DNA from: Xanthostigma xanthostigma | Taxonomy: Eukaryota > Arthropoda > Insecta > Raphidioptera > Raphidiidae | DNA: 64,000 nucleotides | NCBI GenBank assembly: GCA_963575645.1 | Contig: OY754464.1 | Location: 3,782,001 to 3,846,000 of the forward strand | Direction: 5' to 3' | In this document: positions 1-64,000 of the stretch, in pieces | How positions within the stretch are numbered: the stretch's first letter is position 1 | Layout of the letters: every line of letters starts with the position of its first letter | Program-made: the position numbers and the translations under genes | Notes under the pieces: generated by a model | Database searches by the model: none | What the model was told of the DNA's origin: nothing | Seen by the model: the letters and a program-made list of their open reading frames with translations, nothing else

Positions 1-257
1 GACGAATTATTCACAGTGTCGTACAAAGAATTTAATGGCGCGCGTCGGCAACTGTATAAATTATTTAAAATTAATTCATTCACTCATAATTTAGGTATAA
101 TTACACTAAATACTAACGATTTTTTTGTCGAAATTAAGATCAAGATCGCCGAGTTCGCGAGGCAGACAATCTAATGAGGAGCCTTATTTACAGGAATCCA
201 AATATATTTTGGCTTATCATTTTTACACCGAGAGATGGAGTTACTGTGTTCATTTTT

Positions 258-587
258 ATAATACACGCCACGAATCTAAAAGGCTCGGAAGTTAGACGCG
301 AATGCGGGCTTTCGCTTGTATACAGTCTGTTGAAAAACTACAAACTCGCAACTCAACAAAACTAAAATAACAATATCAACTTGACAATAGCGTACACTCG
401 ACTGTACTTTAAAGCAGGAATGCGACAAGTGAAAAAGGCAACGAACGATCACGGCCAATCACCGACGAGCGCACGTTCCGTGCAGATAGCTGGGAGGTGG
501 TGGGAGTCTTGACGGCTCTAAAATGTACCTTTGCGACGTTGTTTGTGACTAACTTCCGAACCTTTTAGATCCATGGCGCATATTATA
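258..587 (+). mobile_element. MITE family A, copy 1
   Basis: About 330 bp with imperfect terminal inverted repeats of about 35 bp. The left end reads ACGCCACGAATCTAAAAGG; the right end is CCTTTTAGATCCATGGCG. Both sit next to TATAATA-like flanks, suggesting a TA-type target. Three further copies lie at 4827-5101, 11267-11577 and 23074-23382. No coding capacity. The superfamily is not certain. Confidence 0.75.
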
Positions 588-2874
588 CATATAGGTATTA
601 TCTTCATAGTACTAAATAAATGATTTTTTTCTGTTTTATCAAAACTGCAGGCAACTATTATTAAAAAAATAAATGTACAAATATTACCTATATATATTAA
701 TAACTACCAATAAAATGAAAGATATTTTCAAAAAATAAATAAATAAATAAAAATCCGTACAATTAGACGACAGGACCATTCCAAATTCAAAAATATTGAA
801 ATTTGGCATAAAAATAAAATAACATTTCTGTTATAGATACCGTGTGGTGACGCGGGTGACAGCTAGTAAAAACTATGATATTTTTAATTCGTTTGCATAG
901 TTACATAATGTTTTCACATGTAAAAATTAACCGAAGCATGTTTAACTAATTTCTTTTTGACAGATCTTCCAGAACAAAAAAAAAAACAGATGACTTTTAT
1001 TTTCAAAATATCTTCTAAATTTTAGAAAAAAAATTATACAAAACTGTCTCGAAAAAATAAATAGAATAATAAATTATTTAGTAAAATTTACAGTGTATAG
1101 ATAAACTTGAAGTTCGTGAGTACGACAAAAATAACTGGACATCAGATAATTAGGTTTCTGAATAACAAATCTAGTATTTATCAAAACACTGGATTCGACG
1201 TATCTTAATACGAAATCTGGCGTGGACGCCACTGTGGATCAATTGTTCCGCGATGTTGAGTGTAGCGTTCAAACACTCTTACCTACTTTTGTGATTTTTG
1301 TTGAGAAAATGACGAAATTAACATAATGCACACATAGACTGTGTACGTACCAATGGGACACGTTGCTGCGACATGGTTACCAGACAAGTACAGTGCACAT
1401 ATAGACATTAGGTACACTTGTGCATTACGGAGTAAACAAAGTAGCACAGTAGTGACTGTGACCGACTATTATCGGTTTCCAAGAAATTTATTACATAACC
1501 TTTTGTGTAATACAGTAATTGGTTAATTGTATAATTTACCGCTGTCTAACATACGACGACAAAACTAAGAAAAGCTTTTGTTGTTAATTACAACTAATAA
1601 TATTTTGTTCGATAAATAATGATCAATTTCACTACAAACATAAAAGAGCGCACGATTAATTCTAATACTATGTGGATGGATCGAAATATCGAGTCAAGTG
1701 TTGGCGGTCATTTCAATGGACATACTATTATAACGCGTGTAATCTAAGTCAGCGTAATTAAGGAAGTACCCTCGATAAATGAATTAACAAACAGAAAATT
1801 ACGAAAATTTGCAAATATGTCAAAATCTTTTCAAAAATGACTCAGTTAATTTTTTGTGATTTTTGGTTGACTTTGAAAAAAGATATTGATAATTTTATTT
1901 CGCTGCACTTAACATGGAGTCTTATGGGAATATGTGATTTTGACGCACTCCATCATTTATTACGTTGGAATTGACAAACAGATTTTGATAAAATTTTCAG
2001 GAAATATAAACGAATATTCTATGAACATTTTTCTTTTTACAAAATGTATAAAGCTTGCTTATGTTAATAGAAATAACTAAAACAAAGCCGAGCTTTTTAG
2101 CAATTCATAAACATGGCAACACCGCAATATTATAGTTTGTGGCGCGTCATTCAAAGGTAAGTTACGAAACTGCAGCAGTTTTGATATCGTAAAAACATAC
2201 GTAAATTGAGTAAATGCTAAAAGCATAGTATTCCAAAAAAATGATAGTATATTATTATTTCCGAAATGACAGGAAAAAAGAAAAGCATTTTCATAAATTA
2301 ATGCGAATTTGACACCGCGTGCTGACTTATGCTGCGTACATAAGCACTTGTAACTATGGCAAGGCATGCGGTGTTGCCAAATTATATACTACGTTACTCA
2401 AGTAGAAGACTGAAATTCTTTGACTTACTGCGTACCGAGGGTACTTTCTTAAATACCAAACAAAGAAATACTATGTGGATGGTCGAAATATCGAGTCAAG
2501 TGTTGGCCTGTAGTCATTAATTCACGCGAAGTGTGCATTCTGATTGTATATTACTTAGTATAACCAACGTATTTTCATGATGTAATTTACTTTTCTCGTA
2601 GACCATACTTTTCCTATCACACATTTAAAAAATCACACATTTTTTATACTTTTATAAAAAATATGTTAGTGCAACTACCGTAAAAAATAAACATTTTAGA
2701 ACTGTTGTCCCTTTCCATGGACATAGGATTTTTCAAAATTCTGTAACTATGTTGAATTTAGTTTTTCACTCAATATACCTTAATTACACCCCAAAAAGGC
2801 TCAGCACCATAAAAAATATTTTTTGTTTCGAAAGAATAAAACTCGGGTCCGAAAGGGTTAAGTGTCAATGAAAT

Positions 2875-3250
2875 GTGCCTCCTAGCACGAGTTAGGAATG
2901 AGGGGCGGGGGTGTAATTAAATTATGAATCACATCCACGTCTATGATGTTACAATTATTAACTTTTATCAAACACTGTTGACAACAAACTATAATCTATA
3001 CACTGTAACACTAGTCACTACTGCTATAAGCCGTGAGTCGTGTATGTACGATATACGTAAAGCCGTCAATGGGATAGTCAGTGACTTCCAGATGCCTATT
3101 TGTACTAATGTGCTGACGGTAAATGCAGCTCAAAAGCGATCTAAATAAAACGCTATAGCTTGTGGGTCAGGATTTTCACGGTGTACATCAGGGGTATCTG
3201 ATGATGACGTTTCGTGTGCTGCTTCGGAGCGCAGAACAGTGCCTGAACGT
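2875..3250 (+). repeat. Dispersed repeat family C, copy 1
   Basis: Matches 58060-58500 over about 400 bp (shared AACACTGTTGACAACAAACT, GTGCTGACGGTAAAT and GGAGCGCAGAACAG). Non-coding, termini not resolved. Confidence 0.6.
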
Positions 3251-3796
3251 AAGAAAGTCTGCCGCACATAAAAACCGACTAGTCTTGTAGTTCTGGTGGT
3301 AAACTTTAGCGGTGATTGTTTTACTGTTACACCATTTCCTTACATTAAAGATTGGTTAAATATGAAAAACATAATTCGTTCTAAAATTATGAAGTAGGTA
3401 TACCTATGATTTTGGTTGTTCTGGAGCTCTGCAGCGGTCATAGAGGAACCGGCACTGGGAAAAACCTAAAATATTTTCATGATTGACAATTATTGTGAGT
3501 TTAGATAAAAAAAAAACTTCAAAATTGAAATTAAATTAAAAAAGTTACAACAGTTTCAAAATTTGCAATATATTAAGCTATGTTGACAGCGCTGAGCAAT
3601 CAAACAACGTTCTACTATATAAAGTCTTAATCCGACAGTTCAACAAGTTTTAATAGGAAATCTTAACTGCATCAAGGAGGCACTGAAACAAACATACGCC
3701 GGGGATCAGCGCTCTAATTGAAATTTATAGTAGAATACACCTGCCATAAATATTGTCAGTTCGTGTCTCGGTGTGGACAAACTCTTTATGCCATAA

Positions 3797-4425
3797 ATGA
3801 AAATTCCAGCCAATTGGGCGACTGGACCATTCCAACTTCAAAAATGTTGACATTTGATTATAAGAAAATAAAATTTCTGATATCGTGTGAGGTGACGCGG
3901 GTAATGGCTAGTATTCAATATGATATTAACTTTTCGTTGCCATGGTTACCTACATAATATGTTCCACGTCACGTAAAAATTAATCAAAGCATGCTTAATT
4001 AGTTTATTTCTGACAGATCGATAAAACAAAATAGCGGCTGACTTTTTTTTTTTATTTTCAAAATATTTCCGAAACTATAAAGTTAAGAAAAAAAAAATTT
4101 TTAACGAAACTTTCCTGAAAAAATAAATAGAATAATAAACCGTTACGGAAAGTATACCGTTATTATATAAAAAACATCGTTAACGCATATATCTCTTCTG
4201 CGCATGCGCAAATTTTCCCCAAAAACAATCGGCCTCTTCATATTTGCATACCAAACATCCTCCCAAAATTTGGTTTCAATCCGCTCATCCGTTTGACCTG
4301 TATCGTGTTCACAGACTGACAGACGCGCAGAGTTTTTTCAAAAATATGTTTTTTGGATTCAGGGGACCTCAAAACGGAGAGAAACCGTCTCCCGCATACG
4401 CAGTAGCTAAAACTAAGCCGTATCG
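3797..4425 (+). repeat. Dispersed repeat family B
   Basis: About 630 bp without coding capacity, starting AATTCCAGCCAATTGGGCG and ending near GGATTCAGGGGACCTC. A second copy is split across 19137-19395 and 20590-20940 by insertions, and a diverged partial copy lies at about 740-1085. Includes a homopolymer T run and a GCGCATGCGC palindrome. Confidence 0.6.
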
Positions 4426-4826
4426 GTTTTGAAAGACGTTTTAGCTACCTGCGCATGACGGTGACGGTTTCGTTTGCGTTTGGTGGCTGCTTGGTATATA
4501 CCTAATAGTGAACAGACCTTAAACGTTGTAGTGTCTACCTTTGGGCCTCTTTTTTTTAATTCTAACTCTAAACACGGCTTAATAAGACGACGACGCCAAC
4601 ACAACTTGTAATTTGAGATGCTTTGTAAGCAGTAGCGTAGGAAGATGTTTACAGTGGGTTGTTCGGCCCCTCTGCAGTCTTTTGCCACGATCGCGACGCA
4701 TATACATACAATATATACTGCATGAAAAGAGATGATAATAACAACCCTGTATTACGCTAAACACACAAAACTTGTCTTGTATAAATGTTCCCTTCATATC
4801 GCGGTAAAGCACGATTTAGGTAGAGC

Positions 4827-5101
4827 TATAGTGCGCGCCACGGATCTAAAAGGTTCTGAAGTTAGTCACAAACAGCGTCGCAAAGGCACGGAACGTGAGC
4901 TCGTCAGTGATTGGCCGTGATCGCTCGTTGCCTTTATCGCTTTCTTGCTTTAAAGTACAGTCGAGTACGCTATTGTCAAGTTGTTATTGCTATGTTAGTT
5001 TTGTTGAGTTGCGAGTTTGTAGTTTTTCAACAGACTGTACAAGCGCAAGCCCGCATTGGCATCTAACTTCCGAGCCTTTTAGATTCGTGGCGCGTACTAT
5101 A
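4827..5101 (-). mobile_element. MITE family A, copy 2
   Basis: Inverted orientation relative to copies 1, 3 and 4: the internal order GTCACAAACAGCGTCGC to AACAGACTGTACAAGCGC is the reverse complement of the others. Shorter because an internal stretch is missing. Both terminal repeats are present. Confidence 0.72.
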
Positions 5102-6743
5102 CATCTGTTTGAAATACTGTCAACAAATTGTGGCGCTGAAAGTGCGGTAACCTGTAAATCGAATGCCCTCACAAGTACGTGTGTACGTACGTACGTGCGT
5201 GGTTATTTCTTTTTAAGACGAAATCTCGACAATACAAAAAATAAAATAAACTACGTTGGCGTGCCAATCGACGCGTATTAACGTAAATATGGTCTGAAAG
5301 AAAAACAGTTCAAAATCGGTCCAGCCATTCGTTTTTAACCAATTAGGTTCCAAGAAAGTAGATTTTACACAATATCTCACAAATAAAAAAATAATATCGG
5401 CTTCGTTAAGGTGTCAATAAAGCGTGTTAACGTCATTTTGATTAGAAATATATTTTATCAAAATCGGCCCAGCCGTTTTCTTGTTAAAACAAAAAGACTG
5501 AAAAAAAGTGAATTTTCGCGAATAAAAAACGATATCGAGTTCCAAGCGAGATTGGAACGGATCTAGAACGCGCCACAAAACAGTGCAAAGTCGACGCATG
5601 CGCGCAAAACCGATAAAAAAACAGTCTCGTTTTGGCTATTGCGCATGACTGCGACGATAATATTACCGTTCGCAGAGAGGTTAGAACATAGCTATTAAAA
5701 CGGGAGTGCAAGCGAGACGAATCTGGTTGTAAGCTAAATATCAGCCTATATACAGCTGATTCCGGAAGAAATGCAACGTGCTGGGCCCTTTTAGTCGTAA
5801 CCTAGGAGTTACACGCTCCCCGTTGGGAAGACAAAGAATTTTGTGAGACAACAATCGGCTCGTCATTCTAACAATGACACACGAATTGTTGTGGAACAAC
5901 AATCGGCTTGATTGTTCAAACAATAACAATATGCGTAGGTAAAAAGGCTTTGTTGCCAAATTCCAGACAACAATGAATGCAAGAAAAAGAAAGAACTATC
6001 AAGCGCATATATATAACACGGGATAGCTCAGTAGGCAGTCAGTGATACATTGTGCTTCATCGAGTTCACAATCGACAAATAGTTGTGACATAAATTGACA
6101 GTCAGTACCGTGAACAGTACTGAGGTAACTGCTGAGATAAGTAGATAAATGAACTGTATATAGTTAATAAATAAGTATGCTAAATAAACTTTGGTGTGTT
6201 TCTGTGTTGTAAATATTTCGTGTACATAAATAGCGACTTTGTATTCTTTATTACCTATTCTTTTATTTTATTAGTTAGAATCTGTTGTTTTGTTTCTGTT
6301 ACGTTATAGAGAAGCGCTTTTAGTTTGTTAATTTGTTTTCTTAACGTTTCACTAGTGTAAAAAAATATTTTCCACCACGAACTAGAACAGTTTTGTTACA
6401 ATATTTTGAATCCGGCTTTAGACCACTGACGATTCCTTATTTATGTAGGAGTTTTGTATATCCTATAGGCGCTGCCGCATCTTAACTCAGTATATAATGT
6501 TTACTTAACTAAAATTTAATTTTGTACACGAAAATTGTAAACGATATGCCTATATTTGTAATGTCTTCTGTATTGTCCCTATACGCTTAGTCGGTGCGCG
6601 TTGAAATAATGAATTAAGAACACCAATTTTAAAAGGTCTGAGGACATATCCACTGCGAAGTCGTTCTTTCTATAGGTACCGAACCTGGCTCCGTTCGTCA
6701 CATTTATGTTTATGATGAAATATCAATACCTTTTATAGTTACA

Positions 6744-7355
6744 CTAGCGGTCCCGTCCGGATTCACCCGGGTGTAAAAGAACGAATGGGGAAGGGAGGAA
6801 CATGAGTACACACATTCATCTTAGTTTAACGAGATGAATGTTGTGTCCAAATTTCATGACGATCGGAGTTACCGTTCAAAAGCTTTTGTCGATAAAAAGC
6901 AGTATTTATACTTTTTTAAACTAATATTTTTTTTTAATTAATTAAATAAAATTAAAATTAATTTAATTGTAAGCCTTAGAAGAAAGCAATGTAGAAAACA
7001 AAAAAAAAATGAAAATATATTCGCCCAACGTAGGGCTCGAATCCACGACCCTGGTATTGACAGTCGTGTGCTCTACCGATTGAGCTAGCCGGCGTTGTAT
7101 TCTGACAACGCTAATATGAGTATATTTAGTTAGTGCATTTCACCTGAATAGAAACTTATTTTTGAGATACATTTTGCAACATTTTTCATTAATGCTCCGC
7201 TCCTAATGGTCGTAGCCTGATTTTATATAGCATATAGCCTTCCTCGATAAATGAGCTATCCAACAAATTTTTTTTTTCAATTTGAACCAGTAGTTCCCGA
7301 GATTAGCGCGTTCAAACAAACAAACAAACTCTTCAGCTTTATATATTAGTATAGA
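6744..7355 (-). mobile_element. Non-autonomous Helitron-like element Hel-1, copy A (with tRNA-like segment)
   Basis: Read on the minus strand it starts with TCTATACTAATATATAAA and ends with a CACCCGGGTG-like hairpin followed by CCGCTAG and then T: 5' TC, 3' CTRR and insertion between A and T, as known for Helitrons. About 610 bp, no Rep/helicase coding. The centre (7021-7095) is a tRNA-Lys-like stretch. Full-length relatives are at 40472-41025 and 53502-54113; truncated ones at 9236-9911, 36220-36575 and 45391-45993. Confidence 0.7.
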
Positions 7356-7394
7356 TTTTATATATTTTACGTTTGAAATCACAAGAGCACTAAC

Positions 7395-7519
7395 CTGACG
7401 AGTTCCTGGAGTCGAGCAGGCGGCGTGTCGTCGGGCGCTTTGTTCAACACCGTCGTCAGCAGCTGCATTGCCACGGTGGCGAGCGGTTCCGACGGCAGTC
7501 GATCTTCTGTCACCACGTC
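7395..7519 (-). CDS. SCAPER: SCAPER coding exon 10 (last one in window)
   Basis: Residues 1353-1393; acceptor GTTTCCAG|GAC, donor GTCAG|GTTAGT, entering in phase 0 as exon 9 requires and ending in phase 2. It encodes LATVAMQLLTTVLNKAPDD and ARLQELV, which I place opposite the human region around TGLLKVSAVVL and VQDLISYVVN. The match is weaker than for other exons, but splice sites, phase, strand and order all fit. About 11 kb separate it from exon 9. The remaining C-terminal part of the family (roughly 340 residues in human) is not found to its left and probably lies outside the window. Confidence 0.75.
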
Positions 7520-7841
7520 CTGGAAACAATTTAAGTAGAAAAGTTATATCTCGAACCCTGTTATTTTTTGCAGAGTCTTTTTATTTATTTAATGACAAAA
7601 TACAGAGTGGGGACGACCGCAGTGAGCTGTGGACTAAACAAACAATAAATCATGCAACGGTTATAGAGTATGATTTCATGTGGCCGTCAGATGTCGATGT
7701 CGTCGCGCTTCATGCCGTATCGTTTATTGAGAAGCTTCGCGGTTTAAGACAATAACAACTAGGCAGTTCAATGATCAATCCCGTTCTATTGGCCGCTAGT
7801 AGCGCTAGTAGACTTCGCCTAATTCAGCGTATTTTTTTTCT

Positions 7842-8180
7842 GTAAGCATTTTCAACTTCAAAGTATATTAAAAAAATTTATTTTTGCAATTTTTTCAAGA
7901 CACCCCTTTAAAAAAGGCGATATTTGACGAAAACCGAAATTTTTCGGAACGTTGACAAAAACATCGTGCTTATAGAAAAAAATAGCCGTATAGTTTCCAA
8001 ACTAAACGAGATACAAACGTTTGCTTACGCTCATTGAATTCAGCGTATTTTTTTCTGTAAGCATTCTCAATTTCAAAAGTAATATTAAAAAATTCGATTT
8101 TTGCAATTTTTTCAAAGCATACCCCTTTAAAAATGCAATCTTTGACGAAAACCGAAATCTTTCGGAACTTTGGAAAAATC
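7842..8180 (+). repeat. Tandem duplication, about 195 bp spacing
   Basis: Two similar blocks (7842-7960 and 8037-8180) share TTCAGCGTATTTTTTTCTG, then GCAATTTTTTCAA and TTTGACGAAAACCGAAAT. Non-coding. Confidence 0.6.
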
Positions 8181-8301
8181 ATCCTCTCCCTTTACTATAG
8201 TAACGCCACTAACTTGGTGGCCCACGAGCTAGTACTAAAAAAAAAATAATTAACAAAATTTGACCCACTTCTCAAAAAAGTTCGCCATCACTGCCCTAAA
8301 C

Positions 8302-8640
8302 CAGGGGTCGGCAACCATTTGAGACGGAAGAGCCAAAAGTTACATTTTACAAAATTTACCAGTTTTTAAAGAGCCACTAAACATTTTCTTTTCAGTATTA
8401 TAGTATTTGCTTATATAGGTATAATATAATATATATCGGAGGTCGACACGTCGCGACGTAGGTGGTGCGGGTGAGACGCGAGTGGAAATAGCTGAGAGAT
8501 AGACATGGTTCTCAATCATGGATCGATTGGACGATTATTAAGGGTTTATATTCATAAAATAATTATTTTTTGCGTATGGAACTGGAGAGCCGCAACTTTA
8601 CATCAAAAGAGTCACATCCTCGTAATGTTTAAATGTTATC
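8302..8640 (+). mobile_element. hAT-type fragment
   Basis: Starts with CAGGGGTCGGCAACC, a terminal inverted repeat found in many hAT elements, followed by degenerate GAGCC-containing repeats (GAGCCAAAAG, GAGCCACTAA, GAGCCGCAAC). No matching right end or target duplication was found, so it is a fragment. Confidence 0.5.
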
Positions 8641-9235
8641 TGTTATACCAATGTAGTAAATTCTCTAAATTAAAATATCGACGTGAGATTTTCATTAACC
8701 CCCTTCCCTTGAAATGAGATTTGATGGGATTTTGTCGGAGCCTTCTCCACACCATTTTTAGCTCATGTAATTAATGGATTCCCTAACCAAAATATCTAGT
8801 GCCAATGTTCGAACTTCCCCCAAATACGTATCTGCGCCGGGCGCAATTTTCCCTTCGCACGGCCCTGTTGTACAGAGTATGTATTATAGTATCAGAATTT
8901 ACTGTCCAGAAAAATCTTATCGGCGCTGATCGAAGAAAACAAAGTAATCAAAAGCATAAGGAATGGTCGACACGCAATGCAAATGCAACCAGTTTTATAA
9001 CTTCACGCGTCAGTGAAACCTCCGCGACATTGTCCACCTTTCAATCGTACGGATAGAAGAAGATTTTCACGACGCAGACGTAATAAAATTTGAATACCGT
9101 CTCGATCTTATGAAATTGAATTCGTTCAGCCGGAAGATATGTTACGACCATTGCAAATGGACAGTGTATAGTTGATGTTGTCAAAGCACATCTATTCAAG
9201 TTTAAGGTAGTTCACTCGTGAAACGACTTTTCTTA

Positions 9236-9911
9236 GGAAAGGAAGGGACATGAGTACGCACATTCATCTCAGTTTACCGAGATGAATGTTGTGTCCAAAC
9301 TGCATAATGATCGGAGTTACCGTTCAAAAGTTTTTGTCGTTAAAAAGCAGTATTTATATTTTTTTAAGTAATAAATTTTTTTTAATATAATAAATATTTA
9401 ATTGAAAATACTGCAGGAAAATTATTATTATAGTTGTAACAATTTTCAAATGAGCTATTAATTAGATTTATTTAATTTTAATTAGTCGTAATAAAATTTA
9501 AAAAAATTGGAATGTAAGTCTTAGATGAAAGCAAAGTACAATATAAAAAAAAAGTAAAAATATATTCGCCGACGTGCGGGGCTTGAACCCAAGACCCTGG
9601 CATTAAGAGTCTTACGCTCTACCGACTGAGCTATCCGGGCTTATGAACGCGACGCGCTAATATTGCAATATTTAGTTAATGCATTTCACCTGATAATATC
9701 TGTCGGACGGACTACATCTTGCAACATTTTTCATTGATGTTCCGCTCTAATTGGTCGTAGCGTGATATTATATAGCCTATAGCCTTCCTCGATAAATGGG
9801 CTATCCAACAAAAAACATTTTTTTCAATTCGAACCAGTAGTTTCTGAGATTAGCGCGTTCAACCAAACAAACAAACAAACAAACTCTTCAGCTTTATATA
9901 TTAGTATAGAT
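9236..9911 (-). mobile_element. Hel-1, copy B (3' end lost)
   Basis: Has the TATACTAATATATAAAGC start on the minus strand, but its 3' hairpin and CTAG end are missing at about 9236. Its tRNA-like segment is the closest of all copies to a real tRNA-Lys(CTT). Confidence 0.7.
9567..9640 (-). tRNA. tRNA-Lys(CTT)-like pseudogene inside Hel-1 copy B
   Basis: Minus strand: GCCCGGATAGCTCAGTCGG is the expected 5' end of tRNA-Lys; the anticodon loop is CTCTTAA; the B box is GGGTTCAAGCC. The anticodon stem is mismatched and two extra bases follow the T arm, so the acceptor stem does not close well. I call it a pseudo-tRNA, not a working gene. Similar stretches occur in the other Hel-1 copies. Confidence 0.6.
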
Positions 9912-10084
9912 AGATTTAATAAAACCGAAGTACAGTGTAAACTCTACATAGCGACAGTCAAGGGACTGTGCACTTTGTGGCGTTATTGAGAGTTGTTGTT
10001 AAACGGCTTCATTGAATGAATGAATAAATTAGGGGTTATGGCTTAATAGCCCGTTATGCACGTCATCCTAAAAGAATTTATGTG

Positions 10085-10470
10085 CTTCCCCTTGTCCTGG
10101 ATCTAGTCTTCCAATAGTTTGGATCTCATCATGAACTCAAGAGGATTGGTGTCTAGATTCCTGAGGAATTGTTCCGCTCTCATCAATTTATCCAAAGATG
10201 ATTGTTCTCCTTTAGGCTACGGCCTCGCATTCAAACAGTAAATGGTTGGCTCCCCTTGTCCTGGATCTAGTCTTCCAATAGTTTCGATCTCCTCTTGAAC
10301 TCCAGAGGATTGGTGTCTAGATTCCTGAGGAATTGCTCCGCTCTCATCAATTTATCCAAAGATGGTTGTTCTCCTGTAGGCTAGGGCCTCGCATTCGAAC
10401 AGTGGTTGGCTGTTTCGTCCTCCATTTCGCAAAATCTACTCTGTATCGATTCCTGACGTATCGACATCGT
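10085..10470 (-). mobile_element. LINE fragment with duplicated 3' part
   Basis: Minus-strand translation gives RFCEMEDETANHC, the H/C part of a C-terminal zinc knuckle typical of ORF2 in R1/jockey-like non-LTR retrotransposons, then EQFLRNLDTNPLEFK and a stop. The stretch after the knuckle is present twice in tandem (starts at about 10088 and 10253, spacing 165 bp). First knuckle cysteine is replaced (SRFC). Only the 3' end remains. Confidence 0.55.
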
Positions 10471-11054
10471 GTGTACATGTTTCCTCAGGGGTCAAGAGCC
10501 CAACCACTTTCCTGAGTCTATGTTCTACTGACTTTGATCTAGTCCTCTGAAAGTCTGTTTGAAGGGGCCACAAGCATCCTTTTCCCATGTATGTTTCCTG
10601 GATTCAAGCTTCAATCTGGAACTGTTCAGCGTCTATAATCTACAATCTATCCAACAACGAACCGAATAGTTTAAAACGTTTTTTTTATGCAGAGTGCTTT
10701 GATTTATTGCATTGTTTTATTGTATACGCGTACAAAAAAAAATCAACGATCACTATAAACAGACGCGCATCGTTTAAAGAAGTGTATTTTGGACCGCTAT
10801 AAATAGATAGAGAAGTAAATGTAAGATGACATTGTTTTCTCTGTCTATCCCATGTAAGTACAAGGTGTATTTTGACAACATGTCGGTCCAGTTCACAGTA
10901 CCATGTCTTTTAAAGCGTATAAGAGAAGCATTGCACGACATCGTGTATAATATAGCATCAACGCTTGTCCGTTATGAACCATTCATAACGAGTTAACGAC
11001 ACGTAAAGTTAACGCAATGCAACGGTAATGGTATCTACACCGCGACATAATTAA

Positions 11055-11218
11055 GTTCGTTCCAAGCAGCCGCGAACGGTAATAAAACCGTACGCAGTCT
11101 TGTCAGTGCGCAAGACTGTCTTGCGCAGTGTCGATTTGTGAGCTAGTGCGCAAATTAGTCTTGCGCAGTTACAAGACTGTGTACGGTTCTATTACCGTTC
11201 GCGGCTGCTTGGAACGAA
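11055..11218. mobile_element. Hairpin MITE flanked by TTAA
   Basis: 164 bp, close to a full hairpin: arms of about 55 bp (GTTCCAAGCAGCCGCGAACG at left, its complement at right). TTAA lies at both ends (11051-11054 and 11219-11222), consistent with a piggyBac-type target. The middle repeats CAAGACTG/CAGTCTTG and TGCGCAA motifs. Confidence 0.65.
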
Positions 11219-11266
11219 TTAATATGAACTTTTAAAAAATCGTTGTCGGTGATCTCACAGCATACT

Positions 11267-11577
11267 TATAATACGCGCCACGAATCTAAAAGGCTCGTAA
11301 GTTAGATGCGAATGCGGGCTTGCGCTTGCACAGTCCGTTGAAAAACTACAAACTCGCAACTCAACAAAACTAAAATAACAATAACAACTTGACACAATAG
11401 CGTACTCGACTGTACTTTAAATCAGGAAAGCGACAAAGGCAACGAGCGATCACGGCCAATCACCGACAAGCGCAGGTAGCTGTGTGGTGGTGGGAGTCTT
11501 AACGGCTCTAAAATGTACCTTTGCGACGCTGTTTGTGACTAACTTCCGAACTTTTTAGATCCGCGGCGCATACTATA
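11267..11577 (+). mobile_element. MITE family A, copy 3
   Basis: Same orientation and content as copy 1, with both terminal repeats. It lies within the 11 kb SCAPER intron, directly followed by a GT/GC-rich stretch with a (GT)n microsatellite at about 11728-11772. Confidence 0.75.
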
Positions 11578-12103
11578 CATATGTGAACCGCGCTTCACAC
11601 CGGAGCGGCGCATATAGCGAGGAGTTTGAACGTTGAATGACGGACGCTGCAGCGTTACAGCGGGACGGAGACGGAAGGGGAGAATGCATTAGCGCGAAGC
11701 TTTTAGCCGGGCCGCCGTTACACTCCGCGCGCGCGTGTGTGTGTGCGTGCGTGCGTGTATGTGTGTGTGTTATGGGCAGGTTGAATGCCGCCACCGTAAG
11801 ATTGATGTGCGCCGTCTCCTGTACAACATGCGCCCTCTCTTTCTCACTATCTGCGTCGGTCCAGGACCGGATTTTGGGCCCGATAAATCGTTATATGACG
11901 AAACTTCGCGAGCAACTTCAAGCTGTCGAAACTGACTGCTTCTATAGCACGACGAACTAAAAATGTCCATAGAAAACATTCCACACGACCGCCCGAGCTT
12001 TCGGCAGCACGGTGAAATTTCGTCATTGCAACGCATATTCGCACCTTTAAAATTGCAATGACGTAAGTGCAAAGGAATGCAATATTGAGTTGAGTATTAC
12101 AAA

Positions 12104-12697
12104 TCATATATATTAATACGTCAAGGTTAAGATGTTTGCCTCCCTTTTTAGAAACAACCTTACAATTTCTCCACATAAATTATATATCATTTTACAGATA
12201 ATTGCTTGCTCTACTGACATCGACAGCTAAAAAATTTATTATTGCTTTTGTTTTTGTAAATTAATTAATTAACAGCAACGCTGAACAACGTCTGCCATCT
12301 GACGGCTTTAATTTTGAAACAACGTCAACACTTCGATCTGTCATCTGACCTTCATATTGTAATACAACAGACACAATACTGCATACTGCCATCTGACGGC
12401 TTTAATTTTGAAACAGCGAGCAACGCTGAACAACGTCACAGCAATGCTGCATGATGCCATCTGACGGCTTAGCTCAACGCTTTTGCTACTTGCGCCTCTA
12501 TATGACAATTTTAGTAAAATATTTCTTCGATCTGTCATCTGAGCTTCATATTGTAATACAACAAAAAAAAGAACGTTATAAGCAGTGTGCAAAATTAGAA
12601 ACGAATTGAATACCTGCAATCATATTTAAAAAATAATTTTATAAAGTGATAATTATTATACTTATTTAGTGCGAATAATTCGCACAGGTCACTCTAG
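12104..12697 (+). mobile_element. Helitron-like Hel-2, copy 1
   Basis: 594 bp beginning A|TCATATATATTAATACG and ending GTGCGAATAATTCGCAC, a perfect hairpin, then CTAG|T about 10 nt later. No target duplication. Inside, a unit with GCCATCTGACGGCTT and GATCTGTCATCTGA is repeated two to three times. Nearly identical to 21394-21985, hence a recent burst. Non-coding. Confidence 0.72.
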
Positions 12698-13061
12698 TAC
12701 TTTATAAAGTGACAAACTATCGAAAGCAACATTCACTCTCATGATAATAACAGCTATTGTTGCTAGATGGCAATATAGTGTCGATGTGAAATTGAGCAGA
12801 TCTTGAAGACAACAACGCTTGATTGGCTAGTTGCTCGCGGGGAGTGGAACGAGTTAGTTGCTCCATAGTGCTACAACGACGCAACGGTAATTACACCAAT
12901 TTTTTTATGAAATTTAAAAAGAACATTGACTTTGTTAGTTGTGTCAATATTTTTATGAAATTTAAAAAGAACATTGACTTAATTGTTAGTTGTGTCATAT
13001 ATAATATTACAAGTTTACTTCAAACATTTGTAGAAACATTGACGTTTATTACACTTAAGTC

Positions 13062-13683
13062 TATGGCACGCCGTTTTACTATTTGATAAAAAAAAATTGG
13101 TTGTCTGTAAAGTCGGTTTACGGACGATAGTTTTACGTGATAACGTCATAAAGAAACATTGAAATGCGTACAAGCCGACGCTTGGGCCGATCGTGCCTCT
13201 CTATCGCTTATACCGCGCTCTCGCTTGCACGCTCAGGCTCAGGCGGAACGTGACACTTTTTCGTGCGTGCAGCCGGTGTTTCATCAATTTATAAGACGTT
13301 ATCACGTCAAAATTTTTCCAAAAATTATAAAAATATATAACAATTTTAATTTCAGTAAAAAAAATTTTGAGTGAATTTTTTTATGTGGTGACATAATAAA
13401 AATACAATATTATTTTGTCATGACATAATTATAATTCGTCGTTTTTCCTATCTCTTCCTATGTATAAGCATTTAATTTTATGTCATGATATAATAATATT
13501 GTATTTTTATTATGTCATGACATAATAATATTGTATTTTTATTATGTCATGACATAATCATATTGTATTTTTATTATGTCACCACATAAAAAATTCACTA
13601 AAATTTTTTTTTCTGAAATTAAAATTGTTAAATATTTTTATAATTTTTGGAAAAATATTTTTAGTAAAACGGCGTGCCATATA
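13062..13683. repeat. Composite inverted-repeat element with palindromic tandem core
   Basis: Outer inverted repeats GGCACGCCGTTTTACTA (13065) and TAGTAAAACGGCGTGCC (13665). Inner arms of about 100 bp (13312-13410 versus 13564-13662) surround a tandem array of about 35 bp units built on the palindrome TATGTCATGACATA (about 13415-13560). A separate TIR element (13097-13312) is inserted in the left half. Confidence 0.65.
13097..13312 (+). mobile_element. TIR MITE family E, copy 1
   Basis: Begins TTGTCTGTAAAGTCGG, has TTACGTGATAACGTC near the left end and GACGTTATCACGTCAAAA at the right end. Copies: 36707-37275, 54504-54742 and 55469-56187. Shared interior around CACTTTTTCGTGCGTGCAGC. No coding capacity. 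Confidence 0.68.
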
Positions 13684-14329
13684 AGTCGTTGTTCTTCTAT
13701 TCCAGAAATCGATCGTTTAAAAACCGCATCAAAACATTTCGAATCAGACTCTGCATTGTATCAGTCGATTCTGTACAACATATTTTTTCTGTAAATGTAC
13801 AGATTTCACTCAAAAGTGCTCCCGTATTTTATAATAATTCTCTTCTATCTATAATTATATTATTATTTATTGAAATGCTTCGTCATCTAAAATATAATTT
13901 AACTATTCATAATTTCATGCTAAAAACAAATAATACGGAGACTACAAATTAATATAATTAATTCAAACGTGGAACGCTACATTATTTTTTTTTTGTTAAT
14001 TCAACTACCTGTAATAATTTAATTTAAGAATTTTTTATCGGCATTTAAAGATCGGTTCACTGCATAAATTAGCTGATGAACATTATATTTTGTCCTGAAT
14101 TATTGTAAATTATTACGCAATACTTTTTAGGGTTCCGTACCAGAAGGATGCCCAACGGGACCCTATTACTATTGTCTCTGCCCTATTACTAAGCCTCCGC
14201 TGTCCGTCCGTCCGTCTGTCTGTCAGCGGGACCGTATCTCATGAACATAATAGGTAGAGAATTGAAATTTTCACAGAGTGTGTATTTCTATTACCGCTCT
14301 TTCGAGACATATCTTAAGGAGATTGGCCG

Positions 14330-14995
14330 TTTTACGAAGATAATGAAAAAAATCTGAAATAAAGTTTTTTTAAATTGACTTTTTATGACAAAATTTTCTG
14401 TAAAAAATCCAAAATCATTAGGAGATTTATAAAGTCAAAAGTTAAAAAAAAACTTTTACATGTAGTCTTATGGAAAAGATGTCAACCTAGCATGCAAATG
14501 GTACATTTTAATTTTTTGCAAATAACCAAATAATGTCAGCAGTTCCAAAAACTTATGTAAAGCATCGATGTATTAGTATTACGCATATTTTAATATTTTT
14601 TCCAATTTAATTAGGAGACTTTTAATCAATAAAAAAATATTAAACCTTAGCACTTTTCGATTATGGACTTTTATTCTTGACAATTTTAACAATTTTAACT
14701 GAATTTTCAACTTTTTAATGATTTAATTTTAATTTTTATTACTTCTAATTTCGTTTTTTATTTATTTACTGCAAAAAATATGTCAAATACAGATATTTAC
14801 ATAAATTTACTTTTTCTAACCTAACTTTGTACAAATTAAGTAAAATACTGAAATAATTAATAATATTAAAAAAATATATTGGTATATCATCGACTTATAA
14901 CCTTTTGTAAAAATTTAATATGGAAAAGTTCCCATTTAAATTCGAGTTACTTTTGATTGGTACTGTAACGCATCAACCTCCTTAAACGAAAGAAG
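14330..14995 (+). repeat. Repeat family D, uninterrupted copy
   Basis: About 660 bp of very AT-rich non-coding sequence from TTTTACGAAGATAATG to TGTAACGCATCAA. A second copy at 55345-57625 is broken by two insertions, which makes this one the empty-site reference. Confidence 0.65.
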
Positions 14996-15029
14996 AGAAA
15001 ATTTTATGTAAATTTCGTATAACAGAATT

Positions 15030-15710
15030 TGCCAAAACACGGAAGTGATCAAGGGCGTACATTTTTTTCTGGGGGGGGGGAAGGATTGTTACATAAACTG
15101 TCTCTCTCTTACGTTAGGTTTTAAAAATTACTTTTCCTTAGCTACGCAGCAAAATTAAATTTTTTTTGTTGAGTATGAGAGAATTTTTTTTATGGGAGAT
15201 TTAAAAAAAAAATTTGTTTTCCCCTTCTTCTGCCGGTTCTAATTGACCCACCGCGTTCAGCTTCCGGTGCAAAGAAGGGGTCTTTAGTACCTTTGCAATA
15301 AAAAGAAAATTAAGCTCCTAGCTGCAATGGTTTTTGAAAAAATGGCATTCAATTTTTCAAAATTTCGCGCACTAAAATGACGATATCATACGAACGGGTT
15401 GTCTGATCAGACCCGCTCTGGAACGAGCTTACGCGGATTCTTTTCCTCTACAACTTTTGTTCGAACATTTTTTCCCTCCGATAATAATGGCCGAGTTATG
15501 GGGCAAAAACTGATTTTCCGGAACTTTAAAGCCCCCGCCGCCCCCCTCCCACATGCAGTCATAAACTATACCAAAATGTCGGGAGCTCGACTCTACAGTT
15601 TTTGTAGGAAACATTTTTCGATTCGATGCATACCGGTTTGAAATTTCCAATCCACTCCACTCCACTATCACCATTACCTCTTCCGGAATAAAAAAAAAAA
15701 AAAAAAAACA
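15030..15710. other. Low-complexity region, nothing recognised
   Basis: Contains a run of ten G (about 15071), a C-rich patch (15532-15550) and a run of about 19 A (15690). The open frames here have no recognisable protein character. Confidence 0.5.
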
Positions 15711-16178
15711 ATAGACATCAATTTTGTTTAAAAACGACAAACAATACAGCTAGCGCTATCTGTTTACGCAATGCGAACGAACTTTGCTTCTACGCGTCAA
15801 AACATAAACAGCACACTGTTAATGTATGGTTTAAATCTACAATATTATATCTGTCGGCAAATTGCAACACTACTGTATCACAAATGTTTCCAGTGTTATC
15901 AACCTTAGATAAATAAATGAACGGGATATAGCATTGCGCACATTTTCTGCTGCCCACAACTAATCACATTCTAAACGAACTCGGCGAAAACAAATCTATA
16001 TCAATGTTGCCAAACTGCAATTGATCATTGAATGATTGTAAAGTATAGATGAACAGAAATGACACATTCAAGCCAGTTGTATAGTGCGCTCGGTTAAAGA
16101 AGACCGGTGGGGAAAGGGCGAGAAGTCGCTGATGTCAGTGGTGTTGTGCTATTTTTTTTTTTTACCGGAACGCGTATA

Positions 16179-16693
16179 CAGTAGAGACGCGTTAATCCGA
16201 ACCTTCATAATCCGGATTCTTTGGTAATTCGGACAGTCGTTTGATAGTATTATGTACATTGTAGTCCAGATTTTTCCAGTTTCAGTAATCCGGATCATGA
16301 TACTTAGTTATTGAGTAGCTGTACCGGCACTATTTGCGTCAACACTATTGGCCGGCGGTGTGTTACAAACAGTTACATACATATTTGTTGCCGGAGAAGT
16401 GAGAGAAGTTAGGTGGTTTTAGTATGTATGTAGTCGTTGTCAAACTCAGATAGAAATACATAGAGAACGCACTATGGCGCCGCGTAAACAATCACACGTT
16501 ACTTTATCACTGCAAGTAAAAAACGAAATTCTTGACAAATTAAAAAAGGGGAGCCTCAAATCAACAGTTAGCCGCAAAATATGAGCATTTTAGTTTGCTT
16601 TCTTGATAATTAAAATTACATCCAGTAATCCGGACATTTTGATAATCCGGATCAGCTGTGTTTTAATTAGTCCGGATTATCGCGTCTCTACTG
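16179..16693 (+). mobile_element. pogo/Tigger-type element, deleted
   Basis: 515 bp between TA dinucleotides. Terminal repeats are CAGTAGAGACGCGTTAATCC and its complement, with several internal TCCGGATTA motifs. The interior keeps only the start of a transposase (16474-16584): MAPRKQSHVTLSLQVKNEIL, the helix-turn-helix DNA-binding start of pogo/CENP-B-like transposases. A one-base shift near 16560 would put QLAAKYEHF in another frame; the catalytic part is deleted. Confidence 0.8.
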
Positions 16694-16709
16694 TATATAA
16701 TTATATAGA

Positions 16710-16819
16710 CAGGGCCGATCCTGGGTAGGCGGCCGCTCTGTGCGGTCTCATGTCCCAAATTTGACGACGGGGGGGGGGATTTCCCCCAATTTTCGCCCGT
16801 CGCCAGAATCGGCCCTGTA
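16710..16819. mobile_element. 110 bp MITE with 15 bp terminal repeats
   Basis: CAGGGCCGATCCTGG at the left and CCAGAATCGGCCCTG at the right, one mismatch, with a G-run in the middle. Flanked by TATA-rich sequence. Nested in the hAT element. Confidence 0.65.
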
Positions 16820-17941
16820 TATAGCATAAAAAAAGGTTGTAACGGGGGTTTAAAATTTGCATGGAGAAATCATATAAGATACATAATATATCAATTCGAA
16901 AATGCGCAGTACTACTCCTTATCAACAAATAAAGAAGCACGTGTTTCGTGCTTTCTCAAAAACAACCCCTTCAGCCTTCAGTGGGTGAAAAGAGGTAAAA
17001 AACTGTAACTGAAATACATTAACATTATTTTTTTCATTGTTTGGAATTTTTCTATTTGTTGGCACATTGTTACAAATTTTTTCAATTGTTATGTCGATTT
17101 GAGAAAAAAAAAACAAATTACGTTAATAAAATCCTAAAGTAAGATTTACATTATTTTTTTCAAAATAATCAGACGCGCTAAACCCTTGTTTATAATAATA
17201 CATATAAAAATTCGTCAAAAATTAGAAAAAAAAATCAGCAATTCTTTTTAATTTTTTTTTCAATACGTCAGCCAATTCTCGTTATCAGAAATTATCTTTA
17301 GTTCCGGAACGCGTTCCTGTCCAAAAAGGAAGTACCGGAACGACGTTCCGGAGCGTTCCGGCTCGACAACACCACTGGCTGATGTGTACCATTGTGTCCC
17401 TTATTGATTAGAAGCGGTTCCAGGATCATTACCTTTTTACTAATATAAAACGCATGTGCGCTCTTCTGCAATAAGGTTAGGATTGCATTCCATAGACCAG
17501 TCTTCTTTTAAAATTTGTACAGTAATTGATGCTATCAATGATTTAGATAAAATAAAATTGCACTCGGCACTTTATTACTTTTCTTTTTCACTAAGCCGAC
17601 ATTTGGTAACGTTGTATCTGATCACTGCGATCTGTCAATCTGTAGCAGCCAAATTACCATTGATATTAATTGGTATTAATCGAAAGTGATATTTTTTCGA
17701 TTTTGCTGTGAATAAATAAGTGTTTTTCGGTGCATTTCGAACTGTTCACGATTTTTAAGAATATTTAGAGATGGTCAAGCAGTGATGTACGTACGAAATC
17801 ACGAAATAATTATCCCAACCGATAGATCAATTACAAAAAAAAAAAAAAAATGGTGGGCACACTAGAGTTCTTCAGAAGGAATCAAATCAAAAACAGTTTT
17901 TCAGTCATTTCAACCGTTTCTTTGTATACACAATTCACATA

Positions 17942-18489
17942 CAGTATGTAAACGCGTAAGGTGCACATAGGGAAATTAGCATTGGGAAAAAATACTCGCA
18001 TCAGAGTTAGCCATGACTGCATTAATTGTTATTTCTATTGAATTATCGTGGTAATCTTGAGGATTTCTATTTTATTTTGATTTATTTTTATTTTACTTGG
18101 ATTTTTTAATAATAAAAAGCTCTTATAAATCATTATTTTAATTTTTTGTACAAAAATAAAACAAAAAAACAACACCATCTATTTGGAAACATTTCATTCA
18201 AAAATTGTCTGACTGGTATGACGTATGCGCGTTGGTAAATCAGTGACCCAATGTCTTTAGGCTCAACACGAATAGGCGGAGATATTTGATCTCACACGAT
18301 TGTCCCATTAATAAAAAAAGTCTGATTATGTTGTAATCATTTGAATATTTTCTTCGGTATTATACGCATTCATTTTGCAAAAAAATATTATCTGTCAAAT
18401 TGAAAAACAAGATTTCAAGGCTCACTCTGATCCAGTCATTTTTTCCCAATGTTAATTTCCCTAAGGGCACATAACGTGTTTACATACTG
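17942..18489. mobile_element. TA-flanked (Tc1/mariner-type) MITE family F, copy 1
   Basis: 548 bp between TA dinucleotides; ends CAGTATGTAAACGCGTAAGG and CGTGTTTACATACTG, with the repeats extending inwards to CCCAATGTTAATTTCCC. Sits 36 nt from the donor of SCAPER exon 9. Non-coding. A second copy lies at 25230-25800. Confidence 0.78.
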
Positions 18490-18525
18490 TATAATGGCCG
18501 CTATTAATGAAATCATAGAACTTAC

Positions 18526-18658
18526 TTGTAATCTTTTGTTGAGTAGATCTAAAACAACGATAATTTTGTTAGATAGCACAACGTGGTAACAATTCCGTGC
18601 TCCGTAAAAATCGCTGTCGCATACCAGCTGCCATAAGTTGCACGCCGAAATCAAACTC
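18526..18658 (-). CDS. SCAPER: SCAPER coding exon 9
   Basis: Residues 1308-1352, phase 2 in and phase 0 out; acceptor TAACAG|GAG, donor TTACAA|GTAAGT. It reads SLISACNLWQLVCDSDF and then VVLSNKIIVVLDLLNKRLQ, matching human SLCNAINVYNLTCNNC and VLFSNKITFLMDLLIHQL. A TA-flanked MITE sits only about 36 nt beyond its splice donor. Confidence 0.9.
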
Positions 18659-18727
18659 CTGTTAAAAAATTCACCGTTAATAAACACAAAAACATATTTT
18701 ATCGAGTGAAATAAAAACCGGACTTAC

Positions 18728-19004
18728 TTGACCGGCGGTGTGGTGGCCGCGTCTAATCCGAGCCCCAACAGTTTGGACAAAGTGTTGAACCATCCAACGG
18801 TCTGCACCGCAACGAAATCGTCCGGGTTTCGACTCTTGGCCAGAGACCGATTTAGTTCTCCCAGCGTCCTGTCCAGTTGCGTGCACGATGACGTGCTCCA
18901 GCCTTGGCCTATTATGTTAATCACTTTCTGCGACGAACGAGACAAGGCTTTCTTGACGATTTCGTTAACGCAAGGCGCTTTGTAAGCGCTGTCATATTGC
19001 GCAC
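18728..19004 (-). CDS. SCAPER: SCAPER coding exon 8
   Basis: Residues 1216-1307, phase 1 in and phase 2 out; acceptor AAATTTAG|GT, donor CAA|GTAAGT. It contains CTQLDRTLGELNRSL, matching human VSALDRTLGEITRIL, and the weakly conserved helical stretch VQTVGWFNTLSKLLGL (human FQAAGGLTALEHIL). This is the start of the armadillo-like helical C-terminal half. The intron upstream (19005-21140) is a repeat interrupted by two further elements. Confidence 0.91.
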
Positions 19005-19398
19005 CTAAATTTAAACACAACGGTTTAATAAATCCACTCTACATCGTATAAGTTAATGCTAGATGAATCGGGGGTCGGAGGACTGTCATTTTCTCGGCTG
19101 TTGAAATATGAACATCTTTTTCATTCTAATTACTAAAAAAAATTCCAGCCAATCGGGCGACGGAATCATTCCAACTTCAAAAATATTGACATTTGATGAA
19201 TAAAGAAAATATAATTTCTGATATTTCGTGAGGTGACGCGGGTAATGGCTAGTATTCAATATGATATTTGTTATTCGTTGCCATGGTTACCTACATAATA
19301 TGTTCCACGCGTCATGTAAAAATTAATCAAAGAATGCCTAACTAGTTTATTTCTGACAAATCTACAAAACAATAGAGCAGCTGATTTTTATAGATATA

Positions 19399-20068
19399 CT
19401 AGCGGACCCGGCGAACTTCGTACCGCCTAACAGTATAATATATATATATATATATAGCGGCCCTGTACGTGCTTCGCTACGTATAAAGTGAAATAATAAA
19501 ACAATTTAATTGGAACATCTATCTATCTATTTTATTTATTTTAAAATATACATGGACGTATATGTGTGTATGTCGAGCACTCCGGCTGCGCCGTCGTGCC
19601 CGGTGCAAAAGAACGAATGGGGAAGGAAGAAAAAAAATTTAGGGGAGGACTACCCCTAACATTTAGGGGGATGAAAAATAGATGTTGGCGAAGTGACACC
19701 TGTAGACATCTGGCGGGGATAACTAATTAAATGACGATTGATCAGTTTTCGACCAGAGAGGAAAAATGATTAAATTACTAAAATGGCTATTAAAAAATAA
19801 GGGTTGATCGTAGAAGGGTGAAAATTGAGGATTGTATGTATTTTTGTATGTTGTATCATAAAAAAATAGAAATTAAAAATTTTGTCTAAAAAATAAAAAA
19901 AAAAAATTTAGGGGTGGACTACCCCTAACATTTAGGGGGATGAAAAATAGATATTGGCCGATTCTCATAGATACCGGATAAGCACAAAAAATTTCATCAA
20001 AATCGGTCAAGCCGTTTCGGAGGAGTATGGCAACAAAAACTGTGACACGAGAATTTTATATATATAGA
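19399..20068 (-). mobile_element. Helitron-like Hel-3, copy 1 (chimeric)
   Basis: Minus strand: TCTATATATATAAAATTCTCG at the 5' end and GGGTCCGCTAG at the 3' end. It carries the CGAGCACTCCGGCTGC hairpin-type motif and GGTGCAAAAGAACGAATGG. A second CTAG-type end lacking its first base (TAGCGGCCCTGTACG) sits 57 bp inside the first. Non-coding. A relative lies at 48581-49237. Confidence 0.62.
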
Positions 20069-20115
20069 TATATTTAATAGATTGCGGATACACTAGCGCC
20101 TCCTGTATCTTTTAG

Positions 20116-20558
20116 AAGCCATTTTGTACGTGGAAAACGCCGTACAAAGCGCGCGAGATTCAAAAATATTAATTATTTTATTGAGAAAAACAACAAAACT
20201 CACAGTAAACAGTGATATTTCGCTCCAAAACCTATTTTTATACTGAAACGTCTCAAAAATTACAAAATTGAGCATAAATATAATGTAAAAGCTTAGAACA
20301 TTTTACATTGTGAATTTGGTATCCAGATTGACAAGCATTGATGCCAATTTGACAATGTAAAATGTTCTAAGCTTTTATATTATATTTATGCTCAGTTTTG
20401 TAATTTTTGAAACGTTTCAATATAAAAATAGGTTTTGGAGCGAAATATCACTGTTTACTGCAAGTTTTGTTGTTCTCAATAAAATCATATTATAAAATAA
20501 TTAATATTTTTGAATCTCGCGCGCTTTTTACGGCGTTTTCTATGTACAAAATGGCTTC
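20116..20558. repeat. Long inverted repeat (arms about 200 bp)
   Basis: Left arm 20116-20312, right arm 20350-20558, about 37 bp spacer. Examples: TGGAGCGAAATATCACTG on the right and its complement on the left; AATGTAAAATGTTCTAAGC near the centre. A fold-back or long-TIR element, non-coding. Confidence 0.75.
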
Positions 20559-21140
20559 TAATTGGAACCATTCCGCACAATGCTCAAGGATGCTGCTTTT
20601 TCTTTATTTTCCAAATATTTCCGAAACTATAAAGTTTAGAAAAAAAAAAAAACTGTTTACAAAACTTTCTTGAAAAAATAAATAGAATAATAAGCCGATA
20701 TGAAAAGTATACCATTATTATGTAAAAAACACCGCTACAGCATATATTTCTTCTACGCATGCGCCGATTTTCCCCAAAAACAATAGGGCACTTCATATTT
20801 GCATATCAAACATCCGCCCAAAATTTGGTTTCAATCCGTTAATCCGTTTGAGCTGTATCATGCTTACAGACTAACAGACGCACAGTTTTCCCAAAAATGT
20901 GTTTTTTGGATTCGAGGGACCCCAAAACGAAAAAAATAGTGGAAAGTTTTGAAAAATTATTTTTGACCTAAACTAGTACCATTCCCCACTTGTGGATTGG
21001 AATGTTAATGACTAATCTAGTAATTAATAAAATATGTAAGGTAGATGTCGCCATCAACAAAAGTCCTGTTATAATCCAACGCATACACACGGCAAGCATT
21101 TTCGCCCCATCATCTAACGAAATTCTAGTAACTAAATCAC

Positions 21141-21369
21141 CTTTCTGCATCATTCGCTGCCTTATTTTCTTGCATCGTTTGCGTAGCGTTTTCAATCTTT
21201 CTCGAGCAGCTACCACCTTTGGATGTTCATCATAGGCCGGAGCGTCTATGATGTGATCGAGTTCGTACCGTTTCAGCTGATCGCCTACAATTGGCCCGGT
21301 TGCCTGATGTACCGCTTCTTGATGGGCACGGCCGCGCAAATGACTCAACAAGTAAACCTCAGATGTGAT
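21141..21369 (-). CDS. SCAPER: SCAPER coding exon 7 (second half of zinc finger)
   Basis: Residues 1140-1215, phase 0 in and phase 1 out; acceptor TTGTCTAG|ATC, donor AAAG|GTGATT. It begins ITSEVYLLSHLRGRAHQEAV. Joined to exon 6 this gives C-x2-C-x12-H-x5-H, the U1-like C2H2 finger of SCAPER. A basic segment follows (ERLKTLRKRCKKIRQRMMQK) that matches the human KKAKKIKARM region. Only about 24 nt separate its acceptor from the Helitron-like element in the intron. Confidence 0.92.
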
Positions 21370-21393
21370 CTAGACAAAAAGTTGAATGTTTAA

Positions 21394-21985
21394 TCATATA
21401 TATTAATACGCTAAGGTTTAAGATGTTTGCCTCCCTTTTTAGAAAAAACCACACAATTTCTCCAATTATATATCATTTTACAGGTAATTGCTTGCTCTAC
21501 TGACATCGACAACTAAAAAATTTATTATTGCTTTCGTTTTTGTAAATTAATTAAAATACAGCAACGCTGAACAACGTCTGCCATCTGACGGCTTTAATTT
21601 TGAAACAACGTCAACACTTCGATCTGTCATCTGACCTTCATATTGTAATACAACAGACACAATACTGTATACTGCCATCTGATGGCTTTAATTTTGAAAC
21701 AGCAAGCAACGCTGAACAACGTCACAGCAATGCTGCATGATGCCATCTGACGGCTTAGCTCAACGCTTTTGCTACTTGTGCCTCTATATGACAATTTTAG
21801 TAAAATATTTCTTCGATCTGTCATCTGAGCTTCATATTGTAATACAACAAAAAGAAGAACGTTATAAGCAGTGTGCAAAATTAGAAACGAATTGAATACC
21901 TGCTATCATATTTAAAAAATAATTTTGTAAAGTGATATTATTATTATACTTATTTAGTGCGAATAATTCGCACAGGTCACGCTAG
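21394..21985 (+). mobile_element. Helitron-like Hel-2, copy 2
   Basis: 592 bp, the same termini as copy 1 with a few substitutions. It fills 88 percent of the SCAPER intron between exons 6 and 7 and starts about 24 nt from the acceptor of exon 7, so the branch point is either in that short remainder or supplied by the element. Confidence 0.74.
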
Positions 21986-22043
21986 TCTTACATAAACTGA
22001 TTACTCATTAAACATCGAAACAAAACAAGATTAAGTAACGTAC

Positions 22044-22377
22044 ATAAACGTTGCAAACGGTACACAACTTCTGCGCTTCGTACGGTATTAGGGCCGGCGT
22101 ATGTGGTTCCTCGTTGTGACTCCTCAATATCGACAGTTCCAACGCCTTCTGTCTGATCTGCTCGATGTTCTCCTCGTGTCTGCGTGCCGATTCTTCTTGT
22201 TTCTGGTTTATTCGTTTCTTCAATTCTAGTTTGTTCGCGTCTTGCTGAGCATTCAGAGCCGCTATTCGCTCCTCTCGATCTTTTGCCTTCTCCCGTGCTT
22301 GCTCTTGACGCTCCCGTTGCTGCTTGTCCAATCGTTCGAACGCTTTTAATCGTTTCTCTTCTTGGGACCGTTCAAAT
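22044..22377 (-). CDS. SCAPER: SCAPER coding exon 6 (coiled coil and first half of zinc finger)
   Basis: Residues 1028-1139, phase 2 in and phase 0 out; acceptor TTTGCAG|A, donor TTTAT|GTACGT. It carries the last part of the charged helix ([15 protein letters not shown], human ARERARDREERLAAL), then [14 protein letters not shown] with the first cysteine pair of the C2H2 finger. The histidine pair is on exon 7, so the finger is split by an intron of 674 bp, most of which is a Helitron-like insertion. Confidence 0.93.
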
Positions 22378-23073
22378 CTGCAAATAATTAATGTCATCCA
22401 AAAATTATATCGCACGATTTTTAAGATTTCTAGACCCCTCCCTCCTTCTATGTCGCATTTAGTCACATTTTCACTGAACCCTCCCCTACCACCTGACGTC
22501 ACACCAGGGGCGGATGGGCTCAGCTATTCCGGCCCGGGAAAGTAAGATTCCGATCCCGTCACGAATACTATTTTATTCAACTCATGCGCGTTATTCATGT
22601 TTTATCATGCCTAAAAACCGAACCATAAATAGCCATTTACCGACTGGTGACAATTACTTGTCATAACTCAATGAAGATTCCTACTAGCTCGGCCATTGTG
22701 GAGTAATGAAAATAAACGTAACTATTTTCTGAGTCGTAACGAAATAGTAGGTAACAACAACTCCGTTGTTACCCATTGAGACTAAATGTTTTCGACATGG
22801 AGTTTATTCATAACCGGCTAACCTCAAACCAAAACATTGAATCGTGCTGTTTGGTGCTGTTAGTATTGACAGTTTTTTTTATAAAGAAATAAATAGATAT
22901 TTACAACATCTCATTATAATTAAAACATGAATAACGCGCAATTGTTGAATAAAATTATGGGCGCAACTTGTAGGCTAAGTCATGACCTGTCAGCGCGATG
23001 AATGACTTAGACTACTAGTTACGCCAATAACTATTTTTTATATAGAGGGCCAGCGCTAGTTTTTGCTGCCCTG

Positions 23074-23382
23074 TATAGTACGCGCCACGAATCTAAAAGG
23101 CGAATGCGGGTTTGCGCTTGTACAGTCTGTTGAAAAACTACAAACTCGCAACTCAACAAAACTAAAATAGCAATAACCACTTGACAATAGCGTACTTGAC
23201 TGTACTTTAAAGCAGGAAAGCGACAAGTGACAAAGGCAATGAGCGATCACGGCCAATCACCGACGAGCGCACGTCCCGTGCAGGTAGCTGGAAGGTGGTG
23301 TATCAACAGCTCTAAAATGTGCCTTTGCGACGCTGTTTGTGACTAACTTCCGAACCTTTTAGATCTGTGGCGCGTATTATAA
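23074..23382 (+). mobile_element. MITE family A, copy 4
   Basis: In the SCAPER intron between exons 5 and 6. The left terminal repeat is shortened (about 20 bp missing after AATCTAAAAGG); the right one is complete. Confidence 0.72.
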
Positions 23383-23587
23383 AAGTGAACGTTCTACACT
23401 CTCTATTCGCCGCCATAAAAATTTTAGCTTACGGTTATGAGAGCTATTACGACAAAGACAAAAAAACGGATTATTAATTTTTCCTTGGAATTATATCTAT
23501 TAAAAAATAAAATAACTGTATCCACCGTGGACATAACTGTTATTCCACAGGTGGCAGACATATCGAAAATAATATAAATATTTTCAC

Positions 23588-23816
23588 CTTTCTTGTCTCT
23601 CCCTCTCCGACGCCCTTCTTCTTTCCTCCACAGCCGCTCCTCTGGCGGCCTGTTCTTCAATCTTTTTCTTTTGCTGTTTCTGCAAATCCTCCAATCTGTA
23701 TTGTTGCGTTTTCCATAACGTCATAAAATCGTGACGTTTATTTTGTTCCTCCAATTGTTTAATGAAAGCTATTTCACGCAATTTCTCATCTTCATCGTGT
23801 GCCTTGCGTACAATTC
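23588..23816 (-). CDS. SCAPER: SCAPER coding exon 5 (coiled coil)
   Basis: Residues 952-1027, entering in phase 1 and leaving in phase 2; acceptor TTTCAAG|GA, donor AAAG|GTGAAA. The segment [20 protein letters not shown] corresponds to human KVNEIAFINTLEAQNKRHDV, one of the best conserved parts of the family. The helix then continues with alternating basic and acidic residues. The intron next to its acceptor contains a 122 bp tandem duplication. Confidence 0.92.
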
Positions 23817-23819
23817 CTT

Positions 23820-24072
23820 GAAACAAAACACGAACGCCTCATCAACTATGTTAACATGCAGACCGATTATCATTTTAAAGTAAGCAGGCTAACAAGCCGC
23901 GTTGTGCTATGCGTTGCGTTGCCTATCCGTAAGTGTAATTTTTTAAAACAAAACACAAACGCCTCATTAACTATGTTAACATGCAGACCGATTATAAGTA
24001 ATTTTAAAGTAAGCAGGCTAACAAGCCGCGTGGTGCTATACTTTGCATTACCTATCCGTAAGCGTAATTTTT
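23820..24072 (+). repeat. 122 bp tandem duplication in SCAPER intron 4
   Basis: Copies at 23820-23944 and 23942-24072, sharing AACGCCTCATCAACTATG (TTAACTATG in the second) and AGCAGGCTAACAAGCCGCG. The first copy abuts the acceptor of exon 5 (minus strand), so the second contains a decoy of the sequence just upstream of it. Confidence 0.65.
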
Positions 24073-24366
24073 TAAGAGCTAATAAAAATTATAGTCAAAA
24101 AAACCAAAAAAGCACGCTTTTATAGCAATGGCACTATAAAGTAAAAAATTATTTTCAAAAATAATAATTTTATGCAGCTGTGATTGGATGTGCCACAACT
24201 AGAAATAATTTAAATTTTGGAATAATCCATTCTCATTTTAAAGAAAAGCGTATTTTTTTAGTTTTTTTAACTATAATTTTTTGATGATCACTTTTATTAT
24301 ATTGTTAAGATACGAATGACGCTGTCCAGTTCTGTCATTAAATTCATACTATTTCTTGATTCTAAC

Positions 24367-24699
24367 CTTTAAGATGTTGGGTACGATTCTGCTCGGCCCT
24401 CATAAGTCTATTCTCCATCCTGATCCGTTTCTCTTCGATCAGATGCGATCTCGCCGTCCGCACGTCTTCAACACGAGCCAAGAGAGCTTGCAATCTCTCA
24501 GCTTTCTCTTGTTGAAGCGCCAAACGACGCTGTTGAGCTTTAGCGTGTTTAACTTGATAGCGTCGCAAAGTTTCCGTTAACGATCTGCGTCGTTCCGGAT
24601 TTGACAGTTTCTGATGCAAACGCACGGCTCTACCCGGATGTCGGGCTTCTAAGTCCTCTAAAGCTGCCAGAGTGTCCATTCGTTCACCCCATGTTAAGC
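24367..24699 (-). CDS. SCAPER: SCAPER coding exon 4 (coiled coil)
   Basis: Residues 841-951, phase 1 in and phase 1 out; acceptor TTCTAG|GC, donor AAAG|GTTAGA. The segment [23 protein letters not shown] leads into [16 protein letters not shown], matching human MHEKLSSPSRKRTIAE. A long Arg/Lys/Glu/Gln-rich helix with heptad character begins here. The upstream intron (24700-25925) is almost entirely two nested TA-flanked MITEs. Confidence 0.92.
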
Positions 24700-24878
24700 C
24701 TAGAACCATAAATACAAAAGAGATAAAAAAAATTGACATCAAAATTTCTTACGACTATTTGCATTACGAAATGTCCATTATTGTTTTCGTGTCTAAAATA
24801 TCTACAAACTTTTGCTTCATTCATTTTCCAGGTTTAACTTTAGCAGGCATTTTGTAATCACTCAATTGAATTTATATA

Positions 24879-25816
24879 CAGTGTAAACTCTATATAGCGA
24901 ACTTCTATTTAACGAAAAACTCCTTAAAACGTAGAAATTGCTAAGGTTTGTTTGGTTTACTTTGTTACACATATACAGAAACACTCTATATAGCTTAACA
25001 ACCACTCTCAATAGCGAAACAATACGTCATTATTTTGACTCCAACAATGGGATTCTTAGAAATGTGTTCATTTGTTTGTTGTAATTAAAATACTGGCACA
25101 ATAAAAAAAACGACAAAGTTAAGAGATTATAATTTTGTTATGTAAATTTTTATTGTTTTCTTTTACTCTCCATTTAACGAAAACTCTTTATAACGCAATA
25201 AAATCCCCGGTCCCTTCAATTTCGCTATACAGTATGTAAACACGTAAGGTGTACATAGGGAAATTAACATTGGGAAAAAACAACTGGATCAGAGTGAGCC
25301 TTGAAATCTTGTTTTTCAATTTGACAGATAATATTCTTTTGCAAAATGAATGTGTATACTACTGAAGAAAATATTCAAATGATTACAACATAATCGGACT
25401 TTTTTTATTAATGGGACATTAAATTCCCAAAAATACTTAAATATGGTGCGAGATCAAATATCTCCGCCTATTCGAGTTGAACCTAAAGACATTGGGCACT
25501 GATTTACTAACGCGCATACGTCATGCCAGTCAGACAATTTTTGAATGAAATGTTTCCAAACAGATGGAGTTGATTTTTTGTTTTATTTTTGTACAAAAAA
25601 ATTAAAATAATGATTTATAAGACCTTTTTATTATTAAAAAATCCAAGTAAAATAAAAATTTATCAAAATAAAATAAAAATCCTCAAGATTACAACGATAA
25701 TTCAATAGAAATAATAATTAATGCAGTCATGGCTAACTCTGATCCAAGTATTTTTTCTCAATGCTAATTTCCCATGTGCACCTTACGCGTTTACATACTG
25801 TATAGAGTTTACACTG
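24879..25816. mobile_element. TA-flanked MITE family G hosting family F
   Basis: Ends CAGTGTAAACTCTATATAGC and, after the nested insertion, TAGAGTTTACACTG, between TA dinucleotides. Internal motifs CTCAATAGCGAAAC and AACGAAAACTC mirror the ends. A related fragment is at about 9932-10020. It occupies most of the SCAPER intron 3. Confidence 0.75.
25230..25800. mobile_element. TA-flanked MITE family F, copy 2 (nested)
   Basis: 571 bp, inverted relative to copy 1, inserted at a TA near the right end of the MITE at 24879-25816. The flanks TTCGCTATA and TATAGAGTTTACACTG are the two parts of the host element. Confidence 0.78.
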
Positions 25817-25925
25817 TATATATAATTATATAATGATCTATACTGTAAATTATCACAGCGTTTTTGTTTAGGTGTCACCACGATCTTTATGAATTCAAAG
25901 CTTATCGCATGCAAATAATATTTAC

Positions 25926-28155
25926 CTGTTAAAACCGGTTCATATCTGGTCTCCAAGGATATGTCTTTATCTTCAATATTTGCATCACCGTTACATTCTT
26001 CCTCGTCGCCGCCTTCTCCGTCCGTTTCCGTTCCATCGGTTTCGGTGTCGATATCCGTCGTCGACCTTTGCAGTTCGGCGATCTCCTGCGTCAACTTGGC
26101 TTCCTCTTCACACAACTGTTGACTTTTACGCCGGTGTTCCTCTTCGTCCTGACTCTCGGCAGTCTCGGCCTTATCCGATTTATCACCCTCGGTGTCGCAG
26201 CACTCTGTCTCGATTCCGTTAACTCGTGCTTCGTTTCCTTTTTCAAGTTTCTTAAGTTCATTTCGCTTCAAGAGATTCGATGACTTTTCAGTACTTTTAT
26301 TTATTTCGGTATTTCGTACCGTTGTTGTTAGTTTTTTAGCTGGCGATTTTGTAAGTACTGTGTTAGTTCGTTTTAAATAAGATTGAGGGTTAAAACCAGT
26401 CTTGGCTGTTTGTTTAGTAAATTCACTTTTGGTCGACGCTTTACTATGCAAACCGTAATCTTTACTCGGAGGCGAACTGTGATCGTCTTCTGAATCGGTT
26501 TCATTCAAAAGAGCCAAAGCGGGTAAACTAGTCGTTCCGCTTACTTCGTGGAATCTGTTACCCCACTGAAACTGATGCTTATCATTTAACCTGACGTTAT
26601 TTTTAAACCGCGTCCTTCCTTTCACAGTGAGCCATCCTGTATTATTCTTCTTAGTATCCTGTTTAATTGTCTCTGACGAATTAACAATGGTTTCAGCGGA
26701 ACTGGCAATGCTCTCGACATCCGATTCTTTCGAAAAATTGTCTTGTAACTTTTCAATCGACGCTGAACTAATCCGTTTCGGATTATTTTTTACCGTCGAT
26801 TCTTTTTTTGTTAAAATGCTCGACGAGTACGTTCTCCTGACCGAAGTCGCATTAGTTTTGTGTTGTGGAATTGGTCTACTTATTCTAGAAGCGGTAACGG
26901 TATTTTTAATACCGATGGTAGTTTTCTGTTTTACCAGCCCGCTCGTTCTTGTAGTTACGATTCCGACAGAAGGTTTTATTTCACCGGAAGTTCTGCTTCG
27001 TAATAAACGAGTGTTAGTCGTGACCGGTTTACTTAAATTTGTACGTAGCGTCGTATTATTGACAGGTTTCTGAATATTTTTGCCACTCGAACTTACAGTC
27101 GCCGATCTGGTACCGATCGGAAAACTGTGCCTAGGTGCGGACGTGATCACGTTCGGTTTCGTTACGGGTGGTTTGTATGATCTTGAAAGTGCAGCTGAAT
27201 AATTCGGTCTGACGGTTACGCCAGTCGTGGAACGAACTGATCTCGTTGGCACTAAACTAGCAGTCGGTTTTCCGAGTGAAGTTTCTGATTTTACTGATTT
27301 ATTTGCATTACTGTTGATCACTGTATTCGGTTTACCTAGTAGAGATTCCGATTTGACAGGAATGGACATCGCTGTCGAAACACTGTTTTTTCCTGTTGAA
27401 ATTTCAGTTCTGACTGTTTTATTTGTGTCGACTTTTGTTTCTATTTTCTCCGATTGAGAAACCGTATCGATTTGCTTATTAATTAAATTGTCGATTTCTT
27501 TATCTGAAAGATCGTCTGTTTGACATGCAGAATCGATTTTAACAACGCCAGGTTTCCTCAAAACAACTTTCTTTGGCGACCCTAAGCCTTCAGTATCTGT
27601 ACAAGCTTCAGCCCGATTCACTGAGCTCTTTTTAATGAAACTAACATAAGTTTTCTGATCTTCGCTCGGAGACAGCACGCTTTCTATTACCGAATTTTTA
27701 TTTTTATATTTTTCAGATTCATTTTCAAGGCATTTTGCATTTTCCACCGTTTCATTAGATGTCAAGTCTTTTGCTAACTTCACAATGTTTTCTGATAAAT
27801 TATGTATACTCCCTGCAACATCAAATCTCTTTTCATCTAACGGTTCTTCAATAATTTTTTCAGTAACTGATTTAATACTGTTCGTTTCACTGGACGCGTT
27901 TTGCTGTGGACTATGTATAGGAGGACTAGGGCTCACTCTTTCACTATGCGAAGGACTCGGTAATGTCGTTTTACGAACCTCCCAAGTCAACGATGTGGGA
28001 CGTTGAGGTGCCGGCGTATTTTCATATTCAGATTCTAAACGAAACCATTCGGCCAACGATCGAAAATCGTGTACATATCCTTCTAATATTAAGATTGCTT
28101 CTTGACATTCGATAAGGCTTTCATGAGTTTCAACGGTACTGTAAATATCATCAAC
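25926..28155 (-). CDS. SCAPER: SCAPER coding exon 3 (large central exon)
   Basis: A 2,230 nt exon, residues 98-840. It opens with [20 protein letters not shown] and continues to [18 protein letters not shown] and [11 protein letters not shown], the rest of the SCAPER N-terminal domain. About 550 Ser/Thr/Lys-rich, low-complexity residues follow and are probably disordered. A short conserved island, [12 protein letters not shown], corresponds to human GWETVQRGRP. The end is acidic ([14 protein letters not shown], then repeated TETDG), like the human segment before the coiled coil. The acceptor is TTTCAG|GTTG and the donor ACAG|GTAAAT, phase 1. Antisense frames across this exon are shadows. The middle is much longer than in the human protein, so the predicted product is longer overall. 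Confidence 0.93.
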
Positions 28156-28402
28156 CTGAAAGTTACCAAAAACTGGATTAGACAAAATGAGATTAATACT
28201 TTCTTAACCCTAGAATACTATCGTTATTAGAAGATCGCTCAATACTATCGACACGTAAAATTTACGTATAATCAAAAATAAGCAATGATATTTATAATAG
28301 TGTTTATTAATAATAATTTTTATCATAAAAAACTAAAAAAAATGCAAAAAGTAATTAAAATTAACAATAACTCTTAGTAAAAATAGCAGCTACAAAGTGG
28401 TT

Positions 28403-28669
28403 TTAATAACAACTAGGGCATATTTTAACTTGGTGCTCGCCACATATTGTTTTTTTGCATTTTGAACAGTATGTTGTAGTCATTCTCTTTTTAGCGGTAG
28501 GGCATTTATGGCAATATTTTCTAGGACCTTTTTTATTATTATTGTTGTCTTCTTCTCGAGCTTCTTCTATCTCACTTATTTTTCCCAGAATATTCTCAAT
28601 AATTTTAAAAAATGCACATAGGCCACCTTTCTGAGTGTGATGTAGATGCAACTGGATCTTCAGAAACAA
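28403..28669 (-). pseudogene. piggyBac transposase, C-terminal cysteine-rich remnant
   Basis: Ends RKYCHKCPTAKKRMTTTYC, then CKKTICGEHQVKICPSCY and a stop. The C-x2-C...C-x2-C...C-x2-H...C-x2-C pattern is the C-terminal RING/PHD-like domain of piggyBac transposases. It is in a different frame from the N-terminal piece, so the two cannot be one product in this copy. Confidence 0.8.
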
Positions 28670-28925
28670 TAGGTGCTATTCTTGCCCGCTTTTGAAGCAA
28701 TGGAGGTTTACTGAACTTTTTCGGTTCCCAAACTTTTCTCAAACATATTTCTAAGGTTTCTTCTGAGTCGTCTTCTTCGGGCAAATAATCTGGGTCGCAT
28801 AAACTATCGTCAGATTCACTGTCTGTAAAGTTTTGTTCTATCTCAACATTAACTTCTACTTCACTGTCACCACTTTCATATAAAAGTTGTTCAATTTCGG
28901 CATCTGTTAGGTTTTTTCTACTCAT
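28605..28925 (-). pseudogene. piggyBac transposase, N-terminal remnant
   Basis: From MSRKNLTDAEIEQLLYESG: an acidic Ser/Asp/Glu-rich N-terminal region (TDSESDDSLCDPDYL) as in piggyBac-family transposases, ending shortly after ASTSHSERW where the internal deletion joins. About 106 residues. The start at 28925 was chosen over an upstream in-frame ATG (28949) because MSRK fits the family. Confidence 0.72.
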
Positions 28926-29290
28926 TTTCATACTATAAAATTCCCGCACAATACTATCGAAACGTCAGACTTACGTATTAAAAATTATCTCTTAATACTA
29001 TCGACACGTAAATTTGACGTACAGAGTTTTAAATTATGTTTATGGTACAACATGAACACTTCCACTTGTAACACTGTACTAAACTGTGTAGAACGTCTAT
29101 AATATATCTTAAGGAGGGCACTGCTAGAGGGTGGGAAGGGTATTTTAAAGGATGGCGTTGCTGCAGGGGAGTTTTTGAAAAAATACGTAATATTTACGTG
29201 ATATTCTAGGGTTAAAAAAAATGTTTTTGCAAACTAACCACATCGATGACATTTTCCCTTATTTCTCATTACAATTAAACTTTAACTTAC

Positions 29291-29478
29291 GGCTCGTTGC
29301 AAATTTCCAAACAGCAGTGCCCAATAGCGTGACCTGAGTTCCGAACGCTTATCACGTCCCGTCGATGCAGATCTTCCATGCGTTTTCACAAGACTATCTT
29401 GAGATTCGGATGCCCTCTTCAAAGGACGTCTAGATTCAACACTACGAGGTGAAAACGGCGGCTTACAACACAATTTTC
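29291..29478 (-). CDS. SCAPER: SCAPER coding exon 2
   Basis: Residues 35-97. The acceptor TTTGTAG|GA joins exon 1 in phase; the donor GCC|GTAAGT ends in phase 0. The first half is basic and serine-rich (SRRPLKRASESQDS) and probably disordered. The end, ELRSRYWALLFGNLQRA, is the start of the conserved SCAPER N-terminal domain (human DLRARYWAFLFDNLRRA). The domain is completed by the first residues of exon 3 across a 1.1 kb intron that carries a piggyBac element. Confidence 0.9.
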
Positions 29479-29634
29479 CTACAAACAAAGACATCTTTAA
29501 TTCCCGCCAATACAACAACACAACAGAAATATTTTCATAACGATTTTCGCCCACGACATAACCCCACCCTTGAAAAGGTTATTTGTTAATTGCCACATGA
29601 CAAAAAGGTAAATAAAATAAATAAATATAACCAC

Positions 29635-29737
29635 CTGAATGTCTTAGATGTTTTGGATCGTCAAAACAAATATGAAAAGCTAACAAATTACGAGCTTCTC
29701 GACCTTCTTCCCTTACGAGAGTACGAACCTCCTCCAT
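29635..29737 (-). CDS. SCAPER: SCAPER coding exon 1 (N-terminus)
   Basis: First coding exon of the SCAPER homologue, residues 1-34 plus one base. It reads MEEVRTLVREEGREARNLL, which matches the conserved vertebrate N-terminal stretch VRRIVAEEGRTARNLI (recalled from the human protein). The start at 29737 was chosen because the homology begins within three residues of this ATG. The donor is CAG|GTGG and the exon ends in phase 1, as exon 2 requires. SCAPER is a cytoplasmic/ER-associated protein that binds cyclin A and is linked to ciliary and translation-coupled functions in vertebrates. The 5' UTR and promoter lie just right of 29737; I see no clear core promoter motif. Family assignment is very secure; an additional upstream non-coding exon cannot be excluded. 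Confidence 0.88.
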
Positions 29738-32700
29738 TGCGTCAGTATGAAATTTAGATTGTATATAATAAACACGATCGTTTCATAGTTATTTAAAAAA
29801 TACATATAAAAAAATAAATAAAAAATATTTCTAGACTGTTTTACAAGAATATATTCACTGCTACGTATATTATATTTGCAAAAATTTCGGCACGTTTTTA
29901 TGAACAGCTGATTCTAGACAACACAAAAGTTGACATATACTTCATATTAAACAACGTGATTTCAACTCACATGCGCAATAGAGGTTGGAGATTTGTAGGA
30001 AAATTTTGACTTGCATTTTGTGTTGTAAAATAATGTAAATTATAATTGAGTAGAAAGCGTTTAATTGTAAATGGAAATTTGTTTCAAAATAAGTAACACT
30101 ACAGCTAAATATTAATAGACCAGACATTATTATGTACGACTATCTCCTCCTAAACCACTGGACCGATTTTGACGATCGAGGTGTGGTTTGAAAGGGCCCA
30201 AAATACAACGTGCAATAAGGTGTCAGCATGAGCATTGTCTTAAGTGAATTTTGAGAGTTAAAATTCGATATTCAAAAAATCAACGTTTATCATTACAAAA
30301 TAGATACTTAACACATTTAGTATAAGCATGCTTTGGGATAAAACAATTTGCATAATGTCTAAATAATGTCAAATTATACAGTAATTTATTTGAATAATGC
30401 CTGAAACTGCTTTTATGTATTTCTGTGTACACTGTACAGTTAGACGGAGAGCTGGCTACGGAGAAAATAGGTGACACGGTGCAGAGCTGAAAATTTGCAG
30501 AATAATAGGTGATAGTACAAGTAAGTAGGAAAAAAATTGCCAGAAGGCTAGGCGGAAGATAAAAAGCCGCCAGAAGGCGCTAATGTTGCGAAAAATCAGT
30601 GCACTTCTGGCAATTTCTATACTTATTCTGTAATTCAAAACTAGATTATATATATTATACATTATTATAGTTATAAGGGCATACTGAAAATTATATTTGT
30701 CGAATATAATTATTATAAGATGAAGGAAGGTTTTGGTTGAGGATCATAAAATAAGCTTTACCAGTGTTTCGCTAGTGGCCAACGTTTCGAAAAATGTATT
30801 TTCATCTTCAGGGCCTCAAGCTGGTCAAGTAGTGAGGCCCTGAAGATGAAAATAAATTTTTCGAAACGTTGGCCACTAGCGAAACACTGGTAAAGCTTAT
30901 TTTATGATCCTCAACCAAAACCTTCCTTCATCTTATAATAATTATATTCGACAAATATAATTTTCAGTATGCCCTTATAACTATATAATGTATAATATAT
31001 ATAATATATAATCTAGTTTTGAATTACAGAATAAGTATAGAAATTGCTAGAAGTGCACTGATTTTTCGCAACATTAGCGCCTTCTGGCGGCTCTTTATCT
31101 TCCGCCTTGCCTTCTGGCAATTTTTTCCCTACTTACTTGTACTATCTCCTATCATTCACCAAATTTTCAGCTCTGCACCGAGTCACCCATTTTCTCCGTA
31201 GCCAGCTCTTAGCCAAATGTAGCCTGTAGGTACCTACACAATAATTATAATTAGCAAAAATACTGATTCATAAATAAACAGATTGTTCAAATCTGCTTTT
31301 CACTATCTAATGATTGTGCATTTTTTGGTGCAAGACACTTCAATCTGTTGAAAATCGATGAACACAATTCTATATTTAGTAATTAGTTTATGTTATCACA
31401 AAAGAAAACCTGAGCTATTAAAATCAGCACGAAACGCATTAAATTATCATCGACCCAAAGCTTCCAGTTAATAATAACTACCCATATCTCATTCGTCTTG
31501 CAATGATTGTTTGCTTGGCGCGAATGAACAGTAACTTTACGACCATGATACGAGAAGCGTCCTTTTCTTGTCTAAGAAAACTCGTTTTGACCGCTGGTTC
31601 AGGGGCAAAATGTTAGTCAACAGAAGAAAGGGCACTGAAGAATATTTCGCTCGGGCCTCAGAGTGTCCGGATAGCTAAAGCCGGCACTGTCTGCAGTTTT
31701 ATGTCGTCTAAATTTATATAAAAACAATTAAAATCAATTGAAACATAAAAACTGTTAAAACAAGTTTATAAAAACAATGCACCATACGTAGTATAAAATA
31801 AACAAAGTTATTCAATAAAAAAAATTTATTTTCAAATACAAAATTATTTTTACAATAATTAGACTTATAAATTAACAGTAACGAAAAATAATAACGGTTA
31901 ATACTGTGAAGCCATGACTAAACCATTCCAAATAAATTGTTGTATGTGGGTTTATGATTTATAATTTATTTCTTTTCCACTTCACACTTAATATGGTCAA
32001 CACTTATTAGACATCACAGTATAAACTGTACAATAAGCTACAAAGTTTCATCCATACTGTATCATTAGTAATAAATAAATAAATAAAATACCCGATACGC
32101 CTGTTTCCCAAATAAATAATGACACAATACGGATAATAGAAATAACATTACATTATTATTAATATTAATTAGCATTTAAAAATTTACTCCTATCGGTTAA
32201 TTTTCTAACTGATTTAATTAAGAAAATCAATTATTTTTACCAACTAAATTAATCAATGCTGCAACATTGATGCATTTACAGTAATTATTCTATTGTTTTC
32301 TGATTGTCATTTTTTTTAATTACGTGTCAAAGTTCATAAAACGTGTGAGGCATATTTTAGTCATATAGCTATCTTTTTCTCTCAAAATCTGTACAAACCA
32401 ATCGCAATTGTATTATCTTTGCAGATTTACAAATGATACGATCGCAAAATTATCAAAATAGTTATAAAATTTTTAAAATCACGTAACGCCTGCTTTTCTT
32501 CTGAACGTGACAAGATTGTGATATTTAGGGAACTCCCCCCCGTTGCGTAGCGTGTTTTATGAAGGGGTCCCATGCTTTGCTTCTATCGAATGAAATGCCT
32601 TTTTATATTTGTAAGAATATATTGTTTGTTTTTTCGTTTTTAGCACTAAAATATTGTTGCTTTTTTACCCTGTGTTATCGAAATTAATTTAATTAATTCT

Positions 32701-33204
32701 TTGACAGTAGTAATGTGTGTCTTAAGCTAATTATTTATGTTCCGCGATTTGTAAGCGGTTTGAAAAAATAAAATTAATTCTTATTTTAATTAATTATAAT
32801 TTATCAGTCATTAATGAATAAGGTGATTAAAATAAGTACCTACGAAGTTTTCTTTTGTCATGAATTACATAAATTAAGTTAATCATAATTTCGACATTTA
32901 TGATTTCGACTTCCAAGTTAATAACTTTTACGCTCTGCGTTATAAAATATTATTAGAGTGAACTGTGATTATTTTTAAAAAGTGTTTTAATTTATTTAGT
33001 TTAAACAAGTAAACTGTTTCCACTTTGTGCTTTCATTCTCTAAAGAAGAGTCAGGTAAAGAGTGTGGAATAAATTTAAGAGCTAGAAAACAAACCATTAA
33101 TGTTATAATACTCGTGAAGCTCGTCCAAATGACTTTCAGAATGCGACTATATTCACGCCATCCACTCTTGGTAAAAACGAACACTTCCTATTGCCGGTTC
33201 TTAT
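29738..33204. other. Intergenic region between SCAPER 5' end and spatzle 3' end
   Basis: Contains the presumed SCAPER promoter (right of 29737), a large fold-back element at 30447-31210 and the presumed 3' UTR of the spatzle-like gene (33204 down to about 32970). The stretch 31220-32960 is AT-rich with nothing recognised. Confidence 0.6.
30447..31210. repeat. 764 bp fold-back palindrome
   Basis: Nearly perfect inverted repeat with arms of about 375 bp, from AGCTGGCTACGGAGAAAAT to its complement ending ...TAGCCAGCT. The axis is at about 30828, with GGGCCTC and GAGGCCC facing each other across a short loop. Each arm carries CTGAAGATG, an AT-rich loop and CGAAACGTTGGCC near the axis. The two matching frames in the arms are shadows of the palindrome. 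Confidence 0.85.
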
Positions 33205-33500
33205 TTACAAATCGGGGCTTCCCGTCCTTCTCCTGACGTATTTGCTGAAATAATCCGGCCTCCAGCACTTGCACGAGCCGGGAATTAAGAACCAGTCGTA
33301 GTAGAGACGCACCTGGAAACAGCCTAGATTGTCGACGCCATCGCAGTGCGTCGGTCTGCTTACAGGAGACGCCGCCGACGGTGCCGGACTCGCTTGAAGA
33401 CCAGCGCGTCTGTGCAAGTATTGCTGATATGCTTGGAAGTCTTGGACGGGCGGAGGTGTTGTCGCTGTCACGGGACTACGCTGTGGTGATTGGCCAGTAC
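33205..33500 (-). CDS. spz3: spatzle 3-like ligand, last coding exon (C-terminus)
   Basis: Residues 336-433 and the TAA stop. It begins with a Pro/Ser/Ala-rich insert (SPVTATTPPPVQDFQAYQQY to SPAPSAASPV) that sits between the knot strands and is typical of Spz3-like members. The second half of the knot follows: THCDGVDNLGCFQVRLYYDW, then FLIPGSCKCWRPDYFSKYV with the last four cysteines. The acceptor AATCAAG|GT fits the phase-1 end of exon 5. A possible poly(A) signal, AATAAA on the minus strand at 32991-32996, is about 210 nt past the stop. A hAT-like MITE begins only about 36 nt upstream of the acceptor. Spz4 is the nearest alternative identity. Confidence 0.92.
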
Positions 33501-33536
33501 CTTGATTGAAATAATATATTATAATAGATGTAGATA

Positions 33537-34110
33537 TAACGTTGCCAGACGTCCGGATAAAGCCGGACATAGTTAGGCTTTTTGATTGCGTGTCCGGCCA
33601 AAATAAACGGTGTCCAGCTTTTGTTAGGCTTTTTACATTTCGCAAACGAGCGAGCGTCGAGCGTGGCCGAGCGCAGGCGAATATGTATAATGATTTTTAT
33701 TAACTTATAAAGAGAAGAAGTTCTGTTTTGTTTAGATTGTTTATTATATTGTTTTGGGAAGTAATAGCAGGTACATAAGACTTATTTGTGCAATTGCCTT
33801 TCATTAGAATTTAAAAAGAATTTAAAAATGTTTATCTAGAATTTAATTTTGACTGATGACTTTGGCTGATTAGTAATAAAGTACTTGAACTGATTTGGAA
33901 TTCGATGTTATTTATATTTCATTAGAATTTAACAAGATTCATGGTAATAATCAAAAAAGCTTGATTTTACATACAATTTTTTTTGTCGTACCTATTAATA
34001 CTGAGACAAAATCCTCAATAATGTAGGCTGTCCGGCCTTTTTACCCAAATGTCCGGCCAAACTGGCTGGTCTGTCCGGCTATTTAGTTTGGCGACCTGGC
34101 AACCCTAGAT
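33537..34110. mobile_element. MITE with GTTGCCAG ends (hAT-like)
   Basis: Inverted ends GTTGCCAGACGTCCGG and the complement of GGTTGCCAGGTCGCC, with recurring GTCCGGC motifs at both sides. TAGATGTA occurs on both sides (33524 and 34107), which could be an 8 bp duplication, but the left boundary is then eight bases off, so superfamily is tentative. In spatzle intron 5, next to the last exon. Confidence 0.6.
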
Positions 34111-34882
34111 GTATGTGTTCCGATAAAAAAGAACAACTTGGATTTGCATGTTATATAAATTGAAGGACAAAAGAGACTGAAAACTTCAAAGCAGACACTT
34201 TGATAGTGTACTTGAGGTCATTATCATTGTACTTTAAAAATAAAGAAGAAGAATGTTGATTAGCTGTATCCGAGAATTTGAAATGGTAGGGAATTCGTCG
34301 AGAAATCTAGAACAGGATGAAATGCCGTTTGGAAGTAAAAAGGTGTCGATTGAAATTGTGATTTTGCTATGAATATATTAATTTCCAAATTGGAATAGTA
34401 TAATTACTCCACAAGAGCAGAAAGTTTGATATTCTTGCACTGCGCACCATGATGCCCAAGGACATCATGACGCGCAGTGCGGCCAGTGTGGTGTATACAA
34501 TTTTTCTTCATACCTCGGTCGTAAGTACGCTTATTAAATACAATAATTAATTAGATACTTATTAATTACGTAAAAAACACAGATAAATTCCAAGCAAGCA
34601 GCATTGAGGTTATACGTGGAAACACGATTATTAGCTAAAATGTAATAGGGTTGCTATGGAGTCGACATCTAAACACCAGTTGATAGGTGATTTTTTCTTT
34701 ACTGCCGCCCGCACGTACGTACTTCCCGCATCAGTGCGTGTTATCCCACCAATGCTAGACTTTCTGCTTTACAATTGATGCCGAAAGTATGTACTTTCGA
34801 TCGAGGTATGAAGAAAAATATTTTACAGTGAAAAGTTTAGTGGATTGTATTAATCAATAAGTTTCTGTTTCATTTAATTTAC

Positions 34883-35029
34883 CATCATTCGAGCCAAGTA
34901 CAGTGTCCGGATAATAAATCTCAGCAACTAGAAGGCTGGACCATCTTGGCGACGATAAACAACCTCCGTCCAAATAGTGACATCTAGATTGCATACATCT
35001 CGTCACCTCAACAGTTTGGGTGAAATATC
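34883..35029 (-). CDS. spz3: spatzle 3-like ligand, coding exon 5 (cystine knot)
   Basis: Residues 287-335, phase 1 in and phase 1 out; acceptor CTATGCAG|GA, donor GATG|GTAAAT. It contains YFTQTVEVTRCMQSRCHYLD, then GGCLSSPRWSSLLVAEIYYPD, three of the knot cysteines. An open frame continues past the donor for about ten codons, but the phase-compatible donor and next exon show the true end. The intron before it (35030-35727) carries a long palindrome. Confidence 0.92.
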
Positions 35030-35246
35030 CTGCATAGACAAAACAAAACATATTTAATTCAGAATGATTATCGAGTTGGAGTTTTAAACTCGCAATCAGA
35101 AATGAAGAGATCCAAATATGACTGTAAAAATTACCGGATATTAAATAAAATTATAGTTTACAAAAACAATAATCGAAATCGGTATAGACATACAAAAAAA
35201 AGACGGGTTGCACTCCGGGAGTGCCGGCTAAAGTGAAAACCTAGAT

Positions 35247-35540
35247 GTACTTAAACTAAATTTCGCTAGTAGCAATATAAGTTACATGCAGTGCAAAAAA
35301 TTATAAGCTATAAGCTTTGACAAAACATTAAGAGATGTCACTATGCATCCAGGTTTCGTAAAACTACACATTTATAAAATTACATGCAGCCAGTCACTGG
35401 ATGTAATTTTTTAAATTTGTAGTTTTACGAAACCTGAGTACATGGCGACATCTTATAAGGTTTTGTTAAAGCTTATAAATTTTTGCACTGCATGTAACTT
35501 ATATTGCTACCGACATCTAGCGAATTTTAGTATATGTACT
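35247..35540. repeat. Palindrome in spatzle intron 4
   Basis: Arms 35247-35385 and 35400-35540, about 85 percent alike by eye, around TGCAGCCAGTCACTGG. Right arm carries CACTGGAT, an AT hairpin and TTACGAAACCTG. Confidence 0.72.
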
Positions 35541-35727
35541 GCCGAAGCAAGTACGGTAGACCGTCTCAACAACTCGTCAGGGTCACATGACCCTGACGCG
35601 AGTTTAACAGTTTTTACCCATTACAAAAAAAGTGTACAACGCCGCTAAAGAAGTTTTCATTTCAAAATACAATCGAACATATAACCTCAACCTCCTTTTT
35701 TGTGAAGTCGGTTAAAAAAACACGAAC

Positions 35728-36149
35728 CTTCGTACGGTATTTGTACCACGTATCTCCAAATTCCTTGGTAATTCTTCGCGAACACTGGAGTGGCATATTC
35801 CACTTTAGCGGGACACGGTGTCGGTGGCCCTTCGTACCTCGGCGGTGCCGAGTTGATGACCGTCGGAGCTTCGTCACGTCTTTCGATTGGCAGATGTGCT
35901 GCCGAGTTGCCTTGGATTGGTTCGCCGTTGATCGCACGATACAACATGCACAGGACGCCGCCCTGATCGCAGAACTTGCGTGCACTTCGTGCCGTTTTGT
36001 TTCCAGAGGATACCATGGCGTCTTCCGAGGCGTTCAGGAAAGGCAAGTCCGTTGATGACACGGACTGAGGTTGTTCTGATGTAGATAGTTGAGGCGGCAC
36101 AAGTGAAATGTCACGACGGATACGATTGCCACCTCGGAAAGGTGTTATC
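35728..36149 (-). CDS. spz3: spatzle 3-like ligand, coding exon 4 (processing site, start of cystine knot)
   Basis: Residues 146-286, entering in phase 2 and leaving in phase 1; acceptor TTTTACAG|G, donor GAAG|GTTCGT. Near the start is RIRR at about 155-158, a furin-type proprotein convertase site; sequons NAS and NKT follow. The cystine-knot domain begins at Cys 258 in PTPCPAKVEY and runs through QGIWRYVVQIPYEG. The WRYVVQIPYEG wording is what I recall for Spz3-type proteins and differs from Spz5. Spatzle-family proteins are secreted precursors, cleaved to release a disulfide-linked ligand for Toll receptors. Confidence 0.9.
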
Positions 36150-36219
36150 CTGTAAAAGGATTCACGAAAATTTTTAAGATATGTTGGAGAAAATAAAAAA
36201 TGTTAGCATTTAATAAATA

Positions 36220-36575
36220 CAAGCGGTCCCGCCCTGTTTCACCCGAGTGCAAAAGAACGAATGAGGAAGGGAGGGACATGAGTACGCACATTCATCTTAG
36301 TTTACCGAGATGAATTGTTGTGTCCAAATTTCATGATGATCGGAGTTACCGTTCAAAAGTTTTTTCCGGACGGACAAATTTTGAATTACATTTTGCAACA
36401 TTTTTCAATGATGCTCCGTTCCTATTGGTCGTAGCGTGATATTATATAGCCTATAGCCTTCCTCGATAAATGGGATATCCAACAAAAAAAATGTTTCAAT
36501 TCGAACCAGTAGTTCCTGAGATTAACGCGTTCAACCAAACAAACAAACTCTTCAGCTTTATATATTAGTATAGAT
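36220..36575 (-). mobile_element. Hel-1, copy C (internally deleted)
   Basis: About 356 bp in spatzle intron 3. Both termini are recognisable (CAAG instead of CTAG at the end), but the tRNA-like middle is deleted: GTTACCGTTCAAAAG is joined directly to the segment before ACATTTTGCAACATTTTTC. It ends about 70 bp upstream of the splice acceptor of coding exon 4. Confidence 0.68.
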
Positions 36576-36706
36576 TACAGACACTTGACTTTTATTTATT
36601 TGTATAGATTCAGCCCCACTTCATTCGAGTAATGTGATCAAAAAGACAGTCGAACGCGTATTTCTTTATTTTCTAGAAGAGTAAGTAATTTTTCCCGAGT
36701 TTCACG

Positions 36707-37275
36707 TTTTGACGTGATAACGTCTTATAAATTGATGAATCACCAATCTTATAAATTGATGAAACACCGGCTGCATGCACGAAAAAGTGTAACGTTCCGC
36801 CTGACCCTGTGCGTGCTTTTCTCGAAAACGGCCCTAACGATTTGGATGAAATTTACTGAAAAGGGATTTTGGGGGGCAAAAAATCGTTTTAGCTAGGTCT
36901 CATCTCTCGAAAAAATCGTTTTCATACAAATTTTATCATTATAAAAATCAATTTTTTGACGTATGAAAATACTTAAATATTGTAAGTAAGTTTTGGAATT
37001 ATATATAAACAATGAAACAATTGTTTTCAAAATATTAGATATGACAGTTAATCTTTGAGACTTAAAATAAATACGAAAGAAAGAAAGTTAAAAAAAACAA
37101 TTATTATTATAGGTGGCGAGTAATTTTAATAAATAAAATTAACCTAAATTTGAAGCGAAAGATGCAATATCATAGATTGGAATTATTATAATTATTATAT
37201 AAATTTAGGTTATGTATTACGGAATACGTTATCACGTAAAACTATCGTCCGTAAACCGACTTTACAGACAACCAA
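36707..37275 (-). mobile_element. TIR MITE family E, copy 2
   Basis: In spatzle intron 3. Both ends are as in copy 1; the interior is longer (about 570 bp) and differs, so the family is heterogeneous inside and conserved at the ends. Confidence 0.66.
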
Positions 37276-37367
37276 TTTTTTAGCTTAAAATTCATCCGAA
37301 CGGAACTTTACCATTTCAATAAAATGTTGACGTTTTATTATATACGTAATAAAAAAAAAACTCTTAC

Positions 37368-37487
37368 GTGTTGTGGGTTTGTTGGTCAACGGCTTGTAAT
37401 TGTGCCACTTTAGGCAGCGTGTCGTCTGCTTTTAAAATCGGTAAAGTTCGACTCAAGAAACGAAGCGTTTGGTTTCTTATCAGTTCA
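37368..37487 (-). CDS. spz3: spatzle 3-like ligand, coding exon 3
   Basis: Residues 106-145, phase 2 in and phase 2 out; acceptor TGTTGCAG|T, donor AACAC|GTAAGA. It encodes ELIRNQTLRFLSRTLPIL and KVAQLQAVDQQTHN, an amphipathic helical piece of the prodomain with one N-glycosylation sequon (NQT). The exon has little support from sequence signature alone; phase, splice sites and position between two clear exons support it. Confidence 0.8.
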
Positions 37488-37619
37488 CTGCAACAAAATA
37501 AACAAAATAAAATTAATTGTAAAGTCCGTTATCAATTTCAATTTGGTATTTGAAACCAGCGTAACGTCGGTAAGTGTATTTTTTAATGTATATTAGATAT
37601 CGTGTCCATCGAGATAATT

Positions 37620-38303
37620 AATAATAAAAATCGCAGGATTGTGGACAAAAAATTTATTTATTTAGTGTACGACGTTTCGTCTATATATTTAGACTTTTTC
37701 AAGTATACAGGCTGAGTTTTAAGTTGATGCTTTTTTTTACAGCGTGTAAAAATCAAATAGACGAGCAAATATTTCAAATAGTTTTTTTATCAAAATTCAA
37801 AAATAAGAGAGAAACAGCCTTTCGAAGTTTAAATAAATATTAAATTTTCTTTAATTTTGAGGTCGGTCCTGGGGTTATATTATGTCACTATGGAAATAAG
37901 TTGTTATTATCAAGTATGTGTATTGTTCTGTTTTTGAGAGAATTGTGTGTGCCTCAATTATTTTTGATAATAATAACATATTTCCATAGTGACATAATAT
38001 AACCCCAGGACCGACCTCAAAATTAAAGAAAATTTAATAAAATTTATTAAAACTTCGAAAGGCTGTTTCTCTCTTATCTTTGAGTTTTGATAAAAAAACT
38101 ATGTGAAATATTTGCTCGTCTATTTGATTTAAAAAAAAGCATCAACTTAAAACTCACTCTGTATACAAATGTGAAAATTTAAAACAATAATTATTGTTTT
38201 AAATTTTCACATTTGTACTTGAAAAAGTCGAAATATGTAGACGAAACGTCGTACACTAAATAAATAAATTTTTGTCCGCAATCCTGCGATTTTTATTATT
38301 ATT
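37620..38303. repeat. Palindrome in spatzle intron 2, arms about 300 bp
   Basis: Left arm begins ATAAAAATCGCAGGATTG and the right arm ends with its complement; TATTATGTCACTATGGAAAT faces its complement near the centre. Each arm has GACGAAACGTCGTACAC. The right arm has an extra 50 bp insertion (38166-38215). Confidence 0.82.
38166..38215. mobile_element. 50 bp perfect palindrome inserted at TA
   Basis: CAAATGTGAAAATTTAAAAC up to its exact complement, flanked by TA at 38164-38165 and 38216-38217. The opposite arm of the host palindrome reads GTATACTTG with one TA and no insert, so this is a real insertion with TA duplication, as for Tc1/mariner. It looks like two terminal repeats joined head to head. 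Confidence 0.75.
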
Positions 38304-38644
38304 AATTCTATTTTTTAATGTCATCAACAGCTGACACTAATTTTCCCGATTTGAGATAAAAATCTGAGAGCTGGGGGATTGTAACAGGAATCAAGAAGAC
38401 ACCATATAAACAACGGTATCGTTGCGGTGGCTCAGTCTGGTTTGCGTATGTTGCTGTTACGTTCAACAGATGACGCTCAAGTTGCCGTTAAATATTTTGT
38501 ATATAGCTTGTGTTGCTCTTACGGTCAGCAGATGGCGCTCTCATTGCCGTAAAACATTTAGTATAGCGTGTGTTGCTTTAACATCCAGCATAGGACACTC
38601 GTAGATTTAAGATTTCGAGTAAACAAACATTACATTTTTTTATG

Positions 38645-38945
38645 TATACACCAAGCGGGGTGGCGTAGTGGTGAGAGCACTAGACTCGCATTCGGGAGGT
38701 ACCGGGATCGAATCCCGGCGGGGGCAGATGTGGCTGGGACTTTTTCCTACTGCCTCTTGCCGAGAAACGGTAATTATTCCTGTACCGGCCATCTTGTTGA
38801 GGTTTTCCATGGTTTCCCTCAATAATTCCAGATAAATATCGAGATTGTTCCTTATTCAAGGCCACGGCCGATTACCTCTCAAACTCTTATGCTCAAAATT
38901 TGCCTACCTTATCCTAATGTCTTAAAATTCATTCATTCGCCCATT
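38645..38945 (+). mobile_element. tRNA-derived SINE
   Basis: The head is tRNA-like (A box GTGGCGTAGTGG, B box GGATCGAATCC), followed by a core with GGTTTTCCATGGTTTCCCTC and AAGGCCACGGCCGATTACC, a wording I recall from several arthropod SINEs. Tail boundary uncertain. In spatzle intron 2. Confidence 0.72.
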
Positions 38946-39120
38946 GCTATTAATTAAGTAGAAGTTTTTTATAAAAATGTAAAAAATAACGGGAAGTGTG
39001 ATAGATGGAAAATAGTAATGGTGCGAATGGCGTCTGTTATGACATAAAGTCGAGAACGGACAGTAAACGCATTATTATTATTATTTTTTATTTATACAGA
39101 TTGAGTATAGGTATACTTAC

Positions 39121-39413
39121 AAAGGATATCTAGAGCCGAGAACATTTTGTCCCATGGGATTTCTGGGAATTGCCCCCTTATTGAGATCACCGCACAGGTT
39201 GTGAGCAGTGGCGTACGGCGATTGGTGCGAATCGACATTCATGCATTCGTAATTGACGGGCGTGTATGGCGGCGGACGTACCCGAGGCGGTTCGGCTTTC
39301 GGAGATTCAACGAACGCGTAATAACCTTCGGGCGGCTCTTCGAGATCGTTGCTCAGACCTTCCGTATTCGGAGTGAGAATCGCTTGCGTCGTCGTGTACT
39401 GCGCAACCAAAAC
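39121..39413 (-). CDS. spz3: spatzle 3-like ligand, coding exon 2
   Basis: Residues 9-105; acceptor TTTCCAG|GTT, donor CCTTT|GTAAGT, phase 0 in and phase 2 out. It carries the second half of the signal peptide (VLVAQYTTTQA), then an acidic and proline-rich prodomain (LEEPPEGYYAFVESPKAEPP, then PPPYTP). Two cysteines (YECM and NLCG) lie outside the knot domain. The reading frame fits exon 3 exactly. Confidence 0.85.
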
Positions 39414-40471
39414 CTGGAAAATGAAAACTATATAAATAAAATTTCATTTCTGATTTTTTCCGATTTTTACGAAAACAATATTTTAAGGCAGCATCAATAC
39501 CTATACATCAATTTGAATTTTAAAATAATATGAATAAACTTTTAAAGTTAAATCATATGTGGTCTCCATTCTCAAACAACATGTCGCGTCAGAGGCGCCG
39601 ATTCTGTGGATGCTTGGGCCTCGGGAGCTCCAGCATCCACAGAAAATAAATAGTGGGTGCGCGGAGCACCCTCGACCACAGTTGATATTTTATAGTAAAG
39701 CCTTGGGCGCTACGTATTTTTGTAAATATTTATTGTTTACAATTATGAAGTTACACACGTCAATGAAAAATCGAAGAAGAAGCATGATATGTGTTGTGCA
39801 TTTAGCAGATCAAGTGTAAATGTTGATATCAAATTATTAAATTGAAAAGTGACAGCTATCAGCCGATTATACACCGTTGATTTCATACGGTTTCTCTTTC
39901 ATATCTGACATTTGCAACACGTTTGCATCAATAATGTCATCAGTAGGTAGGTACTCGCGATTTTTTCCTTTAATATAATAAATTATTACGTTTTGAAGAA
40001 TTACTGTCATCCCAACGACAAATGTCTTCCTCGGAAATATACATTTTAAATGTCGAAACCTAGTATACTGACAACCAAACGCTTCGCATAGGGCGGCCAT
40101 TATTGAATATTTTGAAATGGGCTCCGCCTCCAGGTAAAATCCCAATCGGGGCATACAAAATAAGTCACACTTTTTGAACTTTCTTTACAGTAGGTGATTT
40201 GTATTATAATTTATTATAATAAAGTATTGTGTATGTAGTAACAAACTCGATTCTGCATTTCAAGTGTAAAAGGTATGCATTATTTTATTTCATGGTATTC
40301 TGAATGCAGATTATTTAATGTTTGCAAATAACAGTATTACAACACAGAATTATTATCAACCATGAGTCGAGTCTCTCCAAATAATAACGGACATTCGTGC
40401 CCACGACTTGATCTTGACTTCTTGCGTTTGGCAGCGGCGCACGCACCATTTTCGGGGAGCCATATATATTA

Positions 40472-41025
40472 CTAGCGGTCCCACCCGGTTTCACCCAGGT
40501 GCAAAAGAACGAATGGGGGAGGGAGAGACATGAGTACGCACATTTATCTTATTTTATATAGGTACTTATAGTTATAACAATTTTCAAATAAGCTATAAAT
40601 TAGATTTATTTAATTTTAATTAGTCGTAAATAAAATTAAAATAATTTTACATGTAAGCTTTAGAAGAAAGAATATAGAAAATAAAAAAAAATATATATAT
40701 TCGCCCACGACCCTTATGATATTAACAGCCGCATGCTCTACCGACAGCAACCCGGGCTTGTGAATGTACAACGCTAATATTGGTATATTTAGTTAGGGCA
40801 TTTCACCTGAATAGAAGCTTATTTTTGAGATACATTTTGCAACATTTTTCATTGATGCTCCGCTCCTATTGGTTGTAGCGCGATATTATATAGCCTATAG
40901 CCTTCCTCAATAAATGGGCTATCAAACAAAAAAATTTTTTTTCAATTTGAACCATAGCAGTTCCTGAGATTAGTGCGTTCAACCAAACAAACAAACTCTT
41001 CAGCTTTAGGTATATATTAGTATAG
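40472..41025 (-). mobile_element. Hel-1, copy D
   Basis: Ends CTAG at 40472-40475 and TCTATACTAATATATACC at the other side. The tRNA-like segment (about 40700-40757) is strongly decayed, and the stretch before it is shortened. Confidence 0.68.
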
Positions 41026-41415
41026 ACAGACTTTTTGATCACCAGGCACCCGTGAACATTTTAAACTACACAAATAAAAATCCTTGTCGATTAATAAGAC
41101 CACTATATGAATATTTTAATACATTTTATACTGATAATATATTAAAGTGGTAAAGTTTGTAAGTTTGGATGTACGAGGTAATCATAGAAACTACTCTTCC
41201 GATTTCAAATTTTTTTTCACCAATATTTAGAATGGACTTTCAGGATGGACATAGACTATATATTATCGCGTTAAAATAAAAGCCCTTTCGTAGAGACCAA
41301 TTTTGCAACGCATCGACTAAAAATCGTTGGCAATCTACAAATTCGGGTGAAGTAGGACCGCGGGGCCGCGAGTTTAAAAATAAGAGTCAAATAGCCTATT
41401 CTAATTTGTGTCCTA

Positions 41416-42046
41416 TCTTTATATATAAAAATTACGTGTCACATGTTTGTCCGCGATGAACTCCTAAACTACTGAACCGATTTTAAATTTGATTTGCACA
41501 CCGTGTGCAATTCGACCCAACTTGAAAGATAGGATAGCTTACATTTCAATTTATAGTCGCAATATTATTTTATTGCAAATTATTTGTCTATTCCATGACA
41601 GTCATAATTATCTGTTAGCTCCAGGATTGAGTGAATATTCAATAGATGGCGCAACGAACTTAACAACCATATAAGATGGCGATACCTGTTGACTGGATTG
41701 AGTGAATATTCAATAGATGGCGCAACGAACTTAACAACCATATATCTAGATCGAGGATGTAAAAAAACTGAATATCGTTTAAAACAAATGCTTTTTTTTC
41801 GAGCACGACGGCGCAGCCGGAGTGCTCGAAATAGAGCAAGTGTTTTAAAGACCAGTTATCCACGAATACTTTACGCTATTTTTTTTTCGAGCACGACGGC
41901 GCAGCCGGAGTGCTCGGCATACACACATATACGCCTATGTATATTTTAAAATAGCTAGCAATTAATAAAATAGATAGATAGATGTTCCAATTAAATTGTT
42001 TTATTATTTCACTTTATATGTAGCGAAGCACGTACAGGGCCGCTAG
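41416..42046 (+). mobile_element. Helitron-like Hel-4
   Basis: Starts A|TCTTTATATATAAAAATT and ends GGGCCGCTAG|T. Carries a direct duplication of a 47 bp unit (GATTGAGTGAATATTCAATA, at 41627 and 41697) and two copies of the hairpin unit CGAGCACGACGGCGCAGCCG (41799 and 41888). Its 3' end equals the inner 3' end in Hel-3 copy 1. Non-coding. Confidence 0.6.
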
Positions 42047-42529
42047 TATATATATAAAATAGTTTCCGTGCTAGAACTGACACCCTGTATATTTCTAAAA
42101 TAATGCATTCGAAACATTATAATATGTTCGAAGATAGTTAAATTAACAGACCGTAAATTTAACTCGTTCTGTGCCAAATTACTTCTAATTTGGGATCATT
42201 AACATTTTATCCGGAACCGAAATTATGTTCACGGCAATATATTTTATTTTCACATATTATAACGTTTGTTTGATTTCGTGTTACCCGACTGCGGCGAAGC
42301 CAAAAGAAGGGTTATGAGTTTAGCAGTCCATATATGCGTTTGTATTTACGGATGTTCCACTGTAGCGCCTAAACTATTCATCCGATTTTGATAAATAAGG
42401 TGTCAATAGATTCGTTATTATGGCCCGGGTAACATACGCTACAATTATTTTTGAATTTTGGTCCCAGAGGGGAGCAAATTGAAAACAAATAAAAATAAGT
42501 TGAAAAAAAAAATTTAAATAAAAAATAAG

Positions 42530-42800
42530 TTTAAAAACTATAAATATCCGACTACACCGAAAAGTATGAAACAAGAAAATATTCTCATCTGGGGATAACT
42601 GTGGTCGTATGCCATCTCATATATAGGTATGAGGCCCCTCTAGATGTATATAGCGTTATGCACTTTGCCCTATGGATCTTATGGTTGTTTACTACTGTTA
42701 AAATGTAATGTTTTGTTAGGGTAGGTGGCATATGACCACGGCTATCCTCAAATGAGAATATTTTCTTGTTTTACACTTTTTAGTAGTCGGGTTTTAGTTT
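42530..42800. repeat. Inverted repeat, arms about 80 bp
   Basis: AACAAGAAAATATTCTCATC at 42570 is mirrored by ATGAGAATATTTTCTTGTTT at 42752, with CATATGACCACGG/CTGTGGTCGTATG nearer the middle. Non-coding. Confidence 0.6.
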
Positions 42801-44004
42801 TTGAACTTATTTTTTATTACACGATAATACATATTACTTATATAAAAAAAATCAGTCAAGTAAGTGTACCAACACAGTTTGTGTATACATCAGAAGGTTC
42901 CGTACTTGTAGCCAATTTTGAAGAAACTTCGTTTTATTATTAGTTGTAATCGAAAATACATATATTTTTGATTGAAAATATTTTTTTCTAATTGGTAAAT
43001 ACCGCACTAAAAATGTATTTTATACACATTTTTCAAAATAGACAGCATCCGGGCGAAGCCAGAGCGACTTGTCTGATACATAGCCTATAACATATGCTAG
43101 AATGCATATAATATGTATTAAAAATTTCATTGAAATCCATTCAGTCGTTTAAAAGTACGTCAGAGGTTGCACACGTTGCTGTCCTAGCCATGCATTGAAA
43201 TCACTGCAATGCAATGTCAGCAAATACACAAGTTTGTCGGGAATAATCTCACAGGCAGTCATCTCAAATATATATAGCTAAGCACCATACAACATCTTAT
43301 GAAAAACCTCCAATCTATGCGGGGTCTTATCTTTTTAATAATTTGTCATGGCATATAAGCCAAAGTTCAAATATTAGACAATTTGAAATTGAGCTCAAAA
43401 AGTACCTCACTACAAATTGTTTTTATAGTAGAAATATTTAAATTGTTAGCTTTTAATTTGACTATTCACATCTATATACTTAGTATAGCTAGGCGAAATA
43501 TTGTTATTATTATTATTGTTAACATATATATTTAATTTTAAAAAGCACGCTAATATTTCGTATACCTAATATAGGTAATTTTTAACATAGACTGTCATCT
43601 GTCACGGTCCGCGATCACACGCGCTATAACCGCGGTCTGACGTTACAATGAACAAAACAATATATAACCAGTTTGTCACGTGTGCCGTTTGTCATCTATA
43701 TGATCTATCTAATGCCATTGTTAAAAGCGCGCACATGCCATGGTTGCTTCGAACTGTGTCATCGGAGTGACATTAATAGATAAGTATAGCCGGAGTCACG
43801 TATACGTTGTCATAAAAGCATTCAAAACGTTTGTCTTACTTTCACGTTTGTCACTTGTCTTTTGATTCCGTGGAATTTTAACGAGTTTTGATGCAGTTAT
43901 AAAAAAAAATCATGAGTTTTTAACTGAAGTAATAAAATCCATAATACATAATCTATATCAGCTGTTGCAGGAAGTAGATGTCAATTTTGTTTTTCGAGTG
44001 TATA

Positions 44005-44730
44005 TGTTACGGTCTATACCCGAATTTGGTCAATGACCGAAATAAATGCGTAAAACTAGTTTTGACCAACGAATATTTACCAAACCCGAAATCTTACATT
44101 TAAACGGGTATTGAGTGTTATAAAATGAGCAAAACTAGTTTTGCGCATTTTCAATTGGTCAAAACTAGTTCTGTCCATTTCTGAACGAACAATACAATAT
44201 AGTACCTATGACATCATTTTTTAATTAACTTTTCCACATCAACGATAAAAGTGATTTATTCTTCTGTATTGTGTAGCTGACAGTTGTTTTAATTCAGCTT
44301 TCAACAAATTTGCTTTCTTAACCTCACTTAGTGTAGTAAGGTAATTATGTTTCGTCATAAAATTATGTTTCAGAAGCCTCCAATAGCCGAACTAATTGAG
44401 ACTCATATTCACCTTGCATTTTTATTTAATTATTACACTGAATATCCCAACATTATATTAATTATAACATTCAAGAGAACAATTCAGTAGGTAAACAAGA
44501 ACATAACCCTACTTTTATTCAGGGTTCGGACGTTGATTGAATGAAACAAGCAGAACTAGTATTGTTCGTTCAGAAATAGATAGAACTAGTTTTGTCCAAC
44601 TGAAAATGCGCAAAACTAGTAATTATATTGCTCATAAGATTTCGGGTTTGGGCAACATTCGTTGATCAAAACTGGTTTTGCGCATTTATTTCGGTCATTG
44701 ACAGAATTCGGGTATAGACCGTAATATATA
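44005..44730. mobile_element. Long-TIR element with repeated ACTAGT motifs
   Basis: About 725 bp; arms of roughly 190 bp starting TTACGGTCTATACCCGAAT and ending with the complement. The arms carry several AAAACTAGTTTTG palindromes spaced 40-70 bp apart, and GACCGAAATAAATGCG. The middle (about 44210-44540) is unrelated AT-rich sequence without coding potential. Confidence 0.72.
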
Positions 44731-45390
44731 TAACACTTTTATGCTAACATTTTGACACAAACTACAAAAAAATTGAAGCAAGCTCGAATGCGTAAAAATG
44801 ACTAACTAAAAGCGAGAAAACAAAGATTAATTACCTATTTAAAAAAATAAGAAATCCAACTGCCCAAAAATGAAAATAATATAAGAGTCTGGAGCTGGTA
44901 CAGGACTTCCGTAGAGGCAGTATATGGAAAAAAATCATAGCCACACCTACACAACCGGGAATAGACCCATAGTGTCTTTCGAATATGAATCATAGTTCTC
45001 TCATCACTATAGTTCACTTACTCGGTCCACAGAAATATATAGTTGTGGGGCTAAAAAGAGTTTTAGGTAATTAGGTAGACAAATCTATTAAAATCAATAT
45101 TGTTTAAGCAAAGTCGTTGTCCGTTGACAAAAACGGAATCTATGACCTTAATTAACATTATACATATTACGTGATTTAGTAATTACGTATTTATTTGTCA
45201 CATGCAAATGTCGTGTACAACGTAGAACGGCTGGCGAGGCCCTGCACTTAAGGTAGTGGCAGAGCACCTCGCCATACCGGTGTTCCCGTTAACAGGTGCC
45301 ACGCTCTCTAACTGTACACTCTGATGGATCCTTTCTCTATCGACTGCGTCAAAAACAACGAACCTCCAACCCTGCCTGCGTCGTCAACAA

Positions 45391-45993
45391 AAATGAAGAG
45401 TTTGTTTGTTTGTTTGAACGCGCTAATCTCAGGAACTACTGGTTCAAATTGAAAAAAAAATTTTTTGTTGGATAGCCCATTTATCGAGGAAGGCTATAGG
45501 ATATATAAAATCAGGCTACGACCATTAGGAGCGGAGTATTAATGAAAAATGTTGCAAAATGTATCTCAAAAATAAGCTTCTATTCAGGTGAAATGCACTA
45601 ACTAAATATACTCATATTAGCATTGTCAGAATACAGCGTCGGTTAGCTCAATCGGTAGAGCACACGACTGTTAATATCAGGGACCAGGGTCGTGGGTTCG
45701 AACCCTACGTTGGGCGAATATATTTTTATTTTTTTTTATTTTCTACATTGCTTTCATTTAAATTACATTTAAATTTTTTTAATTTTATTTAATTAATTAA
45801 AAAAAATACTTATTAGTTAAAAAAAGTATAAATACTGCTTTTTATCGACAAAAGCTTTTGAACGGTAACTCCGATCATCATGAAATTTGGACACAACATT
45901 CATCTCGGTAAACTAAGATGAATGTGTGTACTCATGTTCCTCCCTTCCCCATTCGTTCTTTTACACCCGGGTGAAACAGGACGGGACCGCTAG
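45391..45993 (+). mobile_element. Hel-1, copy E
   Basis: Plus orientation; the first about 20 bp are missing and the 3' end ACACCCGGGTG...CCGCTAG|T is complete. The tRNA-like segment is at 45636-45716, with A box TTAGCTCAATCGG and B box GGTTCGAACCC. Confidence 0.7.
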
Positions 45994-47155
45994 TATCAAA
46001 TATATAAAAAAACTCGGATCGCAGTGCGAAACCCTGTCGAGAAATATAGTGTATTTGCTTACACTGGCAGTGTGGCTTTATTATGTGAACTTAACCCTTT
46101 TGTTTTTGGACCAAATACAAATTTTAATCCCTTAATGCATCCCTTAAAATAATATTTTTTTCTTCATTTCAATATTACTATCAATTTAGCAAATTAAATT
46201 CACCCTTCAGTCTTCACTAAGTAAATCTATAATATGTACAAACTATACAAACTAACGTTTTCCTAAAATTTTGAAGTCCGGTCCTACCGGGCCGATTTAA
46301 AAAAAAAATTGGCAGCACATTTTTATTTTTACTAATGGGTTAAATTTCAATTTTGAAACGATTCGGAGAATTTTTTCGGTATTTTTGGGCCCAAAAATAT
46401 TTTTCAACCCCTAAAACCTACCCTTAAACTGGCCCGATTGGGCCCATTTTAAATAGGCTTCGTGCGGTGATGAATCGGGGTGCTGTACGGAGAGACAAGA
46501 CTGTAATAGGAAGGAGCCGAAGGTTTTACTACTGTTGTTGTTGCCGAAGAATTCCATCTCAATTTTGTTTTCTTTTCAAAATGGAAGTATTCAGTTGCAC
46601 CTCGTATGCGGAATATGGAATTAATACAGAAACTAGTATTACAACGACGTGTTTGACGTTAGATTAAAATAGGTACAGTTGAATGAAATCGCTATTACAG
46701 TCAAATTAGGAGTGATTTTATACCTTAGACCTAGCTACACGGTATACACGGTAAATCTAATTAAGGTTTATTCCTATAGTTCTTTTATGTGTAAACGTAT
46801 TAACTGACAACCCCTTCCCTCAAAATGTTTGCTATAGATGTGAGTTGCAGAAGTGACGCAAATCCTCACAGTCACTTACATTAAAACCCCGCGCTTATAT
46901 CGTGCGTCTCAACCATATAGTCCGGGAGGTGGTGTCAAAATTTATTAGTGATTTATCTCCCACTCAAATGTAATTGATTGAAGAGTTTAACTATTACTCT
47001 GTTCAAAATCGAAAGTCAGTCAGCGCGACCGCGGTGGGTGTGGGCGTGGGAGGCTGTGAAACTCATCGGAAAAACTATGAAAAAAAGTGATAAATCTGCT
47101 GATGAAAATTTGTTAGATTGTAAATAATTGATGATTAAACGTGAAAATACTCTTC

Positions 47156-47581
47156 AATGGCAAAGATTGCATTTTTTCTTACCAAAATTCAATTAAGGTT
47201 CCTAAATATGTTTATGCAGAAGTTGTGTTTTTATTAACCGATTTTGACTTTATAATTTGTTGATTTAACTAATTCATAAATAAAGTTACAGAATTACTGC
47301 TATGGTTTTGAAAATGCTCCGGCTAAAACATGTGCAAGACATTCTTCAATTTGGAGATGTTTATATTTATATGCGATCTATGCACAATGTTTTAAAAATA
47401 TCCGGCGCTTAGGATTCGAAGCTAAGTCCGTCCGGTACTAGGTGCCAATGGCAAAGATTGCATTTTTTTTACCAAAATTCAATTAAGGTTCCTAAATATG
47501 TTTATGCAGAAGTTGTGTTTTTATTAACCGATTTTGACTTTATAATTTGTTGACTTAACTAATTCATAAATAAAGTTACAT
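47156..47581 (+). repeat. 135 bp direct repeats around a 158 bp middle
   Basis: Copies 47156-47291 and 47448-47581 both start CAATGGCAAAGATTGC and end AATAAAGTTACA, about 97 percent alike. Both end in AATAAA-like sequence, as the 3' ends of a short retroposon would, or it is a plain tandem duplication. Confidence 0.65.
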
Positions 47582-47859
47582 TTCTCACAGTGGTTTTTAT
47601 TTTATTTTCAGGAAACCTTAGGTGTCCGCCACTAGGGGACTGTTCCTTATACATGTCGAATTAATAACCTCTCTTTTAAGTATTTAACCGAAGTAAGAGA
47701 TATGAAAAGACACAGCGTATTTAGTAGCTAAATATACGCGTAATGTCTAACGGTAGCAGCCAATAGATTTAATGATCGAATCTTACTAAATTATAACCAA
47801 AAACAGGGCCGTATTAAAATAAATTAAATACACCAAAATCTCGAAATTTAATTTCAAGA

Positions 47860-48085
47860 CTTCTTCTTTATCATATACTTTTATTCTATACCGAGCATAG
47901 GAATAAAATCGCATTCGAACCATTAGGGTGCAAACATATACTTCCGTCTTTTTTACGCCGTAAGCACTGGCGTATCCAGGAGGGCAAAGCAAGCACGGGG
48001 GATCCGGCTTAAGAAATTTATAATTTGCCCCCTCCTGGGTCAAAAGCTGAGTACGCCCATGTTAACGTCATAGAAAAAGACACAG
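47860..48085 (+). repeat. Repeat family H, copy 1
   Basis: Matches 52165-52395 (shared ATCGAGCATAGGAATAAAATC-type start, GGCGTATCCAGG, CAAGCACGGGGGA, AACGTCATAGAAAAAGAC). Non-coding, about 220 bp. Confidence 0.6.
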
Positions 48086-48580
48086 TTTTTGAAACAGAGA
48101 TACTTTATTCAGATCACTCACCGCACATTGAGTAGACAGGCAATGATTCATATAGGTTATTATTAAATATATGCTCTTTATGCATACGGGAAAATAAAAA
48201 GAATTGACCGTCGAATAAATCGCGATCCGAACCTGACTGAATATAAGCGTCGTCACCAAACGTAAACACATATAGATATAGAATATGTATATGTTTTAAC
48301 TGTTCTTTAACTGTTACTTTTATATGCATAAGGAATGTAATGAAACTGTTGACACGCAGTTAGTTTTTCGTCATATGAATAATTATTATCATTGCTTTAT
48401 AGCCTTTATATATGGGCTGTAAGATTTGGATCTACGATATTGAGGTCGCGACACCTTTACTGTTACCGTATAAGCGCTCTGGGAACTATTTTGGGTACAA
48501 ATAGGTTGTAATCAAAAGGTGATTACAAATCACAAAACCGAGCAAAAGCTAGTATCCTACTAAATAAATCTATACTAATA

Positions 48581-49237
48581 CTAGCGGACCCGGCGAACTT
48601 CGTACCGCCTAACAGTATAATATATATATATCTATATAATTGGAACATCTATCTATCTATTTTATTTATTTTAAAATATACATGGACGTATATGTGTGTA
48701 TGTCGAGCACTCCGGCTGCGCCGTCGTGCCCGGTGCAAAAGAACGAATGGGGATATTTGAATCTTTGATTAACGTCTGATTAGTACTCTTCAATAAATAA
48801 ATTATCGACCAATTTTTCTAACAATTATATTGACAATATATAATTATAATTCAATAAATTTATTGAATTATAATTATATATTTTTGTCAATATAATTGTC
48901 AGAAAAACTGATCCTAATGACTCGCACAATGGTTTATTATAAATCAATGTTTTTTTAATTTTTGACAGAATTTTTTCAAATCATACATAAGGCTGTTTAT
49001 ATTTTAAAACCATGGATACGAATTTAAAAAAAAATTCGTGTCTTTAATAATAATTATAATCAAAGGAAGAAAAAAAATTTAAGGGTGGACTACCCCTAAC
49101 ATTTAGGGATATGAAAAATAGATGTTGACCGATTCTCATAGATACCGGATAAGCACAAAAAATTTCATCAAAATCCGTCAAGCCGTTTCGGAGGAGTTTG
49201 GCAACGAAAACTGTGACACGAGAATTTTATATATTAG
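48581..49237 (-). mobile_element. Helitron-like Hel-3, copy 2, with an insertion
   Basis: The same termini as copy 1. The stretch around 48753-49063 is absent from copy 1 and is an insertion that begins near ATATTTGAATCTTTGATT and has a central palindrome, TTCAATAAATTTATTGAA. A related sequence is at 52405-52690. Confidence 0.62.
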
Positions 49238-49244
49238 ATTACAA

Positions 49245-49493
49245 AGAGATAGGTAAAGTTTGTAAGTTTGGGTGTAGCCGTGTAGGAGGTAATCTATGAA
49301 ACTACTTATCCGATTTCAAAATATTTTCACCAATATTTAGAATGGACCTTCAGAATGGACATAGGCTTTATATTATCACGTTAAAATAAAAGCCGCTTTT
49401 CGTGGAACCAATTTTGCAACGTAAGTCGATGAGAACAAACGGTAGCAATCTACAAATTCGGGCGAAGCCGGACCGGACCGCTAGTATAATAAT
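49245..49493 (+). mobile_element. Short Helitron-like Hel-5
   Basis: About 250 bp from TTACAAAGAGATAGG to GGACCGGACCGCTAG|T. Shares GTAAAGTTTGTAAGTTTGG with 41150-41375 and, inverted, 54290-54415. Non-coding. Confidence 0.5.
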
Positions 49494-51246
49494 AAATTGA
49501 TGTACAAGTACGAATTTAAGTATACGCAGTTTGTTGAAGGTCAAATTGATCAAACTAATGAAAAATTGTATTCATATTTGTTTAGCATTGACGTGTCTTT
49601 TATCTTTTGATTTGCTCTGACACTTGTTTTTCAAAGCGTCCCGACGCCAGGTGTCTCGAATAAATACTAATTAATCTCAAAATATTAGTCTTTACAAACA
49701 TCTTGCAATTTTCGACTACGAGTTTTTGAACTATACGAGTACGTCATTATATAATGCTGCACGTAAAGATTATAATATAGAGTCAAAGCTGTCAAACAGA
49801 TGGCAATTGGCTACCTGTTATTCAAGTATAATTAATCACGCTCACCAATGTATTACTCATCAAATTACTTTTAATTTGTATTGGCCGCGAGTGGAACGAG
49901 CCAAGATACCAAAAGTCAATTTGCATACTTAGATTATTAATTATTCTCGTGAAAATTTCGTAGGAATTTAAAAGATAAAAACAGAAACAGGTTTTACCTA
50001 AAAGTGATTTTATTACTGACCGATGTTTCGCTATGATTAGAATTCAAATATAAAAGATCGCGCTCACTGTACCTGGACGGACCAGATTCGGGAAAGCACC
50101 CATGTTATGTAATACCGCACATTAGACCAGTACCTATGACCAGCAACGACCGTCAAAGCAAGTATGTTGTTAATATCTCTCCATAATTCAGGAAAAAATG
50201 ATGAAATTCATTGATAGGGTGAACCCTAAATCTTCTTTTTATCCTGGCTTCTTCTTCTTCCTCCTCTTCACAGTTCACACATATAAAATACTTCATAATA
50301 TGTAATTTTCGCATACTCTATTGAGTATTTATGCTGGGCAAATGGCGGAACATTGACGTTTAACACCATTTACAAGTGGTCATTTTTTGAGCGGTTTTGT
50401 ATTATAATAACGCACTTTTTGTTAAATAATTTTAATAATTTTTCCAACAAACACGAATACTGATGTTAATCACTGCAGATTGCAACGGCAATAAACTAAG
50501 ATGGTTATTATCCATGGTTCACTTGTTCAACTAAACTGCAACTAGCATACCTAGCATTTTTAGTTGCATACAATGTCTTCTATATAGTTTTTCTAGTCGA
50601 AACCAATCATTAAATAATACATACACGTGTTATGGCAGCACTAACAAGTAATTGACGAGCGTCTATAATCTACAATCTAATCTAAGCATTAACAAGTGTT
50701 TCCTTCATGCATTCTGTTTACGTAATTATATATGTATTATATTTTTGAAAGTCAATGTTCTTATCTAGAATTAGATACTTTTAAGTTCTAAGGTATTATG
50801 TGAGGTTAAGGTAAATTAGTAAAAGTGTAAAACTGTAAAATATGATGATCAAGTTTTCATTGGCTTTACAGAAGCTAAGAATACGATAATACAGAGTTAT
50901 ATCTTTCAAAATATCTCAAAATTTTCTGATAACTTATTGGACACAGTGATTATGCATTAGGAAACTTCAATTCGAAATAGGGCCGTATTCATAAAGACTT
51001 GTTAAATCTCTGAATAGTTATTGAATCGTTAACTGTTATTGAACTAATAAGGAAAGTTGGTATTCATGAAGCAGAATTGTCAAATATATAACTATTGACT
51101 CGTTAAGATCTGTGTCCTTATTATAAATTGTAAATTGTTCCTAGTGGATATCAGATAACACGAAATGTCCCTAAATATTTTATCTTTTACACGTTAATGA
51201 AACCAAAACAATATTATATTACTTATACAATAAATAAAATTTTATT

Positions 51247-51285
51247 TAAAACAGAGTCCCTCCGCCGCGGAGGGACTCTGTTTTA
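51247..51285. other. GC-rich perfect hairpin
   Basis: 18 bp perfect arms, TAAAACAGAGTCCCTCCG and its complement, with a CCG loop, in an otherwise AT-rich intron. Function unknown; see findings. Confidence 0.75.
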
Positions 51286-51835
51286 TATTATATAGAAAAA
51301 GATCAACTAGATCTCTGTAGTATATTTTAAGGTCTGAGAATTTACTTTTGATTAAAAAAGCTCTTTAAGTTACGAAATGCTCTGCACGTATTATTTGGAT
51401 ACATACGAGTGCCTATACGTAGATTAAAATGATGAGATCCGTTATAGATCGCCATCATAACACCAAACGGGCCAGCGGCTGGCAGCGTGGCCAACACACA
51501 TAATCCGTGAAATATATATTATTATCCGTGTTATGTTTGGACCGTGGATAAAATTTTCAGAGGCCGTATCCAAGGAGACTGTCTCCTCTACTGGATGAGC
51601 GCAATTTATATAAAATAGTTCTCATAACGTAACTGCGTTATATTAATGCACTTAGCACTAAGACAAAATCTTAGATACTTCATAATTTTAGAATGAATTA
51701 TATTTTCAATATTTACCCAATATTTAATTTTAAGAAATTGTGTAATAGTAACACAATCAACAATAGAGTTTACCAGCCACTGACAGACCACAAAACACGT
51801 GTTTATTCTGTGTGGCAGACTTTCTTGAATTTAGG

Positions 51836-52112
51836 CAGCTTTGTAATAAATTGTTACCTAACCAATTGCCTATATCAACATTAAGGCCTAGCACACATGA
51901 AGAGTTTCTATACAATTGTATAGAACTGTTTATATGATAACGCGCGTTGGTGGCGCGTTGAACGCGCGTTACCATATATACAGTTCTATACAACTGTATA
52001 GAAACTGTAAACGCGCGTTGGGCCAACGCGCGTTGAACGCCTCTCATATAAACTAGGCCTAAATGTCGATAGGCAATTGATTAGGTAACAATTTGTAACA
52101 AAGCTGTTGAAC
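51836..52112. repeat. Nested palindrome with repeated AACGCGCGTT
   Basis: Outer arms: AGCTTTGTAATAAATTGTTA at the left and TAACAATTTGTAACAAAGCT at the right, continuing inwards to AGGCCTA/TAGGCCT. The centre (51895-52060) has a second set, TTCTATACAATTGTATAGAA-like inverted units and several GCGCGTTG/CAACGCGC repeats. Confidence 0.75.
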
Positions 52113-52164
52113 AGGAGCTTCCATCGTAACTAATTAAAATAACTGACTTGGTTTTACATATAGG

Positions 52165-52395
52165 TATATTCTTTTATTCTATATCGAGCATAGGAATAAA
52201 ATCGCAATCGAACCATTAGGGTGCAAAGATATATTTCTGTCTTTTTTAAGTCGTAAGCATTGGCGTATCCAGGGGGGGCAAAACAAGCACGGGGGACCCG
52301 GCTTAAGAAATTTCTAATTTGCCCCCTCCTGGGCCAAAAGCTGGGTACGCTCATGTCAACGTCATAGAAAAAGACAAAGTATGCAAGTACATAAG
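52165..52395 (+). repeat. Repeat family H, copy 2
   Basis: Second copy of the family at 47860-48085, same orientation. It directly abuts an element related to the insertion at 48753. Confidence 0.6.
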
Positions 52396-52439
52396 CCTAT
52401 TCAAATCTTTGATTAACGTCTGATTAGAACTCTTCAATA

Positions 52440-52682
52440 AATAAAATTATCGACCAATTTTTCAAACAATATATTAACAAAAAATATAATTAATACATTA
52501 ACGTTTCGATCCGGATTTGAACTTCTTCAGAACTGATCTAAAAAATATAAAAAATAATTAATATTTAATTCGCTTTATATAAAATTCTTTCAAAATTATT
52601 AAGTAGTATCAAAATATTGAAAAAATAATAATCGAAACGTTAATGTATTAATTATATTTTTTGTTAATATATTGTCTGTAAA
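52440..52682. repeat. Inverted repeat with CGAAACGTT at the arms
   Basis: Arms of about 45 bp, 52467-52512 and 52630-52677 (AATATATTAACAAAAAATAT and its complement; ATCGAAACGTTAATG). The left inner side holds CTTCTTCAGAACTGATC. The leading part, TTTGATTAACGTCTGATTAG, is shared with 48760. Confidence 0.68.
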
Positions 52683-53501
52683 ATTGGTCGCTAATTTTAT
52701 TTACATCAGCCTATCCTGTCATCGGAGAAATCAGGGAATGATTCATATAGATATATGGTTTTGTAGCGGAAGAACTGCGTTGCGAGACTTGGCAATTTTT
52801 TACATTTTATGTTTTTGATGGAATCTCATTTCTTTTCCTTCATCAACTAGGCGAAGACGACATTTTCAAAAATCTCGTTTCATATGCAATCACAAAATAA
52901 GTGAACAGCGTTTCTCATTAAAAACCGCTCGGCATATTTTTCGAGCATACTGTAAAAATCTGATAACTCCAGAGGCGTGATGAATTCTTAGGCTTGAACT
53001 TCGTTTACTTAATTCAAAGTCAAGGCGCCGGAGATTTTTTAATGTGGGCACATTATAATGATCATGTCGTGTGCAGGTGTGTTCAAACTTTCGCCGTTAG
53101 GTAATTATATACCTACATATAGGTATTACGAACATTGACGTGTGACCTTGCGTGACCAAGGTCATATCCGGTATATACCACATTACTTGATTGGAGTTGT
53201 TTATATCGTCTGAATGACCTCTGGGTGTAGATGTTATGATAAAAATACAAGTTGAATTTGGATATGATGTCATTTTTTTATGAAAAAGTTGTACAGATAC
53301 TGACCTGTACCTATGATTTGTCCATAACAGAATTTTTAAATAAAATAATTCAAATTTATTTTTACTAATCGTAAACTTGGAGTTTGTGAATCCGACAAAA
53401 ATAGCTGTTTACAATCATTGGCGTAGCAAGAGGGGAGGGGGCAGGTGGACCTGGTCCACTCTATAGAGTATTAATTGTTTACGTACAAACAACAAGATAA
53501 A

Positions 53502-54113
53502 TCTATACCTACTAATATATAAAGTTGAAGAGTTTGTTTGTTTGAACGCGCTAATCTCAGAAACCACTGGTTCAAATTGAAAAAAAAAATTTTTGTTGGA
53601 TAGCCCATTTATCGAGGAAGGCTATAGGTTATATAATATCAGGCTACGACCATTAGGAGCGGATCATTAATGAAAAATGTTGCAAAATGTATCTCAAAAA
53701 TAAGCTTCTATTCAGGTGAAATGCACTAACTAAATATACTCATATTAGCGTTGTGAGTACCCAACGTCGGATGGCTCAATCGGTAGAGCATGCGACTGTC
53801 AATATCAGGGTCGTGGGTTCGAGCCCCACGTTAGGCGAAAATATTTTTATTTTTTATTTTCTACATTGCTTTCTTCTAAGGCTTACTTTTAAATTTATTT
53901 TAATTTTATTTAATTAATTAAAAAAATATTAGAAAAAAAAAGTATAAATACCTACTGCTTTTTATCGACAAAAGCTTTTGAACGGTAACTCCGATCATCA
54001 TGAAATTTGGACACAACATTCATCTCGGTAAACTAAGATGAATGTGTGTACTCATGTTCCTCCCTTCCCCATTCGTTCTTTTACACCCGGGTAAAACCGG
54101 ACGGGACCGCTAG
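53502..54113 (+). mobile_element. Hel-1, copy F (full length)
   Basis: 612 bp from A|TC to CTAG|T. The tRNA-like segment at 53764-53837 has a perfect T arm (GTGGG/CCCAC around TTCGAGC) and D arm (GCTC/GAGC), an unpaired anticodon stem, and T runs directly after it that could stop RNA polymerase III. Non-coding otherwise. Confidence 0.72.
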
Positions 54114-54503
54114 TCTACAATAATCTACGTTTTCTTTGTCCTGAAATTTCTCCAGAAAGTCGAGTTGATCGATTTCGCTTCTATGAACAGTTTTCAAATT
54201 ATGCTTATAAGTGGCAGCTGGTAATAGTAGGTAATAGGTAATAGTAGCACCCGGGGCGGATGCCCCGGTTTGCCCCCCCCCTCTAGATCCGGGGCTGACT
54301 TGAAGGTCCATTCTAAATATTGGTGAAAACATTTTTGATGTCGGATAAGTAGTTTCGGGGACTACCTCCTACATCCAAACTTACGAACTTTACTTCTTTA
54401 TAATAATATAGTATAGATTAATGATATTATCTGGATTGATATGTCCTTGAAAATATTCTATGGAATTCTTACCAACTTATAATTTGGATAGGTATTATTA
54501 ATA

Positions 54504-54742
54504 TTTTGACGTGATAACGTCTTATAAATTGATGAAACACCGGCTGCATGCACGAAAAAGTGTCACGTTCCGCCTGACCCTGTGCGTGCAAGCGAGAGCG
54601 CATATTATAAGCGATAGAGAGTCGGTAAAAATATAGTTTGACAGCTACTTAAATTTAGGTTATGTATTATTAAATATGATATTGGAGCGGAATACGTTAT
54701 CACGTAAAACTATCGTCCGTAAACCGACTTTACAGACAACCA
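54504..54742 (-). mobile_element. TIR MITE family E, copy 3
   Basis: About 239 bp, compact copy with both ends (TTTTGACGTGATAACGTC and the complement of GGTTGTCTGTAAAGTCGG). Confidence 0.68.
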
Positions 54743-55468
54743 GTTTTTTTTCAACATATAAAATCTAAATAGGAGGCAGATATCATACAAATCTTTTAAA
54801 CTCAGAATACATAAAAAAATCTCTACTAGTAATTATTATTCCCAAGATACAATTAAAACAAAGGTGCAACATTGAGAACGGTCCCTGAGGGCAATCAAGT
54901 CATCCACGCCTGACGGCACTAAGATACCGTTGAAAATGAAGGACGATGGTCGCCGAATGGCCGACGGCGATCGTTTGTTTTAGGTGCGTGTGTGGAGGAC
55001 ACGTCAAGGTCGCAGTACGTAACAATCATAACACGAACTTGTAAGGCCTTGAGGCGACCACGACCCGCTAAACGGACCTCTCTTTATACGTCTGTTTCTT
55101 TCTATCCAACAAACAATATTTTAAACGGTAAATTGAAATAACACAATTAATCATATTTATATTATACGGGAATAAATTTATTTAAATTACTATATTATTT
55201 TCGTACAACCTTTCATATTTCATGTTTTGGTATAGCCCGAAGTTGTTTTTAGTTGCAATTCAGACACGGTGCAATTCTTAAGGATTTTAGAAATGGGTCA
55301 TTTTTTATGTTTGTAAAAATTGCCACTAATTGCGGATGTTGAGTCGTTTTACGAAGATAATGAAAAAAATATGAAATAAAGTTTTTTAATAGATTTTATT
55401 ATGACAAAATTTTCTGTAAAAAAAATCAAAATCATTAGGAGATTTATAAAGTTAAAAATTAAAAAAAA

Positions 55469-56187
55469 TGGTTGTCTGTAAAGTCGGTTTACGGACGATA
55501 GTTTTACGTGATAACGTATTCCGTAATACATAACCTAAACCTCCCAAAATTTGGTTTCAATCCGCTTATCCTTGGTGTCGGAATGATAAGAAATGTCAAA
55601 AGTGACGTTTGCAACTTACAAAGTATTATGTTCTAATAATAATTAGTTATTCCAATACTTAACTTAGCAGGCTTTGCATTTCACAATATACTAATGTCAA
55701 AAAATTGAATTAAACATTAGAAATGCAGCTGTTTTCATGTTAAGACAAGACATACGTTTGCTTCTAATTTCCATGTACGGCAAACAAAGACAACCGACCG
55801 CGTCGCGTCATGCATTACACAACATTGCATTTATACAGCTATTTTTCTATATAAATTTGTATAAAATATTTTTCTATATAAATTTGTATAAAATATTTTT
55901 CTATATAAATTTGTATAAAAAAACTGTTTAGGCAAATTCTGTTATACGAAATCTATGTAAAATGTTCTCCTCTTTCGTTTAAGACTGGTTTCAAACCGAT
56001 CTGATTTAAATTGAGCGAGAAATTAGCAAAAAGCACGCACAGGGTCAGGCGGAACGTTACGCGTTAGGAACGTTACGCGTTAGGAACGTTAGGAACGTTA
56101 CGTTACACTTTTTCGAACATGCAGCCGGTGTTTTATCAATTTATAATATTGGTGATTCATCAATTTATAAGACGTTATCACGTCAAA
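55469..56187 (+). mobile_element. TIR MITE family E, copy 4
   Basis: About 720 bp, inserted into a copy of repeat D: the flanks GTTAAAAATTAAAAAAAA and CTTTAACATGTAGTC are contiguous in the uninterrupted copy at about 14440. Contains a small array of GGAACGTTA units (56060-56105) and three tandem 27 bp units (55845-55918). Confidence 0.7.
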
Positions 56188-56325
56188 AAACTTTAACATG
56201 TAGTCTTATGGAAAATACGTCAACCTAGCATGCAAACGGTACATTTTAATTTTTTGCAAATAACCAAATAATGTCAGCAGTTCCGAAAACTAACTATGTA
56301 AAGCATCGATGTCTTACGCATATTG

Positions 56326-57184
56326 CACATACCGCTAAACTAGCGGTATGTGCTTTATTATCGCTTTGTGCGCCAGAGCTGACTTTCGTTCATATAAGAA
56401 GTTATATCTAAGTTAATTTCACACGAAATCCATTCAAATTGAAGCTTTTTGAAAAGAGGAGATTCTAATCTATAAAACAGAACCATTTTTTTAATCAATT
56501 CGAGTTCATAAATACTATTAAAATTGTAATTGAAAATCTCGAACAGCAGATGTCGGTTGGTCTGTACGTATGTACGTACGTATGTACGTACGTATGTACG
56601 TACGTACGTCACGACTCTACAGATCGCAATTTTGGTCGGATTGCCTTGGGTTATATTTTATTCACTTTGTTTACTATCAGACCAGAACCCTATTTAAATT
56701 CACTAAAATGTGTTCAGTAGTTTAATTTTTATAAACAGTTTTATTTTATTATTTTTGACAGCTAATAGTTTAAAAAAACAATATAATAATTGCTGTGTAA
56801 ATATAGTGTAATCCATAAGACAAGTGCTACACTTCTATACCGTGATAACACCACTACACGTATTAGGCCGCCGTGGCGTAATGGTTATGCCGTTCGATCC
56901 CCAAGGGCAAGGTCCTGGGTTCGATTCCTTACGAAATCATTGAATTTTTTCTTTTTTTTTCTTTTTATTTTGTTTTATTTTATTCCACTTGATATTAATT
57001 ATATATTATATTATGTATAGTTCTTAATTTTTTTTATTTTTGCAAACTTAAAAAAATATTTTTTCAATTTTTAATTATTTATTTCTTTAAATTTTTAAAT
57101 CTTTTTTTTATAAAAAATATTTTTTAATTGTTATTTTTTTATCATACAATGGAAAACTAGCGGGATGTGCACTTTTGGTCTTGC
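56326..57184. mobile_element. Insertion with GTGCACAT-type ends and a tRNA-like segment
   Basis: The left end is a hairpin, TGCACATACCGCTA with its complement after three bases; the right end is ACTAGCGGGATGTGCA, so the ends are imperfect inverted repeats. Inside is a (GTAC/GTAT)n microsatellite (56563-56610). A tRNA-like head follows at 56868-56938 (A box TGGCGTAATGG, B box GGTTCGATTCC), and then T-rich tails. It could be a DNA element carrying a SINE. Confidence 0.5.
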
Positions 57185-58059
57185 CAACTATTTTAATATT
57201 TTTTCCAATTTAATTAGGAGACTTTTAATCAATAAAAAAATTATTAAACCTTAGCACTTTTCGATTATGGACTTTTATTCTTGACAATTTTAACTGAATT
57301 TTCAACTTTTTAATGATTTAATTTTAATTTTTATTACTTCTAATTTCTTTTTTTAATTATTTACTGCAAAAAATATGTAAAATACAGATATTTATATAAA
57401 TTTATTTTTTCTAACCTATAACTTTGTACAAAAAATTCAAAAGCTAGTCCATTAAGTAAAAACTGAAATAATTAATTAATATTAAAAAAATTATTTATTT
57501 ATGCATTTATGACAATAATTTATTAGTATCATCGACTGATAACCTTTTGTAAAAATGTATTATTATTAAAGTTCCCATTTAGAATTCGATTTACTTTTGA
57601 TTGGGACTGTAACGCATCAACTCCTTAGGTATTGAATATTCATCAAACTGGGAAGTTGGTGTTGTGTACCTTTTATAGTCGTTTGTTTTTATATTCGTAT
57701 TGTTATTTTATTGTGACTTTTTCTGTCTATATCATGTGTATGTAAAAAATATTGTTGTTTAGGCAGCGCCATTCTAAAAAACTTTGTTGTAGGTATATGT
57801 AAGCGTGAACAAAGCACATAAAGACGTGATGCCGTTGAGAAGATCAAGAACGTGTTCCAGTAATCCACTGTCTACTTCAATCAATTCCAGTAAGTTAACA
57901 GCCAAGAACACTGTTTAGTGATTTCACTAATAATTAATATACTTAATTATACGTATGACTGATTGTCATAGCTCGTTACATCAACAATATCTACTGATAG
58001 ATAATATAATAGACAGTGTGGGAACGTTTTAAATGTATGTTCTGCAGGGTCAATCGAAG

Positions 58060-58500
58060 GTACCTCCTAACACGGGCTAGAAATTGGAAGGGGAGGCGGG
58101 AATTAAATTATTAACCACATCCATGTTGTAATGATGATTTAATTATTAACTTTTTTTCAAACACTGTTGACAACAAACTACAATACACACTGAAACACTA
58201 ATCACTACTGCCATAAGCCGTGTGTGTTGTATGTGCATATAGGAAAAACGTATCGCCGAGTCAAAGCCGTCAAATGTGTTAACTGCAAGAGATGATCAGT
58301 GAACACTTCTAGCATGGCAATGATAGATGCGTATTTGTACTAATGAGCTGACGGTAAATACAGCTCAAAATCAATCTAAATAACACGTTATATTTGTGGG
58401 TCAAGAGTTGCACGGTGTACACCGGGGGTATCTGATAATGACGTTTCTTGTGCTGCTCCGGAGCGCAGAACAGGACCTGAACGCGAGAAAGTCTGCCACA
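58060..58500 (+). repeat. Dispersed repeat family C, copy 2
   Basis: Second copy of the family at 2875-3250, diverged by scattered substitutions and small indels. Lies in the giant first intron of the spatzle-like gene. Non-coding. Confidence 0.6.
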
Positions 58501-59689
58501 CAAAACACACACGAGTTCGTTGTGGTCTGCTAGTGGCTGTTAAACTTTAGCGTCGATTACACTCACACTTTTTGCATTACAATCCTACAGTGTTAATTTT
58601 TGTGCTTGTCGATTGCAATTAAACATGACACGATATAGACGAGGAAGGATTCTGTATATAATTTGTAAGTATTTTGTACAAAATGGCTGAATTATATGAT
58701 GACGTTTTGTCAAAAAAAAATTGTTTTCGTACACTTACATGGCTAACGCTGGCTAAGTCTTAAGAGGTACATCAAAACAATGTACTTTGATAGTTTTGCT
58801 GTGTAGATGGGAAGGTCAATATAATATTTACAGAACAGTTTTGCACCCTGGTGAAACCGGGACGGGTCGCTAGTTAAATATAAAAATTGTTTTATTTATA
58901 ACTACGTAATTTTAGCGCCGTTATATGAGCCTCAAAGGCAACGTTGGACGCTCCTTTGTGCATTCATAGTTTGAAAGTTACGCAAGTGACAAGCAAAAAA
59001 TAATGGAAAGATCGTTTTGAAACTCTTTGTATATTACTCAAGCATCAATAGAATATGTTAAATTAGAATTAATATGTTTACTTTTATTTTAATACGTTAT
59101 TTAAACAGTACATTTTTACTGTTATAAAATTTTAAGAGTTATAATACAAGCAAAAATAAAATGCAAACATTTAATTTTTGAAAATAATTGTCAAGATTTA
59201 TTCAATGTGTGTTAAATTTTTAGACGGGTTCTAAACTATGCTTTATCAGATTATATCGAAGTAGATATACCTATATAGTATTATTCGATTGTAAAATCAA
59301 AAAATATTATTATAATAGTAGAGAACAGACGTCATATTAGTGATTTTTTAGCGAGGTATCTGATTGAAATTTTCTGTAACACGCAATAAACATGATAGTG
59401 GTAGGTATGTCGTCTTCATTAATTAATTTGCATTGAAAAAAGTACTTGAAAACTGCAAAATGTCTAATTGTACTAAAATTTGCTGGTTTGTGAAATAATT
59501 CAACGCCGGAAAATAAGAAAAAATGGATAACCTGTCACTGAAACGAGTTCATAACTAAGAAGTTTCACGTCACCAATGAGTTTATGGGGTGAGATTCACA
59601 TGTTTTTTGTGTTATTTTGCTTTTATGTCGATACTTCCTGCTATAATAATATCTAGCCTAGGACTTTTTGAAGACCAATAGGGCCTTAT

Positions 59690-59860
59690 TTTGTCAAATC
59701 TTAGTCAAAATTAATCCAAAAATTTTCAAAACTCACTCAAGAAATTGTCGGAATTCACCCAAAAATTGTCAAAATTCCACTCAAAAAATTGCCAAAATTC
59801 ACTCAAAAAAAGTGACAAAATTAACCAAAAATGAAAAAAGTTGTCAAAAATTGCCAACAT
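59690..59860 (+). repeat. Degenerate minisatellite, about 27 bp units
   Basis: Repeats of CAAAATTCACTCAAAAAATTG-like units. An open frame across it encodes only the repeat (Lys/Asn/Ile-rich) and is not taken as a gene. Confidence 0.6.
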
Positions 59861-59896
59861 TCAGTCATGATAATGATAATCATTAATAGTGACTAT

Positions 59897-60165
59897 TGGA
59901 AGATTAAAGGATGAATCCTGGTGGCATAGGATCGATGAACTAAGTAAATACTGAAGGTTTTTTATTGCATTTTATTGTCTGACGTTTCGGCAAACTTTAT
60001 GTCATCTTCGGAGAATCAATGCTGTCTGTTTTCTCAATATTGATTCACCGAAGATGGCATAAAATTTGCCGAAACGTCAGACAATAAAATGCAATAAAAA
60101 ACCTTCAGTATTTGCTTAGTTCATCGATCCTATGCCACCAGGATTCATCCTTTAAACTTCCAACA
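59897..60165. repeat. Palindrome with GCCGAAACGTCAG arms
   Basis: Arms of about 118 bp (GGATGAATCCTGGTGGCATA and its complement at the ends) around a spacer of about 30 bp. The right arm has CACCGAAGATGGCATAAAAT and then TTTGCCGAAACGTCAG, a stem of GGCA/TGCC followed by GAAAC. Confidence 0.8.
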
Positions 60166-60672
60166 TTTAAACAGGATCATCATCACTCTAAATTATTAGA
60201 GTTATTTTTCACAAAAATAGTGACTATATTTTTTACTACACGATAAGTGCACATTTTTGCTAACAAAAAAAGTATTAAAAATGTATGATAAATAATCAAT
60301 TTTTGTGGGCCCTTGACACTTGGGGGCCCAGAGCTTAAGCCCGATTAGTCCCTACGTAAATCCGTCCTTGGTTCCTCAGCTGTCTAAGACACTAACCAGT
60401 CTCATTTTGGTCTAATATTGATATTGATAACATTTTCTCATAATTCTACTCTTCAATACACTATATAATTATGTATAGCTATAAATAGATTAAATTGAAC
60501 CAAAGATAAAGATGGGAATTACATTCTCCCGATTAGATAATGTCGCGGACATTCGAATATCCGACAACTAATTAAATTATTTGTTATCAATCATAAATAA
60601 TACACATTGATAAAACAAAACAACAACAGTCTATGATGAATCCTAGATAAACAAAATATAGAAATCACATAC

Positions 60673-60696
60673 CAACAGCAATGTTCTGTAATCCAT
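60673..60696 (-). CDS. spz3: spatzle 3-like ligand, coding exon 1 (24 nt)
   Basis: A tiny coding exon with only eight codons, MDYRTLLL, followed by the donor TTG|GTATGT. It joins in phase 0 to exon 2, which opens VLVAQYTTTQA. Together they form one continuous signal peptide with a hydrophobic LLLVLVA core, so the secretion signal is split by a 21.3 kb intron. It was found by looking upstream of exon 2 for an ATG plus donor in the right phase. No other ATG with a matching donor was noticed, but I could not scan the intron exhaustively. The 5' UTR continues to the right; the transcription start is not visible. Confidence 0.72.
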
Positions 60697-62800
60697 GTTG
60701 ATCGAGAACACCAGGCACTTTACAGTTAAGACAACTATAGTTTAACTGACGGTTAAATTACGTAAGCAAAGCGCGTTGTAAGCAACTATACTTACGCCTT
60801 GCAACTGACAGGTAAGAAAGGCTCCGGTGTTACAACGAGCACAGGTATGTGCCCACCACTGCCTGGATAACGGGACTTCTTGCTATATCTGTCTCTGTTC
60901 ATCTTACTATCTGATGTGTTCCATCGGAACGAATATGGAAGGCCCTAGATTATGATGATCGGTGGTAACCAGTCAGTGGTCTTCCAAATTAATCAAAAGA
61001 TCATTTAAGTTTTCGGTATCAATTTTCGTCAAGTCGTTTTCAAGCGATGCCAGTGCAGGCAAGGGAATATTTAGGAAGTTCGTTCTTTTGTTCAGGAATA
61101 GGACAAAACACCTGAAAATTTCGCAAAAAAAAAGATTGGGTTCTCTTACAATACTTTTTCTAAGGAATCTATGCCAATTATGAGGTAGCAACTCAAGTCG
61201 AACTGGAAGGAGGATTTTCCTGCCATCTGCTGTTCGTTGCATCTTTAGATTAGATTAGATGGAGGGTGTGAGGCACGCCTCGTCAACACCGCGACCTTAA
61301 TAAATCTATTGAGTAGCCCTGACTTGTTTCTTTTTGAGCGAGGTTAAGACTTTTGAAAAAGTCTAGAATGTCTCTGGAATCTGTATCCCAAACCTGATCA
61401 GGCGTTGGGAATGAATTGTTGAAGTGACTGCTTTATATTTGCAAAGCAACTGCTTCGATGTTTCAGGAGCCTCCAAACAGAAGCGGCATGACATGGCTGC
61501 CTTATTGCCGAAGATAAAAGATTCTTGATTATGGCTATAGATGAATCAGTAAGCTGCCATCTACGAAAGAGACGCAGAAAAACAGTGAGATTGGTCATTA
61601 TCCCTATAAAATTTTTTCTATTGAGAGAGGAAATTTTGTTTAGGAATCTATACTGATTTTAAGGTAGTGGACAGGTGAGGTCATCAGCGTCTATGTGTGT
61701 ATTACAGACTCTGATAGTCGACGTACACAAAACGACTGGTAGGAGCTCGGGTTCTTGGGAGCGCCAATACCCAAAAAACATGGGAATGCGAATTACATTC
61801 TAATGTTTCCCCTGAGGGATGTGAGGTAGTAACCTATTGAACGCCTATATGCAGACTGCAAAGCGACGTCTCCTGTCATCTTCATTCATGAACCCTTTAA
61901 CACTTTTAAATTATTCAAAATTATTTTTTCTTTCTACGAAAGTGCAGATTACAGCAGAAGATTTTCAGTAATTAGTCAATGTGTTCTTTTTATTAGGAAC
62001 AAATATGAAAATATTTTTAATTTAGTGCTGCCAAGCTGCTTTCTTTATTATCCTCGTTCTTCACATTCAAAAGTATACTCTGAAAAATATCCAATTGCTC
62101 AAATTTCTCCTGTCTCCTTTGTATGAACAGCTTATGACTACGGGAGGAAATGACAATTAGGAACCAAATAAAAATGCGAGCTTCAGGATATAGGTTCCAG
62201 GTCCCACAATTATCGGAGCCACAAAAACCAATACCGGGGATTATCCTTCCTCTTGAATTAGGATGTAATTTCTACAGCACCTGTTTGGTAGAAAAAATTG
62301 TGCCTACATCCATTACATTTATACATGAAACCTTGAATGTAACGGAAGTTCATCGGTTACTTTTCTTTGTCAAGATTATCGAATGAAACGAAAAGGTTAT
62401 CATCCCGATTTGTATCCATTTCTCAAGAGCCGCTTTATGAAATACGCTGCTTTCTTTGTCCGCGACTAGGTATTAACTTTTGAATGCTGCTGTGCCGCAA
62501 CACATTTATAATCACAACACGCCCAGGGCCGCACTAAACCACTTAACAACAAGTGTTTAAAAATAAAAATAATATGCATCCGTTGTGTTTTACTTGCAAC
62601 GCAATATTCAGAATATGGCACAAAATAATATGTTGAATGTTGATGTTAGAGAAGATCGAGTGAATTATAAATATTATATTATTGAAAAGTTGTTTTTATC
62701 TTAAAAAAAATGTGCCTATGCTATTTTTATGTGTATACAGCATGTTTCAAAATAATGGTGATTGGTGATCTTCCGGGCTTGAAGGCTGTGGTTCATTGGT
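60697..62800. other. Upstream of the spatzle-like gene
   Basis: Presumed 5' UTR and promoter of the spatzle-like gene next to 60696, then a LINE remnant (61250-61600). No regulatory element can be named. The stretch 61610-62750 has nothing recognisable. Confidence 0.5.
61250..61600 (-). mobile_element. LINE fragment (ORF2 zinc-knuckle end)
   Basis: The minus strand around 61500 to 61380 reads MSCRFCLEAPETSKQLLCKY followed by RLIRFGIQIPETF. C-x2-C with ETS..LLC fits the C-terminal knuckle of R1/jockey-like ORF2, similar to the piece at 10085-10470, though the histidine is lost. Confidence 0.5.
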
Positions 62801-62802
62801 AC

Positions 62803-63372
62803 CTGACGCTTCGTCTACAAGTGTAGTAGACATTATCAAAGGCGATGTCCAAATCTTCTTGGTTTTCAGGTTTGCAGGCCGCGATCTATTGATATTTTTA
62901 CCTGACGTTTCGTCTACAACTGCGGTAGACATTATCAATGGCGATGTCCAAATATTCTTGGTTTCCGGGGATTCAGGCCGTGATCCATTGGTATTTCTAC
63001 TTGACGTTTCGTCTACAACGGCGGTAGACATTATCAAAGACGACGCTCCAAACCTTCTTGTTTTTCGGGGTTGCAAACCGTGATTCATTGGTATTTCTAT
63101 CTGACGTTTAGTCTACAACTGCGATAGACATTATCAAAGACGATATCCAAATCTTCTTGGTTTTCGGGGCTGCAGGCCGTGATCCATTGGTATTTCTACC
63201 TGACGTTTCGTCTACAACTGCGGTAGACATTATCAAAGACGACGCTCCAAATCTTCTTGGTTTTCAGGCTTGCAGGCCGTGATTCATTGATATTTCTAGT
63301 TGTGGATGAAACGACAGGTAGAAATACCAATGAACCACAGCCTACAACTCCAGAAATCAATTAGAAGGTTTG
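62803..63372 (-). repeat. 99 bp tandem array with terminal inverted half unit
   Basis: Five units start at 62803, 62902, 63001, 63101 and 63200 (spacing 99, 99, 100, 99). Each unit, read on the minus strand, has TTGATAATG, a stem GTCTAC/GTAGAC, and then GAAACGTCAGG. After the last unit, at 63301, the same sequence resumes inverted (ATGAAACGACAGGTAGAAAT) for about 70 bp. The frames on both strands across it encode only the repeat. Confidence 0.82.
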
Positions 63373-64000
63373 GAACATCTGCACTAGGTGATATCATTCT
63401 TCGCAGTGGCGGCTCCTACTTCTCACGCAAAGCGTCATCACATGGAAATTATGTAATTCGTTGCTTTCTTACCAACTTGAGGTTATCTACATACAATATT
63501 TGAACACTTTGTAAAACAGTTTGACGTGCGTAAATAAGAATATGAGATGAGATTTATTTGCCCTCCTTAAATTTCAAGTGAATAAAATCAGTACGGTTCT
63601 GTTTGTTGTAAATTAGCTTTTAAAATTATTGATCGTTGACACGTTAAAATATAAAATATAAAACAATATAAAAAAGATTTGTAAATAAATTTCTCAAAGT
63701 GAACTTGAAAACATTTCAAAGCTGTACATTTTGTTTTTTTTCGAATAAATCTAATTTAATGATATTATTGATTCTAGTATTATGTACTCGTATATTCAAA
63801 AAACGAAAAAATACTTCTAATCCAGTGGCGTAGTTAAAAATTGAATGTAGTCATTTTTTTCACTATCCTCTATAAAATAACTGCTTAACAATTGTTGGAG
63901 AATTTTTCAGGTTTTCTTATATATAACAAAAAGTTCGCAAAAGTGTGGATTTTTCAATGTAATTTTAAACATATAGAATAATCCCGCTACGGAGATTGGC

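Follow-up and report, generated by a model that had tools for sequence, protein, structure and literature searches.

A non-autonomous Helitron family of Xanthostigma xanthostigma carrying a tRNA-Lys(CTT)-derived segment, probably a captured gene

The Lep1 elements of Lepidoptera are non-autonomous Helitrons that are short and non-coding, start with TC, end with CTRR and are inserted between A and T, and their 5' part is conserved while the acquired 3' parts vary between species (Guo et al. 2014, PMC4038834). In Arabidopsis, a small and tandem cluster of tRNA-Cys genes lies in annotated Helitrons, and the authors of that study from 2023 write that a Helitron-borne tRNA would constitute the first case of a captured non-coding RNA (PMC10701932). 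SINEs of the Metulj family form composites in Heliconius, one of which involves a Helitron-like element (PMC4016481), and the LTR elements called Helenus have tRNA-like promoters, those from Hymenoptera having been aligned to tRNA-Lys-CTT (PMC10886601). In the literature covered, which for the most part leaves out subscription journals, no named Helitron family with a captured tRNA-Lys was found.

The window analysed here is a stretch of 64,000 nucleotides from the snakefly Xanthostigma xanthostigma (contig OY754464.1, positions 3,782,001 to 3,846,000), and the genome searched comprises 623 Mb in 28 contigs. Copy F, located on the plus strand at positions 53502..54113 of the window, is a full-length non-autonomous Helitron of 612 bp with the structure A|TC ... 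CTAG|T, and belongs to a young subfamily, Y. The 5' core of the family presumably resembles Lep1. A whole-genome DNA search with F gave 4728 candidates, and all 40 that were scored are nearly full length with 92–100% identity. Thirty young loci were fetched (L001–L030), where L001 is copy F itself and is counted within the young group; the remaining 29 match F at 93–94%, and the consensus of the 30 loci is 611 bp long. The exact start TCTATA is found in 26 of the 30 young loci and is preceded by A in 24 of these, counted in the orientation of each element, and the exact end ACCGCTAG is found in 25, with a T following CTAG in 23; A and T each make up 32–33% of the window. TC at the 5' end, CTRR at the 3' end and insertion between A and T, which are features of Helitrons, are thus present, and since the copies of the window contain no ORF of at least 150 aa the element is a non-autonomous Helitron. 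A short hairpin before the 3' end, described in the earlier note, can indeed be drawn, but shuffled sequence gives folds of equal stability (z 0.33, -0.51 and -0.12). A 25-base word from the core had no exact match in the viral_contigs and genome_contigs collections.

Six related copies had been proposed for the window, all with Helitron-type ends, and the six are confirmed, each being matched by the 5' part of the consensus and at least some of the 3' part, but both ends are clean in two of them only, A and F. Copy A (6744..7355, minus strand) has both Helitron ends and a tRNA segment at 7022-7094. Copy B (9236..9911, minus strand) belongs to the older subfamily B, with the 3' end missing and a tRNA at about 9578-9640 in which the CTT loop is intact, and one match of the CTT-loop pattern described below, C1:3791585-3791619, falls inside it. 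Copy D (40472..41025, minus strand) has an internal deletion and a partial tRNA at 40704-40757 from which the T arm is lost; its TC and CTAG are present, but a G precedes the TC. Copy E (45391..45993, plus strand) is truncated by 26 bases at the 5' end and therefore does not start like a Helitron, and its tRNA at 45637-45716 contains a short insertion. Copy C (36220..36575, minus strand) retains the Helitron start, ends with CTTG and has no tRNA, the place of the insert being at about 36365-36378. A tRNA-Lys segment at the same internal place in five copies is therefore correct for A, B, D, E and F, and C is the copy without it. The statement that C has lost exactly the tRNA did not hold, as C is without the whole insert, that is the tRNA together with its 5' and 3' flanks. 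A preserved T arm and B box next to a broken anticodon stem had been ascribed to both E and F; in F arm and box are indeed intact, and in E the T arm is changed. The T arm is altered in A also, and deleted in D. The window contains in addition an ORF of 800 aa on the minus strand (25783-28185) with a Pfam SCAPER_N domain (E 1.8e-26), indicating that the window is located within or near a SCAPER gene.

The tRNA-Lys(CTT)-derived segment of F spans positions 53765..53837 on the plus strand, as placed by the alignment and by Rfam model RF00005, whose match in F (53772-53829) scores 30.4 bits. No other match in the window reaches gathering thresholds, and ARAGORN finds no tRNA in the window. The 5' strand of the acceptor stem and the anticodon stem are broken in F, and the anticodon is now GTC. 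The pol III promoter boxes have the consensus sequences TRGYNNARNNGG (A box) and GGTTCRANNCC (B box), and F has a fitting A box, TGGCTCAATCGG, at 53772..53783 and a fitting B box, GGTTCGAGCCC, at 53816..53826, both on the plus strand. The T runs that were said to follow the segment are present as T5 and T6 at 53844..53855 on the same strand, past the tRNA end, and constitute a candidate pol III terminator. T-runs are found in each of the group consensuses Y, M, G and B (the groups are described below), beginning about 7 bases past the end of the tRNA.

Loci with a better preserved tRNA were collected by a whole-genome search in which the query was a tRNA-Lys(CTT) gene sequence; it gave 1557 candidates, of which 40 were scored, with matches of 95–99%, and 30 loci were fetched (L031–L060). 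Of these 30, which had been chosen for their tRNA likeness, 24 yield a tRNA with ARAGORN, namely 19 Lys(CTT), one Lys(TTT), three Asn and one Gln. The program detects none in the main copies of the 30 young loci, although it assigns Asn and Asp to two side copies in L004. The RF00005 scores of 20 loci are 36.6–54.5 bits in group M (n=7), 37.9–42.7 in group G (n=3) and 32.7 in group B (n=1), and among nine young loci six score 30.4, two are under the cut-off and one is not listed. The older subfamilies thus score as near-complete tRNAs, and the young subfamily to which F belongs is the most decayed. Helitron flank sequence is found in all 44 of the tRNA-Lys-like loci examined outside the young subfamily (L031–L060 and L088–L101).

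Exact patterns for the CTT-loop form, run over both strands of the whole genome, match at 936 and 1922 places, with no match for either of the reversed controls, and a pattern for the 5' part matches at 1335 places, with 6 for its reversed control. A chance likeness to tRNA was considered and is ruled out by these nearly empty controls (0 against 936 and 1922, 6 against 1335). The patterns with 936 and 1922 matches skip the young copies of the F type, which have the loop CTGTCAA. Judging from the subset that was read, nearly all of the pattern places should be Helitron copies.

A donor was sought with seven narrow whole-genome patterns for the gene or its anticodon arm, none of which led to a canonical tRNA-Lys(CTT) gene; the loci read around pattern matches (L090–L101, and those among L031–L060) are all Helitron copies. 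Of these, L090–L094 are all five matches of one pattern, one of them being hit by another pattern also, L096 is the sole match of another, L095 is among the 15 matches of yet another, and L097–L101 are five of the 936 CTT-loop places besides copy B. As the patterns are narrow, 100 of the 936 places were listed and some stretches of the genome read as N, the absence of a host tRNA-Lys(CTT) gene is not proven, and with no donor among the search results the boundary of the capture is not defined against one. The Lys(CTT) gene of the host either differs from the query sequence or sits in a stretch that reads as N or is unassembled. Thirteen Lys(TTT) loci are present among those fetched with RF00005. 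Another tRNA-like repeat, TAGC..AGTGGTGA.AGCAC...GGGTTC.AATCCCGGC, occurs with similar flanks in L083–L087 and is perhaps a family of SINE heads.

By the tRNA and its flank the copies can be divided into groups M, G, T and B and the young group Y, to which copies A and E are close. When the columns of the tRNA are left out, an unrooted tree of 60 rows (eight of the 30 young loci and the other rows) has {T,B}, {G} and {Y,AE} as starred groups, and the M rows are scattered around them. The groups differ in the way in which the anticodon stem is broken. In 13 of 31 M rows the 3' strand TCTCA is kept and the 5' strand is changed, and in two of the 31 TGAGA stands together with TATCA. In three of the four T loci it is the 5' strand TGAGA that is kept, opposite TGCCA or TGTCA, and L096 differs also at 31-39. 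The simplest ancestor has TGAGA and TCTCA, which form a normal stem, indicating that the gene was probably intact at uptake, and breaks on different strands in different subfamilies suggest that an intact gene was captured and then decayed. The anticodon stem has thus probably been broken more than once after the capture. That no more than 13 of the 31 M rows retain TCTCA slightly lowers our confidence in the reading as a whole, and the two M rows with TGAGA and TATCA leave the order of the stem breaks unsettled. Among the 100 copies listed of the 936, five anticodon pairs occur in none, four in 5, three in 23, two in 71 and one in a single copy, and a fully paired anticodon stem is therefore absent from all 100.

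Whether the pol III boxes are conserved above their flanks had been raised in the earlier note, and the answer differs with the level of comparison, since the boxes are mostly kept between subfamilies but decay like the flanks in single young copies, where 18 of 712 sites are lost in the boxes and 156 of 6376 in the flanks (p 0.90). The preservation between subfamilies might be due to selection on a pol III promoter, consisting of boxes A and B with a T-run, if a short RNA or open chromatin aids transposition. The Y, M, G and B consensuses each keep a B box that fits GGTTCRANNCC as well as the T-runs, and among these four consensuses 6.5% of the compared box sites differ, compared with 26.7% of those in the anticodon arm, 35.7% of those in the 5' strand of the acceptor and 18.4% of those in the 5' flank. 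The advantage over the 3' flank (8.5%) is not a clear one, however, and the 5' core (3.4%) is better kept than the boxes. In a list of changed sites that is hand-made and post hoc, 12 of 24 sites are changed in the acceptor and anticodon stems compared to 3 of 18 in the D and T stems (p 0.049), which speaks for selection, but the boxes do not stand out from the rest of the tRNA (4 of 23 compared to 17 of 50, p 0.17). The conservation of the arms is moreover biased, as the M loci were picked by tRNA likeness, and the patterns that led to several of the T, B and G loci already demanded parts of the arms. Of the 31 matches listed for the A box (32 rows were listed and one chance match was dropped), 19 have the box intact and 9 have G as its fourth base, and one subfamily has an altered A box. 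For the B box, 71 of the 100 copies listed show no change, and its site rates resemble those of its neighbours. With the copies that have no tRNA also speaking against it, we consider a selected promoter unlikely on this evidence; the boxes are retained in most of the group consensuses, and selection is not demonstrated. A still more doubtful proposal is that the Helitron retains the promoter and terminator in working order for pol III and makes a transcript of its own, with selection on the master copies favouring breakage of the stems because many working lysine tRNAs would be harmful to the host.

The presence of the segment can be judged from the 12 copies that were not chosen for a tRNA, a number that leaves out pieces that are one-ended or cut by the end of the locus, e.g. 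in L015, L023, L034, L049, L055, L057 and L072. It is present in eight of the 12 (A, B, D, E, F, two in L004, and L081), so that the copies of this sample do not mostly lack the segment, the outcome that would have spoken against the idea of the earlier note, and four are without it (C, L021, a unit in L053, and L075). In C, L075 and the fused unit of L053, which differ slightly from one another, the sequence runs on without a break near ...TTTGTCCGTC..ACAAAAACTTTTGAACGG. The short copy L021:3006-3321 is plainly different from this junction; the first approximately 35 bases of the element are joined to sequence just past the tRNA, which is an internal deletion. The 7-bp sequence CGACAAA flanks the insert on both sides in L090, L096 and L097, making a deletion by slippage possible, and the junction is compatible either with an insertion plus a 7-bp repeat or with a later deletion across the repeat. 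The ancestor may thus have had the tRNA, with the C-like copies having lost the insert by recombination at the repeat, and the fact that one of the four tRNA-less copies has arisen by a different deletion fits with this, but the junction is nearly identical in three of the units and is crossed cleanly in L075, for which reason a tRNA-less ancestral state is equally likely; we find the derived origin conceivable, though somewhat doubtful. It is very improbable, on the other hand, that the segment is a tRNA-derived SINE that was inserted into the Helitron and then carried along, for which the Heliconius composite would be a precedent (Lavoie et al.). About 60 bp upstream of the tRNA start are common to the groups and the T-runs begin about 7 bases after the tRNA end, indicating a gene with its flanks and not a SINE head, and at these T-runs pol III would stop before any SINE body. 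The 3' strand of the acceptor is complete in the group M consensus, and a comparison of the 20 bases before the tRNA with the 420 bases after it revealed no target-site repeat, in that no shared word exceeds those of shuffled sequences in any of the 31 loci. The 5' head, body, tail and target-site duplication of a tRNA-derived SINE are thus not seen. In L052, on the reverse strand at about 1100-2120, a young-type Helitron with its tRNA joins an M-type copy at GACAAAAGCT, forming a chimeric composite that holds two tRNA units.

Of the three origins suggested in the earlier note, a captured gene is the best supported, on the strength of the older subfamilies, of the T-runs behind the gene and of the common 5' flank, whereas a SINE head is unlikely, and a role in pol III transcription stays a candidate. 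Our main reading, to which we assign a probability of about 0.78, is that a Lep1-like Helitron captured and amplified a tRNA-Lys(CTT) gene, the stems of which were then lost, and that the segment is now probably a passenger. A non-autonomous Lep1-like Helitron would have taken up the complete gene, probably once, in a piece consisting of about 60 bp of 5' flank, the gene, and an AT-rich 3' flank with T-runs. We infer that a helper located elsewhere drives rolling-circle transposition, by which the element may have reached over a thousand places. The anticodon and acceptor stems would then have been lost from one master copy after another, differently in each subfamily, so that the RNA would no longer be usable as a tRNA, while the D and T arms with boxes A and B would have changed less than the other stems. 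The direction of these events is the one that we think most probable. In most copies the segment should accordingly be seen as a likely passenger, which, as far as can be predicted from the DNA, might still recruit TFIIIC or pol III.

We regard the capture as probably real and as unusual, and the earlier note was right in regarding a tRNA piece kept within a DNA element as out of the ordinary. If our reading is right, the family is a clear case of a Helitron that has captured and spread a complete RNA gene and not a fragment of a protein gene. The copies are also a source of false tRNA annotations, with ARAGORN calling Lys, Asn, Gln and Asp anticodons, and the subfamilies of differing age make it possible to test for selection on a pol III promoter that is carried by a DNA transposon. 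Set beside the description of Lep1, the family is similar in being short and non-coding, with TC and CTRR ends, insertion between A and T and a conserved 5' part, but it carries a tRNA, a term that does not occur in the main text of that paper (PMC4038834). It shares with the Arabidopsis tRNA-Cys cluster a tRNA gene within Helitron sequence, but that cluster is tandem, whereas the copies described here form a dispersed family with recognisable ends (PMC10701932). As in the Metulj composites, a tRNA-derived piece has been spread as the cargo of a DNA element; the cargo there is a SINE, whereas here it is similar to a tRNA gene with flanks and T-runs, and no SINE body is seen (PMC4016481). The Helenus elements likewise keep a tRNA-derived sequence in a mobile element that is not a SINE, but they are LTR retrotransposons with the tRNA located in the LTR, and the word Helitron does not occur in that paper (PMC10886601).
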